Assembly: GCA_027621405.1 (NCBI GenBank)
Contig: JAQCBT010000001.1
Coordinates: 124,001-188,000, forward strand
Length of the DNA: 64,000 bases
Direction of reading: 5' to 3'
Source: Pseudomonadota bacterium
Lineage (GTDB): Bacteria; Pseudomonadota; Gammaproteobacteria; Pseudomonadales; Pseudohongiellaceae
The first letter of the stretch is position 1, and each line of letters begins with the position of its first letter. This document shows positions 1 to 64,000 of the stretch, piece by piece. Both the position numbers and the translations under genes were made by a program. The notes below the pieces were generated by a model. It worked only from the letters and a program-made list of their open reading frames with translations, made no database searches and had not been told where the DNA came from.

Positions 1-60
1 CACGTGGCCGCCTTTGTAGAAGCAGTTCATGAACTCTCCATCGGTTACCACCAGGAATGA
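1..60 (+). CDS. possible C-terminal end of an upstream gene (partial)
   Basis: Frame 1 is open from the window edge to a TGA at 58-60 and would encode the last 19 residues of a protein (ending SIGYHQE). It overlaps the folK start by 32 nt. The fragment is too short to assign to a family, and I cannot tell whether the frame is truly coding. Confidence 0.25.
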   Translation, partial: HVAAFVEAVHELSIGYHQE

Positions 61-589
61 GGCAGCCGGCATCACGGCCTACATAGGCCTTGGTGCAAAC
101 CTGGAATCCATCGCTGGCAGCCCCCAACAGACTCTCTCCTATGCTGCCGAGCGTTTGGCGCAATTCAGTGAGGGCGGGTTCAGGCTTTCTCGAATCTATT
201 CCTCGACTCCACAGGATTGTCCGCCGGGATCCCCCAGCTTCTGCAATGCAGTCGCAGAACTGCATCTGGCTGTGGGCACGACGCCGGAATTCCTGCTCTC
301 GGAGCTGCAGAGCCTGGAATATGAGCTGGGCCGCGTGCGTTCAGGCATTCCCAATGAGGCCCGGGCCCTGGACCTGGATTTGCTGACATTTGGCGACATT
401 GAATTGTTTTGCGAGGACCTGGTTCTGCCCCACCCCAGGGCGCATCAGCGAGGTTTCGTGCTCGCGCCCCTGGCAGAACTGGCGCCGGACCTGCTGCTAC
501 CCGGACAGACCCGGACAGTCCGCGAGCTACTAAGCGACCTACCCGAGGATCCCCTCCTGATCCCTTTAGGCATGCAAAAATCCATTTAA
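29..589 (+). CDS. folK: 2-amino-4-hydroxy-6-hydroxymethyldihydropteridine pyrophosphokinase
   Basis: HPPK transfers pyrophosphate from ATP to hydroxymethyl-dihydropterin, the step before dihydropteroate synthase in cytosolic folate synthesis. The 186-residue product has the family signatures in order: YIGLGANL near residue 18, FCNAVAEL near 71, the catalytic and metal-binding RALDLDLLTFGD at 112-123, and LPHPRAHQRGFVLAPL at 133-148. Length is slightly above the usual 160 because of a short N-terminal extension. The ATG at 29 is the only ATG before the first motif. Its pathway partner folP is about 15 kb downstream in this window, so the folate genes are not clustered. Confidence 0.95.
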   Translation: MNSPSVTTRNEAAGITAYIGLGANLESIAGSPQQTLSYAAERLAQFSEGGFRLSRIYSSTPQDCPPGSPSFCNAVAELHLAVGTTPEFLLSELQSLEYELGRVRSGIPNEARALDLDLLTFGDIELFCEDLVLPHPRAHQRGFVLAPLAELAPDLLLPGQTRTVRELLSDLPEDPLLIPLGMQKSI

Positions 590-778
590 TTCAACAAGAT
601 AGAATATTTGGCAGCAGACAGGGCCGAGCATCCGCTGGGGTTCGGAATCTGCTATTTTCCCACAACAAAGATATGTAATTAGTTCCCCGGAATTGCTAGA
701 CTTAGAGAGTGTTTAGGAGCCTTTACTGAAAGCTCCGCCGAAAGTAAAACACCTAAAGAAAAACTGGTTAAGAAACCA

Positions 779-1690
779 ATGAGCCGCCAACAGAACCCAC
801 AATCTGCGTCAGGCTACAGGCTTGCCCCTGTGGCAACGGCCCTGCTGTGCGCTTTTGCCAGTTCTTCGGCAATGGCTCAGGATGTTGATGTACTCGACAG
901 CTTCCGGGTAGCACCCTCATCGATTCTCAGTAAAGCAACACCGATATTTGAGGTGGCGAGAGATGTCGAGGCCAGGGATTTTCGCGGCGGACTGGTGGAA
1001 GATGCGCTTAACTTTAACCTGGGCGTAAAAATCACGCCGATTACTGGACTGGATTTGCAGGCCGACGCATGGCGTCAGGAAATTGCCGATGCTCCAGCGG
1101 TAACCGTGAACTCGGGTTTCGATCAAAACCTGCCACAGTTGTACATCGATGATTCAGCGATCAATGAATTTAATGTGGAAAACCCACTACTGGGATCCCA
1201 ACTGCAAACCAGCGGTTTCGACCTGGGGGCTTCCTACGTATGGGACACGTCCCGCTTCGGTCAGTTTACGCTTAGCACCAAGACCACTTACGTGCAGGAC
1301 TTTGAAAACCGGGGCTCACTCCTCGATCTGCTGAATGAAGATGTCGCTGGCATCGAAGATCAGGTTATCAGCCCCGAATTACAGAGCAGCCTGATGTTGA
1401 CCTGGCAGTTGGGCAATCACACTGCCAGCGCCATAACCAATTATTTCGATTCCTTCAAGGATATCAGCGAGCTCGACATCGAAGAGATCAATGCCCTCGT
1501 TGATGACATCACTACCATAGACCTGCAATACGGCTACAGTGTGGAAACCGGCTCGAACAAACGAGCAGTAATCTCATTCGGAATCCGTAACGTGTTTGAT
1601 GAAAAGACAGCCCAATTGCTGAATTCATCAACCCGTATACTAGATCAGAATGGTCGGGTCGCTTACGGTTCTATCAAATACCAGTTCTAG
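779..1690 (+). CDS. TonB-dependent receptor remnant lacking the plug domain
   Basis: This 303-residue protein starts with a clear signal peptide (cleavage near AMAQ, residue 34). It continues almost directly into what looks like the last third of a TonB-dependent receptor barrel: NFNLGVKITPITGLDLQAD near residue 80, and a C-terminal FGIRNVFDEKT...YGSIKYQF with the terminal Phe expected of BAM substrates. There is no TonB box and no plug, and full receptors are 600-1000 residues. The reading frame is intact and the start is preceded by a purine-rich stretch. It may be an internally deleted receptor still made as a small outer-membrane barrel, or a decaying gene. It is a single gene with its own downstream terminator. 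Confidence 0.7.
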   Translation: MSRQQNPQSASGYRLAPVATALLCAFASSSAMAQDVDVLDSFRVAPSSILSKATPIFEVARDVEARDFRGGLVEDALNFNLGVKITPITGLDLQADAWRQEIADAPAVTVNSGFDQNLPQLYIDDSAINEFNVENPLLGSQLQTSGFDLGASYVWDTSRFGQFTLSTKTTYVQDFENRGSLLDLLNEDVAGIEDQVISPELQSSLMLTWQLGNHTASAITNYFDSFKDISELDIEEINALVDDITTIDLQYGYSVETGSNKRAVISFGIRNVFDEKTAQLLNSSTRILDQNGRVAYGSIKYQF

Positions 1691-1720
1691 CTCCTCACCT
1701 GCCATTTAAGACTTAAGTGA

Positions 1721-1740
1721 AGCGCCCCGGCGCTTTTTTT
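1721..1740 (+). terminator. intrinsic terminator of the plug-less receptor gene
   Basis: AGCGCC and GGCGCT arms with a CC loop are followed by seven T residues, 30 bp after the stop codon of the upstream gene. Confidence 0.8.
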
Positions 1741-1746
1741 GCGGGC

Positions 1747-1770
1747 AAAAAAAACCCCGAAGGATCGGGG
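1747..1770 (-). terminator. intrinsic terminator of comF
   Basis: Read on the minus strand, CCCCGA and TCGGGG arms enclose a 4-nt loop and run into a tract of eight T residues. It lies 150 bp past the comF stop and back to back with the plus-strand terminator. Confidence 0.75.
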
Positions 1771-1920
1771 TTAAAGGTCTGCTCTTTCAAAACTGCTGGT
1801 CATCCCACAACGTAACCAACGCGCAATAAACACGAAGTCTGATGGATGCCAATTATAGGCAAGCGCTTCAATCCCGCTGTGCGGCGGGTCACAAATCTGT
1901 TGAGATTTGAGTTCGAAATA

Positions 1921-2616
1921 TCACGAGCAGGTGCGGGCGACGCACAATACCTGCACCCGTGGTATTCCGTGCCGTTTGAGCAATCTGGCCAGGCTGTTTA
2001 CTGTGGTCATGGTAGTAACCACATCATCGACTATTGTGACGCTGTTCACCTTCGTCATTATCACCCTGTTATCGATAGCAAAAGCACCGCGCAGGTTCTG
2101 TCGCCTGGCTGTGACCGAAGGCTGCATGGATTGTGCGGGTGTATGATGTGATTTGCGCAGCACTCGATTACAGCAGCGGATACCGAGTTCGCGGGACAGC
2201 TGTCGGGTCAATTCCCAGGATTGATTGAACCCTCTGCCACAGAAGCGCCTGTAGGACACGGGTACGGGGACGAGCAAATCAGCCTGCAGGTCATCGAATT
2301 TCAATGCCATGAGTTTGGCGAGACACATTCCGATGTCCAGTCGCTGCCTATGCTTGAAACCATTGATCAGTTCCTTCACAGGAGAGTTGTAGGAGAAGAG
2401 CGCTCGACACTCATCCACGGGGAACTGGATTCCAATACACTTTCCGCAGCGGCCGTCACGCAGAGTTTCCGTGGCAAAGGGTAGGCCGCAACGCGCGCAC
2501 GTAGAGCTGAGCCAGGGTAATTGTGATTCGCAGGTCGGACAGAGTGAAATCGCCCGTGAACATGTCCTCAGGCATACCAGGCAATTTGTAGGAAAGATGC
2601 CAGAAATCACAGACAT
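1921..2616 (-). CDS. comF: ComF family phosphoribosyltransferase-like protein
   Basis: ComF/GntX proteins join an N-terminal Cys-rich zinc-binding segment to a type I phosphoribosyltransferase fold. They are linked to DNA uptake and use of DNA as a nutrient, though the enzymatic role is not settled. Two CxxC pairs (CLVC, CPTC) and CARCG lie in the first 50 residues, and the PRPP-loop equivalent VTIVDDVVTT is near the C-terminus. I chose the ATG at 2616 (231 residues), because the family starts about ten residues before the first Cys. An in-frame ATG at 2694 would add 26 unconserved residues. No biotin genes adjoin it, unlike in many gammaproteobacteria. Confidence 0.85.
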   Translation of the reverse strand: MSVISGIFPTNCLVCLRTCSRAISLCPTCESQLPWLSSTCARCGLPFATETLRDGRCGKCIGIQFPVDECRALFSYNSPVKELINGFKHRQRLDIGMCLAKLMALKFDDLQADLLVPVPVSYRRFCGRGFNQSWELTRQLSRELGIRCCNRVLRKSHHTPAQSMQPSVTARRQNLRGAFAIDNRVIMTKVNSVTIVDDVVTTMTTVNSLARLLKRHGIPRVQVLCVARTCS

Positions 2617-2748
2617 AATTGAATACGGCGACCATGTCGTTGTTGGCTGCCTGGGCGCTGTTTTGGCAGATACGGATTGAATATAGGCAGGCAATGGAAT
2701 TTCGCCAAGCTATCGCCGCAACTAGTTCAAGGTGGGCAAGCCTTTTCA

Positions 2749-2754
2749 TATAAT
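2749..2754 (+). promoter_or_regulatory. -10 box of a likely promoter for the acyl-CoA dehydrogenase gene
   Basis: A perfect TATAAT lies 39 bp upstream of the ATG. The -35 position (TTCAAG at 2726-2731, 17-bp spacing) is poor, so an activator may be needed. Confidence 0.45.
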
Positions 2755-2793
2755 GGACGCTCGATTTATTTGGATTAGATGGGGACAAGACTC

Positions 2794-4590
2794 ATGGCCG
2801 CTTATCGAGCACCGCTGGCAGACATGCGTTTTCTGCTCGCCAATGTTTTCGCTGCAGAAGAACTGTTTGCCAGCATGCCTGTAACCGAAGAAGTTTCCGA
2901 GGATCTGATTTCAGCGATACTGGAAGAAGCAGGCAAGATCGCGGAAGGTTTGCTTGCGCCGATCAATCAGTCCGGGGACCAGCAGGCCTGCACCTGGAAC
3001 GATGGCGAGGTGACCACACCGACTGGATTCAAGGACGCCTACAGGGCCTACGCAGAGGGTGGTTGGGCGGGACTGACCGGCGCCGTGGATTATGGTGGCC
3101 AGGGCATGCCCAAGCTGTTGTCGGCTTTGATAGAGGAAATGTTCTTTGCAGCCAATTCCTCCTTCGCCCTGTATGCCATTCTGAATACAGGTGCCACGCT
3201 GACCTTGAGCGAGCATGCCAGTGAGGAACTGAAGGCCCGTTATCTACCGAAGATGTATGAGGGTGTCTGGTCAGGCACCATGTGTCTCACCGAACCCCAC
3301 GCCGGCACCGATCTGGGAATTATCCGCACTAAAGCTGTTCCCGAAGAGGATGGCAGCTATCGCATAACCGGCACCAAGATTTTTATCACGGCTGGCGAGC
3401 ATGATCTCACGGAAAACATTATTCATCTCGTGCTGGCCAAATTGCCCGATGCACCTCCCGGGCCTCGCGGCATCTCCCTGTTCCTGGTACCTCGAAACAT
3501 GGTGGACGAAAATTCCGAGCTAACAGGCGAGAGGAACAACGTGAGCTGTGGATCCATAGAACACAAGATGGGTATAAGGGCCTCGGCTACCTGTGTGATG
3601 AACTTCGACGGCGCCAGGGGCTGGTTGGTGGGCGAACTCAACAACGGCCTGTCCAATATGTTCACCATGATGAACTATGAAAGGCTTTCCATGGGATTAC
3701 AGGGAAACGGTCTTGCAGAGTCTTCCTACCAGACAGCGGCTCAATATGCGCGGGAGCGACTGCAGGGGAGGGCACCCTCGGGTGTACAGAACCCCGAAGC
3801 TGCGGCCGATCCTATTATCGTGCACCCCGATGTGCGGCGAATGCTACTCACCATGCGCGCCAATATCCTCGCAGGTCGAGCTTTGTCAATGTATGCCGCA
3901 CTGCAGCTCGATACTTCGCGCTTCCACCCTGACAATGCTGCTCGCGCACGAGCTGAGCAACTTGTAGCCTTGCTTATTCCCGTGCAAAAAGCCTATGCCT
4001 CCGACCGCGGCTTCGAAGCCTGCGTGCTCGGGCAACAGGTTCTTGGTGGACACGGCTACGTGGCCGAGTGGGGGCAGGAGCAGAATGTGCGTGATGCGCG
4101 AATCGCCCAGATCTATGAAGGCGCGAATGGCATCCAGGCCCTGGACTTGATGGGCCGCAAGACGGTGCGCAGTAACGGTGAATTGCTGGCGATATTGCTC
4201 GAAGAAATACACGAGTTCAGTGAGCAGGCCGGGACAGTAGTAGGTATGAACCGCTACCTGCCTGTGCTCGTTGAAGCCGGGGAGACAATCAAATCTGTGA
4301 CTAGAGAGCTTATTAGCAGGGCCGAAGACAACCCTGATGAAGTGGGAGCTGCGTCCTATGCCTATATGGAACTGTTGGGACTGGTGCTGTACGCCTTCAT
4401 GTGGCAACGAATTCTTGCCTCTGCGCTACAGCAGCGCAACGCCGGCGCAGGAGACCAGCAGCACCTGGGTGGTTTGATAAAGACAGGTGACTTTTTCTTT
4501 GCCAGATTGTGGCCGAAACACAAGTCGCTGGTAGCGGAAATTCAGGCTGGCGCGGAGTCGCTGATGGCCTTGAGCGCCGAAGAATTTTAG
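2794..4590 (+). CDS. acyl-CoA dehydrogenase, long form (DmdC/AcdA-like)
   Basis: FAD-dependent acyl-CoA dehydrogenases introduce the alpha-beta double bond into acyl-CoA thioesters in fatty-acid or related oxidation. This 598-residue form has the extra N-terminal segment (MAAYRAPLADMRFLL) and C-terminal extension of the group containing 3-methylmercaptopropionyl-CoA dehydrogenase DmdC. The flavin and substrate motifs CLTEPHAGTDLG and GGHGYVAEWGQEQNVRDARIAQIYEGANGIQALDLMGRK are intact. The ATG at 2794 is chosen over 2779 because GGGGA lies at proper spacing and the family begins MxxYxAPLxDM. Substrate cannot be fixed from sequence. DMSP breakdown is one possibility, but no other dmd gene is nearby. 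Confidence 0.9.
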   Translation: MAAYRAPLADMRFLLANVFAAEELFASMPVTEEVSEDLISAILEEAGKIAEGLLAPINQSGDQQACTWNDGEVTTPTGFKDAYRAYAEGGWAGLTGAVDYGGQGMPKLLSALIEEMFFAANSSFALYAILNTGATLTLSEHASEELKARYLPKMYEGVWSGTMCLTEPHAGTDLGIIRTKAVPEEDGSYRITGTKIFITAGEHDLTENIIHLVLAKLPDAPPGPRGISLFLVPRNMVDENSELTGERNNVSCGSIEHKMGIRASATCVMNFDGARGWLVGELNNGLSNMFTMMNYERLSMGLQGNGLAESSYQTAAQYARERLQGRAPSGVQNPEAAADPIIVHPDVRRMLLTMRANILAGRALSMYAALQLDTSRFHPDNAARARAEQLVALLIPVQKAYASDRGFEACVLGQQVLGGHGYVAEWGQEQNVRDARIAQIYEGANGIQALDLMGRKTVRSNGELLAILLEEIHEFSEQAGTVVGMNRYLPVLVEAGETIKSVTRELISRAEDNPDEVGAASYAYMELLGLVLYAFMWQRILASALQQRNAGAGDQQHLGGLIKTGDFFFARLWPKHKSLVAEIQAGAESLMALSAEEF

Positions 4591-4644
4591 GAGCGTATTG
4601 AGTAGATGGGAAGGAGCTGAATCAGGAATTCATGGAATAGGTAA

Positions 4645-5451
4645 TCAGATCACCCACTCCATGTTGTCCGAAAATAGCTGCTTGAACAATTCCAGATTTT
4701 CCCCATCTTCACCGATGAGCACCAGGTTGCCTTCTTCCATCGGAACGATCATGCCACGGAAACGATCATCCTGGATACGGTATTCAGATTCCACCGGGCT
4801 GTTATTAATCACGATTATACTAACAGCACCTTCCTCACCACGTAACATCAGGTGGGCACTGCTATAAGCCTGCAATACGATACAGGGGTTGGCGTAATAG
4901 ACTGGACTATTCTGCTGCAGAGTCGATGCCAGCTGAACTCCAGCTGACAACATGATCTCGCTCACGTCATTCCATTGCACTGTGACCAGGTCGTTTCCGG
5001 CATTGATCGCCGCTATTTCGTTGCTTTCATGGTAGAGGTGATTGATCATTTCCTCGCCCAGCGCGACCTCGAGCTCATTCTGCCCAGGCTCAAACGTCAA
5101 GGTGAATACCACACCGATCACCAGCAGCAGACTGGCCGCCATGGCATAGTACTGAAAGAAGCTGGCTGCGTTGGCCGCAGAGTTGTCGACTGCGGGCACC
5201 ACCGATTCTACCCTGGCTGCCTGCTCCTCGTTACTTTGGGCATTGCGGCTGGGGATTTGCAATAAGGATTCCCTGAGGCCTTTGGGAACCACCACACCCT
5301 TGAGCACAGAGGCTATCTCAGTCTCCATGAGCCGGGTCTGGTCGATAATCTTCTGATAGGCGGGATTATCCCTGGCAAGATCCAGGAGTTCCTGGTCAGG
5401 CGCACCGGGGTTGGCGTAGACCCGTTCGCGAAATTCTGATTCTTCCATCAC
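4645..5451 (-). CDS. DUF3379-family membrane anti-sigma factor
   Basis: The 268-residue protein starts with the short helical segment typical of DUF3379 proteins (EFRERVYANPGAPDQELLDLARDNP). One hydrophobic stretch near residues 101-122 is a likely transmembrane helix, and about 145 further residues would be periplasmic. Family members are encoded directly after ECF sigma factors and are thought to hold them at the membrane. Here the partner ends 124 bp upstream on the same strand. The signal sensed is unknown. The predicted periplasmic part has no recognised domain. Confidence 0.75.
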   Translation of the reverse strand: MMEESEFRERVYANPGAPDQELLDLARDNPAYQKIIDQTRLMETEIASVLKGVVVPKGLRESLLQIPSRNAQSNEEQAARVESVVPAVDNSAANAASFFQYYAMAASLLLVIGVVFTLTFEPGQNELEVALGEEMINHLYHESNEIAAINAGNDLVTVQWNDVSEIMLSAGVQLASTLQQNSPVYYANPCIVLQAYSSAHLMLRGEEGAVSIIVINNSPVESEYRIQDDRFRGMIVPMEEGNLVLIGEDGENLELFKQLFSDNMEWVI

Positions 5452-5500
5452 TTGTCTCGTTTGTTGCTCTCGAACTGTTCTGTAGCAGTTGTCCGCTCTC

Positions 5501-5530
5501 TATGTGTCTCAACATGTCTCTGCATGTCTT
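5501..5530. repeat. three imperfect 10-bp tandem units
   Basis: TATGTGTCTC, AACATGTCTC and TGCATGTCTT follow one another without gaps between the sigma and anti-sigma genes. The period equals about one helical turn. The function is unknown and it may be chance. Confidence 0.35.
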
Positions 5531-5575
5531 GCTTGATACCCGGTTCTGGCTCCTCGTTGCCACAACGCAGGACTG

Positions 5576-6106
5576 TCATTCGTCTTCCAGATCCGTATCC
5601 AGACCGAATTCCTGCTTCAGTTGGCTTCGTGCCCGGAACAGCCTGGTCATGACGGTATTGTTATTCAGGCCCAGGATATCGGCGATTTCCTTGCCGCTAA
5701 AACCTCCCACTACCTGCAATAACAACGGCTCGCGATAGTCGCTCTCTAATCGATTAATCGCATTGTGCAACAGCTCCCGATCCATCTTGCTTTCAGGCTC
5801 CTCGCTGTCTGATTCCGCGATGGCCTGGTCCTCGATGTCCACCAGGTCTGGCCGGTAGCGCTCATAGAGCCGCGCGTTTTCCCGTCGCAGGATGGTAAAC
5901 AGCCAGGCCTTGGCCGCCTTGTCGTTTTGCAGACTGTCAAGAGACCGCCAGGCACGCAAAAATGTTTCCTGAACAAGGTCCTGGGCCAATGGCTGGTTCT
6001 TGCAAAGCCAGTACGCATAGCGGTACACGTCCTGGTAGAGTTCCGAAACCAGGGACTCGTAACGCTGCTGCTTGTTACTTCCTTCTAAGACCGGGGTGTC
6101 GCTCAT
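5576..6106 (-). CDS. ECF-type RNA polymerase sigma factor
   Basis: A 176-residue sigma-70 family protein with region 2 near residues 20-85 (YRYAYWLCKNQPLAQDLVQETFLRAW, the core-binding and -10 recognising helices). Region 4 is near 110-165 (EPLLLQVVGGFSGKEIADILGLNNNTVMTRLFRAR, a helix-turn-helix). Regions 1 and 3 are absent, as in ECF factors. It is followed by its probable DUF3379 anti-sigma factor. Such pairs usually autoregulate, and the intergenic region shared with dapB (6107-6308) is where its promoter should lie, though I could not identify the box. Confidence 0.9.
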   Translation of the reverse strand: MSDTPVLEGSNKQQRYESLVSELYQDVYRYAYWLCKNQPLAQDLVQETFLRAWRSLDSLQNDKAAKAWLFTILRRENARLYERYRPDLVDIEDQAIAESDSEEPESKMDRELLHNAINRLESDYREPLLLQVVGGFSGKEIADILGLNNNTVMTRLFRARSQLKQEFGLDTDLEDE

Positions 6107-6308
6107 TAATTTTCAGAATACTCGGGGAAATACTGGACTGTAGTCTGCGGTCCTGAAAACTGTGGAATTCATCAGGCTCCAAATGCGGCCCTGAGTGTGC
6201 CTGTTTAATAGGAGCGCTTCAAGTTAAAGGGATTCAAGCGGGCCGCAGAGGTGACCGCATGTGTGGCGGGACGGTATACTTGCCGGCTTCTGCAAGGGGT
6301 TGGTGGAC

Positions 6309-7109
6309 ATGACGAAGGTTGCAATCGCCGGTGCCGCGGGGCGGATGGGGCGTACTCTCATACAGGCTGTGGATGCGGACGGATCCGGGCTCAAGCTCGC
6401 GGCTGCGACTGTGCTTGCCGATGATCCATGTCTTGGCGTAGATGCTGGCCTGCTGGCAATTGGCAAGCAACTCGATGTGAAAACCGTCGCCAGTCTGGCG
6501 GATGCGGACGATTTTGATGTCCTGATCGATTTCACCTCCACCGAGGCAAGCCTCGCCCACCTGGATTACTGCCGCGAACGGGGCAAGGCCATGGTGCTTG
6601 GTACCACGGGCTTTACCCCCGAACAGCAGCGACAGATCAATGGCTTACAGGATCTGCGCCTGGTATTTGCTCCGAACATGAGCGTGGGCGTGAATCTGTG
6701 CCTGTCCTTGCTGGAGAAGGCCGCCAGTGTGTTGGGGGACAGCGTCGATATCGAAATCAGCGAGGCCCACCATCGCTTCAAGAAGGATGCGCCTTCCGGG
6801 ACCGCGTTGAAGATGGGACAGGTGATCGCTGACACACTCGGCCGTGATCTGCAGAAGGTTGCAATATACGGACGGGAAGGAGTGGGCGAGGAGCGTGACC
6901 GTGCAACCATCGGGTTTTCAACTGTGCGGGCGGGAGATATCGTAGGTGATCACACCGTGACTTTCGCCAGTCTCGGTGAACGGGTTGAAATCACCCACAA
7001 GGCGAGTTCCCGAATGACCTTCGCAAGTGGCGCAGTGCGAGCGGCTGGCTGGGTCGTGAATCAATCACCGGGTGTGTACTCGATGACACAGGTTCTGGGG
7101 CTGGATTGA
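6309..7109 (+). CDS. dapB: 4-hydroxy-tetrahydrodipicolinate reductase
   Basis: DapB reduces hydroxy-tetrahydrodipicolinate with NAD(P)H in the diaminopimelate/lysine pathway, feeding peptidoglycan synthesis. The nucleotide-binding [15 protein letters not shown] opens the protein. LGTTGF and the catalytic [19 protein letters not shown] are intact. Length is 266 residues, normal for the family. The ATG at 6309 is chosen because the Rossmann motif normally starts within five residues of Met; the upstream in-frame start adds a 16-residue segment with no similarity. It starts the conserved block with carAB, but dnaKJ, its usual upstream neighbours, are absent. Confidence 0.95.
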
Positions 7110-7149
7110 GCCTGAAAATAATCATTTGCTGATTCGAGGTCGTTGTACG

Positions 7150-7179
7150 TAGACAGGCGAGGGGTAAATTCTGTAGAAT
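7150..7179 (+). promoter_or_regulatory. predicted sigma-70 promoter of the carA leader
   Basis: TAGACA (7150-7155, one mismatch to TTGACA), an 18-bp spacer and TAGAAT (7174-7179, one mismatch to TATAAT). It lies after dapB and before the leader terminator, giving a transcript start near 7186 and a leader of about 148 nt. Confidence 0.6.
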
Positions 7180-7190
7180 TAACTCTCAGT

Positions 7191-7232
7191 ATGTTGAGTA
7201 CTGTAACCCCTAACAGCAGACGAATTTTGTAA
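7191..7232 (+). CDS. candidate 13-residue leader peptide upstream of carA
   Basis: ATG at 7191 opens a reading frame for [13 protein letters not shown] that stops at TAA 7230-7232, overlapping the first bases of the downstream terminator stem. It contains adjacent Arg codons (AGA CGA), apt because carbamoyl phosphate feeds arginine. No convincing Shine-Dalgarno precedes it, and the predicted transcript start is only about 5 nt upstream, so it would be translated from a nearly leaderless mRNA. It could be chance. Confidence 0.4.
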
Positions 7233-7268
7233 AAAGCGGAGGCGAGATTTCTCTCCTCCGCTTTTTTT
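7231..7268 (+). terminator. intrinsic terminator or attenuator in the carA leader
   Basis: Arms AAAAAGCGGAGG and CCTCCGCTTTTT enclose a 12-nt loop and end in a T-run, a strong bidirectional terminator shape. It stands downstream of the predicted carA promoter, so it would act as an attenuator for carA as well as a terminator for dapB. Confidence 0.8.
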
Positions 7269-7333
7269 CGCCTGTAAAAAACACAATAACCTCTGATTGT
7301 TCAGGCAATCTAACCAGGAACGCAGGAGCAAGA

Positions 7334-8470
7334 GTGTCCATAACAGCAATATTGGCTTTGGAAGATGGCAGCCTGTTTCGAGGTATTGCTATCGGAGCCG
7401 AAGGTAGTGCCAGCGGTGAAGTGGTCTTCAATACTTCGATGACTGGCTATCAGGAAATCCTCACTGATCCATCCTACGCTAAGCAAATCGTCACCCTGAC
7501 GTATCCCCACATCGGAAATACCGGCACCAACGAAGAGGACAATGAGTCCACGGCAGTGTGGGCATCCGGCCTGGTAATTCGCGACCTGCCGGTACTTTCC
7601 AGTAACTGGCGCCAGGATCAGACCCTCGATGAATTTCTGCTGGCCCATAACGTGGTTGCCATCGCCGAGATCGATACTCGTCGTCTGACCCGACTCTTGC
7701 GAGACAAGGGGCCTCTTAATGGTGCAATTGTTTCCGGAGCAGAGCTGGAGAAGTTGGGCGAAGCGGGAGCATTGGAACTGGCAAAGGCCTTTCCCGGTTT
7801 GAAGGGCATGGACCTTGCCAAGGAAGTCTCCGTCAAAGAGCGCTACCGGTGGCAGGACGGTGTATGGAACATCAGCGAAGGCTACTCCGCGGCTCCGCCG
7901 TCGAAATTCAAGGTAGTGGCCTACGATTTTGGTGTGAAGCGCAACATCCTGCGTATGCTCGTTGAGCGGGGTTGTGATGTCACCGTGGTCCCCGCCCAGA
8001 CAGCGGCAGCAGATGTGTTGGCCATGAATCCCGACGGTGTGTTCCTCTCCAACGGGCCTGGTGACCCTGAGCCTTGTGACTACGCAATCGAAGCCATCAA
8101 GCAATTGTTGGATCAGAGCATGCCCATGTTCGGCATATGTCTCGGCTGCCAGCTAATGGCGCTGGCCTGTGGTGCCCGGACCATCAAGATGCAATTGGGA
8201 CATCACGGCGCCAACCATCCAGTGCAGGACTTGCGCAAGGGAACGGTGATGATCACCAGCCAGAACCACGGATTTGCCGTGGATGCGGAAACCCTGCCCG
8301 ACAACCTGGAAGCTACTCACAAATCGCTGTTCGATGGCTCATTGCAGGGTATCGAGCGCACAGACAAACCGGCGTTTGCCTTCCAGGGTCATCCTGAAGC
8401 CAGCCCCGGACCCCACGACGTTGCACCATTGTTCGATCATTTCATCGAGCTGATGGAGGCCGCCAGATAA
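7334..8470 (+). CDS. carA: carbamoyl-phosphate synthase, glutaminase subunit
   Basis: CarA hydrolyses glutamine and channels ammonia to CarB to make carbamoyl phosphate for pyrimidines and arginine. The N-terminal small-subunit domain (about 1-150) is followed by a class I amidotransferase domain. The triad is intact: Cys269 in GICLG, and His353 and Glu355 in QGHPEASPG, matching E. coli numbering. It starts at GTG, with GGAG 5 nt upstream. Length is 378 residues. It is followed by carB after 62 bp. The leader before it suggests attenuation. Confidence 0.97.
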
Positions 8471-8532
8471 ACGAGGCATTGCCAGCAACCCAACGCATCG
8501 ATCAGTAGAACTCACTAAACCAGAAGATTTAT

Positions 8533-11500
8533 ATGCCACGCAGAACCGACATAGAAAGCATCCTGATAATTGGCGCCGGCCCCATCGTGATTGGCCAGGC
8601 CTGCGAATTCGACTATTCCGGGGCACAAGCTTGCCAGGCGTTAAAGGAGGAGGGCTACCGGGTAATCCTGGTGAATTCCAATCCCGCCACGATTATGACC
8701 GACCCTGCCATGGCAGATGCTACCTACATAGAGCCAATCAAATGGGAGATCGTTGAAAAGATCATTGAGAAGGAGCGACCCGATGCCGTGTTGCCCACAA
8801 TGGGAGGCCAAACTGCACTGAACTGTGCTTTGGATCTTAATCGTCACGGTGTATTGGAGAAATACGGGGTCGAACTGATTGGTGCGGACAGCAAAGCAAT
8901 CGACAAGGCTGAGGACCGGGAGCTATTTGACAATGCGATGGTTGCTATCGGATTGGAGACTCCTCGCCATGCCATAGCGCACAACATGGAAGATGCTTAC
9001 AAGGCACTCGAACAGATTGGCTTCCCCTGCATCATTCGGCCCTCCTTTACTATGGGCGGCAGCGGTGGCGGTATTGCCTACAACAAAGAGGAATTCGAGG
9101 AAATCTGTTCTCGAGGCCTTGAATGGTCGCCTACCAATGAGTTGTTAATCGATGAGTCCCTGATTGGCTGGAAGGAGTATGAGCTGGAAGTGGTCAGGGA
9201 CAGGAATGACAACTGCATCATTGTCTGTACCATCGAAAACTTCGATGCCATGGGTGTCCACACCGGTGACTCAATTACGGTCGCGCCATCCCAGACCCTG
9301 ACCGACAAGGAATACCAGATACTGCGAAATGCGGCTATCGATGTACTGCGGGAAATTGGTGTGGAAACCGGTGGCTCCAATGTGCAGTTTGGTATTCATC
9401 CGGAAACCGGACGCCTGGTAGTAATCGAAATGAATCCACGAGTGTCTCGATCTTCTGCTCTGGCTTCCAAGGCAACCGGCTTTCCTATCGCGAGAGTCGC
9501 CGCCAAGCTGGCTGTCGGATTTACCCTTGATGAGTTAAGCAATGAAATCACAGGGGGAGCAACGCCGGCATCCTTCGAGCCGACCATCGACTACGTGGTG
9601 ACGAAGATTCCCCGCTACACATTTGAAAAATTCCCTGAGGCCAATGACCGCCTGACCACCCAGATGAAATCGGTTGGCGAGGTGATGGCCATCGGGCGCA
9701 CGTTCCAGGAATCACTGCAGAAGGCCCTGCGTGGCCTTGAAGTTGGCATGTGTGGGTTCGATCCGATTCTCGACAGTGACCTGAGCGATGCCAAGCAGGT
9801 ACTTACCAGGGAGTTGACCGAGGCCGGCGCACATCGCATCTGGTATATCGCCGAGGCGTTCAGGCAGGGTTGGTCCCTGAATACTGTTCATGACCTGACC
9901 CGAATCGATCCATGGTTCCTTGTGCAGATTGAGGAAATCATTGCACTGGAGGGCAAGATTGAGGAGCGAGGGTTGCAGGGAATCGACTACGATTTCATGC
10001 GGCAGCTGAAGCGCAAGGGTTTCGCTGATAAACGTATGGCGCAACTACTCGGTGTTCCGGAACTGGAAGTCCAAAAGCATCGCCACGATCTGGGAGTAAG
10101 GCCCGTCTATAAGCGAGTCGATACCTGTGCTGCAGAATTCGTATCGACCACTGCCTACATGTATTCAACCTATGAGGAAGAGTGTGAATCTCAACCCAGT
10201 GATCGCAAGAAGATCATGGTGCTGGGTGGTGGACCAAACCGTATCGGTCAAGGTATTGAGTTTGACTACTGCTGCGTACACGCCGCATTGGCTATGCGCG
10301 AGGATGGCTATGAGACCATCATGGTGAACTGTAATCCCGAAACGGTTTCAACGGACTATAACATCTCCGATCGACTCTACTTCGAGCCTCTCACTTTTGA
10401 AGACGTCATGGAAGTTGTGCTTCTTGAGAAACCCCATGGTGTGATCGTTCAGTTCGGTGGTCAGACTCCATTAAACCTGGCGACGGAACTTGAGGCAGCA
10501 GGTGTGCCAATCATTGGCACTTCTGCAGATGCTATCGATCTTGCAGAAGATCGGGAGCGATTCCAACAACTCATTCAGAAGCTGGGCTTGAAGCAACCTC
10601 CCAATAGCACTGTGCGAAGTGTAGAGGAAAGCATCGAGAAGGCTGTTGCAATTGACTATCCGCTGGTGGTGCGTCCCTCTTATGTGCTCGGTGGCCGCGC
10701 CATGGAGATTGTCTATAACGAGGCTGAACTGAAACGCTACATGAAAGAGGCGGTCATGGTCTCCAATGAGAGCCCGGTCCTGCTGGATCACTTTCTGAGC
10801 TCAGCCATCGAGATCGATGTTGATGTGGTGAGCGATGGCAAGCAGGTCGTGGTAGGAGCCATCATGCAGCATATCGAACAGGCGGGAATACACTCCGGTG
10901 ATTCTGCCTGCTCCTTGCCTCCATACAACTTGCCTATGGATGTGCAGGACAAGATCAGGCAGCAGGTCACCGACCTCGCGCTTGAGCTGGGCGTTGTGGG
11001 GCTGATGAATACCCAACTTGCCTATCAGGATGGAGAGATCTACATCATTGAGGTAAATCCCAGGGCTTCCCGAACTGTGCCTTTCGTTTCAAAATGCATC
11101 GGCACCTCACTGGCGAAGATAGCCGCTCGCTGCATGATTGGCCAATCACTGGAAGAGCAGGGCTTCACGAAAGAAGTCATTCCCAGCACTTTTGCGGTCA
11201 AAGAGGCGGTATTCCCATTCAACAAGTTCCCGGGGGTCGATCCGATTCTCGGCCCGGAAATGAAATCCACCGGTGAGGTGATGGGTGTTGGTGTTACCTT
11301 TGCCGAAGCCTATGCGAAATCCCAGCTTGGCGCTGGCGAAACGATAAAGACCAGTGGTAACGCCTTCATCAGTGTGCGCGATCGGGACAAGCCGGATGCT
11401 GTCGGGCTGGCGCAACGCCTGATTGATCTGGGTTACTCTGTGATCGCGACCCAGGGCACCGCACAGGTTCTGGCCGATGCAGGTATCGAAGTCACCAAGG

Positions 11501-11751
11501 TTAATAAGGTGGCGGAAGGTAGACCTCATATAGTTGATATGCTAAAAAATGACGAGGTTCAGGTGGTATTCAACACCACCGAGGGCAGGCAAGCTATCGC
11601 CGACTCCTCCCTGATTCGCAGGACGGCACTTAGACATAAAGTATTCTGTACCACGACCATCGCCGGGGCGCTCGCAGTATGTGACGCCTTGGAGTTCGGT
11701 AGTAATATGTCGGTGTACACCCTGCAAAAATTGCACGCCGACCTGCACTAG
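8533..11751 (+). CDS. carB: carbamoyl-phosphate synthase, large subunit
   Basis: CarB makes carbamoyl phosphate from bicarbonate, ammonia and two ATP. The 1072 residues show the duplicated ATP-grasp architecture. The first half opens with [24 protein letters not shown] and has [17 protein letters not shown]. The second half opens with [20 protein letters not shown] and has [17 protein letters not shown]-terminal MGS-like allosteric domain follows (from about 940, [18 protein letters not shown]). Size is nearly identical to the E. coli enzyme. greA follows 90 bp downstream, the carAB-greA arrangement known from Pseudomonas. Confidence 0.98.
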
Positions 11752-11841
11752 GGTCGCAAATTAACTTCGGGAGACTGTTCTGTATTTTTGCCAATCGTCG
11801 AAAATACGCTTGCAGTGCTGCGCTGAGACTATGAAGAGACT

Positions 11842-12318
11842 ATGAATAAGGTACCAATGACAGTCCAGGGCGCCGAGCGCCTGCGGCAAGAATTGAGTGA
11901 ACTCAAGAGTGTCACTCGCCCGAAGATCACTGCTGCAATCGCGGAAGCAAGAGAGCATGGCGACCTCAAGGAAAACGCCGAGTACCATGCGGCCCGCGAA
12001 CAGCAAAGCTTCTGTGAAGGTCGTATCAAGGAGATAGAGAGCAAGCTCGCAGATTCGGAAGTTATCGATGTGACCAAGATTCAGCCCACTGGCAAGGTGA
12101 TCTTTGGTACGACCGTAAAGCTATACAATCTCAACACCGAACAGTCGGTGACCTATCAGATTGTCGGTGAAGACGAAGCCGACGTGCCTGCCGGGAAAAT
12201 TTCCGTGATCTCACCCATTGCGCGCGCTCTCATGGGCAAGATGGAAGGGGACGAGATAGTGGTTAAAGCGCCAGCAGGTGACATCGAATACGAGATCGAA
12301 ACCGTACAGCACATCTGA
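11842..12318 (+). CDS. greA: transcription elongation factor GreA
   Basis: GreA enters the RNA polymerase secondary channel and stimulates cleavage of backtracked RNA. The 158-residue protein has the N-terminal coiled coil with the acidic tip motif ([20 protein letters not shown], near residues 35-54) and the C-terminal FKBP-like domain ending [21 protein letters not shown]. It is probably cotranscribed with carAB. It converges with yhbY; a GC-rich palindrome (12344-12358) without a T-run lies between them. Confidence 0.97.
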
Positions 12319-12343
12319 TCGTTGTCTGCCGCCTGGAGTTTTC

Positions 12344-12358
12344 GCCACGGGCCGTGGC
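12344..12358. terminator. short GC-rich hairpin between greA and yhbY
   Basis: GCCAC and GTGGC arms around GGGCC form a perfect palindrome in the convergent intergenic space. There is no T-run, so intrinsic termination is uncertain. Confidence 0.35.
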
Positions 12359-12399
12359 TCAATGGCAGTTAGCGGATTCAGGTGGCAATCGGTCTTAAT

Positions 12400-12711
12400 C
12401 TATTTCTTGTTACGTGTGATATTTGACAACTTCGGGTCAGGTTTCTTTGCGGCGCGATAAAGCAGTATGACGTGTCCAATACTCTGCACGCATTCAGCCG
12501 CGAAATCCTTGCAGATTTCCTCAGTCAGTGCCTTCTTCGCTTCCCGGTCAGGAATCGCCAGCTTCACCTTGATTAGTTCATGCTCTTTCAGCGCCCGCTC
12601 CAGCTCCTGGCGGATATTTTCTGACAGGCCGTTTTGTGCAATGATCACAACCGGGTTCAGGCTGTGACCAATTGCCCGTAAACTCTTTTTATCTGCATTG
12701 CTTAGGCTCAT
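12400..12711 (-). CDS. yhbY: YhbY/CRM-domain ribosome assembly RNA-binding protein
   Basis: YhbY is a small KH-like CRM-fold protein that associates with pre-50S particles. The 103-residue product carries the family features LRAIGHSLNPVVIIAQNGLSEN (GxxG-type RNA-binding loop region) and ELIKVKLAIPDREAKKALTEEIC. It is encoded opposite the flanking genes, divergent from rlmE with a 178-bp intergenic region, as in other gammaproteobacteria. Confidence 0.93.
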   Translation of the reverse strand: MSLSNADKKSLRAIGHSLNPVVIIAQNGLSENIRQELERALKEHELIKVKLAIPDREAKKALTEEICKDFAAECVQSIGHVILLYRAAKKPDPKLSNITRNKK

Positions 12712-12889
12712 GGATTCAGTGTCCTGCCGCTGGGTTGTAAGTGTCAGGTTGTTAGTCAGGTACTGATGATTTCAGTATACAAGGCCGCGCATTCTAACAG
12801 CTCGCTACCCGCGCTATAAACTATTGCATTCGAAAACCATGCTATCCAACATCTCACTCAACCCCTCACCAGTAGCCTAGCCCAGTCCC

Positions 12890-13510
12890 ATGGCCAAATC
12901 CCGAAGCAGCAAGGAATGGTTGAAAGAGCATTTCGATGACGTCTATGTGAAGCGGAGTCAGGAGGAAGGCTATCGTTCCCGCGCCAGCTTCAAACTGCTT
13001 GAGATTCAGGACAAGGATCGCCTGATCAGGCCGGGCATGACCGTAGTCGATCTCGGCGCCGCTCCCGGCGGATGGTCGCAGGTTGCAGCCGAACTCGTTG
13101 GTGACAACGGTAAGGTAATAGCCAGTGATATATTGCCGATGGACGGCCTGCCGGGAGTGGAGTTTCTGCAGGGTGATTTCACTGAGAATGAGGTATTCGA
13201 AGCGCTCCTGGCCAGTATTGGCGAGCAGGGCGCCGACCTTGTTATTTCCGATATGGCCCCCAATATGAGTGGAATGAAGGAAATTGATCAGCCTCGCGCT
13301 GTATACCTCGCTGAACTCGCCCTGGATCTCGCGAGATCTATACTTAAGCCGGGGGCGTATTTCCTGGTGAAGGTGTTCCAGGGAGCCGGATTCCAGGAGT
13401 TTCATCGTGATATGCAGGCCAGTTTCAAGGCTGTAAAGTCCCGGAAACCCCAGGCTTCGCGGGCCAGATCCCGGGAAATCTACCTGTTGGGCGCAGGATT
13501 TGGGGACTAG
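12890..13510 (+). CDS. rlmE: 23S rRNA (uridine-2552 2'-O) methyltransferase
   Basis: RlmE (FtsJ/RrmJ) 2'-O-methylates U2552 in the A-loop of 23S rRNA late in 50S assembly, using S-adenosylmethionine. The 206-residue protein has the SAM motif [17 protein letters not shown] and SDMAPNMSG. The catalytic K-D-K-E set is visible: Lys in RASFKLLE, Asp in ISDMAPN, Lys in FLVKVFQG, and Glu in SREIYLLG. It precedes ftsH by 122 bp, the conserved rlmE-ftsH pair. Confidence 0.96.
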
Positions 13511-13632
13511 GCCCTGTTTTACGTGCAATTATTGCCACAGGGATTAGAATTGAATTCCCTCAGCAGAATTGTCAATTCCGGGCCAGGCCTGGCATCAAGC
13601 CTCATCTGAATTAACTATAGGGAGATAAACCC

Positions 13633-15591
13633 TTGAATGATATGGCAAAAAATCTGATTCTCTGGATGATCATCGCTGGTGTGCTGTTGACTGTGTTCAA
13701 CAACATCAACCAGGAAACCAGGGAAGACAACATCAACTATTCCCAATTTATCCGGGAAGTGCGCTCCGGACGGGTTGAAGCCGTGGAGCTGGCGGGAATC
13801 AATATCACTGGAATTCGCAGTGATAATTCACGCTTTCGCACCGTTATGCCCCTCATTGGGGACGACCAGTTGATGAATGATCTCTTCGAAAATGGTGTGG
13901 AGATCGTTGCCAATGAGCCAGAGCAGCAAAGCATCTGGACCCAGTTGCTGGTGGCCAGTTTCCCGATACTGATCATCATTGCCCTGTTTTTCTTCTTCAT
14001 GCGCCAGATGCAGGGCGGAGGCGCCGGTGGTCGTGGTGGCCCCATGTCTTTCGGCAAGAGCAAGGCCAAACTGCTCGGTGAAGACCAAATCAAAGTTACC
14101 TTCGCCGATGTCGCAGGTGTGGATGAAGCCAAGGAAGATGTGCAGGAGTTGGTTGAATTCCTGCGCGAGCCAGATAAATTCCAGCGCCTCGGCGGACGTA
14201 TTCCCCGTGGTGTGTTGATGGTCGGTCAACCAGGTACGGGTAAGACTCTGCTTGCCAAGGCCATCGCCGGTGAAGCTAAGGTTCCGTTCTTCTCTATCTC
14301 AGGTTCAGATTTCGTCGAGATGTTCGTGGGCGTTGGCGCCTCACGAGTTCGCGACATGTTCGATCAGGCCAAGAAGCAGTCACCCTGCATTATCTTCATC
14401 GATGAGATTGACGCTGTAGGTCGCCATCGAGGCGCCGGACTTGGCGGCGGTCATGATGAGAGAGAGCAGACCTTGAACCAGCTTCTGGTAGAGATGGATG
14501 GCTTCGAAGGCAATGATGGTGTCATCGTCATGGCCGCAACTAACCGTCCCGATGTATTAGACCCGGCACTGCTGCGTCCCGGCCGATTCGACCGTCAGGT
14601 TGTCGTAGGCTTGCCTGATATCCGCGGTCGCGAGCAAATTCTCAAAGTACACATGCGTAAAGTGCCAATCGATGACCGCGTGAAAGCGAGCGTTATCGCC
14701 CGAGGTACTCCCGGTTTCTCCGGCGCCGATCTGGCCAATCTGGTCAATGAGGCGGCGCTGTTTGCAGCGCGCGCGAGCAAGCGCCTGGTGACCATGGAAG
14801 AATTCGAGAAGGCCAAGGACAAGATCATGATGGGCGCAGAGCGCAAATCCATGGTTATGTCCGAGAAGGAACGGGTGAACACAGCCTATCATGAGGCTGG
14901 CCACGCTATTGTGGGTCGACTCATGCCTGATCATGATCCGGTCTACAAGGTGTCTATCATTCCGCGTGGACGGGCACTCGGTGTGACCATGTTCCTGCCG
15001 GAAGAGGATCGTTACAGTTTCAGCAAGCAGCACATCCTGAGCCAGATATGCAGCCTCTACGGTGGTCGAATTGCCGAGGAGATGACTCTTGGTAAAGAGG
15101 GAGTTACCACCGGTGCATCAAATGACATCCAGCGTGCCACCGAGATGGCGCGTAATATGGTGACAAAATGGGGGCTCTCCGATGAGCTTGGCCCACTGCT
15201 TTATTCTGAAGATGAAGGTGAAGTGTTCCTTGGTCGTTCTGCTGCTTCGCAAACCAAGTCTGTGTCCAGTGATACCGCAAAGGCGATTGACAAGGAAGTG
15301 CGACGCATTATCGATGAATGCTATGGCAAGGCAGAGCAGATACTGAAGGAAAACCGACACTTGCTGGAAATGATGAAGGACGCACTGATTGAATACGAAA
15401 CTATCGATACCGATCAGATTGATGACATCATGGCTGGCAAGAAGCCACGGCCACCCTCAGGCTGGTCTGATTCAGACGACAGCAATGACGGCGCGAGCAA
15501 GGTGGAAACAGAAGACGCCAAGCTTGATGCTGCAAGTGAAACGGACAAGAAGGGCGCTGGCCCCATCGGTGGGCCAGCCGGCGAGCACTGA
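13633..15591 (+). CDS. ftsH: ATP-dependent membrane zinc metalloprotease FtsH
   Basis: FtsH extracts and degrades membrane and regulatory proteins. Two transmembrane helices (about 8-24 and 104-123) flank a periplasmic domain. Then come Walker A GQPGTGKT (198-205), Walker B IIFIDEID (253-260), the second region of homology [19 protein letters not shown], and the zinc site HEAGH (420-424). The start is TTG at 13633. It has AGGGAG 8 nt upstream, and the encoded [11 protein letters not shown] matches the E. coli N-terminus, while the next in-frame ATG at 13642 is too far from the ribosome site. The C-terminal tail is low-complexity and acidic. Length is 652. Confidence 0.97.
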
Positions 15592-15622
15592 TCTCGACGG
15601 CGGCTAGCCTGCCTTTCCCCCC

Positions 15623-16507
15623 TTGAACCACATCCTGCAAGCCGGAGATCGACAAATCGATTTGTCATCTCCGGTTTGCATGGGCATTCTAAATGTAACC
15701 CCTGACTCCTTCTCAGATGGATCGCAGCTCGCCGCTGGCGGGTCTGGGCCTTTCGCAGTAGATCTTGATAAAGTGCTGGCGCGCGCGAGAGCGATGGTCG
15801 ATGCTGGCGCGGTAATGCTCGATATAGGAGGCGAGTCCACAAGGCCTGGTGCCCTGGCGGTAACGCCCGAAGAAGAAATCACCAGGGTCGTCCCTGTAAT
15901 TGAGCTCCTGCGCGCAGAACTGGATGTCTGTCTGTCGATAGATTCGAGCGATTCCAGGGTTCTGGATGCTGCCATTAAAAGTGGCGTTCATTTTGTGAAT
16001 GACGTACGTGCGCTCCGTAAGGAGGGTGCTCTCGAAGTTGTTGCAAGTTCCAATGTTGGTGTCTGTCTCATGCACATGCTGGGTCAGCCGCGGACGATGC
16101 AGGATAGTTTTCAATACGATGATGTTGTGCTGGATGTTCGGCAGTTTCTCGCCGAACGGCTCGAGCGCTGCGAGTCTGCAGGTATCGCACGACAGCGAAT
16201 CACGATTGATCCCGGGTTTGGCTTCGGAAAATCGATCGCTCACAATTATCAGTTGTTGGATCGGCTCGATACTCTGCTGGGACTCGATGTTCCTGTCCTG
16301 GTCGGGATATCGCGCAAATCCATGATCGGAGCTGTGACTGGCCGCGACGTTGATCGGCGCCTGCCGGGCTCAGTAGCGGCGGCAACAATAGCTTTGCAGC
16401 GTGGTGCCCGGATAGTTCGCAGCCATGATGTGGCTGCCACGGTGGATGCAATTAGAGTACACTGCGCCATTGCAAAGAGCAGGTCAGAGATACCTGGCAA
16501 TGCCTGA
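15623..16507 (+). CDS. folP: dihydropteroate synthase
   Basis: FolP condenses p-aminobenzoate with hydroxymethyl-dihydropterin pyrophosphate and is the sulfonamide target. Motifs in order: MGILNVTPDSFSDG (20-33), DIGGESTRPGA (67-77), SIDSSDSRVLDAA, FVNDVRAL, DPGFGFGKSIAHNYQLL, and GISRKSMIGAVTGR. Length is 294. A TAG at 15605-15607 bounds the frame and the only early start is TTG at 15623, which lacks a recognisable Shine-Dalgarno. It sits 31 bp after ftsH, so it is probably cotranscribed and may be weakly translated. Confidence 0.95.
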   Translation: MNHILQAGDRQIDLSSPVCMGILNVTPDSFSDGSQLAAGGSGPFAVDLDKVLARARAMVDAGAVMLDIGGESTRPGALAVTPEEEITRVVPVIELLRAELDVCLSIDSSDSRVLDAAIKSGVHFVNDVRALRKEGALEVVASSNVGVCLMHMLGQPRTMQDSFQYDDVVLDVRQFLAERLERCESAGIARQRITIDPGFGFGKSIAHNYQLLDRLDTLLGLDVPVLVGISRKSMIGAVTGRDVDRRLPGSVAAATIALQRGARIVRSHDVAATVDAIRVHCAIAKSRSEIPGNA

Positions 16508-16541
16508 AATGAAAACTGGAATTTCTCGATTGGTGCGATAG

Positions 16542-17903
16542 ATGGGATCCCGCAAGAAACAATACTTTGGTACAGACGGTATTCGTGGCACTGTGGGAGC
16601 CGCCCCTATTACTCCGGATTTCATGTTGAAACTGGGTTGGGCCGCGGGGCGTGTGTTCGGCAGTGATGATGGTGCGCGCAAGAAAATCATCATAGGCAAG
16701 GACACGCGCATATCAGGATATATGTTTGAGGCCGCTCTCGAGGCCGGGCTGGCTGCTGCCGGAGTGGATATTCATCTTACCGGGCCGATGCCGACACCCG
16801 CTATCGCCTACCTCACCAGAACATTGAGGGCCCAGGCAGGTATCGTGATAAGTGCTTCCCACAATTCCTTTGAGGATAACGGTATCAAGTTCTTCTCTTC
16901 ATCTGGCACCAAGTTGCCGGACGAAGTTGAGCTGGCTATCGAAGATCAACTTGCCAAAGATGTTTCAACTGTCCCCTCAACTGCACTCGGTAAGGCCCGC
17001 AGGATCACCGATGCCGCAGGTCGGTACATTGAATTCTGTAAGAGTACCGTCGGCTCCAGCCTGAAATTCAATGGTATGAAGATTGTCCTCGACTGTGCCC
17101 ACGGATCTACTTATCACATTGCACCGGCTGTATTCGAAGAGCTTGGGGCTACTGTAAAGGCAATTGGAATAAAGCCCGATGGGTTGAATATCAATGCCAG
17201 TAGCGGTTCTACTGCGCCGGAACAGTTGTCGGCAACTGTGCTCGAGGAGAAGGCCGATCTGGGAATTGCATTCGATGGTGATGGCGACCGCGTGGTCATG
17301 GTTGACCATAAGGGGCAGATCGTAGACGGTGATGAGATTCTCTACGTGATCGCGAGGGAGCGGCGCCGACAGAAGATAGACTTCGGTGGAGTGGTGGGAA
17401 CCGCCATGAGTAATCTGGGGCTTGAACTTGCTCTGGATGCCCTGGATGTACCCTTCGTCCGTACCAAGGTGGGCGATCGTTACGTGATGCAGGAAATGAA
17501 GCAAAGATCCTGGAATCTGGGTGGAGAGTCTTCCGGACATATTATTTGCCTGGATATCAATACCACAGGGGACGGCATCGTTTCGTCACTGCAGGCCCTG
17601 GCGGCGGTGGTTAATTGCAACCAGCCCCTCGCGGATCTCACCAACAAGATGCACAAACTACCCCAGTTTATGGTGAATGTACGTCTGCCCAGGCGAGTGG
17701 ATATTTCAGCAAACAAGGCGGTGCTGGCTGCGGTTTCTGATGTAGAGTCCAGGCTTGGCAAGAATGGCCGTGTGCTCCTGCGCCCCTCGGGCACTGAGCC
17801 GGTAGTTCGGGTCATGGTTGAAGGGGAGGACATGAATACCGTCGAGAGCCTGGCCCAGGAGCTAGCCGATGTTGTTTCCAGGGAGCTGGCCTCTGCAGAC
17901 TAG
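16542..17903 (+). CDS. glmM: phosphoglucosamine mutase
   Basis: GlmM interconverts glucosamine-6-phosphate and glucosamine-1-phosphate on the way to UDP-GlcNAc. The 453-residue protein has the phosphoserine loop [16 protein letters not shown] (catalytic Ser106), the magnesium site [12 protein letters not shown], the sugar-binding GGESSGHI and the C-terminal phosphate loop [16 protein letters not shown]. It lies 34 bp after folP, completing the conserved ftsH-folP-glmM cluster. Confidence 0.97.
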
Positions 17904-17991
17904 GTAGCGCGGATTTATTGCAAGAACCCAGTATCTTGGGTAGTATTGGCGCCCGTTTTTTCCCGCCCAATTCTCAATCAGGAAAGACTCT

Positions 17992-18750
17992 ATGCGACGA
18001 AAATTGGTCGTAGGAAATTGGAAAATGAACGGGTCGAGCCAGCAGATTGAGAGCTTGGCGGGCAAGATCAGGTCGGGGACTGCCGAACTGGCAAACGAGG
18101 TGGAGATCGGACTCTGTCCAGCCTATGTTTACCTGCCCCTGCTTGGTGAGTTGTTGTCCGATTCTGCGGTATTACTGGGCGCTCAAAATGCATCCCAGTA
18201 TGAAGGGGGAGCCTACACCGGAGAAGTCGCCTGTAGCATGCTGCGGGATTTTGGGGTAGACGCAGTAATAGTGGGTCACTCCGAACGCCGTCAACTCTTT
18301 GGTGAGACGAGCGAAGCAGTCGCCGCCAAGTTTGAAGCGGTAAGCGATTCCGGAATGCTGCCGATTCTATGCGTGGGCGAAACCCTGGAGCAAAGAGAGC
18401 AGGGTGCTACCGAACAAGTAGTGCTGGAACAACTCGCAACTGTCTGGAATCGGGTGGGCGCGAAAGGCTTTTCCAGAGCCGTGGTGGCCTACGAGCCGGT
18501 GTGGGCGATTGGAACTGGAAAAACTGCATCCCCGGAGCAGGCACAGGCAGTACACAAGCTGTTGCGGAAATACCTGGCACAACAGGACGAACAAACAGCC
18601 GTAAATACGCGAATTATTTATGGCGGAAGTGTAAAGAGCTCCAACGCAAAGGAGCTGTTCGATCAGGCAGATATCGATGGCGGTCTGGTCGGAGGAGCAT
18701 CACTGGATGCGAAAGAATTCATTGCCATCTGTGCAAGTGCGGATAATTAA
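17992..18750 (+). CDS. tpiA: triosephosphate isomerase
   Basis: TpiA interconverts dihydroxyacetone phosphate and glyceraldehyde-3-phosphate. The 252-residue TIM barrel has the substrate Lys in GNWKMNG (Lys11), His96 in VGHSERR, the catalytic Glu in [12 protein letters not shown] with the mobile loop, and the phosphate-binding IIYGGSVK and [10 protein letters not shown]. secG follows after only 2 bp, the standard tpiA-secG arrangement. Confidence 0.98.
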
Positions 18751-18752
18751 TC

Positions 18753-19136
18753 ATGCAAACACTAGTCGTAGTAGTACACGTGATAGTAGCAGTCGCCATC
18801 GTGGCGCTGGTACTGCTCCAGCAAGGTAAAGGAGCGGATGCCGGGGCGTCTTTTGGAGCCGGTGCATCCCAGACAGTTTTCGGTTCATCAGGCAGTGGCA
18901 ATTTCCTGGTGAAGGCAACCACGATTGCGGCTACGATATTCTTTGTTACCAGCCTGTCACTGGCGATATTTGCCAGGAGCCAGTCTGGAGTCGCGACACC
19001 GTCTGGCCTGCCAATTGCGAACCCGGCATTGCTCGAGCAGAGAGTTACCGAGCAGTCGGATGTGCCTGCTCTGGAAGATGATGAGCCGGTGGCTACCCAG
19101 AGCGATATTCCCAGTATTCCAGACGGGAATGACTAG
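18753..19136 (+). CDS. secG: protein translocase subunit SecG
   Basis: SecG is the accessory third subunit of the SecYEG channel. The 127-residue product has two hydrophobic helices (about 2-22 and 53-72) joined by the conserved loop [31 protein letters not shown]. The C-terminal tail is acidic and variable. The tpiA-secG-tRNA-Leu order is conserved in gammaproteobacteria. Confidence 0.95.
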
Positions 19137-19143
19137 CCGGGAG

Positions 19144-19181
19144 CAGAACGAACATCGAAAAGATCAATGCCGAAGTGGTGG
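19144..19181. repeat. upstream copy of a 38-bp direct repeat carrying the 5' end of tRNA-Leu
   Basis: These 38 bases are identical to 19379-19416. The last 13 bases are the first 13 nucleotides of the tRNA-Leu gene and the first 25 match its 5' flank. Identity ends abruptly at 19182, so this is a tRNA gene fragment, not a second tRNA. Confidence 0.85.
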
Positions 19182-19198
19182 GTGAGGACAAGCGTTTT

Positions 19199-19249
19199 CG
19201 AAGCGTAAGCTTCGAGCGCCGGACGAACGACAGCGAGCTGTGCTCGCTG
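19199..19249. repeat. two adjacent hairpins between the tRNA-Leu repeats
   Basis: CGAAGC-GTAA-GCTTCG (19199-19214, a GNRA-type loop) and CAGCGAGC-TGT-GCTCGCTG (19231-19249). Paired palindromes of this shape resemble REP-type extragenic elements. I see no second copy in this window. Confidence 0.5.
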
Positions 19250-19378
19250 GCTGGAAGGGATGCGAGGGGTTCACTATGTGACCCATCGATAGCACTTTTA
19301 GAAATTGTCCCAGGCTCATCGGGTATTTAACGGAGAGAGTAATAGTTTCCTGCTGAGCCAGTCTCAGCTCGACAAGAA

Positions 19379-19416
19379 CAGAACGAACATCGAAAAGATC
19401 AATGCCGAAGTGGTGG
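19379..19416. repeat. downstream copy of the 38-bp direct repeat
   Basis: Perfect match to 19144-19181. It spans 25 bp of 5' flank and the first 13 bp of the functional tRNA-Leu gene. Confidence 0.85.
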
Positions 19417-19489
19417 AATTGGTAGACACGCTATCTTGAGGGGGTAGTGAGCCCAGCTCGTGCCGGTTCAAGTCCGGCCTTCGGCACCA
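19404..19489 (+). tRNA. tRNA-Leu (anticodon GAG)
   Basis: Acceptor arms GCCGAAG (19404-19410) and CTTCGGC (19479-19485) are followed by an encoded ACCA. The anticodon stem CTATC/GGTAG holds loop TTGAGGG, anticodon GAG. The long variable arm and the GGTTCAAGTCC T-arm fit a type II tRNA. It sits in the conserved secG-tRNA-rimP position. Confidence 0.96.
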
Positions 19490-19573
19490 TCTTTCCTGGC
19501 ACTGTTGCCTATCCGCAGTCCAGGACCTCCAATCACCCCCAAAACCCCAATTTCGCGGAAACCCGCACGGTGC

Positions 19574-19603
19574 TTGACCTTGAGGCATACGGCTCCGTAT
19601 AAT
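19574..19603 (+). promoter_or_regulatory. strong stable-RNA promoter for tRNA-fMet
   Basis: TTGACC (19574-19579), an 18-bp spacer and perfect TATAAT (19598-19603), followed by a GC-rich discriminator typical of stringently controlled stable RNA promoters. Transcription would start near 19610. A perfect hairpin, GCTGTCAC-ATT-GTGACAGC (19626-19644), lies in the leader. Confidence 0.75.
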
Positions 19604-19684
19604 GCCTCCCCCCTGTAAGAGAGAGGCTGTCACATTGTGACAGCAGAAAAGATCTTTCAAAACAAGGGGTTAGCAATGATCTGG

Positions 19685-19761
<77 letters not shown>

Positions 19762-19869
19762 ACTTGATCGTAGTTATTTTGCTGTGTTTCCCGGGTGTTA
19801 TGAGCCCGAGACAGCATGACAATTTCTTCGTACTGGGTCTTGCTTCAGCCCGGTTGCGAAGCAACAGAG

Positions 19870-19890
19870 TGGGCCTAGGGCCCATTTTTT
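19870..19890 (+). terminator. intrinsic terminator between tRNA-fMet and rimP
   Basis: TGGGCC-TAG-GGCCCA is followed by six T residues. It lies 71 bp before the rimP start. With no promoter evident after it, rimP-nusA-infB would depend on partial read-through or an unseen promoter. Confidence 0.75.
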
Positions 19891-19960
19891 GTATCTGGAG
19901 TTTTACTTCGGAGCAAAATGCAGTCGACGTGTTAGGAAGGCCTCTTATGGCGAGGGCAAA

Positions 19961-20410
19961 GTGAGAAATAGTGAAAAGCTCATAGCCGAGCTGATAGCGC
20001 CGACGGTCGAAGCTCTGGAACTGGAGTTATGGGGAATTGAACACTCGCAGCAAGGCAAGTATTCGGTGCTGCGAATTTTTATCGAGAGTGAGCGCGGCAT
20101 CACTATCGAGGACTGTGAGAAAGTCAGTCGCCAGGTAAGCGCGATCCTGGATGTGGAAGATCCAATCTCTGGAGAGTACACACTGGAAGTATCGTCACCG
20201 GGCCTGGATAGGCCGCTATTCAAGATTGAGCAGTTTGAGCAGTACAAGGGAAGTGAAGTCGACGTGCGGTTGCGTGCGCCACTCAATGGAAGGCGCAAAT
20301 TCAAGGGACTAATCGCAAACGTCAATGATGACAAAGTTTGTGTGCAGGTAGATGGAGTCGAATATCAACTACCGCATGCTGATATAGAGAAGGCAAATAT
20401 AGTTTACTGA
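19961..20410 (+). CDS. rimP: ribosome maturation factor RimP
   Basis: RimP binds the 30S subunit and promotes its maturation. From GTG at 19961 the protein is 149 residues, the size of the E. coli factor. It has LIAPTVEALELELWGIEHSQQGKYSVLRIFIE, EDPISGEYTLEVSSPGLDRPLF and the C-terminal SH3-like barrel. GAGGG lies 4 nt before the GTG. Upstream in-frame codons run into the terminator region and are unlikely to be translated. First gene of rimP-nusA-infB. Confidence 0.92.
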   Translation: MRNSEKLIAELIAPTVEALELELWGIEHSQQGKYSVLRIFIESERGITIEDCEKVSRQVSAILDVEDPISGEYTLEVSSPGLDRPLFKIEQFEQYKGSEVDVRLRAPLNGRRKFKGLIANVNDDKVCVQVDGVEYQLPHADIEKANIVY

Positions 20411-20471
20411 TCTTGCATGGCGGAAGATTCTAACAATCTGCCTGTAATGATGAGTTGGTGACACGATTATG

Positions 20472-21956
20472 ATGAGCAAAGAGATTTTAATGGTTGCGGA
20501 TGCTGTCTCGAATGAGAAAGGTGTATCCCGAGCTGTTATCTTTGAAGCAATTGAATCTGCATTGGCCACTGCGACCAAGAAGCTTCACGACGATGAAGAA
20601 ATAGATTGCCGTGTAGCTGTTAATCGCAGTACAGGTGAGTATGAGACTTTCCGTGTTTGGACAGTCGTGGAAGATGAAGACTATCTTGAAGAAGCTTCCC
20701 AGCTCACACTTGAGCAGGCTGCAGAGAAAGACGAGTCGCTTGCAATCGGGGACACCTACGAAGAGAAGATCGACAATGTTGAGTTTGGTCGTATCGCTGC
20801 GCAAACTGCGAAGCAGGTCATCGTGCAGAAGGTACGGGAAGCAGAACGCGAAATCGTTATATCAGAATATGAACACAGGGTTGGTGAATTGGTCGCTGGC
20901 ACTGTTAAGAAAGTCACTCGAGACAATATTATCGTTGATCTTGGTAATAATGCAGAAGCCCTGTTACCTCGTGACCAGATGATTCCGCGCGAGACTTTCC
21001 GCATCGGGGATCGTCTGCGTGCAATCCTGACCGAAGTAAGTTCGGAACAGAGAGGCCCTCAACTGTTTCTCAGCAGGACGTCTCCTGACATGCTCATCGA
21101 GTTGTTCAAGATTGAGGTGCCTGAAATCGCGGAAGAGGTCATAGAGATCAAGGCCGCGGCCCGTGATCCGGGTTCTCGTGCGAAGATTGTAGTCAGCACA
21201 AATGATGGCCGCATCGACCCTGTGGGTGCCTGTGTCGGTATGCGCGGCTCACGAGTACAGGTGGTTTCCAATGAATTGGCCAACGAACGTATCGACATCA
21301 TTCTGTGGGATGACAACCCTGCACAGCTGGTGATCAATTCCATGGCTCCGGCGGAAGTGGCTTCCATTATTGTTGATGAAGATAGCCATACCATGGATAT
21401 AGCCGTGGAAGAGGACAACCTGGCCCAGGCTATCGGTCGCAACGGCCAGAATGTTCGACTGTCGAGCGAATTGACAGGCTGGACCATCAACGTGATGAGC
21501 GAAGAAGAAGCCGCCGCCAAGCAACAGCAGGAAGCGAGCACCTTTATCGAGATGTTCATGCAGAAACTGGATGTTGATGAAGATGTCTCAGAAGTTCTGG
21601 TGCAGGAAGGATTCACCTCGCTCGAGGAAATTGCATACGTACCGCTGGACGAGATTATCGCTATTGAAGGATTCGATGAAGAAATTGCCAACGAATTGCG
21701 TAATCGCGCCAAGGATGCGCTGCTGACCCAGGCGATCGCTTCTGAAGAAGATTTGTCTTCAGCAAATATTGCAGACGACCTTTTAAACATGGAAGGTATG
21801 GATGACACTCTCGCCTTGCAATTGGCGAAGAAAGGAATCCTCAATATGGAAGACCTCGCTGAACAGTCAGTAGACGAATTGATAGACATCGAAGGTATGG
21901 ACGAAGAACGTGCAGGTAAGTTGATCATGACTGCGCGCGCACCGTGGTTTGAATAA
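20472..21956 (+). CDS. nusA: transcription termination/antitermination factor NusA
   Basis: NusA binds elongating RNA polymerase and modulates pausing, termination and antitermination. Order: an N-terminal polymerase-binding domain beginning [17 protein letters not shown], an S1 domain ([21 protein letters not shown]), two KH domains ([18 protein letters not shown] and [18 protein letters not shown]), and a C-terminal pair of acidic repeats ([14 protein letters not shown] and [12 protein letters not shown]), as in E. coli. Two ATG codons lie in tandem at 20469 and 20472. The second matches the E. coli start better. About 494 residues. Confidence 0.97.
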
Positions 21957-21988
21957 CCCTTTGGTGCAGGGTAAACGGGAGTAATTGA

Positions 21989-24538
21989 ATGGCAGACGCA
22001 ACAGTTAGTGAACTTGCCGAAGTAGTTGGAGTGTCAGTAGACAAATTGCTGGCGCAGATCAAGGAAGCGGGCTTACCTCATACCGCTGCTGATGATCAGA
22101 TATCCAACGAAGACAAGAACATCTTGCTGATTCATCTACGTCGCAGTCATGGTGACCGCGAGGCGACTGCTGCTGCCCCGAGAAAAATCACCTTGAAGCG
22201 AAAGACGATTGGTACCTTGAAGTCGGCGTCAACGTCGGGTCGCGGCAAGACCGTTAACGTGGAAGTGCGCAAGAAGCGTACCTACGTTAAGCGTAGTGCA
22301 CTCGATGTTCCGGCTTCGGAAGAAGAAGTTGTAGCAACTCCTGAAGAGCTACAGGCCGAACAGGAGCAGGCTCCAGCAGTACCGGAAGCTGCGGCTGAAT
22401 CACAGACCGGGGCAGAAGTAGCCGCCGAAGCTGCGGCTGGAGAGCCAGTAGCCGCAACTGCTGCCGAGGAAACAACAGAAACCAAGTCGCAGGATATACC
22501 TCCTCCCACCCCCGATGAGGAAGCCGCACGAGGCAAGCCTGCCAGTCGCCGCAAGAAATCGGCTGCAGAGGACGAAGCAGCAGAAAAGAAGAAAACACAT
22601 CTGCGCAATAAGGCGAAGGCACAACAAGCGCCGAAGCGGCCGAAGACCATCCATGTTAACGATGACTTCGTGCTGGAAGGTGATGAATACGACGAGCTGG
22701 GCGGACGCCGCCGCGGTCGAAAGGGTAAGGGCAGGCTTAGCGCGCAGACTCACGCTTTTGAGAAGCCGACTGAATTCATAGCGCGGGAAATCAAGATTGG
22801 CGAGGCCAATACTGTGCCTGACCTGGCGTCCCAGATGTCGGTTAAAGCTGCCGAAATCGTCAAAGTGCTATTCAACATGGGCGTTATGGCCACCATTAAT
22901 CATGTGCTGGACCAGGATACGTCGACCCTGCTGATTGAAGAAATGGGCCACAAGGCCAAGTTTGTCTCGGAAGACGCCATCGAAGAACAGTTAGCTGATT
23001 CCCTTGCCGCGCAGGTTGGTACCGAAGAAGTCACCAGGGCCCCGGTTGTTACCGTAATGGGTCATGTTGACCATGGTAAGACTTCCTTGCTGGACTACAT
23101 CAGGAAATCGACCGTTGCGTCACATGAGGCTGGTGGCATTACCCAGCATATCGGTGCCTATCACGTTGATACTGCGCACGGCATGATCAGCTTCCTCGAT
23201 ACACCGGGCCATGCGGCATTCACTGCCATGCGTTCTCGTGGAGCCAAGGCAACCGATGTAATTGTCCTGGTCGTAGCCGCAGACGATGGTGTGAAACCGC
23301 AGACTGAGGAAGCGGTGCAGCACGCCAAAGCGGCAGGTGTACCGATGGTTGTGGCGATCAACAAGATAGACAAGGAAGGTGTGGACCCGGATCGGGTCAA
23401 GAATGAATTGTCAGCACTCGATGTGATCCCCGAAGATTGGGGTGGTGATACACAGTTCCTGCAAGTTTCAGCCCATACCGGTCAGGGAATCGATGAATTG
23501 TTGGAAGCAATCCTGCTGCAGGCTGAACTGCTGGAATTGAAGGCTTATACCGACGTCCCTGGACAGGGAGTGGTAATAGAATCGCGTCTCGACAAAGGGC
23601 GGGGCCCGGTTGCATCGGTACTGGTGCAGAACGGCACCCTGAGAAGTGGTGATACCGTACTGGCAGGCACCGAATTTGGAAGGGTTAGGGCGCTGGTTGA
23701 CGAGAACGGCAAGCATGTCAGTGAGGCGGGGCCTTCAATTCCCGTCGAGATTCTGGGTCTCAACGGCGTGCCCGAGGCGGGAGACGAATTCGTAGTCGTT
23801 GCTGACGAGAAGAAAGCGCGGGAAGTTGCCCAATTCCGACACAATCGTCACAAAGATAACCTGCTGGCTCTGCAGCAATCCAACAAGGTGGAGAGCATGT
23901 TTGCCGGCATAGGCAAGGACGAGAAGAAGATTCTCAATGTCATTATCAAGGCAGACGTGCGCGGTTCACTCGAGGCAATCGTAGGTTCCCTGCAGAAGCT
24001 GGGTAACGACGAGGTTGAAGTGAATGTCGTTGCCTCCGCCGTGGGTGGTATCTCGGAAACAGATGTACACCTGGCGCACACCACCAAATCGATGATCATA
24101 GGCTTTAACGTGCGTGCCGATAAGGTCGCCCGCGATATCGTTGAGAACGAAGGCCTCAGGATGCGTTACTACAATGTGATCTATGATGTCATTGATGACG
24201 CCAAGGCTATTCTCGGCGGCATGCTGGAACCGGAGATTCGCGAAGAGATTGTCGGTATTGCCGAAGTACGCGATGTATTCAATTCGCCCAAGTTTGGGCT
24301 GATTGCCGGTAGCATGGTGATCGAAGGCACTGTGTATCGCAGTAAGCCAATCCGGGTGCTGCGGGACAACGTGGTGATCTATGAAGGTGAACTGGAATCA
24401 CTGCGTCGTTATAAGGATGACGCCAATGAGGTACGCAGCGGCATGGAATGCGGTATCGGCGTTAAAAACTACAACGATGTGAAAGTAGGCGACAAGATTG
24501 AAGTCTACGAAACCACCGAGGTCGCCAGGTCACTCTAG
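21989..24538 (+). CDS. infB: translation initiation factor IF-2
   Basis: IF-2 is the GTPase that brings initiator tRNA to the 30S subunit. The 849-residue protein has an IF2 N-terminal module ([24 protein letters not shown]). A long Ala/Glu/Lys-rich linker follows (about 60-250). The G domain has [20 protein letters not shown] and NKID. The remaining domains end with the initiator-tRNA-binding C2 domain. It lies 32 bp after nusA. An initiator tRNA gene opens the same region, consistent with joint control of initiation components. Confidence 0.98.
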
Positions 24539-24590
24539 GGCAAATTGTCCGATTGCAGTGCAACGGTGAGTTGATACAGGGACTGCCAAC

Positions 24591-25037
24591 GTGTCGGAAA
24601 TGACCGCCAGGGCGCAACGTGTTGCCGATCAGATCCAGCGAGAAATCGCTGTGCTGATCCAGCTCGAGGTTAACGATCCCCGTGTCAACATGGTCTCGGT
24701 TACGGGCGTTGACGTTAGCAATGACCTCGCCCATGCCAAGATTTATGTTACGGTGATGAATTCCCTCACCGGAGACAGTGAGCAGGACAAGGAAACCCTG
24801 ACCGATCCAGGAAAACTGGATCAGTTGGAGATAGAAGAGAACCTGAAGGCCTTGACCAAGGCGTCCGGTTATCTGAGGACATTGCTGGCCAAGCGCTTGC
24901 GCTTGCGCGCCGTACCGAAACTGCACTTCTACTACGATAGCAGTGTGGAGAGGGGGCATCGCCTTTCCAGTTTGATTGACGATGCCCTGGAAGCGGATCG
25001 TCAGCAACACGCAGACAATGCAGCGAGCAATGAATAA
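24591..25037 (+). CDS. rbfA: 30S ribosome-binding factor RbfA
   Basis: RbfA is a KH-fold cold-shock factor acting in 16S rRNA maturation. The 148-residue protein has RAQRVADQIQREIAVLIQLEVNDPRVNMVSVT and the SPxxxLRxxLAKRLRLRxxPxLxFxxDxS-like C-terminus. The GTG start at 24591 has AGGGA 8 nt upstream. ATG at 24600 would be too distant from it. It overlaps truB at its 3' end. Confidence 0.93.
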   Translation: MSEMTARAQRVADQIQREIAVLIQLEVNDPRVNMVSVTGVDVSNDLAHAKIYVTVMNSLTGDSEQDKETLTDPGKLDQLEIEENLKALTKASGYLRTLLAKRLRLRAVPKLHFYYDSSVERGHRLSSLIDDALEADRQQHADNAASNE

Positions 25038-25974
25038 GGTCAGCGGCGCTAATCAGGGTGGAAGGCAGCGCAGGAACAAGGGCAGGAAAGTAAACGGCAT
25101 TGTGCTCCTGGACAAGGCCGGTGGCCTGAGCTCCAATGCCACGTTGCAGGAAGTGAAGCGCTTGTTTGAGGCGCAAAAAGCCGGTCACACTGGCAGTCTC
25201 GACCCACTGGCGACGGGTGTATTGCCGCTCTGCCTGGGGGAAGCGACCAAGATATCGCAGTTTTTGCTGGACTCTGACAAGGCTTACCGGGCACGCCTGA
25301 AGCTGGGGGTCAGAACCGACAGTGGTGATAGTGAGGGAGTGGTAATCAGCACTGGTGATTACTCCACAATCAGCACAAAACAGATCGAATCTGCCCTGTC
25401 GCAGTTCGAGGGAGAGATAGAGCAGACACCTCCCATGCATTCCGCGATCAAGGTCGGAGGGGTGCCGCTATACAAGATGGCGCGCAAAGGCATAGAGATT
25501 GAAAGAAAGTCTCGCAAGGTGCGCATTAGCAGGATTGAGTTATTGCAGCATGAAGGCGACGAGTTGGAAATCGAAGTCTTCTGCAGTAAGGGCACCTATA
25601 TTCGCACGATTGCGGACGATCTGGGTGAACTGCTTGGATGTGGCGCGCATATCATTGCGCTACGACGCATTCAGGCGGGCAATTTTGGCGAACAGCAGTG
25701 TATCTCGATTGAAGAGCTGCAGCGCATAAAAATGACTGAAGGGCTGGCTGGCATCGACGAATGCCTGGTCGCCATGGACGAAGCAGTAGGTGACCTGCCA
25801 GAAGTGAGGTTGCCGAGTATTACAGCCGACTGTGTTAAACACGGACAGGCGGTATTGGTAAGGCACTTGCCGGCGGAAGGCCTGGTAAGGCTTTATGATG
25901 AAGAGGAGTTTATAGGCATCGGCGCCATAGACGACGATGGCAAGGTAGCTCCAAGGCGTCTGCTGGTCAGTTAA
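25030..25974 (+). CDS. truB: tRNA pseudouridine-55 synthase
   Basis: TruB isomerises U55 in the T-loop of nearly all tRNAs. The catalytic Asp is in GHTGSLDPLATGVLPLCLG (Asp58 from this start), after the lead motif VNGIVLLDKAGGLSSNATLQ. The KAYRARLKLGVRTDSGD segment and C-terminal PUA-like part are present. I chose ATG 25030, overlapping the rbfA stop by 8 nt and giving 314 residues, the E. coli length. ATG 25018 is an alternative. Confidence 0.95.
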   Translation: MNKVSGANQGGRQRRNKGRKVNGIVLLDKAGGLSSNATLQEVKRLFEAQKAGHTGSLDPLATGVLPLCLGEATKISQFLLDSDKAYRARLKLGVRTDSGDSEGVVISTGDYSTISTKQIESALSQFEGEIEQTPPMHSAIKVGGVPLYKMARKGIEIERKSRKVRISRIELLQHEGDELEIEVFCSKGTYIRTIADDLGELLGCGAHIIALRRIQAGNFGEQQCISIEELQRIKMTEGLAGIDECLVAMDEAVGDLPEVRLPSITADCVKHGQAVLVRHLPAEGLVRLYDEEEFIGIGAIDDDGKVAPRRLLVS

Positions 25975-26019
25975 TTAATCGGCTGACAGAGCAGGCATTT
26001 TCGATAAGGAAAGTACCAG

Positions 26020-26046
26020 TTGACTACTAATATGCGTGGTTACACT
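26020..26046 (+). promoter_or_regulatory. possible promoter for rpsO
   Basis: TTGACT (26020-26025), a 15-bp spacer and TACACT (26041-26046), in the 162-bp gap before rpsO. The spacing is short, so the assignment is weak. Confidence 0.35.
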
Positions 26047-26136
26047 GGTTTTATAGGGATATTGAAGCTTCTATATTGATTGCATAAGAGCAATCAGGAG
26101 AAGCCAAAATTAACCGCATATTACGGAGAAAGTAAA

Positions 26137-26406
26137 ATGGCTTTATCAGCTGAACGTAAAGAAGAAATCATTAAAGAGTACGCTCAAGGTGAAGGTGACA
26201 CCGGTTCCCCCGAGGTTCAGGTAGCGCTTCTCACTGCCAATATCAATGATCTGCAAGATCATTTCAAAGAGCACATCCATGATCACCATTCACGTCGCGG
26301 ATTGATTCGCATGGTGAATAGTCGACGTAAGCTCCTCGATTATCTGAAGCGCAAGAATGTTGAACGCTATTCAACCCTGATCAAGCGACTTGGTCTGCGC
26401 CGATAA
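26137..26406 (+). CDS. rpsO: 30S ribosomal protein S15
   Basis: S15 is a primary 16S rRNA-binding protein of the 30S platform. From the ATG at 26137 the protein is 89 residues ([28 protein letters not shown]...KRLGLRR), exactly family length, with GGAG 8 nt upstream. The usual [14 protein letters not shown] and [21 protein letters not shown] motifs are present. In E. coli rpsO is autoregulated by an mRNA pseudoknot. I did not identify an equivalent. pnp follows, the conserved rpsO-pnp operon. Confidence 0.97.
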
Positions 26407-26498
26407 GGTTCATCTTAAATAAACAAAAACAGGAATTACTGGAACGCCGCACTCGAAACAGGAACAGGTGCGGGTTTTGGAAATTGTAGGAAGAGAAT

Positions 26499-28610
26499 AT
26501 GTTTAATCCAGTAAGCAAGACGTTTCAATTTGGTGAGCAATCGGTCACTCTTGAAACTGGCAAGATCGCCCGTCAGGCGACCGGTGCCGTTGTAGTAACA
26601 ATCGGCGATGTGCAGGTACTCGCCACCGTAGTAGGACGCAAGCAGGCTAATGCAGGCCAGGACTTCTTCCCGCTGACGGTTAACTACCAGGAGAAGACCT
26701 ACGCCGTGGGTAAGATCCCAGGCGGTTTTTTCAAACGCGAAGGGCGCCCGACCGAGAAGGAAACACTCACGTCTCGCCTGATCGATCGTCCAATTCGTCC
26801 TTTGTTCCCGAAAGGGTTCATGAACGAAGTGCAGGTCATCTGTACCGTAATCTCTGGCGGCAAGGATGAAGATCCGGATATCGCCGCCATGATCGGTGCC
26901 TCCGCTGCTCTGGCTATCTCCGGCATTCCATTCGCCGAACCGATCGGCGCGGCTCGTGTTGGCTATGACCATGAGAATGGTTATGTGCTGAATCCAAATT
27001 ACGCACGTTTGGAATCCTCGTTGCTGGACATGGTCGTAGCCGGCACGCAATCTGCTGTGCTGATGGTGGAATCCGAAGCGAAGCAGCTGACAGAAGACCA
27101 GATGCTGGGTGCGGTGTTGTTCGCGCACCAGGAAATGCAAGTCGTCATCAATGCCATCAATGAACTGAAGGCGGAAGCTGGCAAGCCCACCTGGGACTGG
27201 CAGCCTCCAGCGGAGAACACCAGCCTGCGTTCTGCGCTGGAAGAGAAGTTCGCCGCCGGTGTAACCGAGGCTTACCAGATCTCCGACAAGATGGCTCGCT
27301 ACGATGCGGTTGGTGCACTGCGACAGCAGGCCATCGCCGAGATCGCCAATGAAGAGAACGGCGTTAGCGAGAGTGACGTCGCCGACGCATTCGGTGCTCT
27401 GGAGAAGCGCACGGTTCGCAATCGAATCCTGGATGGCAATCCGCGAATCGATGGTCGTGACACCAAGACAGTTCGTGCAATCGAAGTCGAAACCGGAGTG
27501 CTGCCAAAGGCTCACGGTTCGGCATTGTTCACTCGCGGTGAAACCCAGGCGCTGGTAGTTACTACTCTTGGTGCGCTGCGTGATGCGCAGCTGCTGGAAG
27601 GTCTAGATGGCACGAAGAAAGATGGCTTCATGCTCCATTACAACTTCCCTCCCTTCTCTGTAGGTGAGGCAGGTTTCATGGGCGGACCCAAGCGCCGAGA
27701 GATCGGCCACGGTCGACTGGCCAAGCGCGGCGTCGCTGCAGTCATGCCGAAGGAAGAGGATTTCCCCTACGCGATTCGCGTGGTGTCAGAAATTACCGAG
27801 TCCAATGGCTCCAGCTCCATGGCCAGCGTCTGTGGTAGCAGCCTGGCCATGATGGATGCCGGTGTCCCGGTTTCAGCACCGGTGGCGGGTATCGCCATGG
27901 GCCTGATCAAGGAAGGTGAGCGCTTCGCCGTACTGACCGACATCCTTGGTGATGAAGATCACCTCGGCGACATGGATTTCAAGGTTGCCGGTACATCCAA
28001 TGGCGTTACTGCCCTGCAGATGGACATCAAGATTCAGGGCATTACCGAAGAGATCATGGAAATCGCCCTGGCCCAGGCCCACGATGCCCGTATTCATATC
28101 CTTGGCGAGATGAACAAGGTTATCGCCGAGCCGCGTGCCACGGTTTCCGACAACGCACCAGCGATGGCCATGCTGAAGATCGATCCGGACAAGATCCGCG
28201 ATGTGATCGGTAAGGGTGGTGCTGTCATCCGCGGTATTACCGAGGACACTGGTGCGTCTATAGACATCGATGACGATGGTAATGTTCGCATCTACGGTGA
28301 AGATGCCGACTCTCGCGATGCCGCAGTAGCCATGGTGAATGCCATCACTGCAGAGGCGGAAGTAGGCAGGATCTACAAGGGCAAGGTTGCCCGCATCGTT
28401 GATTTCGGCGCATTCGTGACGATCCTGCCCGGCAAGGATGGACTCGTGCACATCTCCCAGATCTCCCAGGATCGTGTGGAAGATGTAAACGAGTATCTGC
28501 AGGAGGGTCAGGAAGTCCTGGTGAAGTGTCTCGATCTGGATGCTCGCGGCCGAATCAAGCTGAGCATGAAAGAGATTACGGAAGAGGAGAAGGCCGAGTT
28601 CGGCGAATAA
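26499..28610 (+). CDS. pnp: polyribonucleotide nucleotidyltransferase
   Basis: PNPase is the phosphorolytic 3'-5' exoribonuclease of the RNA degradosome. The 703-residue protein has two RNase PH domains (the second with [23 protein letters not shown] and the [18 protein letters not shown] catalytic segment). Then come a KH domain ([25 protein letters not shown]) and an S1 domain ([33 protein letters not shown]). The intact order and size suggest full function. It ends the housekeeping block with a strong terminator. Confidence 0.98.
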
Positions 28611-28632
28611 CTGCCTCTTTCAGATAGCTGCT

Positions 28633-28658
28633 AAAACCCGGGCTCGCCCGGGTTTTTT
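28633..28658 (+). terminator. intrinsic terminator of rpsO-pnp
   Basis: AAAACCCGGGC and GCCCGGG arms with a very short loop are followed by six T residues, 22 bp after the pnp stop. Confidence 0.9.
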
Positions 28659-28913
28659 ATTGCTGGCGCAATCGAAACAGCATTCTTTGTTTTAAAAAAG
28701 CTTTTGTTAACAAAGACATAGATGCCTTGTCATCTCTTGTTTTTACCTTGACGAATCTTCGCTAGAATCGGGAAGTTAAGGGGATAGGGCATTGCAGTTT
28801 CGGCTCGTCAGTATCCACTTCAATCGAACATGCAGCCAGAGTCCTACTCAGATGCCCTGGCTCAATAACAATTACTACAAGTTTGACTCGTTTCTCGAAC
28901 AGGAGAGCCTCAA
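28659..28913. other. intergenic region upstream of the heme/copper protein gene
   Basis: No gene seen. It contains a perfect 12-bp palindrome TTTGTTAACAAA (28703-28714), a possible operator, in an AT-rich stretch. I could not place a convincing promoter. Confidence 0.35.
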
Positions 28914-30335
28914 ATGGTTAAGCAACTGCAATCTTTGCTGCTGGTAATTGGCTTCGCCGCCGCCAGCCTGTTTTCTGCTGCCGTCACCGCCCAGCAAGAT
29001 CAAGTGACTTTTCACAAAGATATTGAACCCATCTTGCAGCGTAGTTGCCAGAATTGTCATCGCCCTGGTGGGGTTGGCCCAATGCCTCTGGTGACCTACG
29101 AGCAGGTAGCACCTTTTGCAGGGCTAATCGAATACAAAACCGGACTACGCGATCGGGCGGGGGCCATGCCACCCTGGTACATGGAGAAGAATGTCGGTAT
29201 TCAGGACTACAAGAATGATCCTTCATTGAGCGACGCGGAAATCGCGGCAATTTCTACCTGGGCTCGCACTGGAGTCCCCAGGGGAAATCCATCCGATGCC
29301 CCAGCGCCGCTGGTTTTTGATGATTCTGTAAAGTGGACTGCTGGTGAGCCTGATCTGATCGTAACGACCAACTCGGTGACCAAGTTGGCAGGTACACCTG
29401 ACTGGTGGGGAGAAATTGATCGGGTGCCAGTTGGTCTGGACGAGGACCGCTACGTGAAGTCGGTAGAAATCGTCGAGGTTAATAATGTCAACAATCAGGC
29501 GGGTACCGGCCGTGACACGGTGGGAGGTCGGTTTATCTTCCACCATATGATCTGGAGTACTGCTGAACTGGATGAAAACGGCGATCGCATCGAAGATACG
29601 GTGACTAGCTGGCCGGTTCACGAAGTGGGCCGCAATCCAGATATCTTCGACCCCGATGGTGGTCGTTTGCTGCGTGCTGGTACTTTTATTTATTCTGATT
29701 CAGTGCATCTGCATTCAAATGGGCAAGACACAACAGGCCACCTGGAAATCGGATTCCGTTTCCATCCGGTTGGATACAAACCCAAATACGAGAGAGCCAC
29801 CTTGGGACTTGGTAACGGCGTGGATATCAGTATTGCCGGTAATCAGGATCAACAGGAGTTGCATGCCTACAGTGTGCTGGAGCAGCATACCAAGGTTATA
29901 ACTTTTGAGCCTCACCTGCATGCGCCAGGAGAGAGAATGTGCCTGGAGGCGATTTGGGGTTATACGGTAGAAACCCTGTCCTGTGTGGGGTATGACCACA
30001 ACTGGGTACGCGGATACGCCTATGAGAGTCACGCTGCGCCCCTGTTGCCCAAGGGTACGATCCTGCACATCATTGGTTACATGAACAACACAGAGACAAA
30101 CCCCAATGTTCCCGATCCACGCAATTGGCAGGGCTCAGGCAACAGGTCAGTAACCAATATGTTTATCGACCTGGGTATGCGCGTCTCAATGAGTGATGAA
30201 CAGTTCATGGAGGAGATGGCTGAGCGCCGGCGAGTGCTGAACATGGGGCCAAATGATCATGTGATCGGATGTCCTCTCTGTGGCGCGCCCTTGGTATCAC
30301 CAATGAACGAGCCCGCTGGAGATGATGCAGATTAA
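28914..30335 (+). CDS. secreted c-type heme protein fused to a copper monooxygenase-like domain
   Basis: The 473-residue protein has a signal peptide (to about residue 26) and one heme site CQNCH (45-49). A likely distal Met is in GAMPPW (Met85). A C-terminal half resembles type II ascorbate-dependent copper monooxygenases (PHM fold): HHM at 210-212, HLH at 265-267, His276, and HLH at 334-336 with Met342. Two His pairs plus a Met are what such dinuclear copper enzymes use. The C-terminus carries CPLC. It would act in the periplasm or be secreted; electron delivery by the fused heme is inference. The substrate is unknown. The next gene starts 43 bp later and is probably in the same operon. Confidence 0.65.
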   Translation: MVKQLQSLLLVIGFAAASLFSAAVTAQQDQVTFHKDIEPILQRSCQNCHRPGGVGPMPLVTYEQVAPFAGLIEYKTGLRDRAGAMPPWYMEKNVGIQDYKNDPSLSDAEIAAISTWARTGVPRGNPSDAPAPLVFDDSVKWTAGEPDLIVTTNSVTKLAGTPDWWGEIDRVPVGLDEDRYVKSVEIVEVNNVNNQAGTGRDTVGGRFIFHHMIWSTAELDENGDRIEDTVTSWPVHEVGRNPDIFDPDGGRLLRAGTFIYSDSVHLHSNGQDTTGHLEIGFRFHPVGYKPKYERATLGLGNGVDISIAGNQDQQELHAYSVLEQHTKVITFEPHLHAPGERMCLEAIWGYTVETLSCVGYDHNWVRGYAYESHAAPLLPKGTILHIIGYMNNTETNPNVPDPRNWQGSGNRSVTNMFIDLGMRVSMSDEQFMEEMAERRRVLNMGPNDHVIGCPLCGAPLVSPMNEPAGDDAD

Positions 30336-30378
30336 CTCTGGATTATGCTGAATTTATGCCTTGGGGGAATTTGTAGAA

Positions 30379-31353
30379 ATGAGAAGTTTCATCACAAAAG
30401 CGGCAGGGGTATTTTTGTCTCTCTGCTCATTAGTCTTCGTGCCAATATCATTGGCGCAAACCTATACAAGCGGACAGCATGTTGAGCCGGCTTTCGAAGG
30501 CTGGCGCCCTAATCCTGATGGTACTTTCAATTTTATGTTTGGTTACATGAATGAAAATTGGGAAGAGGCTCCTGATGTACCCGTAGGTGATAATAATTAT
30601 TTCTCACCAGGCGATGCCGATAGGGGGCAGCCCACACACTTTCTGCCTCGTCGCAATCGCTTCACATTTGAAGTTACGGTACCGGCAGACTGGGGTGATC
30701 GTGAATTGGTCTGGACCCTGAATGTGAACGGCCAGGAACGCAAGGCTTATGCAACACTGCGCCAGGATTACCTGGTGGACAATATGGTGATCGCTTCTGA
30801 AACGGGATCGTTAGGCGCGGGTACCAGCAGTCCTGAATCACGCGCAAACTTGCCGCCAGTGGTGAGTGTCATTGGCGATGAGCGCCGCACTGTACGCGCG
30901 GGACGTCCGCTTGAGGTAGAAACTCGGGTGACTGATGATGGCTTGCCAGAACCCACGGACCCTGTCGAGGAAGCACGTCGCTTCGCGGAGTTTGCGGGTG
31001 GTGGCCTGGCTGCCGCCCTGGTGACGCCCGAAACAGTCATGCAGCGCAGATTGATGTCTCCACCGCAGAAAGTTACGGTGGACAAAGTTAATGGCCTCTA
31101 TTATTCCTGGAACAAGTACCGTGGACCTGGCAATGTGACGTTTGATCCGCCGCAGGTGAAAGTCTGGGAAGATACACGCACTAGTGCAAATTCACCTTGG
31201 GGTGCGCTCTGGTTACCGCCCCCTGTCCCTGAGGACGGTGTCTACGAGGTCACCATGACCTTCGATGAGCCAGGTGAGTATATCCTGTGGGGCCGCGCCG
31301 ACGATGGAGGCTTGTACCACGATGCCTATATCACAGTGACCGTAACCGAGTAA
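30379..31353 (+). CDS. secreted protein of unknown function, partner of the heme/copper protein
   Basis: From ATG 30379 (GGGGGA 10 nt upstream) the product is 324 residues with a signal peptide ending near LAQ. An N-terminal part (GWRPNPDGTFNFMFGYMNENWEE, then FEVTVPADWGDRELVWTLNVNGQERKAYATL) looks like a beta-sandwich. A second segment beginning NLPPVVSVIGDERRTVRAGRPLEVETRVTDDG resembles an Ig-like or cadherin-like domain, and the C-terminus (YEVTMTFDEPGEYILWGRADDGGLYHDAYITVTV) is another beta-rich module. No enzyme motif is seen. It is the second gene after the heme/copper protein, so a joint extracytoplasmic role is likely. I do not recognise its function. Confidence 0.6.
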   Translation: MRSFITKAAGVFLSLCSLVFVPISLAQTYTSGQHVEPAFEGWRPNPDGTFNFMFGYMNENWEEAPDVPVGDNNYFSPGDADRGQPTHFLPRRNRFTFEVTVPADWGDRELVWTLNVNGQERKAYATLRQDYLVDNMVIASETGSLGAGTSSPESRANLPPVVSVIGDERRTVRAGRPLEVETRVTDDGLPEPTDPVEEARRFAEFAGGGLAAALVTPETVMQRRLMSPPQKVTVDKVNGLYYSWNKYRGPGNVTFDPPQVKVWEDTRTSANSPWGALWLPPPVPEDGVYEVTMTFDEPGEYILWGRADDGGLYHDAYITVTVTE

Positions 31354-31362
31354 TTTTCTTAC

Positions 31363-31396
31363 ATCATCGTGAGGGGATCTCGACCCTCACGATGAT
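31363..31396. terminator. 13-bp perfect stem-loop after the secreted-protein gene
   Basis: ATCATCGTGAGGG (31363-31375) and CCCTCACGATGAT (31384-31396) enclose an 8-nt loop, 10 bp past the stop. The T-run is missing, so it may terminate weakly or protect the mRNA 3' end. Confidence 0.55.
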
Positions 31397-31722
31397 CACG
31401 TATTGAGCAATAGCCAGCCCTCCCCAGGCTGATCCTGGATCAGATTCGGGTACTCCAGTCCCACATTCTGCCAATTCCGGCTCCCCATGGCGATCACGAA
31501 ATCTCTTCTACAGGCCCCTTGAACTCTGGGATCTGTGATTCGCATATTGCGGAAACGTACGCCAGATCTGGCGATAAATGGTTCCAGGATGCGTCTGACC
31601 ACGATTCTTGTGGTAATTTCACGAGTTCTATGGAGAATTAGGAATGCAGAGAAGAGTTGTACCGCGATTGTAAGCGCAAAACGAAAAAAAATTAGAAAAT
31701 TATAAGAAAAGAGGTACAAAGT
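31397..31722. other. intergenic region upstream of the large TonB receptor
   Basis: No gene is supported. The last 60 bp are very A-rich and end in GAGG before the receptor ATG. A promoter is probable here but no clear -35/-10 pair was found. Confidence 0.3.
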
Positions 31723-34700
31723 ATGGCCCACGAAGCAGTCCGTACGTCTCGGCAATTCCCCGTAAAAACTCTAGTAACAGCAATCTCCCTGGCATTATTG
31801 CCCTTGGGCAATCAGGCGCTAGCGCAGCAGGGGGATGCTGCAGTCGAAGAAGTAATCGTTACCGGTTCGTTCATTCGTCGATCAGAAGGATTAACCGCCG
31901 CATCTCCACTCGTGCAATTTACTGCAGAAGACATTGAGGCAGAAGGCACTATCAACATGGCTCAGGTTGTTCAGAACCTGACATTTAACAATGGAACCGG
32001 TGTGGTGAACTCAATTCAGGGCACCACCAATCAGATCGCCAGTTTCAACCTGCGTGGTCTTGGATCACGCGCCACCTTGCCATTGATAGATGGCAAGCGA
32101 GTGCCCACGGATAATGTCCAGCTATTGCTACCTACAATGGCCCTGGAGCGTCTAGATATTGTTACAGACGGCGCGGCAGCATTGTATGGTACCGATGCGG
32201 TGGCCGGCGTGGTCAACATGGTTCCCTACAAGTCCTATGACGGATTCAAGCTGGAGGCCTATGAGGAGCAAGACAGCCGCGGCGACTATTGGAAGCGGGA
32301 GACCTCATTCCTGGCGGGTCAGAGCTTTGGCGATGTCGACATCGTGCTGGCGGGTTCCTATGCCGTGAATGATACTCTGGCCTGGCATGACAGACCGGAA
32401 TGGGTGCACGCAGGCCTTACTCATAACAGTGGTTCAAATCCAGGAAACTTCGAGGTTCCCAATCGCGATGCCAATGGTGACCTGACCGGCACAGCCCGTA
32501 ATCGACCCGACCCTAGCTGCGGGTTGAACGAATCGCCCAACCAGGCTGAGCAATTCAATTCCCCGTGGGGAACCAATGCCCTGGGTCGTTGCTGGCTTAG
32601 TTTTGGGGATACCAGGGACTATATGGAGGCTATAGACTCTACCAACTTCTATGGAAACCTGAATTGGGAATTCAGCGACGACCTGACGCTCTACGCGCAG
32701 GTACTGTACAACAGGCAGGTGGTACGCGGTCGAGAGAATCCAGGAAATCCCGGTTCGCGTATAGATGACCTGCCCACGGTGCGAGGTGAGTTGCCGGGCA
32801 ATACATTCCGTGCCGCGGCTTCAGGTGGTGAGCTACTGTTCGCCGAACCGCTTCGTGATGCAAACGGCGATATCATCAATGATGCCTATGGGAACGCCCA
32901 GTGGATGCGCGATGCCAACGGCAGCTCCGTACTTGCACAGAACCGGTTTGCAGACATCAACACTGACCCTCTCGGAGGCGTGCCTTTCTATGAAGATGTA
33001 CGCATCGGATCCTGGCTGCCATTTGGCAAGCCTCAGGCGAATACCCAGCCGACTTTCATGGCCGACCACGATGGTCTGAACAGAGAGCTGGATGACAAGC
33101 GTACAGCGCGCTTTTCATTCGGAGCTGATTTTTCAGTACCAGTAAGCTGGCTGGAAGACTGGGAAGGCAGGGCTGAATACATGTACGGCTATACTGACCA
33201 ACAGGATGTAGCGAACCAGGATTTCAGTTTCAGCGCGGTGGCGAATGGCCTGAATTGTGACCAGATCAATGCCCCGGAAACCTGCTTTAATCCCTTCGGA
33301 GCCCAGGACGCTCGCTACAGAAACTCTCAGGCGGTGGCAGACGCTGTATATACCCGCTTCCGCGAAGGCAACGTAGATACCCTGCAGACCTTCAATATTC
33401 ATATAAACGGCGACTTGCCTATTGGGTTTGAATTGCCGGGAGGACCAATCGCAACGGCGATCGGCTACCAACGCCGGGATGAGACCGACGAGGACGTCCC
33501 GCCAGCTGGAGATATTGCCAACGATCAGCTAATTGGTAACCAGGAGCTACCACAGACTGTTAATCGAACCGTTAATGCATGGTTTGCTGAATTCTCCTTC
33601 CCAGTGTTGAACAACCTGGAGGTGACGGCTGCTGTCCGCGATGAGAGCTTCAGTACGGGTCAAGGCGCGGTTGTGGACAAGTATGGTGTGATTTACAGCC
33701 CAACCGAATGGCTGAGCCTTCGTGCTACGACAGGCGAGGCGTTCATTGTACCTACGTTGCCACAACTCAATCGACCGGAGCAATGTGGTCTGAGTAATGT
33801 GGATGACCTGTTCAGTTCTTTCTCTGGATTCATTACGTCATGCAACACCGGTAACCCGAATCTTAGGTCGGAAACTTCAGACAGTATCTCTGCCGGATTT
33901 GACCTGACTCTATTCGATGATCTGTTGTTGTCAGTAACATGGAGTGAAACAGACTTCAAAGACAGGATTGTGAGTACCACAACCCAGGATATCGTGCGCA
34001 CAGACTTTGCAAACTTCCGCGCTGCAACAGGGTTCAATCCCACAGACGCCAATCCCTTCCCAACGGAAGAACAACTGGCCGCCTGGGTTGCCAATCCTTT
34101 GTCCGACCCTCGTATCATCCGTAGCCCCAATGACATCACTACACCAGTGAGAATCAACCAGAGCGATTCTAATGCGTCGACCATGTTGGTGCGGGCGATT
34201 GATACGACACTCTCCTACAGATTCTCGCTGAATGACATCGGGTTGAATAACTGGGGTGATATCAACATGCGCCTGCAGGCGACTTATGTTGATACCTACA
34301 CTTTCCAGTTACAGCAGGACGATCCTGTGCTGGAAGCCAAGGGCAATCAGAACAACGACTTTGGCGCTGTACCGCCGATTCCCGAATGGCGAGCCAACCT
34401 GCAGTTGGGTTGGACCATGGGGCAGCACAGCGTCGTAGCCACGGGTCGCTATGTGGATCAACTGATCTTCGATGCTAATGAGTTCAGTTTTCAGCGTTTC
34501 TTCCCTGGCAGCACCTGGCAGACTACAAGTGTGATCAAGGAGTGGTCGCAGATGGATATGTTCTACAGCTATCGTGACCTCGAAGCGCTTGGAGGCAGCT
34601 TTAACTTTACTCTGGGTGCCCGCAATGTGTTTGATCGTATGCCGCAGAAGACAGGCATGATCGCCGGGGTAGCCGCTTCCTTGCAGGATCCCCTGGGTCG

Positions 34701-34734
34701 TGTTGTCTACGCCAGGGTTAACTATAACTTCTAG
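31723..34734 (+). CDS. TonB-dependent receptor (large)
   Basis: The 1003-residue outer-membrane receptor has a signal peptide (to ALAQ near residue 35), a TonB box (VEEVIVTGSFIRR) and a plug domain (QVVQNLTFNNGTG...FNLRGLGSRATLPLIDGKRVP...ERLDIVTDGAAALYGTDAVAGVVNMV). A long barrel ends in ARVNYNF. GAGG lies 9 nt before the ATG. Size and plug style fit receptors for large organic ligands such as peptides or glycans rather than small siderophores, but the ligand cannot be read from sequence. It follows the heme/copper operon. Confidence 0.9.
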   Translation: MAHEAVRTSRQFPVKTLVTAISLALLPLGNQALAQQGDAAVEEVIVTGSFIRRSEGLTAASPLVQFTAEDIEAEGTINMAQVVQNLTFNNGTGVVNSIQGTTNQIASFNLRGLGSRATLPLIDGKRVPTDNVQLLLPTMALERLDIVTDGAAALYGTDAVAGVVNMVPYKSYDGFKLEAYEEQDSRGDYWKRETSFLAGQSFGDVDIVLAGSYAVNDTLAWHDRPEWVHAGLTHNSGSNPGNFEVPNRDANGDLTGTARNRPDPSCGLNESPNQAEQFNSPWGTNALGRCWLSFGDTRDYMEAIDSTNFYGNLNWEFSDDLTLYAQVLYNRQVVRGRENPGNPGSRIDDLPTVRGELPGNTFRAAASGGELLFAEPLRDANGDIINDAYGNAQWMRDANGSSVLAQNRFADINTDPLGGVPFYEDVRIGSWLPFGKPQANTQPTFMADHDGLNRELDDKRTARFSFGADFSVPVSWLEDWEGRAEYMYGYTDQQDVANQDFSFSAVANGLNCDQINAPETCFNPFGAQDARYRNSQAVADAVYTRFREGNVDTLQTFNIHINGDLPIGFELPGGPIATAIGYQRRDETDEDVPPAGDIANDQLIGNQELPQTVNRTVNAWFAEFSFPVLNNLEVTAAVRDESFSTGQGAVVDKYGVIYSPTEWLSLRATTGEAFIVPTLPQLNRPEQCGLSNVDDLFSSFSGFITSCNTGNPNLRSETSDSISAGFDLTLFDDLLLSVTWSETDFKDRIVSTTTQDIVRTDFANFRAATGFNPTDANPFPTEEQLAAWVANPLSDPRIIRSPNDITTPVRINQSDSNASTMLVRAIDTTLSYRFSLNDIGLNNWGDINMRLQATYVDTYTFQLQQDDPVLEAKGNQNNDFGAVPPIPEWRANLQLGWTMGQHSVVATGRYVDQLIFDANEFSFQRFFPGSTWQTTSVIKEWSQMDMFYSYRDLEALGGSFNFTLGARNVFDRMPQKTGMIAGVAASLQDPLGRVVYARVNYNF

Positions 34735-34823
34735 GTCTTGACCAAGGAGTTAGATTAAAAGGGATGAGAACAGGACGGGCGTGCAACTTGTCCTGTGCCT
34801 CAGACCTTGGCAACTTAAATGCG

Positions 34824-34863
34824 CACCCGGTTCTTGTCCCAAGGGCCGGGTGTTTTATTTTTT
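34824..34863 (+). terminator. intrinsic terminator after the large TonB receptor
   Basis: CACCCGG (34824-34830) and CCGGGTG (34846-34852) arms with a 15-nt loop, followed by TTTTATTTTTT. Confidence 0.75.
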
Positions 34864-34900
34864 ACGGCGAAATTTCCTCAATGAGAGTGGGGTACCTGGT

Positions 34901-37009
34901 ATGAGCAAGAAACAGCACACCATGATTCTTCAGTCTATCTCTCTGTTCGTGGCACTCTTTCTGAGCAGCACCAGCTACCCACAGCAAAGCAATACGGTGT
35001 CCTATCCTGCCGAGTATTTTGCACAATGGAATCCGGTGACTGTCGCTGACATGATCGATCGTATTCCTGGAATCACCGTTGCGCTGGAAACCAATACCTC
35101 GAATAGAAACCAGAATGATCGCGGGCTCGGAAGTGGAGAGAATATTCTTATCAATGGCCAGCGCCTGAGCGGCAAGGACAATGAAGCACGCGACCAGTTG
35201 GCACGAATCGCATTCGAACAGGTAGAGCGCATAGAAATTATTCGCGGAACTTCCAGCGATCTCGTCGGGGTACGTAACCAGGGTCAGATAGTCAATATCG
35301 TCACGAATTCTCTCAATGAACTCTCGGCAACCATGGCTGCATCAGCGACTCGCTATCAGGATGGTAACCTCGAACCAGGTGCTTCTCTGTTCTTCAACGG
35401 TAGTTATGGAAATCTTGACTACAGAATTGGCATGGAAAGTGATCCCCAATATGAAGTTCTGGATAGTATCGAGGAAAGTGTAAACGGGGACTTTTCAGCC
35501 AACGATCTCAGGGTATTCAGGCAGATCACCGATCAGACGAATCAAACAGTAAACAGCAATCTGTCTTACAACATCAGTCCCGATCAGACATTCACACTAA
35601 ACCTGCTTTACCAGAATGCCGACCCTCCCCGGGATCTGAACCGGACAATACTCCAATACGGAACTACGCCTCCGGTTGTGCGCCGGGAACGGGAAATCTA
35701 CGATGCGACGCGCAGCAATTGGGAGCTGGGCGCGGATTACAATATCAGTTTCGCCGACAACAGTCGGTTTCAGTTTATATCGATAAACAATCAGCTCGAT
35801 CAGGACACCCTGCAAGGCAGATTCCGTGTCTCTGCGGATGATTCGATACTCCAGGATCTGTCGCTACGGAATAAATCTGTAAACACCGAGCGTATCTTTC
35901 GTGGGGTCTACACCCGGCCCGTGAGTGAGGGGCACAACCTGGAACTTGGCCTGGAGAGGGCGCAGACAACCCTGGCCACCCAGTTGGATCTGTCCCGCCT
36001 CAATCCTGCGACTTCCCAACTTGTCGAAGTCGCAGTTCCCAACGCGCTCTCCGAGATAGAAGAAATTCGCTATGAAGGTTTCGCGGTTCATCATTGGCAG
36101 TTGAATACCCGCATGAAGCTTGAGAGCACCTTGCTTTATGAGGTTTCGGAAATCTCTCAAACCGGGGATATAGAAAAGTCGCGTGATTTCGATTTCATTC
36201 GGCCCAAACTGGATTATAGATTCGATATTACCCCTGGCCTGCAGTTTCAGTTTTCCGTGGAGAAGTTCGTCGCGCAATTGAGTTTCGCTGATTTCGCCGC
36301 CAATACCGATCCACGAGACGAGGAGAGGGACACAGTGGCTGGCAACCCAGAACTCCGCCAGCAGCAATCATGGCGCTATACGGCAAATCTGGAGTACCGA
36401 TTTCACGAGGGTCGAGGTGTGGTCAGTGCCAGAGCCTGGCTTTGGGATGTAACAGATGCGATTGGCAGAGTCGATGCAACGCGGCCCGGTGAGCCCCTGG
36501 TATCAGCGGCCGGCAATATTGGTGATGGTGAAGTCAGGGCACTGCAGATCAATGCCAGTTATCGCTTTACGCCCAACCTTTTGGTTTCCGGAACAAGTCT
36601 GATGCGAGCGTCAGAAGCTACTGATCCATTCCTGGGTATCACCAGGCGTCTGGTGCCGAATGACCGTGGTTACCAATCCGTCGCCGTCCGACATAATCTG
36701 CCGCGATGGAACCTGAACTACGGGATAGATTACCTGGATGCACCGCAAGGAAACAGGCCGCTCTACGATATCAATCGTATCGATCACCTGGATAGTCGGG
36801 AGGACCTGTCGTTCTTCATTGAGCGCAACTCCATAGGGAGGCTGAATCTGCTGGCGCGATTTGATATTCGCAATAGCCTGGATCGTGGTATGTGCAGTGA
36901 CCGGTTTCGCTTCAATGATCGGCTATCGATTGGTACGATTTCTGAAGTAGAGCGGCGTTGCAATGAGCGGGGCTCGCAGTACGTCGTGCAACTACGGGGC
37001 ACTTTTTAG
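34901..37009 (+). CDS. TonB-dependent receptor-like outer-membrane protein
   Basis: From ATG 34901 the product is 702 residues. The longer in-frame start at 34781 would read through the upstream terminator and hide the signal peptide (residues 1-29, ending SSTSYPQ). A plug domain is clear: VTVADMIDRIPGITV...GENILINGQRLSG...VERIEIIRGTSSDLVGVRNQGQIVNIV. No TonB box is evident. A barrel follows and ends YVVQLRGTF, with terminal Phe. A Cys pair near the end (MCSDRF, RRCNERG) could form an extracellular-loop disulfide. The ligand is unknown. It follows the first receptor but is separated by its terminator. Confidence 0.85.
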   Translation: MSKKQHTMILQSISLFVALFLSSTSYPQQSNTVSYPAEYFAQWNPVTVADMIDRIPGITVALETNTSNRNQNDRGLGSGENILINGQRLSGKDNEARDQLARIAFEQVERIEIIRGTSSDLVGVRNQGQIVNIVTNSLNELSATMAASATRYQDGNLEPGASLFFNGSYGNLDYRIGMESDPQYEVLDSIEESVNGDFSANDLRVFRQITDQTNQTVNSNLSYNISPDQTFTLNLLYQNADPPRDLNRTILQYGTTPPVVRREREIYDATRSNWELGADYNISFADNSRFQFISINNQLDQDTLQGRFRVSADDSILQDLSLRNKSVNTERIFRGVYTRPVSEGHNLELGLERAQTTLATQLDLSRLNPATSQLVEVAVPNALSEIEEIRYEGFAVHHWQLNTRMKLESTLLYEVSEISQTGDIEKSRDFDFIRPKLDYRFDITPGLQFQFSVEKFVAQLSFADFAANTDPRDEERDTVAGNPELRQQQSWRYTANLEYRFHEGRGVVSARAWLWDVTDAIGRVDATRPGEPLVSAAGNIGDGEVRALQINASYRFTPNLLVSGTSLMRASEATDPFLGITRRLVPNDRGYQSVAVRHNLPRWNLNYGIDYLDAPQGNRPLYDINRIDHLDSREDLSFFIERNSIGRLNLLARFDIRNSLDRGMCSDRFRFNDRLSIGTISEVERRCNERGSQYVVQLRGTF

Positions 37010-37010
37010 C

Positions 37011-37019
37011 TGCTATAAT
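37011..37019 (+). promoter_or_regulatory. extended -10 promoter of the small membrane protein gene
   Basis: TGCTATAAT is a perfect extended -10 element, 32 bp before the ATG. The -35 region is inside the upstream coding sequence and is poor, as extended -10 promoters allow. Confidence 0.5.
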
Positions 37020-37051
37020 CTGAATCTGTACACGTAAGATGCGGTTAATGT

Positions 37052-37381
37052 ATGGAACTGATTGTTTTCTTTCTCGCCATGATTCTATTTGGCTCAGCCC
37101 TCTATCTCGTCATGTGCTTTTTCTTTTTTGCAATGACGGCACGTCCGCTTTTGCGGTCATTTAAGGTCTGTTGGAAGATGTCTATAGGTTCAATAGTTGG
37201 ATTGCCACTACTGGGATTCGGTGCTGTGTTGCTTCCAGCATTGGTTTTTAATGGTGCCCTGGAACCATTACCGAATTATTCGAAGTGGCGGGATATTATC
37301 GCAGCATTTGTTATTGCGACTATTGCGAGCTTGATCATGCTGCTTGCGGCCTATTCTATCGCCTGGGAAGTATTTGAATAG
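37052..37381 (+). CDS. small membrane protein, unknown function
   Basis: A 109-residue hydrophobic protein with three predicted transmembrane helices (about 2-27, 45-67 and 84-104) and a short basic cytoplasmic stretch (ARPLLRSFKVCWKMS) between the first two. I do not recognise a family. A good extended -10 element precedes it. It stands alone between the TonB receptors and the convergent icmF gene. Confidence 0.65.
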   Translation: MELIVFFLAMILFGSALYLVMCFFFFAMTARPLLRSFKVCWKMSIGSIVGLPLLGFGAVLLPALVFNGALEPLPNYSKWRDIIAAFVIATIASLIMLLAAYSIAWEVFE

Positions 37382-37403
37382 CGAGTCAGGCCGAGGTTTC
37401 AGG

Positions 37404-40400
37404 CTACATATTGCGCCGATACTGCCCGCCCACCTCGAAGAAGGCCTGGGTTATCTGCCCCAGTGAACAATAACGCACCGCGTTCATGAGTTCGGCAAAG
37501 ATATTCTCGTTAGCGATAGCCGCCTCTTTAAGTTTTTGTAATGCCTTCTCACAGTGCTCGGCATTCGCCTCATGAAATTGCCGCAGCCGCGCAAGCTGGC
37601 TCTGCTTTTCCTCCTCGGTAGAGCGGGCCAACTTGATTTCCATTTTTGCTTCAGGGGTGTCGCTGAGGAATGTATTCACGCCCACGATGGGCAAGCTGCC
37701 ATCGTGCTTCTTGTGCTCGTAGTACATGGACTCGTCCTGGATCTTGCCACGCTGGTAGCCGGTTTCCATTGCGCCCAGCACACCGCCGCGTTCAGAGATG
37801 CGCTCGAACTCCAGCAATACGGCTTCTTCTACGAGGTCGGTTAACTCTTCGATGATGAATGAGCCCTGGTTGGAGTTCTCATTCATGGCCAGCCCCCACT
37901 CCTTGTTGATGACAAGCTGTATCGCCATGGCGCGCCGTACCGACTCTTCCGTAGGTGTGGTTATGGCTTCATCATAGGCGTTGGTGTGCAAGCTGTTGCA
38001 GTTATCGTAGATGGCAATCAGGGCCTGCAGTGTGGTGCGGATATCATTGAAGGCCATCTCCTGGGCATGCAGTGAGCGGCCTGATGTCTGGATGTGGTAT
38101 TTCAGCTTCTGGCTACGCTCGTTAGCGCCGTAGCGGAAGCGCATGGCGGTGGCCCAGATGCGGCGAGCCACTCTACCCAGCACGGTGTATTCCGGGTCCA
38201 TTCCGTTGGAGAAGAAGAAGCTCAGGTTATGAGCGAAGTCATCGATGTGCATGCCGCGGGCCAGGTAGGCCTCGACGAAGGTGAACCCATTGGACAGGGT
38301 AAATGCCAGCTGCGAGATAGGGTTCGCGCCGGCTTCGGCAATGTGATAACCGGAGATGCTCACGGAATAAAAGTTCCTCACCTCGTTACGGGTAAAGTAT
38401 TCCTGGATGTCGCCCATGACCTTGAGGCTGAATTCGGTAGAGAAAATGCAGGTATTCTGTCCCTGGTCCTCCTTAAGGATGTCCGCCTGCACCGTGCCGC
38501 GTACATTGCGCAGGGTCTCGGCCTTGATCGATTCCCGTTCTTCCGCAGAAGGACTCCTGCCTTGCTTCGCCTTGAAAGCCTCAAGCTGTTGGTCAATCGC
38601 TGTGTTCAGGTACATGGCCAGAATGGTGGGCGCTGGGCCATTGATCGTCATCGACACCGATGTCGATGGATCGCACAGATCGAAGCCTTCATACAGGACT
38701 TTCATGTCCTCCAGAGTGGCTATAGACACGCCGGAATTGCCTACCTTGCCATAGATGTCCGGTTGCGGGTCCGGATCGAATCCGTACAGAGTTACCGAGT
38801 CGAAGGCTGTAGACAGGCGCTTGGCAGGGGAATGCTCGCTCAATTGCTTGAAGCGGCGATTGGTGCGAAACGCATCGCCTTCACCGGCAAACATGCGGGT
38901 AGGATCCTCAGTCTCACGTTTGAACTGGAATACACCTCCGGTGAATGGGAACTTGCCGGGCACATTCTCCAGCAGCAGCCACTTCAGCAGTTCACCGTGG
39001 TCTTCGTACTTCGGCAGCGCTACCCTGGGTATCCGGGTTCCGGAAAGGGATTCCCTCTGTAGTTTCGTGCGAATCTCCCTGTCGCGGACTCTTACAACAA
39101 ATTCGTTTTCGGCATAGCTCGCCCTGACATCAGGCCAGTTTTCCAGCAGGCGCTTGGCCAGGCGATCCATGGCGCTGTCTTTCCTTTCGATGAGGGGTTC
39201 CAGACAGCTGCTATCCTGGCCGCTGTCTTCCAGCATCTGCTTGCTCGCCAGAAGCTGCTGTCGTTGCCTGGCGAGTTGTGATTGCTCTGCTACCTGCCGG
39301 TGGTAGTCACGCACTGCTTCGGCTATTTCCGCCAGATAGCGCTGTCGTTGCTCGGGTACGATCAAGGTACGCTGTGTCGACGTGCGCGTGTTCACCGGCG
39401 CAATAGTCGATTCGAAATCCCGCAGCCCGATTTCACGTAATTTCTTGAGCAGCGCCTGGTAAAGTGCGGTGATCCCATCGTCATTGAATTTCGATGCGAT
39501 CGTGCCAAACACGGGCATGGCGTCGGGTGGCTGATCAAATGCCTCCCGATTGCGCTGCACCTGCTTGGATACATCCCGTAAGGCATCCTCGCTGCCCTTC
39601 CGGTCATACTTGTTGATGGCGAATATATCGGCAAAATCGAGCATGTCGATCTTTTCCAACTGACTGGCGGCACCGAATTCCGGGGTCATGACATATAAAG
39701 CGATGTCCACGTAGGGCACGATCCCGGCATCGCCCTGGCCGATGCCAGGGGTTTCAACGATGATCAAATCGAAGTTAGCCAGTTGCATGGCATTCAGTAT
39801 CTCCCGTAGCTTTTCGGGTATTTCTACTGCTGCATCACGGGTGGCAAGGGAGCGCACGAATATATCAGGGTGGTTAATGGCATTCATGCGAATGCGATCG
39901 CCCAGCAGGGCTCCGCCAGTTTTCTTGCGGGTTGGATCGATAGCCAGGATCGCGATTCGCAACTGGTCATTACTGTCCTGGCGGAAGCGGCGAACAATCT
40001 CGTCTGTGGTGGATGACTTTCCCGCACCACCCGTACCGGTAATGCCAAGGATCGGTGTCTTGTGGGCAGCGGCTGCGTCCGCCAGGGTATTTAGCTCGCT
40101 ATCGGAATAGGCGCCGTCCTCTATAGCGCTGATAATCCGGGTCAGGGTGACGGTGTCAGCGCCTGCGGCATCGCTTAGTGCAGGGGGCTCAGGTCGCTCG
40201 TGCCTGTCCCTGGTCTTGGCGATCATGTCGCTGATCATTCCCTGCAGGCCCATGGTCTGGCCATCGGCCGGGGAATAGATGCGGGTGACGCCGTAGTCGT
40301 GGAGTTCCTCGATCTCGGAAGGAATGATGACACCACCACCTCCGCCAAAGATTCTGATGTGTGAGGCCTCGAGTTCCCGAAGCTTGTCCACCAGGTATTT

Positions 40401-40670
40401 GAAATACTCAATATGCCCACCCTGATAGGAACTGATGGCGATGGCATCAACATCTTCCTGCACAGCAGCCTGCACGATCTCCTGCACTGAACGATTGTGG
40501 GCAAGGTGGATAACTTCCGCGCCACTGGCCTGCAACATACGGCGCATGATGTTGATCGCCGCATCGTGACCATCGAACAGGCTGGCGGCGGTAAGAAAGC
40601 GCAGAGGCGCCGGATTGGATTCGGCGGCATCGCGGGAACGCGACGCCTGATGAATGTCGACTACGGACAC
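37404..40670 (-). CDS. icmF: fused isobutyryl-CoA mutase IcmF
   Basis: IcmF is an adenosylcobalamin-dependent mutase that interconverts isobutyryl-CoA and n-butyryl-CoA and carries its own G-protein chaperone. The 1088-residue order is diagnostic. A B12-binding domain comes first (base-off motif [12 protein letters not shown] at 33-44). A MeaB-type GTPase follows, with P-loop [12 protein letters not shown] (209-220) and NKYD. The mutase barrel is the C-terminal half ([38 protein letters not shown]). Separate methylmalonyl-CoA mutase subunits would have a different order. The start appears to be GTG with GGGGGA just upstream. It needs imported or salvaged B12; a B12-regulated btuB lies 21 kb away. 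Confidence 0.95.
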
Positions 40671-40714
40671 ATATCCCCCAATAAAATTGTCCTCGTGCGC
40701 TAGTCTATCCTAAT

Positions 40715-41587
40715 TTAGCGTCCGGTGGGATGTTCGGCCAGGAAGTCCAGGATCGCGCTGGCAGTGGCTGCAGGCTTCTCCAGCCCGACCGCATGACCGG
40801 CATCTGGAATGATCACGAGATGCAGACGCTCGCCGTGTTCTGCTTTCATGATATGGCCATTTTCGACGGGTGCCGTAAGATCATCTTCTCCCATGACCAT
40901 CAGCAGGGGTCCGCTACCTCCGGCAACCCACAGTTCGAGTGGCGTGTTGCGGTTTGCCTGCTGTTGTGCCCTGCGACCTTCGGGCCAATACCGAAGACCA
41001 GTGACGTATTCCTGGATGAGCTCGTCCGGGGCGGCAGGAGAGAACAGAGTGCGTCGCGCGAGCGCAGCTTTTTCAGATTCGGGGATATCTGCTTCGCCCA
41101 GCAACCTGCCCAGTTCGCCTGGCCTTGTCAGTGCCGGCACAATGCCTCCCGCAGCAATCAAGGTGACGCTAACTACCCTGTCAGGAAAATCGGTGGCCAG
41201 CATGCGTGAGGTTCGATTGCCGAAGGCCCAACCCATCATGTGGAATCTTCTGACGCCGAGCACGTCCGCTACTGCAATCACATCGCTGGCCAGATCACGA
41301 AGGGTCAGGTCTTCCAGATTTCCTGTACTTCCCATGATGCCGCGCTGGTTGATCACAACGACTCGATAGCCCGCTTCTGCCAGCAGTGGCGCCAGTCGTT
41401 TGTAGCGAGAATGATCGCCACCGCTGCCAGGCAGCGCAAAGATGTACTCTGCATCCTCGCGATCGCTACTCCATTCAACGATATTCAGTCGGGCATGGCC
41501 GATATCGACGAAGTGGGTTGTCGGCTGTTCCGCGGCATTGAGTGATTGTCCGAGCAACAGCATGCAGAGGATGAGGAAATTTTTCAT
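40715..41587 (-). CDS. alpha/beta hydrolase-fold protein with Ala at the nucleophile position
   Basis: From ATG 41587 the product is 290 residues with a signal peptide (to NAAEQ). The fold is recognisable: an oxyanion loop LPGSGGDHSRY, the acid in MGEDDLTAP and the base in PDAGHAVG. The nucleophile elbow reads GWAFGNR, with Ala121 where GxSxG has Ser. Asp and His are kept. Some hydrolase-fold groups share a GxAxGN elbow, so this may be a consistent subgroup and not a decayed enzyme. It is encoded 44 bp from icmF on the same strand, and a longer in-frame start at 41623 exists. Confidence 0.75.
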   Translation of the reverse strand: MKNFLILCMLLLGQSLNAAEQPTTHFVDIGHARLNIVEWSSDREDAEYIFALPGSGGDHSRYKRLAPLLAEAGYRVVVINQRGIMGSTGNLEDLTLRDLASDVIAVADVLGVRRFHMMGWAFGNRTSRMLATDFPDRVVSVTLIAAGGIVPALTRPGELGRLLGEADIPESEKAALARRTLFSPAAPDELIQEYVTGLRYWPEGRRAQQQANRNTPLELWVAGGSGPLLMVMGEDDLTAPVENGHIMKAEHGERLHLVIIPDAGHAVGLEKPAATASAILDFLAEHPTGR

Positions 41588-41795
41588 CGTTCGGATTGCT
41601 CCAGTCCTGCCATCTTCTGGCAAATAAGGTTGTTGCTATTCTCCCAATGCCGGGCGCCCGGCTCAATAAAATTTCTCATGAGTGTGCGCATGGGTCTAGC
41701 CTATCCCTGATCTCACTTCGGTGCCAGCAAATTTCGGGTTAATCGGAATTGCATGAAACGCTTGTGCCACAAATTCATGTGCGTATAGTGGCGCG

Positions 41796-42680
41796 ATGCA
41801 ACTCTGGATACTCTTTACATTGTTGGCGGTGGTGATGCAGTCAGTACGCACCGCTGGCCAGAAGCAGATAGCTAATCGGCTGTCAATTGAAGCCACGACT
41901 CTCGTGCGGTTCTTGTTTGGTCTGCCCTTTGCTGGCGCCTATTGCCTCAGTCTGGTGTGGCGAGATGGCCAGGTAGAGTTCTTACCTGGAGTGAGCTTCT
42001 TTGCTTCTTCAAGCCTTGCGGCGATCGCTCAGATTGGCGCTACGTTCTGCCTCGTTCGTGCCTTGACCATCAAGAACTTCGCGGTGGGCACAGCGCTCGC
42101 CAAAACGGAAGCCATCATGACTGCATTACTGGGCGCCATATTTTTCTCGGCCAGCCTCAGTCTGCTGGGTTACCTGTCGGTGATAGTAGGAGTGGCAGGT
42201 GTGCTGACGGCGAGCCAATGGCGGTTTAGCTGGCGGGATCTGTTCGAGAACGACAGTATAAAATTTGGATTGGGGGCCGGGCTTGGTTTCGCGCTGGCAT
42301 CACTGTGGATTCGTGAGGCCTCGCTTTCCCTTAATATCTCGCCGTTGATCAGTTCTTCCATGGTCCTGTTCTACATGGTGGCATTGCAGACCGCTATCTG
42401 CCTGGTCTGGGTTGTATGGCGGGATTCGAGTCAGCTGGGACTCATCAGGAGAAACCTTCGAGCCTCTCTCTTTATTGGCTTTACCAGTGTGGCGGGTTCT
42501 GTTGGCTGGTTTACGGCGATGAGCCTGCAGGAGGCTGCGCTTGTGAAGACCCTGGGGCAGCTAGAGTTTGTAGTTACCCTGCTGATCACCTATCGCTATT
42601 TCGGAGAGCGCATCAACGCCAGGGAATATCTCGGCATACTGCTAGTGGTTGTCAGTATTGGCTTGTTGCTGTCCAGGTGA
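41796..42680 (+). CDS. EamA-family (DMT) transporter
   Basis: A 294-residue protein with about ten hydrophobic helices in two repeated five-helix halves, the EamA layout (first half ending near residue 145, second starting FENDSIKFGLGAGLGFAL). Members export metabolites and amino acids. Substrate cannot be inferred. LEFVVTLLITYRYFGERINAREYLGILLVVVSIGLLL at the C-terminus is typical. No Shine-Dalgarno is evident. It converges with the methyltransferase gene across a hairpin. Confidence 0.85.
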   Translation: MQLWILFTLLAVVMQSVRTAGQKQIANRLSIEATTLVRFLFGLPFAGAYCLSLVWRDGQVEFLPGVSFFASSSLAAIAQIGATFCLVRALTIKNFAVGTALAKTEAIMTALLGAIFFSASLSLLGYLSVIVGVAGVLTASQWRFSWRDLFENDSIKFGLGAGLGFALASLWIREASLSLNISPLISSSMVLFYMVALQTAICLVWVVWRDSSQLGLIRRNLRASLFIGFTSVAGSVGWFTAMSLQEAALVKTLGQLEFVVTLLITYRYFGERINAREYLGILLVVVSIGLLLSR

Positions 42681-42686
42681 ACATCT

Positions 42687-42725
42687 AGGGAACCTCTGAG
42701 TAACATAGTTATTAAGAGGTTCCCT
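42687..42725. repeat. 11-bp perfect inverted repeat between convergent genes
   Basis: AGGGAACCTCT (42687-42697) and AGAGGTTCCCT (42715-42725) enclose 17 nt. It may be a bidirectional terminator without T-runs. Its GGAACCTCTGA end resembles the GGAAGCTCTGA end of the MITE-like element at 52864-53128. The right arm lies within the end of the methyltransferase coding sequence. Confidence 0.55.
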
Positions 42726-44502
42726 GGTCAGGCTTTCTGCAATAGAACTGGTACATGTGCCAGAAAGTATCTGGATGCAGCTGTTCAAACTGGTGCCAGT
42801 ATTCCAGCTTTAGATCTGCCGACGTTGCTGGAAACATCTCCTTGAACTTCTTCTCAGTATCGCGGGTGTCGAATTGAAAACCCAGGAACTCCAGATTCTG
42901 TGACTCAAGAAGGTTTTTGATAAGCGGAATAGTCAGGCAGGTTTCCTGGGTATTGAACAGCAGGTCCCGGCAGCCATTGAGGTTATAGAAGTCCCGTGCA
43001 AAGAGAATCTGCTTCAGCTTCGTATCGAGCTCGCTGCTGAATAGTTGTTTCCTGAACAGTTTGATATGTTCGGGCTTGGATTTTATTCCCAGCTTGTGAT
43101 TAAGCATTCGCAGCTCCGATATTCGGCAGCGTGCCGCCTCGCTATACAGCGCCAGGTGCATGACGCCACCGGGGACAAGCAATTCGTTCAAAGCCGCGAG
43201 TCCGGCCTGCAGGTCTACAAGATGATGCAGTGCGCCAACGCATTCAATCACGTGGAAGCGCTGCTGATTTGCCTTGAAGACCTTGGGTAATTCGAGAATG
43301 TCTGCCTGGTAGAACTGAACGTTGTTGATCCCGTATGCCGTTCGCATACGCTCCCCAAAGGCAATGCTTTGTCGACTGAGGTCTATGGCAGTGATATTGA
43401 TGTCCTTGATAGATCCCGCCAGTCGCAGTGGTTGGTTGCCGGTTCCGCAACCGGCCACCAGAACTTCCAGCGGCTTGCTGTCCAGTGCCCTCAGGTCTCT
43501 ATCCGAGTAATATAGCTTTTCGCTCCGGTGGCGATAGGGCTGGGTCTCAGGCCAGAAACTCAGATGGCTGTAGCGGGGGTAGGGTGATTCTTCATACTGT
43601 TGCCGAATGGCCTGTGATTCCTTGTTGAGTGTACCAAGGGACAATACCTGCGCGGCTTTCTTTTCCAGGTCTGCTGGCTCGAGGTAGGTCAGAATAAAAA
43701 TAGCACGCAGGAATTCCGGAAGCTGTTCTGCCAGGATTCCCTCCAATGCGGGATTGGCATTGGTCTGGTGCAATGGCTGGTACATGGACAGCAACAACAG
43801 AATATTCGTGATGTCATCCAGGTCGCACTCGTCTCCCGACAGCAGATTGCCTAGATCCTCATTCAGGCCATTAATCACGGCCTGCTCATCATCCTGGCTA
43901 AAGAAGACATAGTTGGTCAGGTAGCCTTGCAAGGCGATTGACTGGAACAGGGGCAGGTAAGTCTCGTTGACTTCCATCTCCTGCACGCTGCTCAGGAAGA
44001 GCTTGCGTCGAATGTCGGTCAGGAACTGTTCAATGTGCGGATCAGGATAGAAGTCGTTGGCCAGGCAGTCGAGCAGGAATTCGTCTTCTGCCAGGTTTTG
44101 CAGGGAATATATCTCGCCTTCATTGTTGTATTTGAAATGAATCAGCTGGATACACAGGTGGCAGATTCCGCCATTATCTGCATCCGGTTGTTTGCGGTAG
44201 TCGATGATGTCCCGGCGCAGAGTGTCTACATTCTCGACGAGGAAGAGATTGGCTATTCCCTCCAGGCTTTTACGGATGTCCCGCTGTAATGCCTCTGTCT
44301 TTGTCGCTTCAAGGCAGCTATCGCGCAGGCGGTTCAGCTGGTTGTAGGCCATCTCGAAGCTGCCCTGGGAGAGACTCGCCCTGGCCTGCACCCATTCCAG
44401 TGGCAATGGAAACTCTATCGCTTTGCCAGCCATGACGTCGGGCATGGCAATACGGTTCGCTTCTTCCGCGAGCAGGTGTATGAGTGCTTCTTGCCTGTTC
44501 AT
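42712..44502 (-). CDS. SAM-dependent methyltransferase with long helical N-terminal region
   Basis: The 596-residue protein has a class I methyltransferase domain from about residue 325. It has the preceding signature QQYEESPYPRYSHLSFWP (302-319), the SAM loop VLVAGCGTGNQP (347-358), the acidic TAIDLSRQSI (371-380), and VIECVGALHHL. The first 300 residues are alpha-helical with a TPR-like look but no clear repeat, and a HLCIQLIHFKYNNEGE segment. Similar proteins pair a repeat region with this methyltransferase and may modify proteins or glycans. The target is unknown. It is a single gene with a 194-bp empty gap upstream. Confidence 0.75.
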   Translation of the reverse strand: MNRQEALIHLLAEEANRIAMPDVMAGKAIEFPLPLEWVQARASLSQGSFEMAYNQLNRLRDSCLEATKTEALQRDIRKSLEGIANLFLVENVDTLRRDIIDYRKQPDADNGGICHLCIQLIHFKYNNEGEIYSLQNLAEDEFLLDCLANDFYPDPHIEQFLTDIRRKLFLSSVQEMEVNETYLPLFQSIALQGYLTNYVFFSQDDEQAVINGLNEDLGNLLSGDECDLDDITNILLLLSMYQPLHQTNANPALEGILAEQLPEFLRAIFILTYLEPADLEKKAAQVLSLGTLNKESQAIRQQYEESPYPRYSHLSFWPETQPYRHRSEKLYYSDRDLRALDSKPLEVLVAGCGTGNQPLRLAGSIKDINITAIDLSRQSIAFGERMRTAYGINNVQFYQADILELPKVFKANQQRFHVIECVGALHHLVDLQAGLAALNELLVPGGVMHLALYSEAARCRISELRMLNHKLGIKSKPEHIKLFRKQLFSSELDTKLKQILFARDFYNLNGCRDLLFNTQETCLTIPLIKNLLESQNLEFLGFQFDTRDTEKKFKEMFPATSADLKLEYWHQFEQLHPDTFWHMYQFYCRKPDQGTS

Positions 44503-44696
44503 AGCTGTCCTTTGAGTGCCAGCTGGCTCCCGTTGTGTGGCGATGTATGGATCGCCTTTTCGTAACAGTTGGGTACAACTGTTGTGTCAGATACCGAATA
44601 AGTATAGACAGCAATATGACAGATGCCGGATCGGCTGCAACTCGATTCGTGGGACTTAGAACGAATGGTTATAAAGAGTGGTACGAAGCGTACTGA

Positions 44697-45905
44697 CTAG
44701 TCTTGCAACAGGGTCGTGTGATGTCCCAGGTCGCACAGTTTAGTGAGGATTTCCTGGCTCTGTTTGGCGCCCCTGGTCTCCACTGTGAGGTAGAGCTCCG
44801 CATCCTTTACCGGTACATTGGGAAACATGCGCTGGTGGGAGACTTCGAGGATATTGCCTCCCAGCTCACCTACGACCTCGGTAATGTCAGACAGGGTGCC
44901 GGGCAAGTCCTGAATGCGAATCAGGTAGCGCACGATCCTGCCCTTGCGTACAAGTCGCCGCATGAGGATAGCGGCGAGTATCCGGCTATCGATATTGGCG
45001 CCGCATAGCAGCACAGCACAGACCTTATTGGCAAAAAGTTCCGGATGACTGGTTACGGCGGCGAGGGCGGCCGCGCCGGCCCCTTCAGTTACAGTTTTTT
45101 CGATGGTGATAAGCTGGTTAATCGCTTCTTCAATAGCTTCTTCATTGACCAGCACTATGTGGTCAACCAACTCCTTGATGATTTCCATCGTCAGGGAGCC
45201 TGGCGATTTGACAGCTATGCCTTCGGCAATGGTCGAGCCTCCCAGCGGCTCCGATTTACCGTAGAAGACATTGTAGGCCGATGCATAGCCTTGTACCTCA
45301 ACCCCAATGATCTCGATTTCCGGCTTGATGGCTTTGGCTGCTATGGCGACACCGGAAATCAGGCCGCCTCCACCAATAGGTACAACCAGGACTTCCAGGC
45401 CAGGATTCGCGGCGAGCATCTCCAGGGCCACGGTTCCCTGGCCTGCGATGATCTGTTCATCATTATAGGGGTGAACGAAGCACAGGTTCTCTTCATCTGC
45501 CAGGGACTTCGCGTAGGCGAATGATTCCTCCAGGGATGCGCCCTCAAGAATAACCCGGGCACCGAAGTTCTCTGTGTCTTCAACCTTTACGTTGGGAGTG
45601 CTGCGTGGCATCACGATAGTTGCTGGAATGCCAAGGTTCTGCGCGTGATAGGCAACGGCCTTGGCATGATTGCCCGCTGACATGGCAATCACGCCATGCT
45701 GCTTCTCTTCTGCTGAAAGTTGACTGAGCTTATTAAGCGCTCCTCGCTCCTTGAATGAGGAAGTGAACTGAAGGTTCTCAAACTTCAACCAGATTTCGGC
45801 ACCCAGAATGCTTGACAGGGTTCTCGAATGCTCAAAAGGTGTGTTCGATATCGAGGGAGCGATTCTCTCGGCGGCGGCTCTTATCTGATCCAGTGTTACA
45901 GGCAT
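44697..45905 (-). CDS. threonine ammonia-lyase with one ACT domain
   Basis: A PLP-dependent enzyme deaminating threonine to 2-oxobutanoate. From ATG 45905 it is 402 residues. The PLP lysine is in FTSSFKERGALNKL, the phosphate loop is VPIGGGGLISG, and a C-terminal ACT domain (RIQDLPGTLSDITEVVGELGGNILEVSHQR) suggests allosteric control. It is between the short catabolic TdcB and the long IlvA with two ACT-like domains, so either role is possible. It starts 13 bp after the fisR stop on the same strand, so it is probably cotranscribed with the regulator. Two in-frame ATGs (45911, 45905) exist; the second has better Shine-Dalgarno spacing. Confidence 0.88.
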   Translation of the reverse strand: MPVTLDQIRAAAERIAPSISNTPFEHSRTLSSILGAEIWLKFENLQFTSSFKERGALNKLSQLSAEEKQHGVIAMSAGNHAKAVAYHAQNLGIPATIVMPRSTPNVKVEDTENFGARVILEGASLEESFAYAKSLADEENLCFVHPYNDEQIIAGQGTVALEMLAANPGLEVLVVPIGGGGLISGVAIAAKAIKPEIEIIGVEVQGYASAYNVFYGKSEPLGGSTIAEGIAVKSPGSLTMEIIKELVDHIVLVNEEAIEEAINQLITIEKTVTEGAGAAALAAVTSHPELFANKVCAVLLCGANIDSRILAAILMRRLVRKGRIVRYLIRIQDLPGTLSDITEVVGELGGNILEVSHQRMFPNVPVKDAELYLTVETRGAKQSQEILTKLCDLGHHTTLLQD

Positions 45906-45918
45906 GGTCATCTCTTGG

Positions 45919-47253
45919 TTAATATTGTTGCAGCTTGCGATACAGAGATCGCGTGCTGATGCCCAGAATGGCAGCCGCTCGCTCCTTGTCTCCATCACAG
46001 GCGGAGACAACGCTGTCGAGGTATTGTCGTTCGTGGGTCTTCAGGTCAACCCATTCGGTTTCGCTATTATTGCCGCTACCGGTACCGACGGGAAGCGTAG
46101 TTTGACGGCCCGGAGCGTCTTCGAGGGCGAGTTCGATTACCTGTTCATCGATGACATTGGTATCCGTCAATACCAGCGCCCGGCTTATCAGATTGCGTAA
46201 CTCCCTGATGTTGCCTCGGTAGTCCAGTGTCTGCAGTTTCTGGACGGCAGACGCGGTGAGTTTGTGTTTGCCAGTTTTGTCGATCTTCGTCAGCAGGGAT
46301 TTTGCCAGCAAGGGTATATCGCCGCGGCGCTCGGCGAGAGAGGGGAGGAGGATAGGGAATACATTGATGCGGTAGAACAGGTCATTCCTGAACTCGCCGC
46401 TCTCTACCATCTCGAACAGATTCTTGTGGGTGGCACAGATGAGTCGGAAATCCGAACTGCGTACTTCCGAGTTGCCCAGCGGTCTGAAAGTTCCTGTCTC
46501 GATCAGGCGTAACAACTTGACCTGCATGGACAGCGGAATGTCTCCCACTTCGTCCAGGAAAAGAGTGCCACCATCGGCCAACTCCACCAATCCTTTTTTG
46601 CTATTGAGTGCACCGGTGAATGCGCCTTTCATGTGGCCAAACAATTCACTTTCAAACAGCGCATCGGTCAATCCGGCACATTCCAGGGTGACCAGTGGTT
46701 TTTCTGCGCGGGCGCTGGCCAGGTGAATCGCCCGGGCAGCCAGTTCCTTGCCCGTGCCCGATTCGCCGAGCAGCAGTACGGAAGCATTGCTATCGCCGAC
46801 CCGGGAGATCTTGGCCAGCATCTTTTTGAACTGCTCGCTCTCACCCACCATTTCCTGATCCGAACCGACCCCGCTGGCGAGAGGAACCGGTTGCAGCAGT
46901 TCGACGAAGTAGATGAGTTCGCCATCGCTGTCGTGGATGGGAACCATCTCCACGTCGACATGTTCCGGTCCCCTCGGCGTCTGGTGGATGTGCAGGACCC
47001 GCTCCTTGTGCCCTGATTGCCTGGCAGCTCCCAGTGGGCAGTCCTCCCCAGCCTGATCGCAGGGCACCTTGTAGCCGTGTGAGATCTGGAAGCAATGATT
47101 GCTGCGCCCAAAGTCGATGGCGCCAAAGGCTTCCTCGTAACGCTTGTTGCTGGCGAGGATCTCGTAGTCTGCCGAAACCAGGATCGCCGGGCAGTCAAAT
47201 CCGTTGAGCATTTCGCCCATGCCACGGCTGGAATCTGAGGCAATTATGTTCAT
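45919..47253 (-). CDS. fisR: FisR-type sigma-54-dependent activator (sulfane-sulfur sensor)
   Basis: The 444-residue activator has an N-terminal PAS-like domain (about 10-125). A sigma-54 AAA+ domain follows, with Walker A GESGTGKE (163-170) and GAFTGA (210-215) for sigma-54 contact, then a C-terminal Fis-type helix-turn-helix ([18 protein letters not shown]). The PAS domain carries Cys54, Cys65 and Cys72. The 11 and 7 residue steps match, as I recall, the Cys53/64/71 of Cupriavidus FisR, which senses sulfane sulfur and activates sqr and pdo. It is divergent from exactly those genes, across a -24/-12 promoter. Threonine ammonia-lyase lies downstream. Confidence 0.9.
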
Positions 47254-47287
47254 AGCTTTCCAAGTGGGGTAGCAGCTATGCCAAAAA

Positions 47288-47314
47288 TGACAAGCAATTA
47301 TGTCAAATATGACA
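47288..47314. promoter_or_regulatory. candidate FisR upstream activator sites
   Basis: Three TGACA half-sites occur in alternating orientation: TGACA (47288-47292), TGTCA (47301-47305) and TGACA (47310-47314). The last two form TGTCA-N4-TGACA. They lie about 100 bp before the -24 element, where NtrC-type activators bind, and 35-60 bp from the fisR start, allowing autocontrol. Confidence 0.55.
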
Positions 47315-47402
47315 ATTTAAGGCAAATACCGTACTTCTGTAATATCGGGAACTCGATACTAACTATCTGATATATAAACATATAATGGGATATTTCAAAG
47401 AT

Positions 47403-47418
47403 TGGCACAGGCTATGCA
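47403..47418 (+). promoter_or_regulatory. sigma-54 promoter of the sulfide oxidation operon
   Basis: TGGCACA-GGCT-ATGCA matches the consensus TGGCACG-N4-TTGCA with two changes, and has GG and GC at exact -24/-12 spacing. The start would be near 47429, 66 nt before the small membrane protein gene. Confidence 0.82.
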
Positions 47419-47494
47419 ACAACTCCTGTATAGCGTGACGTTGTCACCCATAATGGCGAAACCTCCCGTGAATCCATGCTTTGAGGAGAATACA

Positions 47495-47584
47495 ATGCTT
47501 AGTGTGAAAAACATGCTTTATCTCATGACTACCCCGGTTACTACTGCGGTACTCTGTTGGCTAATCTGGATCTACCTGGTCTGA
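47495..47584 (+). CDS. 29-residue single-helix membrane protein, first gene of the sulfide operon
   Basis: The ATG at 47495 has a near-perfect GAGGAG 6 nt upstream. It encodes 29 residues, starting MLSVKNMLYLMTTPVT and ending in a hydrophobic stretch CWLIWIYLV. The C-terminal half would form one transmembrane helix, with one Cys and two Trp. It lies between the sigma-54 promoter and pdo, with 31 bp to pdo. I know no named family. Placement and ribosome site argue that it is translated. It might anchor or modulate the quinone-linked SQR, which is a guess. Confidence 0.65.
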   Translation: MLSVKNMLYLMTTPVTTAVLCWLIWIYLV

Positions 47585-47615
47585 AACGTCGGCATTCTTT
47601 GATTGGAGAATAGAT

Positions 47616-48515
47616 ATGAACCAAAGTAACACTGCGGAAAAGCTCGACCAGGTCAAACCGAAGGTCGTACCGTTCTTTGATGAGGATACCAACACCTTCT
47701 CCTATGTGGTGCGAGATCCCTATTCGTCGTCATGTGCCATCATCGATTCCGTGCTGGATTTCGATCTTGCCTCCGGATCAGTAGATCACAGGGGTGCGCA
47801 GGCGATCATTCGGTATATCGAAGAGAAGAAGCTGGAAGTGGAATGGATCATCGAGACACACGTCCATGCAGACCATCTCTCTGCTGCGCCATACCTGAAG
47901 GATTTCGTTGGTGGCAAGATTGCCATCGGGGAATACGTGACCACCGTGCAGCACACCTTCGGTGAAATTTTTAATGCCGGCGACGATTTCAAGCGCGATG
48001 GTTCGCAGTTCGATCATCTCTTTAAAGACGGTGAGAAATATCGGATTGGCAACCTGGAAGCCTATGCGATCCATACACCGGGACATACGCCAGCGTGCAT
48101 GACCCATGTGATCGGCAATGCGGCGTTTGTCGGCGACACCTTGTTCATGCCAGACGCGGGTACTGCCCGGGCGGATTTCCCTGGTGGTGATGCGGCGACC
48201 CTGTATCAGTCGATCCAGAAGATACTGAGCCTGCCGGCTCGTACCAAAATCTTTATGTGTCATGACTACGGTGCCGAGGGTCGGGAACTGGAGTACAAGA
48301 CTACCGTGAAGGAAGAGCTCGAGAGCAATATCCACGTAAACGAGAAAATAGCGCAAGCGGATTTCGTTGCCATGCGCGAGGCGAGAGACAAGACTCTCGA
48401 TGTGCCACATCTTATCCTGCCCTCCCTGCAGGTAAACATGCGCGCCGGGTATCTTCCTCCACCGGAAAACAACGGACGAATCTTCCTGAAGATTCCCCTG
48501 GACGCATTGCGCTAA
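47616..48515 (+). CDS. pdo: persulfide dioxygenase (ETHE1/Blh-like metallo-beta-lactamase fold)
   Basis: PDO oxidises glutathione persulfide to sulfite with O2 at a mononuclear iron. The 299-residue protein has the metal motif THVHADHLSAAPYL (from residue 81), HTPGHTPACMTHVIG, VGDTLFMPDAGTARADFPGG and FMCHDYG. These features distinguish ETHE1-like dioxygenases from glyoxalase II. GGAG precedes the ATG. It follows the small membrane gene and precedes the SQR gene by 18 bp. In the module SQR makes persulfide from H2S and PDO removes it. Confidence 0.93.
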   Translation: MNQSNTAEKLDQVKPKVVPFFDEDTNTFSYVVRDPYSSSCAIIDSVLDFDLASGSVDHRGAQAIIRYIEEKKLEVEWIIETHVHADHLSAAPYLKDFVGGKIAIGEYVTTVQHTFGEIFNAGDDFKRDGSQFDHLFKDGEKYRIGNLEAYAIHTPGHTPACMTHVIGNAAFVGDTLFMPDAGTARADFPGGDAATLYQSIQKILSLPARTKIFMCHDYGAEGRELEYKTTVKEELESNIHVNEKIAQADFVAMREARDKTLDVPHLILPSLQVNMRAGYLPPPENNGRIFLKIPLDALR

Positions 48516-48533
48516 ATCGAGGTCGCCTTTGTC

Positions 48534-50243
48534 ATGAAGATTCAAGTGATTAATGAACAGTTGAGTGTCTCCGGTCAGATTTCGACCGAGGAAGTGAAGC
48601 AACTGGCGGACGAGGGGGTAGAACTCCTCGTCTGCAATCGCCCGGAAGGCGAGGCGGCGGATCAGACTCCCTTCGCTGAGATCGCTGCGGCTGCCAAGGG
48701 TGCCGGCATAGAGGCTGTCCAGATTGCCTTCAAGAGTGGCGAGATGAAGCCCGGCCAGGTCGCCGAATTTGCAGATCTACTGGGCACTAAAAAGAAAATC
48801 CATGCCTACTGCCGAACTGGCAACAGGTCGTTTAACTTGTATTCGGCGGCCTTTGCGGCGTCAGGTGGCCCCAAGGAAGAGATTCTGGCCAAAGCCGAGC
48901 AGGTGGGAATCAACGTTAACGATACAATTAATCCCTACTATTCGGGAGACCAGAATTCCATGGCAGCAGAAGCGAAGATCTCACAGTTTCAATCCGGGGC
49001 AACTCCGTCCTATGATGTGGTCATAGTCGGCGCCGGTTCCGGTGGTATTTCCGCGGCCTCCAGCTTACTCAAGCGGGTGAGTGGCATTCGTATCGCATTG
49101 ATCGATCCGGCGGAAGAGCACTTCTACCAGCCTGGGTGGACCATGGTCGGGGGTGGTGTGTTCGACGTAACCAGTACGCGTCGACGCATGGAGGACCTTA
49201 TCCCTGCCAGAACAACCTGGATCAAGCAGGCCGTCAAAGGATTTCATCCTGCTGAGAACGAGGTGGAACTGGAAGATGGCAGTCACATCGGATACGAACA
49301 GCTAATCGTGGCGCCAGGCCTCAAGCTGAACCTCGATGCAGTCAAGGGCTTCAGGGAGTCCCTGGGCAAGAATGGTGTCACCACGAACTATCTGTACCAA
49401 TACGCACCCTATACTTTCGAGCTCGTGAAGGGACTAAAGCAGGGTAAGGCTCTGTTTACCCAACCTCCCATGCCGATCAAGTGCGCGGGTGCGCCGCAGA
49501 AGGCTCTGTATCTTTCCTGTGACTACTGGCGTCGCAATAACGTTTTGAACAACATCGATGTGGACTTTATGAACGCAGGTGGCGTGTTGTTTGGTGTGAG
49601 TGATTATGTGCCAGCCCTGCAGTCCTACATCGATCGTTATGGCGCGAACGTCAATTACAACTGCAACCTGGAAGCAATCGATGCCGATGCCAAGACGGCC
49701 CAGTTCCGTGTTGTGGCTGGCGAGCGTGAGGGTGAGGAAATCACGAAGCCCTTCGATATGATTCATGTCTGTCCGCCGCAGTGCGCACCAGACTTTGTTT
49801 CCCAGAGTGAGTTGGCAGGTCCCGGCGGTTGGCTGGAGGTTGATCAGTTCAGTCTGCAGCACGTGCGCTTCGCCAACGTATGGGGTCTCGGTGATGTCAT
49901 GAACACGCCCAATGCCAAGACCATGGCGGCAGTACGCAAGCAGGTGCCTGTCGTGGCGCAGAACATTGCCGATGTCCTCAAGGGTCGCACGATCCACTCC
50001 GGTTACGATGGTTATGGGTCCTGTCCACTGACTGTGGAGAATGGCAAAATTGTGTTGGCCGAGTTCGGCTACGGCGGCAAAATACTCCCTACCTTCCCAA
50101 CCTGGTTGCTGCAGGGCAAGAATCCCACGCGATCAGCCTGGATTCTGAAGAAAGACATCCTGCCTGGCATCTACTGGAATGCGATGTTGAAAGGCCGGGA
50201 GTGGATGGCTGGCCCCCAAGACCTGGATAGGCTACGCTCCTGA
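48534..50243 (+). CDS. sqr: sulfide:quinone oxidoreductase with N-terminal DUF442 domain
   Basis: The 569-residue fusion starts with a DUF442/phosphatase-like domain (1-110) bearing the CX5R loop CRTGNRS (93-99). Such domains are proposed sulfur or persulfide transferases. From about residue 160 a flavoprotein follows, with FAD motif VVIVGAGSGGISAA (163-176). Two redox Cys fit type II SQR, Cys317 (PIKCAGAP) and Cys497 (GSCPLTVENGK). A membrane-facing C-terminus has WLLQGKNPTRSAWILKK. It would oxidise sulfide, reduce quinone at the inner membrane and hand the persulfide to the fused domain, then to PDO. SulP starts 1 bp after the stop. Confidence 0.93.
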   Translation: MKIQVINEQLSVSGQISTEEVKQLADEGVELLVCNRPEGEAADQTPFAEIAAAAKGAGIEAVQIAFKSGEMKPGQVAEFADLLGTKKKIHAYCRTGNRSFNLYSAAFAASGGPKEEILAKAEQVGINVNDTINPYYSGDQNSMAAEAKISQFQSGATPSYDVVIVGAGSGGISAASSLLKRVSGIRIALIDPAEEHFYQPGWTMVGGGVFDVTSTRRRMEDLIPARTTWIKQAVKGFHPAENEVELEDGSHIGYEQLIVAPGLKLNLDAVKGFRESLGKNGVTTNYLYQYAPYTFELVKGLKQGKALFTQPPMPIKCAGAPQKALYLSCDYWRRNNVLNNIDVDFMNAGGVLFGVSDYVPALQSYIDRYGANVNYNCNLEAIDADAKTAQFRVVAGEREGEEITKPFDMIHVCPPQCAPDFVSQSELAGPGGWLEVDQFSLQHVRFANVWGLGDVMNTPNAKTMAAVRKQVPVVAQNIADVLKGRTIHSGYDGYGSCPLTVENGKIVLAEFGYGGKILPTFPTWLLQGKNPTRSAWILKKDILPGIYWNAMLKGREWMAGPQDLDRLRS

Positions 50244-50244
50244 T

Positions 50245-51960
50245 ATGAAACCAGCCTACCTGTCATTGCCCATCATCAAGTGGGCCCGCAGGTATACACG
50301 AGAAGATCTGGCGAGTGACATGGTTGCTGCGGTTATCGTGGCAATCATGTTGATTCCGCAATCCCTTGCCTACGCACTTCTGGCTGGATTGCCTGCGGAG
50401 GTCGGGCTCTATGCGAGTATCGCACCTCTATTGGCTTATGCAGTGCTGGGTTCCAGTCGAACGCTCTCGGTAGGGCCAGTTGCCATTACGTCCCTGATGA
50501 CCGCTGCCGCGCTCGCTGAAGTTGCGGAGCAGGGAACGGCGGACTATCTGTCCGCTGCCACGACACTCGCGTTGTTGTCGGGTCTGATGTTGTTTGCCTG
50601 TGGAGCACTACGTCTCGGTATCGTCGCCAATTTCCTGTCCCACTCCGTTGTTTCTGCCTTCATTACCGCCTCTGCGATCATCATCGCTTTGAGCCAGCTA
50701 CGGCACTTGCTGGGAATAGAGGCTGGCGGTGATACAGTGCTGGAAATAATTGGCGAGTTGGAAACAGGACTCACCGAAACCAATTTCGTGACACTCGCCA
50801 TCGGTGGTGGTGTCGTGCTATTCCTGTTCGCGGTGCGTTGGTGGGGTTCCGCTACGCTTGAGGGAATGGGGCTCAAGGCTGGTACCGCAAACTTGCTGAC
50901 CAAGACTGCTCCCGTATTCGGCGTCATCTTTACCATAATACTGGTTAGCCAACTCGACCTGACGAGTCATGATGTGGATGTTGTCGGCGTGATTCCCACG
51001 GGCCTGCCCATGCCTGCTATGCCAGCTATCTCCCTGGAACTCGTCGAACAGTTGTGGGTACCGGCCGCATTGATTTCCCTGATCGGATACGTGGAGTCCA
51101 TATCTGTCGGGCGCACATTGGGCGCAAGGAGGAGGGAGCGGGTCAGCAATGACCAGGAATTGATTGGTCTAGGTGCGGCAAATGTGGCGGCTTCCATATC
51201 CGGCGGCTTCCCGGTTACCGGCGGCTTCTCTCGCTCGGTGGTGAACTTCGACGCAGGCGCCAGAACCCAGGCCGCCAGTATATTCAGTGCGCTACTCATC
51301 GCGCTGGTGGCGATCCTCTTGACGCCTTACCTGTATAACCTGCCCAAGGCGACACTGGCAGCCACCATCGTGGTAGCCGTCCTCTCGCTGGTTGATTTCT
51401 CCATATTGGGAAAGACCTGGCGCTTCGCTAAAGGAGATTATTTCGCCGTCCTGTTGACCCTGGTTATGACCCTGGCATTCGGAGTCGAGATCGGCGTCAG
51501 TAGTGGTGTGTTCCTCTCCCTGGGATTGCACCTGTACCGCACCGCCAAGCCCCATGTGGCTGAGGTAGGCCTGGTTGAAGGTTCTCAGCACTTTCGCAAC
51601 GTGCGCCGCTACAAGGTGGAGACTGATCCCTCCGTGCTCAACCTGCGCGTTGACGAGAGCCTGTTTTTCGCGAACGCGGCTCTGCTGGAAGACGTTATCT
51701 ATCACCGGGTATTTCGAGATAGCAGAATCGCCCACGTGGTGTTGATGTGTAACGCGGTCAATGAAGTCGACTACAGTGCACTGGAAACTCTCGAAGAGAT
51801 AAATCAGCGACTCTACGAGGAAGGCGTGCAATTACATCTTTCCGAGGTTAAGGGCCCGGTGCTGGATAAACTGGAAAGGGTGCATTTCCTGGATCATCTA
51901 AGCGGAAATCTGTATATGACCCAGTACCAGGCCTATACCGATCTCAGCGGCCAGGCTTAA
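50245..51960 (+). CDS. SulP-family anion transporter with STAS domain
   Basis: The 571-residue protein has the SulP membrane domain (about ten to fourteen helices, signature DMVAAVIVAIMLIPQSLAYALLAGLPAEVGLYASI). A C-terminal STAS domain follows (about 455-560, VLNLRVDESLFFANAALLED...VVLMCNAVNEVDYSALETLEEI). It starts one base after the SQR stop, so translation is probably coupled. In this operon it probably moves sulfite, sulfate or a related anion made by persulfide oxidation. Direction and substrate are inferred from context only. Confidence 0.9.
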   Translation: MKPAYLSLPIIKWARRYTREDLASDMVAAVIVAIMLIPQSLAYALLAGLPAEVGLYASIAPLLAYAVLGSSRTLSVGPVAITSLMTAAALAEVAEQGTADYLSAATTLALLSGLMLFACGALRLGIVANFLSHSVVSAFITASAIIIALSQLRHLLGIEAGGDTVLEIIGELETGLTETNFVTLAIGGGVVLFLFAVRWWGSATLEGMGLKAGTANLLTKTAPVFGVIFTIILVSQLDLTSHDVDVVGVIPTGLPMPAMPAISLELVEQLWVPAALISLIGYVESISVGRTLGARRRERVSNDQELIGLGAANVAASISGGFPVTGGFSRSVVNFDAGARTQAASIFSALLIALVAILLTPYLYNLPKATLAATIVVAVLSLVDFSILGKTWRFAKGDYFAVLLTLVMTLAFGVEIGVSSGVFLSLGLHLYRTAKPHVAEVGLVEGSQHFRNVRRYKVETDPSVLNLRVDESLFFANAALLEDVIYHRVFRDSRIAHVVLMCNAVNEVDYSALETLEEINQRLYEEGVQLHLSEVKGPVLDKLERVHFLDHLSGNLYMTQYQAYTDLSGQA

Positions 51961-51967
51961 CTGGCAG

Positions 51968-52768
51968 CTACTCTTCCTGATTGTTCAGGGTCTCTGCGAA
52001 GATTTCTTCGAAGCGAATGTGCGGCAGCTTGAAGCTTGGCTGGGCCTGCACCACATCCGGGTTCGGCTCCAGCCGCTGACCGGTTTCGCCCTTGTTCTCG
52101 TACTTCATCTTGTTGATCACGTAACGCATGGATTCCAGGCAGGCCTTGTCCCGGTCGTTACCATCAATTACCAGCCAGGGGTTATCGGTGGTGGAAGTGC
52201 GCTCAAACATGGCTTCCTTGTAGCTAGTATATTCATCCCATTTCGCCTGGGCCTGGGCATCTACGGTACTCAGCTTCCATTGCTTCAGGGGATTAGTCTG
52301 GCGTTCCACGATACGTTTCGCTTGCTCGTTCTCATCGATCGAGAACCAGAATTTGATGATAGTAAGGCCATCATTCTTGAGCATACGCTCGATAAGCACC
52401 ACTTCTTCCATGAAGAACTTGTATTGCCGCTGGGTACAGAAACCCATAACCGGTTCCACCACGGCGCGGTTGTACCAGCTACGGTCGAAGAACACGATCT
52501 CGCCGGGATTAGGGAGTTCCTTGATGTAGCGCTGGAAAAACCACTGACCAGACTCCTGTTCGGTAGGCTTGGAAAGGGCAACGATGCGATAGTGGCGGGG
52601 GTTGAGGAAGCGGACAAAACGCATGATGGTGCTTCCCTTGCCCGCTGCGTCACGGCCTTCGAAGATGATCAGCAGCCTGCGCTTGGTCGTCCTGATGGAA
52701 TTCTGCAGGCGCACCAATTCCACCTGCAGGTCCAGGTATTCCTGATCATTTTCCAGAGCAAAGAGCAT
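51968..52768 (-). CDS. ppk2: polyphosphate kinase 2
   Basis: PPK2 enzymes transfer phosphate between polyphosphate and nucleotides. The 266-residue single-domain protein has Walker A IIFEGRDAAGKGST (34-47), the lid-side GQWFFQRYIKELP, Walker B IVFFDRSWYNRAVVEPVMGF, and the conserved WKLSTVDAQAQAKWDEYTSYKEAMFERT and NPWLVIDGNDRDKA. Length and motifs fit the one-domain class that makes or uses GTP/ATP. It converges with the SulP gene with 7 bp between stops and no terminator. Confidence 0.92.
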   Translation of the reverse strand: MLFALENDQEYLDLQVELVRLQNSIRTTKRRLLIIFEGRDAAGKGSTIMRFVRFLNPRHYRIVALSKPTEQESGQWFFQRYIKELPNPGEIVFFDRSWYNRAVVEPVMGFCTQRQYKFFMEEVVLIERMLKNDGLTIIKFWFSIDENEQAKRIVERQTNPLKQWKLSTVDAQAQAKWDEYTSYKEAMFERTSTTDNPWLVIDGNDRDKACLESMRYVINKMKYENKGETGQRLEPNPDVVQAQPSFKLPHIRFEEIFAETLNNQEE

Positions 52769-52863
52769 AGAGATTTAGCGACTTTCAGAGCTTGAACGGC
52801 AAAAATTGTAACAAATTTGTTATCGGCAGATGTTACAGTTTAGACACAGAAGGATGTAAATTG

Positions 52864-53128
52864 AAGGAAGCTCTGATCAATTATGTTACATCTCTGGCTT
52901 GCAGCCGAGTCCGGTATCAAGGCGCAGTTTTGAAGGCATGCGTTGGCCTGTCAAAAACTGCTTTGCTGCAACCGAGCTCGGCTGCAAGCCCCAGAGGGCG
53001 GGCCTGTCGCGGTTTTCTGCCGCGTTGCCGCGCTTGCCAAGGGCTACGGCCATTGCCTGCGCACGGCGCCTTGCAGAAAATCGCCACAGGCTCCGCAGAG
53101 AAGCAACATAATTGATCAGAGCTTCCTT
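52864..53128. mobile_element. MITE-like element with 24-bp terminal inverted repeats
   Basis: The ends are perfect 24-bp inverted repeats starting AAGGAAGCTCTGATCAAT (52864-52887 and 53105-53128). Inside are two large imperfect hairpins: about 52892-52999, where CTTGCAGCCGAG pairs with CTCGGCTGCAAG and GCAGTTTTG with CAAAAACTGC; and about 53004-53095, where GCCTGTCGCGGTTTTCTGC pairs with GCAGAAAATCGCCACAGGC. No transposase is present and no clear target duplication is seen. A chance reading frame crosses it but looks non-coding. Confidence 0.75.
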
Positions 53129-53170
53129 AAGGAAGCCCTGAAATTGAGATTATTCAACAAGGAAAAGACG

Positions 53171-54196
53171 ATGATACCAAGAACAAGAAGCCTGATGGCC
53201 GTGATTTTAGGCGTAGCCCTGCTGATCCCGGCAGTCAATGCTGCCGAGGACTGGCCAGCCGTTCCGCCGGAAGAGCCACCAGCAGACTGGGGTCCGGTAG
53301 GCATCAATTTCGAGGATATAGACTATCCATGGCCCGTGCACTACCTGGAGCTCAATCGATTCGGCGAAAAGATGCTAATGGCCTATATGGATATCCAGCC
53401 CACGGGCCGGCCAAATGGCCAGACCATCGTCTGGCAACATGGGCACAACGTCTATGCTGAAGCCTACGTAAATACCTACGCCATTCTCGCCGAGGCTGGC
53501 TTCAGGGTTATCGCGCCTGACCGTATCGGCTACGCCAAGTCTTCCAAGGCTGAGGTGCCTTACAACTTCGGATTCGTAGCCTCAAATATGAAAGCCTTGA
53601 TCGACCACCTTGGGTTGGACGAAGTGGCGATCGTGGGCCATTCCATGGGTGGCATGGTGGTGAGCCGCTTTGCCATGCAATATCCCGATGTAGTCAGTCA
53701 CGTGGTCATGGTGAACCAGATTGGCCTGACCGACCAGCGCCAGAGTCGGCCCTGGAGCGATCCCTGGGCTGGTGAGCCAGGGGTGCAGAGTTACCAGTCA
53801 ATCCTGCGCAGCTTCCAGCGCTATTACCCAAGGGAATGGCCGCCGGAGCAGCTCATGTACGTGAAGCGTGCCTATGGTCAGACCCTGTCGGGTGGCTATC
53901 CTCACTATGCCAGGGTCCGTCGTCTGGTTGGCGCCATGATGTATGAGGATCCGGTTGTCTATGACTGGCAGCACATCGCGACCAAGGCGTTGGTCATGGG
54001 TGGTGAGCAGGACCTTCTGGCTGACAACTTTGTAATGCGCGCGACCCATGTGCACAATGAGTTGCAGAACTCAGCCTTGTTGCTGTATCCCGAAGTAGGC
54101 CACAATCCTCACGTGGAAATTCCAGAGCAGTTCCATGCCGACCTGATTCGCTTCCTGGTATCGGATCCGGATGAACCGGCGAGTTCCTGGAAATAA
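53171..54196 (+). CDS. secreted alpha/beta hydrolase
   Basis: From ATG 53171 (AAGGAAAAG upstream) the product is 341 residues with a signal peptide cleaved near NAAED. The hydrolase fold is complete: oxyanion HGHN, nucleophile elbow GHSMGG (Ser158), acid in GGEQDLLA, and base in VGHNPHVE. A cap region (PWSDPWAGEPGVQSYQ...YYPREWPPEQLMYVKRAYG) lies between strands 6 and 7. It probably acts on an ester or epoxide in the periplasm; the substrate is unknown. A longer in-frame reading would begin inside the MITE-like element and is rejected. Confidence 0.85.
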   Translation: MIPRTRSLMAVILGVALLIPAVNAAEDWPAVPPEEPPADWGPVGINFEDIDYPWPVHYLELNRFGEKMLMAYMDIQPTGRPNGQTIVWQHGHNVYAEAYVNTYAILAEAGFRVIAPDRIGYAKSSKAEVPYNFGFVASNMKALIDHLGLDEVAIVGHSMGGMVVSRFAMQYPDVVSHVVMVNQIGLTDQRQSRPWSDPWAGEPGVQSYQSILRSFQRYYPREWPPEQLMYVKRAYGQTLSGGYPHYARVRRLVGAMMYEDPVVYDWQHIATKALVMGGEQDLLADNFVMRATHVHNELQNSALLLYPEVGHNPHVEIPEQFHADLIRFLVSDPDEPASSWK

Positions 54197-54203
54197 TCAC
54201 TCT

Positions 54204-54238
54204 GCAAGAGGTGTCGGGTCACACCTGATGCCTCTTGC
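54204..54238 (+). terminator. stem-loop after the secreted hydrolase gene
   Basis: GCAAGAGG (54204-54211) and CCTCTTGC (54231-54238) with an inner alternative stem AGGTGT/ACACCT, 8 bp past the stop, followed by TATATTTTG. A likely weak intrinsic terminator. Confidence 0.5.
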
Positions 54239-54761
54239 TATATTTTGTCACAGTCCCTTTCTCCCTGGCTTTATTCATTCTCCCTGCAATGCAGCCATCG
54301 GCTGGCTCACTCGAAAAACTGCTTCAGTGAACGCCACAGCGATGAATCTGTCACACTTCCTCAGTAAAAGTGTCAATCGCCTGCAACGTCCTCTCTGTAT
54401 TCTCTGTCCATCGCACCGGCGCTGATACTCAATTTGCTTGCGCCAGCATTGAGCCACCATAAAGCCAAGGCACTGGATTAGTGCAAGTCGATGATACGTT
54501 GACTATCGCATTGCCAAGGAAAGACTGGAGGGATCGCGCTGTAATGGGTAATTCTCTCCCGCCCAGGTTGGCGGCACAGTAATTGCAGAAGTAACGGCAA
54601 AAGTAACAGCAGAAGTAACAGCAGAAGTAATTGCAAAGTAGGGAGATACGTATTGAGCCGGGAATCGAAGGCATATTTCCGGCCTCGCAAATAATCCATT
54701 TACTATTCCAGAGCAAGCGAGTGCAGGATGGCAAGTGCTTGCTGGAACAGAGAGATTTCTC
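54239..54761. other. 523-bp region without a supported gene
   Basis: No reading frame has a ribosome site or family similarity. The Leu-rich minus-strand frame is a by-product of the 12-bp tandem repeats. The region probably holds the LysR promoter. Confidence 0.4.
54586..54633. repeat. four 12-bp tandem repeats
   Basis: Units CAGAAGTAACGG, CAAAAGTAACAG, CAGAAGTAACAG and CAGAAGTAATTG lie end to end, 128 bp before the LysR start. A microsatellite-like tract that could vary by slippage. Confidence 0.8.
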
Positions 54762-55697
54762 ATGGCAATGCAACTGAGGGGGCTGCGCACCTTCTGCCTG
54801 GTGGCCCGGTACCTGAGTTTCAAGGAAGCGGCGGACGAACTCTGTCTCAGCGCCAGCGCGGTGAGTCACCAGATCAGTGACCTCGAGACACAGCTCGACT
54901 GCAAGTTGTTCGAGCGGCTAACCCGATCAATTTCCCTGACGGAAAAAGGGCAGCAGCTCTATGAGCAGGTCGTACCGCATATTGACGCCATCGATGAGTC
55001 GCTGGAAAAAATCAAAGCCAATTCCCATCGCGTTCCATTGCTGGTACAGCTACCAGAGTTCTTTGCCAGCGAACTATTGATGCCGATCATCGGTGGATTC
55101 TCCGAAGCTAACGATGATATCGATCTGCAAATAGAGTCCATGGATCTAAGCGGTAGTGTAAACAATCGCGCCGACATCAATATCATACTTTCCAGGAAGA
55201 TGCCGGTAGGGAGGCGTGTAGAAAGACTCTTTCCTATCCGCTACATGCCAGCATGCAGCCAGTCCCTCTATGAAGATCTGTGTAAGCAGGGATTCGATGG
55301 CCTGGACGCGCTAAACGATTGCACGCTTTTGCTGCATAAGGCGCGGCCGAATGCGTGGTCCCGATGGGCCAAGCATGCAGGCGTTGGCAATATAAGACCC
55401 AGGCAAATCATTTACGTCGACAGCATGTTTGCCCTGGCGCGGGCCGCTGAGCAGAGCGTCGGCGTCGCTATGGTACCTATGCCGGTAAGCAAGGCATGGT
55501 TTGACACCCAGGCGCTGGTGCCCCTGCATAACATCGATCTGATTACCGAAGACTACTACTGGATGTCACTCAGCGAAAATTCTCGCAAGCAGGAACCGGC
55601 TGATCGATTCTGGCAGTGGATTATCTCGAACCTGCAACACTATGCGACATCTGAGCGTAACAACACCATGGTTGAACCAGATTCATTCGTAGCCTGA
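54762..55697 (+). CDS. LysR-family transcriptional regulator
   Basis: From ATG 54762 the product is 311 residues. An N-terminal winged helix-turn-helix (LRTFCLVARYLSFKEAADELCLSASAVSHQISDLETQLDCKLFERLTRSISLTEKG, about 5-60) is followed by a substrate-binding domain of the GcvA/AmpR style. The effector is unknown. LysR genes often regulate a divergent neighbour, but the upstream gene here is on the same strand. An in-frame GTG at 54735 is a weaker alternative start. Confidence 0.88.
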   Translation: MAMQLRGLRTFCLVARYLSFKEAADELCLSASAVSHQISDLETQLDCKLFERLTRSISLTEKGQQLYEQVVPHIDAIDESLEKIKANSHRVPLLVQLPEFFASELLMPIIGGFSEANDDIDLQIESMDLSGSVNNRADINIILSRKMPVGRRVERLFPIRYMPACSQSLYEDLCKQGFDGLDALNDCTLLLHKARPNAWSRWAKHAGVGNIRPRQIIYVDSMFALARAAEQSVGVAMVPMPVSKAWFDTQALVPLHNIDLITEDYYWMSLSENSRKQEPADRFWQWIISNLQHYATSERNNTMVEPDSFVA

Positions 55698-55819
55698 CGA
55701 ATCATACTTTGTCAGGTTTGGGAGTCCTCCCTAAGATTAAGTCGAACCCACGGGAGAGGGTTCATGCTGTTAGTAAAGTTAGCCAGTTACTTAATTATTG
55801 TTTTTTTGAGGATTCAATC

Positions 55820-56311
55820 ATGTACCGCTCTATCGCAACCCGTACCATAATTTCCGCTTTCGGACTCATTGCTATGCTCATGACGGGCACTGTAGCCGCA
55901 GCCGAATACCGGGTCACCGCTTTCGGCAATGCCAAAGCTTACACGGCACTCATTTCCCAGGATGCAGGTAAGGCGACAACGGAATTTGGTAGCACAGATC
56001 TTGCCTCTCTGGATTTTGCAGAGACCAACAACCTGTGCGTGACCAGAATCCTGAGCAAGGAGCTACCCATGGCGATCTCTGCCTGTGAAGCAGCATTGGA
56101 GAAACTGACGAACGAAGTCTATATCTCTGCTATGTCAGAGAAGGCTGCCAAGGCATCAATTTATTCAAACCTGGCAGTAGCTGAAGCCCTGAGTGGAAAC
56201 CTCAGTGCGGCCAATGGTTATCTTGAAATTTCCTTGAGCTACAACTCCGATGACGCGAATGCGCTGGCCAACTATGACCTGATCGCTACATCCCGGATCG
56301 CTCAGAACTGA
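55820..56311 (+). CDS. secreted small TPR-like protein, unknown function
   Basis: From ATG 55820 (GAGG upstream) the product is 163 residues with a signal peptide cleaved near VAAAEY. The mature part is helical, with two Cys (NNLCVTRI and ISACEAAL) that could pair. ASIYSNLAVAEALSGNLSAANGYLEISLSYNSDDANALANYDLI resembles a TPR unit. I do not recognise a specific family. Single gene with a strong terminator. Confidence 0.65.
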   Translation: MYRSIATRTIISAFGLIAMLMTGTVAAAEYRVTAFGNAKAYTALISQDAGKATTEFGSTDLASLDFAETNNLCVTRILSKELPMAISACEAALEKLTNEVYISAMSEKAAKASIYSNLAVAEALSGNLSAANGYLEISLSYNSDDANALANYDLIATSRIAQN

Positions 56312-56341
56312 TTCTTTCGCTAGTTAGGCAATCTCTCTTGT

Positions 56342-56379
56342 GCCGGAGCTTCTGCTTGCAGATGCTCCGGCTTTTTTTT
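56342..56379 (+). terminator. intrinsic terminator of the TPR-like gene
   Basis: GCCGGAGC-T-TCTGC-TT-GCAGA-T-GCTCCGGC is an almost perfect long hairpin followed by eight T residues. Confidence 0.9.
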
Positions 56380-56390
56380 CAGTAGCTTTC

Positions 56391-57395
56391 TTATTCCTCG
56401 TCGTCACTAACAGGGCGCCCGTCTTGATCGAGGCCCATAACTTCATAGCGGCGCCAGCCGGCGAGAATGCCCAGCAGACCATGATTGCCCTCGTGGCAGG
56501 CATATTCATATATGGGGCCATCCATGCGCCGTAACGGGACACTTGCCGACCAGCTCTGTTCCCAGGTGTTCGGGTCATCAATCGTAAACTCGTAATCCAG
56601 GGTGTTTGCATCCTTCCAGCTAAGTCGCTCTTCGATCTTCATATCTGGTGAAGTGTTGCGCCAGCCATAGTCGGGGTAGAAGTCCCGTGTTTCGATAACC
56701 AGGGTATCGCCTTGCCAGTGCGCAATCGAATTTCCAGACCATTGTGGAAAAGGTGCGGTGAATTCATCGGCGAACGGGATGATCCGCGCGTGATGAACCA
56801 TCTCGGTGAGAATCATCACATAGTCTTCGGTTTGCACAAGCTGCATGTTGTTATTGTACGAACCCGGTTCCATGGGTGGACCGGTTCGGTTGTTTACAAT
56901 GCAGCGGTCATTGAGAGTACGTGCCTCGGGGCCGGCACTCTCGCGGCGAACTCGTGCGATGTAGGCGGCGCGCGCTCTGCCGGTGTCCGATAGCGCTGGC
57001 AGGCGACCATTGGGTGGGTCGTAGATCAGCGAGGTCCGTCGATCCGCGACGGTCTCATCGCCTCGTTCGTACCAGAACTCGTTATAGGATATTACACCGG
57101 GGGGGTAGCCTGCCCCGCCCACGGAGTCGATGATGAGGTCGCGATTCTGACGTCGGTTTTCATAGGCCTCCCATTCGGCAGCTTCTTCCGCAGTCAGGGT
57201 GGCCTTGTTTGCCAATTCAGGAGGACGCTCCAGGGGGGTGATGGTGCGGAATGTATAGCTTCCTTGCAGATCCGGAAAGCCGTGCTCGGTACGGGGAATT
57301 TCCTGTGACCACAGTGTCGGGCTGATGCTGAGAAGGCAGAACGAGAGAGTGAAACTGAATAGCGCCCGGCTGGCCTCTGGCGTGCATGCTTTCAT
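56391..57395 (-). CDS. secreted protein of unknown function
   Basis: A 334-residue protein with a signal peptide (cleavage near LWSQ) and the opening FPDLQGSYTFRTITPLERP. This style recurs in expanded secreted families of marine gammaproteobacteria and acidobacteria. Other features are RCIVNNRTGPPMEPGSYNNNMQLVQTEDYVMILTEMVHHARIIP, a WQGDTLVIETRDF segment and YACHEGNHGLLGIL near the C-terminus. The His/Cys content suggests metal binding, but no known catalytic motif is visible. It converges with the TPR-like gene across that gene's terminator. Confidence 0.65.
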   Translation of the reverse strand: MKACTPEASRALFSFTLSFCLLSISPTLWSQEIPRTEHGFPDLQGSYTFRTITPLERPPELANKATLTAEEAAEWEAYENRRQNRDLIIDSVGGAGYPPGVISYNEFWYERGDETVADRRTSLIYDPPNGRLPALSDTGRARAAYIARVRRESAGPEARTLNDRCIVNNRTGPPMEPGSYNNNMQLVQTEDYVMILTEMVHHARIIPFADEFTAPFPQWSGNSIAHWQGDTLVIETRDFYPDYGWRNTSPDMKIEERLSWKDANTLDYEFTIDDPNTWEQSWSASVPLRRMDGPIYEYACHEGNHGLLGILAGWRRYEVMGLDQDGRPVSDDEE

Positions 57396-57624
57396 ATGTA
57401 CCTCCCTTGTTATTGTTTAATTTATTGTTATACGAATTCGCTATGCTATCGGCGGAGGATGGAGATCAGAGTTCAAGGTACTCCTTTATGGCCGATTTTT
57501 GAAGACTCGGTGCAGAAGTGGGGCGCTCTGGCCGTTTCTTGCAGTGCCATAGACTCCCCGAAGATGACTTGATCTGGGATCAGGACTCGTTACACTGTAA
57601 ACATCGCTTGAAAGCGCTGACTCT

Positions 57625-58542
57625 ATGAAATCTGCTGTCCTTAAATCCTGCCTCGCCGGCCTACTGCTGATTGTTGGCGCCTGTGCGGCCAATACCCAGC
57701 AGGGTTCTGCCCCGGTTCGCTACGGTGATGAGCTCGCGGTCACCCTTGGGGCGTCGCTGCAAAGCATGACCATCGGCGGCTTCAACCTGCATTATGCCGA
57801 AGCGGGTGAGGTGGGAAGACCCACTGTGGTTTTTATCCACGGCACCCCAGGTAGCTGGCGGGCCCTGGGGCGCCTGCTTGGTCATGATGAATTGCTGGCT
57901 CAGGCCAGGTTGGTGGCCATTGATCGCCCCGGCTGGGGAGGCTCCGGGTTACTAAGCAATGAGGAGCAGGGCAGTTTCGCAGAACAGTCGAAATTAATCT
58001 CACCCCTGCTACACAAGTTGAAAGAGGAATCAGGCAATCAGCCGCTTATCCTGGTTGGTCACTCCCTCGGTGCTTCCTATGCACCCTATCTCGCCTATCG
58101 AAATCCTGGGCTGGTGGATGGTGTGCTCATGGCAGCTGGCGCCATCGATCCTGAACTGGGCAAGCCGCGCTGGTACAATTACGCGGCGAACGTGTGGCCA
58201 ATCTCACGCCTGATAGACGCGGGTCTGCAAAAAGCCAACGTGGAAATTTGGGGCGTACACGACGCGTTAACAGAGTTGGAGCCCTGGTGGGAATCGGCGG
58301 CGATCCCTCTCATCTATATGCAGGGTGAGGCGGATGAGCTGGTGGACCCGAAAAACCTCGATTATGCGGAGCGCTTTCTGCCTGCGGCAAATACCAGGGT
58401 AATTCGCATCCCTGACCAGAGCCACTTCGTCCATCGCCAGCAATCCGAGCTCATTGCCGAACTGACTCTCGATCTGCTCTCTGCGAGCAGCGGTGAGTGT
58501 GTCATCGCGCTGCTCGAAGCCCCGGCCCCCAATCTGTGTTAA
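57625..58542 (+). CDS. alpha/beta hydrolase lipoprotein
   Basis: The 305-residue product has a lipobox LIVGAC with Cys20, so it should be lipid-anchored. The hydrolase core is intact: oxyanion HGTPGSW, elbow GHSLGA (Ser147), acid in GEADELVDP, and base in DQSHFVH. A cap-like insertion covers about residues 165-220. Substrate unknown. It is the third alpha/beta hydrolase gene in the window, and the only lipoprotein among them. Confidence 0.85.
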   Translation: MKSAVLKSCLAGLLLIVGACAANTQQGSAPVRYGDELAVTLGASLQSMTIGGFNLHYAEAGEVGRPTVVFIHGTPGSWRALGRLLGHDELLAQARLVAIDRPGWGGSGLLSNEEQGSFAEQSKLISPLLHKLKEESGNQPLILVGHSLGASYAPYLAYRNPGLVDGVLMAAGAIDPELGKPRWYNYAANVWPISRLIDAGLQKANVEIWGVHDALTELEPWWESAAIPLIYMQGEADELVDPKNLDYAERFLPAANTRVIRIPDQSHFVHRQQSELIAELTLDLLSASSGECVIALLEAPAPNLC

Positions 58543-58721
58543 CGGCGCAGTAATTTTCCTCCAGTCTTCACGAACCGTACGAGTCCCGGTGATCCCCAAG
58601 CCAGTGAACACTCGATGGGACAGACAGTACCCCGAGTCTGGATAATGCCCTGTGCAGTTCCCCTGGTTGCCACTGAACGCTATATAACGCAATATATAAC
58701 GCAATTTCTCAGGAGCTGAAC

Positions 58722-59507
58722 ATGCGGTTTCATGCGGCCTTCAGGATAGCTCGACTAGGCGTCGCCCTGCAGCTACTCATTCTCCCATTGCTGACCAGCC
58801 AGTCTCGAGCGGAAGAAATATTGGTAGCAGTGGCCTCAAACTTCGCGGAACCCATGGCACAGATCATCGCGGAATTTGAAGCCGGGACCGGCCACCGAAT
58901 AGAGATGGCAATCGGATCCTCAGGCAGGTTTTACGCACAGATCGTGAACGGCGCGCCATTCCAGATATTTTTCTCTGCGGATCAGGACAAGGTAGCCCAA
59001 TTGGCGGTGAATGGATTAATCGTGCCCGACACCGAGTTTACCTATGCAGTAGGCCGTCTCGTCTTGTGGAGTGCGGCAGAAAATTCTGATCTGGTTGACC
59101 TTGATCGGCTGGCTGACTCATCGTTTCAGCGGCTGGCGATCGCCAATCCCAGGGTCGCACCCTATGGAGCGGCAGCAGTTGAAGTTCTGCAGTCCGTCGG
59201 TATTTCCCCACTGAACGATCAGCGTATTGTGCAGGGAGAAAATATAGCTCAGGCATTCCAGTTTGTTGATACCGGGAACGCTGAATTGGGACTCGTGGCG
59301 CTTTCCCAGGTCTACCGGGATGGTCGGCTTGTAAAGGGCAGCTCACAGATTGTTTCGCAGGACTTGCATCAGCCGATTCGGCAGGATGCGGTACTCCTCG
59401 CACGGGCTGCAGAGTGTGGGGCCTGTCGCCAGTTTCTTGACTTTGTCGCATCTGAAACCGGTCAGCGAATCATGCAATCCTTTGGTTATTCCCAATACCA
59501 GGAGTAG
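58722..59507 (+). CDS. modA: molybdate-binding periplasmic protein, orphan
   Basis: The 261-residue protein has a signal peptide (to SRAEE) and the ModA ligand regions AVASNFAEPM, GSSGRFYAQIVNGAPFQIFFSADQDK, NPRVAPYGAAAVEVL and FVDTGNAELGLVALSQV. ModA proteins deliver molybdate or tungstate to ModBC. Neither permease nor ATPase gene is nearby, so the transporter must be elsewhere or the protein has another use. It converges with btuB; I see no Mo-box. Confidence 0.85.
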   Translation: MRFHAAFRIARLGVALQLLILPLLTSQSRAEEILVAVASNFAEPMAQIIAEFEAGTGHRIEMAIGSSGRFYAQIVNGAPFQIFFSADQDKVAQLAVNGLIVPDTEFTYAVGRLVLWSAAENSDLVDLDRLADSSFQRLAIANPRVAPYGAAAVEVLQSVGISPLNDQRIVQGENIAQAFQFVDTGNAELGLVALSQVYRDGRLVKGSSQIVSQDLHQPIRQDAVLLARAAECGACRQFLDFVASETGQRIMQSFGYSQYQE

Positions 59508-59546
59508 TCTCGAATCCTGGTATCGGGAAACCCCCTGTCGCTGCTA

Positions 59547-61442
59547 CTAACGCGTCAGGCTGTAGTTCAAGCCGATATAGGCGGCACTCGCAGCAGTGTT
59601 GTAGTCGGTTACCTGGATATAGCTCTCGTCCAGTAAATTCTCCACTCTTCCGTAGATGCGAAGTGATTCCGAAACCTGGATAGAAGCATTGAGGTCTACG
59701 ATGTCATAGCCATCTACGCTAACGTCCCCAATATCTTGAGCGTCTGTCTGGGACCGATAGTAGGCGGCAAACCGTACTCTACCGTTATTGCTTGTATAGA
59801 GTGCTCCCGCGTTGAACAGGTTCTCCGGCCGTAGCAGGCGAGGAGACCCGTCCGGGCGTTCAGTGTCGTTGTGGGTATAGTTGGCTACCAGTTGCCAGAT
59901 TTCGCTCAGGGGAAGTTCGGCACTCAGTTCGATACCTCTGGAATTCCCCTTTCCGATATCCTGCAGGTAGCCACTGAATGTGGAGAAATCGAAGTAGATG
60001 GCATTCTCGACATCCTGATCGAAATACACAGCATCCAGGTGTAACTGATCAACGAAGTATTCCAGGCCGACTTCCCAGCCCCGGCTTTCTTCCTGGGCCA
60101 GGCTTATACCCGCCGCAGGAGGAAAAGCAAAAGGTCCGGAGTTGTAGGCAATTTCAAAAGGGCTCGGTGCCCTGAAGCCGGTGCCATAGGCACCCCTGAT
60201 CTTTAGAGTGCCGCTACCAGTTTGCTGGAGAAAGGCAGCACTGAGGCGATGGCTGGTATTAGACCCAAAGTCATCATTCTCATCCTGTCGTATTCCTGCA
60301 GTAAGAAATAACGAATTGGAAAAATCTGACAAATACTCGAGGAATACGCCACTATTGTCTCTGCCGACTCCATTGTTTGTTGCTTCTTCCTGGTCGGCTC
60401 CAAACACGAGATCAAAGCCCGGTAGTCCCTTTGCTGAGCCAATATATTCCCATCGCCGCAGTTCGCCATCGGCACCGAAGCTAAAAGCGTTGGAAGCGAA
60501 GCTGTCCCTGTCGGTATCCGTGCTGTTGAAGGAAAGTGAATGATTGAATGTCTCTCCGGCATAGTTCAGGGCTATCCGGCTGGCCGAGATGTTGCTCCTG
60601 GCAACACAATCCTCAACCCGGGTTAGGGTGAAACAGCCGTCAAATTCACTCTCCGCATCGACATCGCGGTGGACCATTTCCAGTCGCAACTTCTCGGCTA
60701 TAGCGAAACCCAATCGACCATGGAGGCTGGTGTTCTCATAGCCATCGTTATCCATCAGGGTTGTATCCGACTGTCGGGCGTTGAAGCCATCGCTGGAGTA
60801 ATCAGTTGCGGAAATAAAGTAGTCGACGGCTTGTGCGCCGCCACCGAGTGTTACATTCAACTGATTGCTGCCATAGCGTCCACTCTGAAGATCGCCACTG
60901 AAAAGAAGTCCGGCGTCTGTTCGACTGCTACTGATATTGATAACTCCACCTGCATCGGCACCATAGGCCAGGCCCTGAGGCCCGCGCAGCACTTCGATCC
61001 TGCCGAGTCCTTCGCTAAGTATGTGCTCGAAGGGTGTGGCGATCTGCACGCCGCTGGGATCCTGTATGCGGATGCCATCGAGAATCGTGAGTGTCCTGAA
61101 CACCTCCTCTCCACGGATGCGCACACTGGTGGGTTGGCCCATTCCGCCACTGCTGCTCGTTGTAACACCGGGTAGCTGGCGCAAGATGTCTGCCACTGCC
61201 TGGTTGCCATAGGATTCGATAGCATCCTCGTCAAGGCTTGAGACAGACGTGCCTAACCTGCTCACAGGCAGCGGTAGCCTGCTGGACGTTACGATAATCT
61301 CTTCAGAAACGGCGGCCGTATCCTGGGCAGCTGCCTGGCCAATCGCCAGGATCGACGCCAGTAACAGGGCCGTCAATTGAATTGAACGGCATGTTTGGTA
61401 ACTACCGGGACAGGAGTCACCAGTGCGGTGCTTATAAGACAT
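59547..61442 (-). CDS. btuB: BtuB-type TonB-dependent cobalamin receptor
   Basis: A 631-residue outer-membrane receptor with a signal peptide, TonB box (SEEIIVTSSRLPLPVSRLG) and plug (VADILRQLPGVTTSSSGGMGQPTSVRIRGEEVFRTLTILDGIRIQDPSG...IEVLRGPQGLAYGADAGGVINI). A BtuB-sized barrel ends GLNYSLTR. One Cys pair (FDGCFTLTRVEDCVAR) may be an external-loop disulfide. Receptor sequence alone would leave the ligand open, but the cobalamin riboswitch in its leader identifies it as a B12 or cobinamide importer. GAGG on the minus strand lies 9 nt before the ATG, inside a hairpin. Confidence 0.88.
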   Translation of the reverse strand: MSYKHRTGDSCPGSYQTCRSIQLTALLLASILAIGQAAAQDTAAVSEEIIVTSSRLPLPVSRLGTSVSSLDEDAIESYGNQAVADILRQLPGVTTSSSGGMGQPTSVRIRGEEVFRTLTILDGIRIQDPSGVQIATPFEHILSEGLGRIEVLRGPQGLAYGADAGGVINISSSRTDAGLLFSGDLQSGRYGSNQLNVTLGGGAQAVDYFISATDYSSDGFNARQSDTTLMDNDGYENTSLHGRLGFAIAEKLRLEMVHRDVDAESEFDGCFTLTRVEDCVARSNISASRIALNYAGETFNHSLSFNSTDTDRDSFASNAFSFGADGELRRWEYIGSAKGLPGFDLVFGADQEEATNNGVGRDNSGVFLEYLSDFSNSLFLTAGIRQDENDDFGSNTSHRLSAAFLQQTGSGTLKIRGAYGTGFRAPSPFEIAYNSGPFAFPPAAGISLAQEESRGWEVGLEYFVDQLHLDAVYFDQDVENAIYFDFSTFSGYLQDIGKGNSRGIELSAELPLSEIWQLVANYTHNDTERPDGSPRLLRPENLFNAGALYTSNNGRVRFAAYYRSQTDAQDIGDVSVDGYDIVDLNASIQVSESLRIYGRVENLLDESYIQVTDYNTAASAAYIGLNYSLTR

Positions 61443-61451
61443 GAATTATAT

Positions 61452-61476
61452 CCTCAATGAATGAATTTCAATGAGG
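61452..61476 (-). promoter_or_regulatory. hairpin sequestering the btuB ribosome-binding site
   Basis: On the minus strand CCTCA-T-TGAA and TTCA-T-TGAGG fold with a 5-nt loop and a single T:T mismatch. The 3' arm contains the GAGG Shine-Dalgarno of btuB, so closure of this hairpin would block translation. A likely expression platform of the cobalamin riboswitch. Confidence 0.6.
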
Positions 61477-61591
61477 GAGGAACAGAGAGTAGCGAACGCG
61501 TGCGCGAGGCAGGAAATTCAACTACCGATGAGCCCTCCGCTGCATCGTGACCGATCAGCAATTTGCTGGCTGATCGTGTTGCACTACTTCG

Positions 61592-61742
61592 GGCCGGTGT
61601 CGGGCTCATAGAGACGTCATTCGTCTTTAATTACCGTTGCGGGGGCAGCGCCGGAATCATCAAATGCCAAAAAAAGGCTGAAGATTCACCGGACTTCCCG
61701 TTTACCCGGCAGTCACAGTCAAGTGAATACCGGCACCCGGAG
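61592..61742 (-). promoter_or_regulatory. cobalamin riboswitch (variant)
   Basis: The minus strand contains the conserved core GGGAAGTCCGGTGAA ... GATTCCGGCGCTGCCCCCGCAACGGTAA (about 61704 to 61631). It is closed by CCGGGTG at the 5' end pairing with CACCGG at the 3' end (GAGCCCGACACCGG). P5 is extended by a GCC-T7-GGC hairpin. After CGGTAA there is only a short AGACG/CGTCT stem, where the common form has a long arm with GCCACTG. A further stem, GATCAGC/GCTGATC (61552-61575), lies between the core and btuB. Confidence 0.85.
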
Positions 61743-61921
61743 CAGGATCGATAATCTATAGGCAATTGTTTAGAGGGTCAATCCACTTGTTCTGACTGGT
61801 GTTGGGCTAAATAGTCTGCTCTGTTGGTGAAGTGGCAGCTTTTCTCGATGCAGAATTGGTTGTGCTGCCCATTTCCCCTATACTGACTTCAGCGATTCTT
61901 TTGCATTAGTAAGGAGCACCT

Positions 61922-62578
61922 TTGTCAGATCCGTCGCCAAGCAGCAATGATTCCGGGGAAAGTGAATCTCAGTCCGCCTCGCTAGTACTTGCTGGCATGG
62001 AAAAGAAATTCCTGCGCCTCACCTTCTGGCAGACTGTACTTTCAGTCGCCGGCGTATTCACCGGTGCGGTGGCACTGGTCGCAGCATTGAATGAATCCCA
62101 GGCGGTCCGCCAGCAAACGTCGGCTTCAGTCTGGCCCTACGTTCAGTTCATGATCAATGACACTTCCGCCGAAGATGCGGCGTCATTTGAGCTTTCTCTC
62201 AACAATGTTGGTGTTGGACCTGCGCGTATGCAGGGGATGCGTGTTACTTTGGATAGCGAAGTCGTCCGTGACTGGCAATCGCTTACCGCAATCCTCCTGC
62301 CAGAAGGCGCCGAACTCGGGGTGGATTACGGAAAGTCCAGTGTTAGCCGCCGGGTATTGGGTCCAGGCGAGTCCCTTGTCGCCTTTCAGACCCAACACAA
62401 AGATCTCGCGCTTAGATTGCAGGATGCCACATACAGTGGCGCATTGAATGTCAGTTATTGTTATTGTTCAATTTTCGATGAGTGCTGGAATCTGCCGAGT
62501 AGCGCCGATTCCGGCGCGGAGCTGATCGAATCCTTGTCATCTTGTCCGGCTTATGGCGCAGAGAGCTTTCTGGACTAA
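61922..62578 (+). CDS. single-pass membrane protein, unknown function
   Basis: The start is TTG at 61922, with AAGGAG 5 nt upstream. The 218-residue product has a polar Ser-rich N-terminus, one transmembrane helix (about 35-57, FWQTVLSVAGVFTGAVALVAAL) and a predicted beta-rich domain (SVWPYVQFMINDT...FELSLNNVGVGPARMQGMRVTLD). That layout is common in uncharacterised bacterial membrane proteins. Cys residues cluster near the end (YCYCSIFDEC). Function unknown. Divergent from btuB. Confidence 0.7.
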   Translation: MSDPSPSSNDSGESESQSASLVLAGMEKKFLRLTFWQTVLSVAGVFTGAVALVAALNESQAVRQQTSASVWPYVQFMINDTSAEDAASFELSLNNVGVGPARMQGMRVTLDSEVVRDWQSLTAILLPEGAELGVDYGKSSVSRRVLGPGESLVAFQTQHKDLALRLQDATYSGALNVSYCYCSIFDECWNLPSSADSGAELIESLSSCPAYGAESFLD

Positions 62579-62858
62579 TCAGGCATGCAGGATCGAAGGC
62601 GCCTGGGATTGTGTCCTGCGCCTGCGGTAGTTGCTTCCCTGATTCTGCCGCCCAGTCAGCGATTACGTGACTGACTCACTCTCACCCTCGATCCCTGAAT
62701 GACATTGCTGACGGACTGGAACCATGTGTTGCAGAACCGACACGAAGCGGGGGCAATCTGCCTCGTTCCGAAGAGCGCGCCTGCCGTGTAGAATACGAGC
62801 CTTGGTGTTGTAATATACCTACCCTGTCCTGAGATTTTACCTGCTGCGGAGAATACCG

Positions 62859-63452
62859 ATGAAGATGACCCGAATCCTGGCGAGCACAAGCACCGTATTG
62901 GTGGCAAGCTTGTTTTCCAGCCTGGCCAGTGCGCACTGGTCCCTGAACAACGATGCCTCAACCCTGAGTTTCGTGACCGTAAAGGCAGAGCACGTGGCGG
63001 AGGTGCATACCTTCGACGTGCTGTCCGGCGAAATAGCGGACGATGGCAGCGTGGAAATCACCATCGAACTGGCCAGTGTGAATACGCTGATACCCATCCG
63101 CAACGAACGCATGCAGGCCATGCTGTTCGAAACCAATATGTTTCCTGAAGCCACCATCACGGCAGATATCGACCTCGATGGATTTACCGCCATGACTCCA
63201 GGTGCCAGTGAAGCTATCCAGCTGAACTTCAGCCTGAACATGCGGGAAACGTCCCGTTCCTATACTGCAGATGTCTTGGTTACACGGCTGGAAAACGGAC
63301 TGGTAGCGTCTACCCTGAAGCCGGTCGTGGTCACTGCCGAGCAATTCGACCTGATCACCGGGGTGGAAGCACTGCGTGAAGTGGCGGGGCTGCCCAGCAT
63401 CAGTCGCGCTGTTCCAGTCTCATTTACCGTTGTGTTCGATCAGGGGCACTAG
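62859..63452 (+). CDS. YceI-family periplasmic lipid-binding protein
   Basis: YceI proteins are lipocalin-like barrels that bind polyisoprenoids or related lipids. The 197-residue product has a signal peptide (to SSLASA), then HWSLNNDASTLSFVTVKAEHVAEVHTFDVLSGEI and VEITIELASVNTLIPIRNERMQAMLFETNMFPEATITAD, the family core with the buried Arg/Glu pattern. Single gene with its own terminator, so its partner is unclear. Confidence 0.88.
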   Translation: MKMTRILASTSTVLVASLFSSLASAHWSLNNDASTLSFVTVKAEHVAEVHTFDVLSGEIADDGSVEITIELASVNTLIPIRNERMQAMLFETNMFPEATITADIDLDGFTAMTPGASEAIQLNFSLNMRETSRSYTADVLVTRLENGLVASTLKPVVVTAEQFDLITGVEALREVAGLPSISRAVPVSFTVVFDQGH

Positions 63453-63502
63453 CCACGTCTGACGAAGCACGGTTAGTGGGTCCGGGTATTCCAGACCTGA
63501 AC

Positions 63503-63529
63503 AAAAGGGCTCAGTAGAGCCCTTTTTTT
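63503..63529 (+). terminator. intrinsic terminator after the YceI gene
   Basis: GGGCTC-AGTA-GAGCCC flanked by AAAA and a seven-T run. The A-tract on the other side allows use by the convergent minus-strand gene too. Confidence 0.85.
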
Positions 63530-63566
63530 GGTGTGTAAACTTTCATTTCCTTGTGCCGGCAATGAA

Positions 63567-63998
63567 TCAGGTAGCCAGTTCCTTTGCGTTGCTGGCCTGA
63601 TTAGCCGATTTCCTGTTGCGTACGCGCCAGCGTGAGAAGCGACGTAGCGCAAGCGCCAATCCCGTCCACACAAGCATTGCACCTGCAGCGGATGCAATGC
63701 CCGCGATGGTTTGACCGGGCAGTCCCAAGGCTTCGCCGGTGTGCAGGAAACGTACCCAGCGTCTTGCCTGGACTCCTGGAGCCTGGTCGGTAAAGGGTAC
63801 CCAGCTAATTTCCGCGCCGGAGACCCTGTCCAGGGTCAGGCTATGTCGCAATTGCGGCTGGCCACCATCGCCCTCATCGATTGTGAGAGAAATGGTTTGT
63901 GCGCCTGGCTCCGGTAGGGCGAAGCTGATGGTTTGCCAGTCTTCCTTGTAAGTCGTTGCCGTTGCCAACAAGGTCTCAAGAGACTGCGTCCGGGTAGG
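63567..63998 (-). CDS. PepSY-type membrane protein, C-terminal part (runs off the window)
   Basis: The frame is open to the right edge with no stop. The visible 143 residues end in the PepSY_TM signature RWVRFLHTGEALGLPGQTIAGIASAAGAMLVWTGLALALRRF (a conserved His plus the last transmembrane helix) and a basic tail. Family members occur near TonB receptors and are linked to iron or siderophore handling; the rest of this gene and its neighbours are outside the window. Confidence 0.8.
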   Translation of the reverse strand, partial: PTRTQSLETLLATATTYKEDWQTISFALPEPGAQTISLTIDEGDGGQPQLRHSLTLDRVSGAEISWVPFTDQAPGVQARRWVRFLHTGEALGLPGQTIAGIASAAGAMLVWTGLALALRRFSRWRVRNRKSANQASNAKELAT

Positions 63999-64000
63999 CT

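Follow-up and report, generated by a model that had tools for sequence, protein, structure and literature searches.

A candidate FisR-controlled sulfide-detoxification operon with a 29-residue microprotein in a Pseudohongiellaceae bacterium

The study of this locus offers a view of how a bacterium could couple the removal of sulfide to the sensing of its oxidation product. As a whole, the locus is best explained as a FisR-controlled sulfide-detoxification operon, a reading to which we give a probability of roughly 0.85 and whose regulatory and biochemical steps are predictions from the sequence. All positions follow the numbering of the window, the 64,000-nt stretch of DNA that was analysed (JAQCBT010000001.1, 124,001 to 188,000), and are collected in Table 1. 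The gene for FisR is divergent from an operon made of a 29-codon ORF, a predicted persulfide dioxygenase (PDO), a DUF442-SQR fusion and a SulP transporter. This arrangement, proposed in the initial annotation, is borne out by the ORF coordinates and the domain matches, and all of the coordinates given there were correct on re-check. The same annotation called the module complete; all the genes it named are there, but the term is only relative because some relatives add cytochrome bd, which is absent from the window genome. A search for the same gene order with FisR in related genomes had been suggested as a check, and our gene-order comparison found FisR adjoining PDO-SQR-SulP in many relatives, with the SulP gene in the same place in many of them. 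The features predicted from the module reading (sensor cysteines, promoter, activator sites and gene order) thus hold in relatives, and the window genome has one rpoN gene, which supports a FisR/sigma-54-controlled sulfide-oxidation module as the best reading of the locus. The operon is a variant of the already known FisR-PDO-SQR kind.

Table 1. Features of the fisR locus, in window coordinates
Feature	Position	Strand	Basis
fisR, predicted sigma-54 activator, 444 aa	45919-47253	-	sequence; PAS_4, Sigma54_activat, HTH_8
Putative FisR activator site 1, TGCCAAAAATGACA	47279-47292	.	TGYCAN4TGRCA enriched beside FisR
Putative FisR activator site 2, TGTCAAATATGACA	47301-47314	.	22 bp from site 1
Predicted sigma-54 -24/-12 promoter TGGCACAGGCTATGCA, GG-N10-GC	47403-47418	+	consensus; transcript start expected near 47429 (inference)
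Microprotein ORF, 29 aa, operon gene 1, probably one membrane helix, MLSVKNMLYLMTTPVTTAVLCWLIWIYLV	47495-47584	+	
pdo, predicted persulfide dioxygenase, MBL fold	47616-48515	+	Lactamase_B; PDB matches
DUF442-SQR fusion	48534-50243	+	BLH_phosphatase plus Pyr_redox_2
SulP-family anion transporter with STAS domain, last operon gene	50245-51960	+	Sulfate_transp plus STAS

FisR combines an N-terminal PAS-like sensor (PAS_4) with an AAA+ domain (Sigma54_activat) and a Fis-type HTH (HTH_8), and has cysteines at positions 21, 54, 65, 72, 192, 273 and 419. The spacing C54-x10-C65-x6-C72 is exact, as the initial annotation had it. Across a comparison set of 56 FisR loci (54 distinct), Cys54 is kept in 55, and Cys65 and Cys72 are kept in all 56. 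Cys21 was also considered as a sulfane-sensing residue and was rejected, being kept in only 33/56 loci. The spacing had furthermore been likened to that of the Cupriavidus sensor, in which we take the third cysteine to have its counterpart as well. For the first two residues the likeness stands, as Cys54 and Cys65 correspond to Cys53 and Cys64 of Cupriavidus FisR, which form a tetrasulfide according to excerpts of PMC9495516, and they give the protein the spacing expected of sulfane-sulfur sensors. It is probably this cysteine-based sulfur sensor that switches the operon on. Routes of sensing other than through cysteines are possible, since the FisR of A. baumannii responds to sulfide without regulatory cysteines (excerpts of PMC7315123).

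The promoter that FisR would act on, placed between fisR and the operon by the initial annotation as TGGCAC-N5-ATGCA, was found there by its consensus, facing away from fisR. Its strict form, TGGCAY-N6-TGCW, occurs in 45/56 FisR loci, where about 0.055 would be expected, and is missing from 11. The “alternating TGACA sites” of the same intergenic region turned out to be a pair of 14-bp palindromes at a distance of 22 bp. When up to one mismatch is allowed, the palindrome TGYCA-N4-TGRCA lies in 49/55 FisR loci (0.9 expected), and its strict form in 32/55 (0.025 expected); of 33 pairs found at this tolerance for each site, 26 are spaced by 21-22 bp. Since the observed numbers are far above the expected ones across FisR loci, chance is ruled out for both the promoter and the palindromes. 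We infer that FisR would bind at the two palindromes, here treated as putative sites; at 26-61 nt from the start codon of fisR, they could also, or only, act in fisR autoregulation. Genome-wide, the strict TGTCAN4TGACA occurs four times in the window genome; three of these occurrences are outside the locus, each within a long open frame, so that the strict-palindrome search found no further target. Promoter and paired palindromes together define by sequence a putative FisR regulon that can be searched for in any genome.

In the circuit that we propose, SQR would oxidise incoming sulfide to sulfane sulfur, which would crosslink Cys54 and Cys65 of FisR; FisR on the two TGYCA-N4-TGRCA sites would drive sigma-54 RNA polymerase at TGGCAC-N6-TGCA. 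An operon induced in this way by sulfane sulfur would yield more SQR with its own DUF442 sulfurtransferase domain, PDO to remove the sulfane sulfur as sulfite, a SulP transporter to move the resulting sulfite, sulfate or thiosulfate and, in addition, the 29-residue membrane microprotein. The PDO is predicted from its sequence to be a persulfide dioxygenase of MBL fold and ETHE1/Blh type. Its best PDB matches, 9g8t (5.1e-111), 4ysk (8.3e-108) and 4efz (3e-106), are named only as MBL proteins; it also matches ETHE1 (4chl, 2.2e-18) and the PDO half of Blh (2.7e-117), staying under the whole-protein cut-off of the Blh model because DUF442 is absent from it. The SulP protein has Sulfate_transp plus STAS above the curated cut-offs. 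The SQR is related to the human SQOR type (E 1.3e-92 to 6mp5), and its Cys317, the equivalent of human Cys201, is kept in all 32 SQR sequences compared. At the place of the human catalytic Cys379 it has Val455, a position that is Val in 27 of the 32 and Cys in one (L134), and an extra cysteine, Cys413, is kept in 25/32. We therefore class the protein among SQR relatives in which the second cysteine is changed, and not as the human SQOR type; its activity is assumed, because the Cys379 equivalent is absent, and the change prompts one to ask how sulfane sulfur would exit with a DUF442 domain attached.

A different history could be proposed, in which FisR mainly answers respiratory or redox stress, the ancestral target in this order being cytochrome bd, and PDO-SQR-SulP were recruited later. 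Among 24 further loci (L295-L318, of which L296-L318 span about 1500 bases upstream of FisR), FisR directly faces cydA in nine, with the cysteines unchanged and both promoter and palindrome in their strict form, and in one more it faces a peroxiredoxin-like gene followed by cydA. In Amphritea and Neptunomonas (L042-L045), FisR-like genes face genes for ABC transporters that resemble CydD, a likeness tested for L043 only, and sulfide induces cydAB in A. baumannii, an induction that the excerpts of PMC7315123 do not tie to FisR. Against this, the sensor cysteines are identical in pdo-facing and cydA-facing loci, so that one signal, sulfane sulfur, suffices, and cytochrome bd itself withstands sulfide (excerpts of PMC7315123). 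We consider a bd-centred origin unlikely, and keep to sulfide detoxification as the role of the locus. In these relatives a sulfane-sulfur sensor appears to be linked directly to the genes of cytochrome bd, whose product resists sulfide.

With the operon's first gene, a microprotein family comes to light that is absent from Pfam and NCBIfam, the two libraries searched. Five sequences gave no match in either at E up to 10, in a search whose HMMER filters drop many weak short-protein matches, and on this comparison the 29-residue ORF belongs to a family outside both. It is preceded by a Shine-Dalgarno-like GAGGAG and its stop lies 31 nt from pdo. We extracted 52 microprotein ORFs, 25 of them without the promoter. 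All 27 genomes with a promoter-linked copy have a FisR match, interrupted in two (G505, G436), and the match is absent from 14 of the 16 genomes with only non-promoter copies, several of these 14 being incomplete (65-89%; G008, G499, G487, G012, G467, G503, G015). Promoter-linked copies stand before pdo or sqr, before cydAB, before cbb3 genes, or alone: the microprotein directly precedes cydAB within the FisR operon in five of the 27 genomes, in one (L040/L214) it is followed by a Yip1-like gene and cbb3 genes, and it is standalone in three: L243 and L248, where it adjoins FisR, and L227, where promoter and palindrome accompany it. All 25 distinct promoter-linked sequences share M7 and M11, and C21 is present in 22/25 and P14 in 19/25. 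For the cydAB group the pN/pS ratio is 0.19 and for the pdo group 0.39, and it is a modest 0.54 over all unsaturated promoter-linked pairs. The conserved cysteine was also considered as an essential sensor of the microprotein, and rejected, as C21 is missing from three of the 25.

Alternatively, the 29-codon ORF might be spurious or encode a leader peptide, and tune pdo translation only, the rest being the known FisR-PDO-SQR operon; it is short, opens the transcript, ends close before pdo and has no family in either library. The standalone copies and the conserved residues weaken this account, as do the 25 ORFs without the promoter and the pN/pS of the close groups, though the ratio over all unsaturated promoter-linked pairs is higher. 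We regard it as very improbable, and the microprotein is probably no leader peptide. The microprotein could also be a bd-specific subunit of CydX type that remained as a remnant when cydAB was lost. This would fit the five relatives in which it stands immediately before cydAB, but no small-subunit model was matched in Pfam or NCBIfam, and the microprotein also precedes the Yip1-like and cbb3 genes. Moreover, it is kept in genomes that gave no match to cydA, namely the window genome, which is 99.98% complete, and G028, G016, G011, G009 and G024. The identity as CydX or a small bd-oxidase subunit was rejected on the missing family match and the missing cydA, and we hold the remnant account to be distinctly improbable.

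Most likely, although this is tentative and the weakest step of the proposed circuit, the microprotein is an inducible accessory in the respiratory membrane: serving a terminal oxidase or the SQR-quinone step as small subunit or stabiliser, it would keep respiration going under sulfide. The evidence for this role comes from the relatives, because no oxidase gene follows it in the window operon and the genome is without cydA. A broader and more doubtful proposal is that it founds a new sulfide-induced respiratory family, with FisR-switched and unswitched isoforms, jointly with an SQR whose cysteine has been relocated. If this were true, the microprotein would assemble with whichever sulfide-exposed membrane oxidoreductase is present in the species, be it cytochrome bd, cbb3 or SQR, and Cys413 of SQR and Cys93 of DUF442 would pass sulfur to PDO, replacing the human Cys379 exit.

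Among known systems, the operon of Cupriavidus pinatubonensis JMP134 presumably has neither the microprotein nor SulP, both of which are in the window operon. DUF442 is fused to SQR here, in a further difference from that strain, and the palindromes, defined here by comparison, are possibly already known there. The FisR of JMP134 is likewise a sigma-54 activator of sulfide-oxidising genes (Li et al. 2017, via citing papers), and has a cysteine pair 11 apart, 53/64 there and 54/65 here. In A. baumannii (A1S_1708-1711), according to the excerpts of PMC7315123, FisR is divergent from pdo-sqr-tauE behind a predicted sigma-54 promoter, as here, and is needed for their sulfide induction. The transporter there is TauE, whereas it is SulP in the window operon; that FisR is without the regulatory cysteines which ours has; and the excerpts mention no microprotein, which our operon has. 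The Blh/BigR operon (NCBIfam NF040641; excerpts of PMC5823870) also joins a DUF442 domain to the sulfide pathway, but there the domain is fused to PDO instead of SQR, and control is by the BigR repressor rather than by an activator. Finally, human SQOR (6oi5, 6mo6, 8dhk) is the best solved relative of the SQR by sequence: its Cys201 is kept as Cys317, while the window protein has Val455 for Cys379, a new Cys413 and an N-terminal DUF442 domain.

The window locus is, as the evidence supports well, of the FisR-PDO-SQR kind, with a sigma-54 activator of the sulfane-sulfur sensor type (FisR), persulfide dioxygenase (PDO) and sulfide:quinone oxidoreductase (SQR), and shows three variant features: a 29-residue microprotein, a changed SQR cysteine and SulP as the transporter. 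The gene positions of the initial annotation were all borne out when checked in the window sequence, and domain searches gave the order facing FisR as the microprotein ORF, PDO, a DUF442-SQR fusion and a SulP transporter with a STAS domain. The closest matches of the window PDO were 9g8t, 4ysk and 4efz, and that of its SQR was human SQOR. The host genome (3.7 Mb, 99.98% complete) has one rpoN gene and, judged from sequence, a FisR-driven sulfide circuit is predicted in this organism. Elsewhere in the window (52864-53128), the stretch separating a PPK2 gene from one for an alpha/beta hydrolase holds a pair of inverted arms of 33 nt, 94% complementary, that surround 199 nt, and a second inverted repeat is nested inside; this resembles a mobile or repeat element of small size.

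Regulator and first operon gene in the window
Feature	Position	Strand	Description
fisR	45919-47253	minus	PAS-like N-terminus, sigma-54 interaction domain, Fis-type HTH; Cys54, Cys65, Cys72
microprotein ORF	47495-47584		facing FisR; 29 codons

Conservation was assessed over 56 FisR loci, 54 of them distinct (L040/L214 and L129/L318 are duplicates). The FisR N-terminus matched in 76 of 390 genomes of the order; from the best 30 matches, 24 loci were used (L295-L318), and the remaining six already belonged to the set. Weaker matches, down to 35% identity, lie outside it, and so the figures describe the closer FisR set. The strict promoter (TGGCAY-N6-TGCW) occurs in 45/56 loci at a distance of 60-230 nt from the start of FisR, versus 0.055 expected from first-order Markov sequences. 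The 11 others are L042-L045 (Amphritea and Neptunomonas), L126 with its degraded fisR, the near-matches L129/L318 and L219, and L130, L315 and L317. The strict palindrome TGYCA-N4-TGRCA, a putative FisR activator site, occurs within the first 110 nt in 32/55 loci (L126 left out; 0.025 expected), and in 49/55 when up to one mismatch is allowed (0.86 expected). Within one region, 26 of 33 site pairs are spaced 21-22 bp, about two helical turns; in the window the sites lie 22 bp apart, with ends 110 and 88 bp ahead of the promoter. Enhancer-type sites of sigma-54 activators usually lie at such a distance before the promoter. A literature search turned up no report of a FisR upstream activating sequence in connection with sulfide; the original Cupriavidus paper, which lay outside its reach, may describe the site. 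At L126 (genome G007), the degraded fisR (10608-11617) adjoins sqr and sulP, and neither strict promoter nor palindromes were found.

FisR also stands beside oxidase genes. It directly faces cydA in nine of the 24 order loci (L299-L302, L308, L310-L312, L316), all nine with strict promoter and strict palindrome, and PDO in 12 (L296-L298, L303-L305, L307, L309, L313, L314, L317, L318). At L306 and L315 it faces another gene or none, and at L295 a gene that reads from its match as peroxiredoxin-like, followed by cydA. Among 37 genomes of the window's genus, only G023 and G026 have cydA, in both cases inside the FisR operon; the window genome gave no cydA match. In the Amphritea and Neptunomonas loci, a FisR-like gene with the three cysteines faces CydD-like ABC transporter genes, an assignment confirmed for L043. 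Searches for FisR with cytochrome bd or with cydAB, and for cydAB with RpoN and an enhancer binding protein, found no FisR-cydA link in the accessible portions of the sources; sulfide induction of cydAB is reported there, unassigned to FisR (PMC7315123, PMC8148161).

Searched with a profile built from seven microprotein ORFs, 43 of the 137 family genomes yielded 55 matches in all, the window genome having one copy. Order-wide the profile matched 22/390 genomes: six strongly (E 2.5e-7 or better), all in the window's genus, and 16 probably by chance (E 0.007-0.046). We extracted 52 complete ORFs, the window's included, leaving out only the three weak matches in G015, G497 and G496. The strict promoter lies within 360 nt of 26 of these; counting L219, which combines a near-match promoter and two strict palindromes, the promoter-linked copies number 27, each in a different genome. 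Every one of these genomes shows a match to the FisR N-terminus (split over two frames in G505, containing a stop in G436), and FisR is adjacent in 22; it is on another contig for L218, L225, L227 and L230, and L237 is at a contig end. The match is absent from 14 of the 16 other microprotein-matching genomes, several of the 14 being incomplete; in the remaining two, FisR is at a contig end (G019) or broken (G007). A further 24 family genomes have FisR without a promoter-linked copy, which makes the microprotein an addition to a subset. The remaining 25/52 copies have neither strict promoter nor strict palindromes; typical cases (L182, 9303-9386; L234; L244) stand alone at a conserved location flanked by minus-strand genes of about 185 and 400 codons.

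Downstream of the 27 promoter-linked copies we found pdo-sqr-sulP in 10 (window included; L181 with cydAB added at the end), cydAB-pdo-sqr-sulP in five (the L212 stretch ends within sqr), pdo in two, sqr-sulP in two, an uncharacterised 227-246-aa membrane protein in two, other genes in two, and no same-strand gene in three (L227, L243, L248). In one, cbb3 genes follow a gene that looks Yip1-like and had no NCBIfam match. L243 (G468) keeps FisR and microprotein, with no pdo, sqr or sulP in its 15-kb locus; its next gene, on the opposite strand, shares 67% identity with a transporter-like gene of the window (41796-42680).

Among 25 distinct promoter-linked sequences, M7 and M11 are invariant, followed by K/R at position 5 (24), C21 (22), T17 (21), A18 (20), and W22, W25 and P14 (19 each). 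The ratio pN/pS came to 0.19 for nine unsaturated pairs of the cydAB group and to 0.39 for 10 pairs of the pdo group; when all 110 unsaturated pairs of promoter-linked copies were taken together, it was a modest 0.54. Five sequences gave no Pfam match at E up to 10, and in NCBIfam only one chance-level match (L040 to aquaporin Z, 0.14). Most of the chain is hydrophobic, and a basic residue stands close to its start, suggesting one membrane helix.

The catalytic cysteines of human SQOR lie in its KCAGAPQK and GDC motifs. Aligned with that enzyme, the window SQR has Cys317 at Cys201 and Val455 at Cys379. According to PMC11039317, human SQOR forms a Cys379-S-S-S-Cys201 trisulfide, and the acceptor draws sulfur from Cys379. 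We compared 32 distinct SQR sequences taken from the collected loci, some not beside FisR (loci <6000 bases and matches <300 residues left out). Cys317 is present in all 32; the 379 position holds Val in 27 and Cys in one (L134); Cys497 is found in 31 and Cys413 (HVCPP) in 25. As a hypothesis, Cys413 might act together with the fused DUF442. The absence of both Cys413 and the 379 cysteine from L041 and L133 speaks against an essential role for Cys413 in every SQR. In L125, L213 and L215, DUF442 and SQR are two adjoining open frames, not fused.

In FisR itself, Cys65 and Cys72 are each present in 56/56 loci and Cys54 in 55/56 (Ala in degraded L126), and Cys21 is kept in 33/56. In Cupriavidus FisR, Cys53 and Cys64 become linked by sulfane sulfur (PMC9495516). 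In Acinetobacter baumannii, sulfide induction of the pdo-sqr-tauE operon needs FisR, which there is without the sensor cysteines (PMC7315123).
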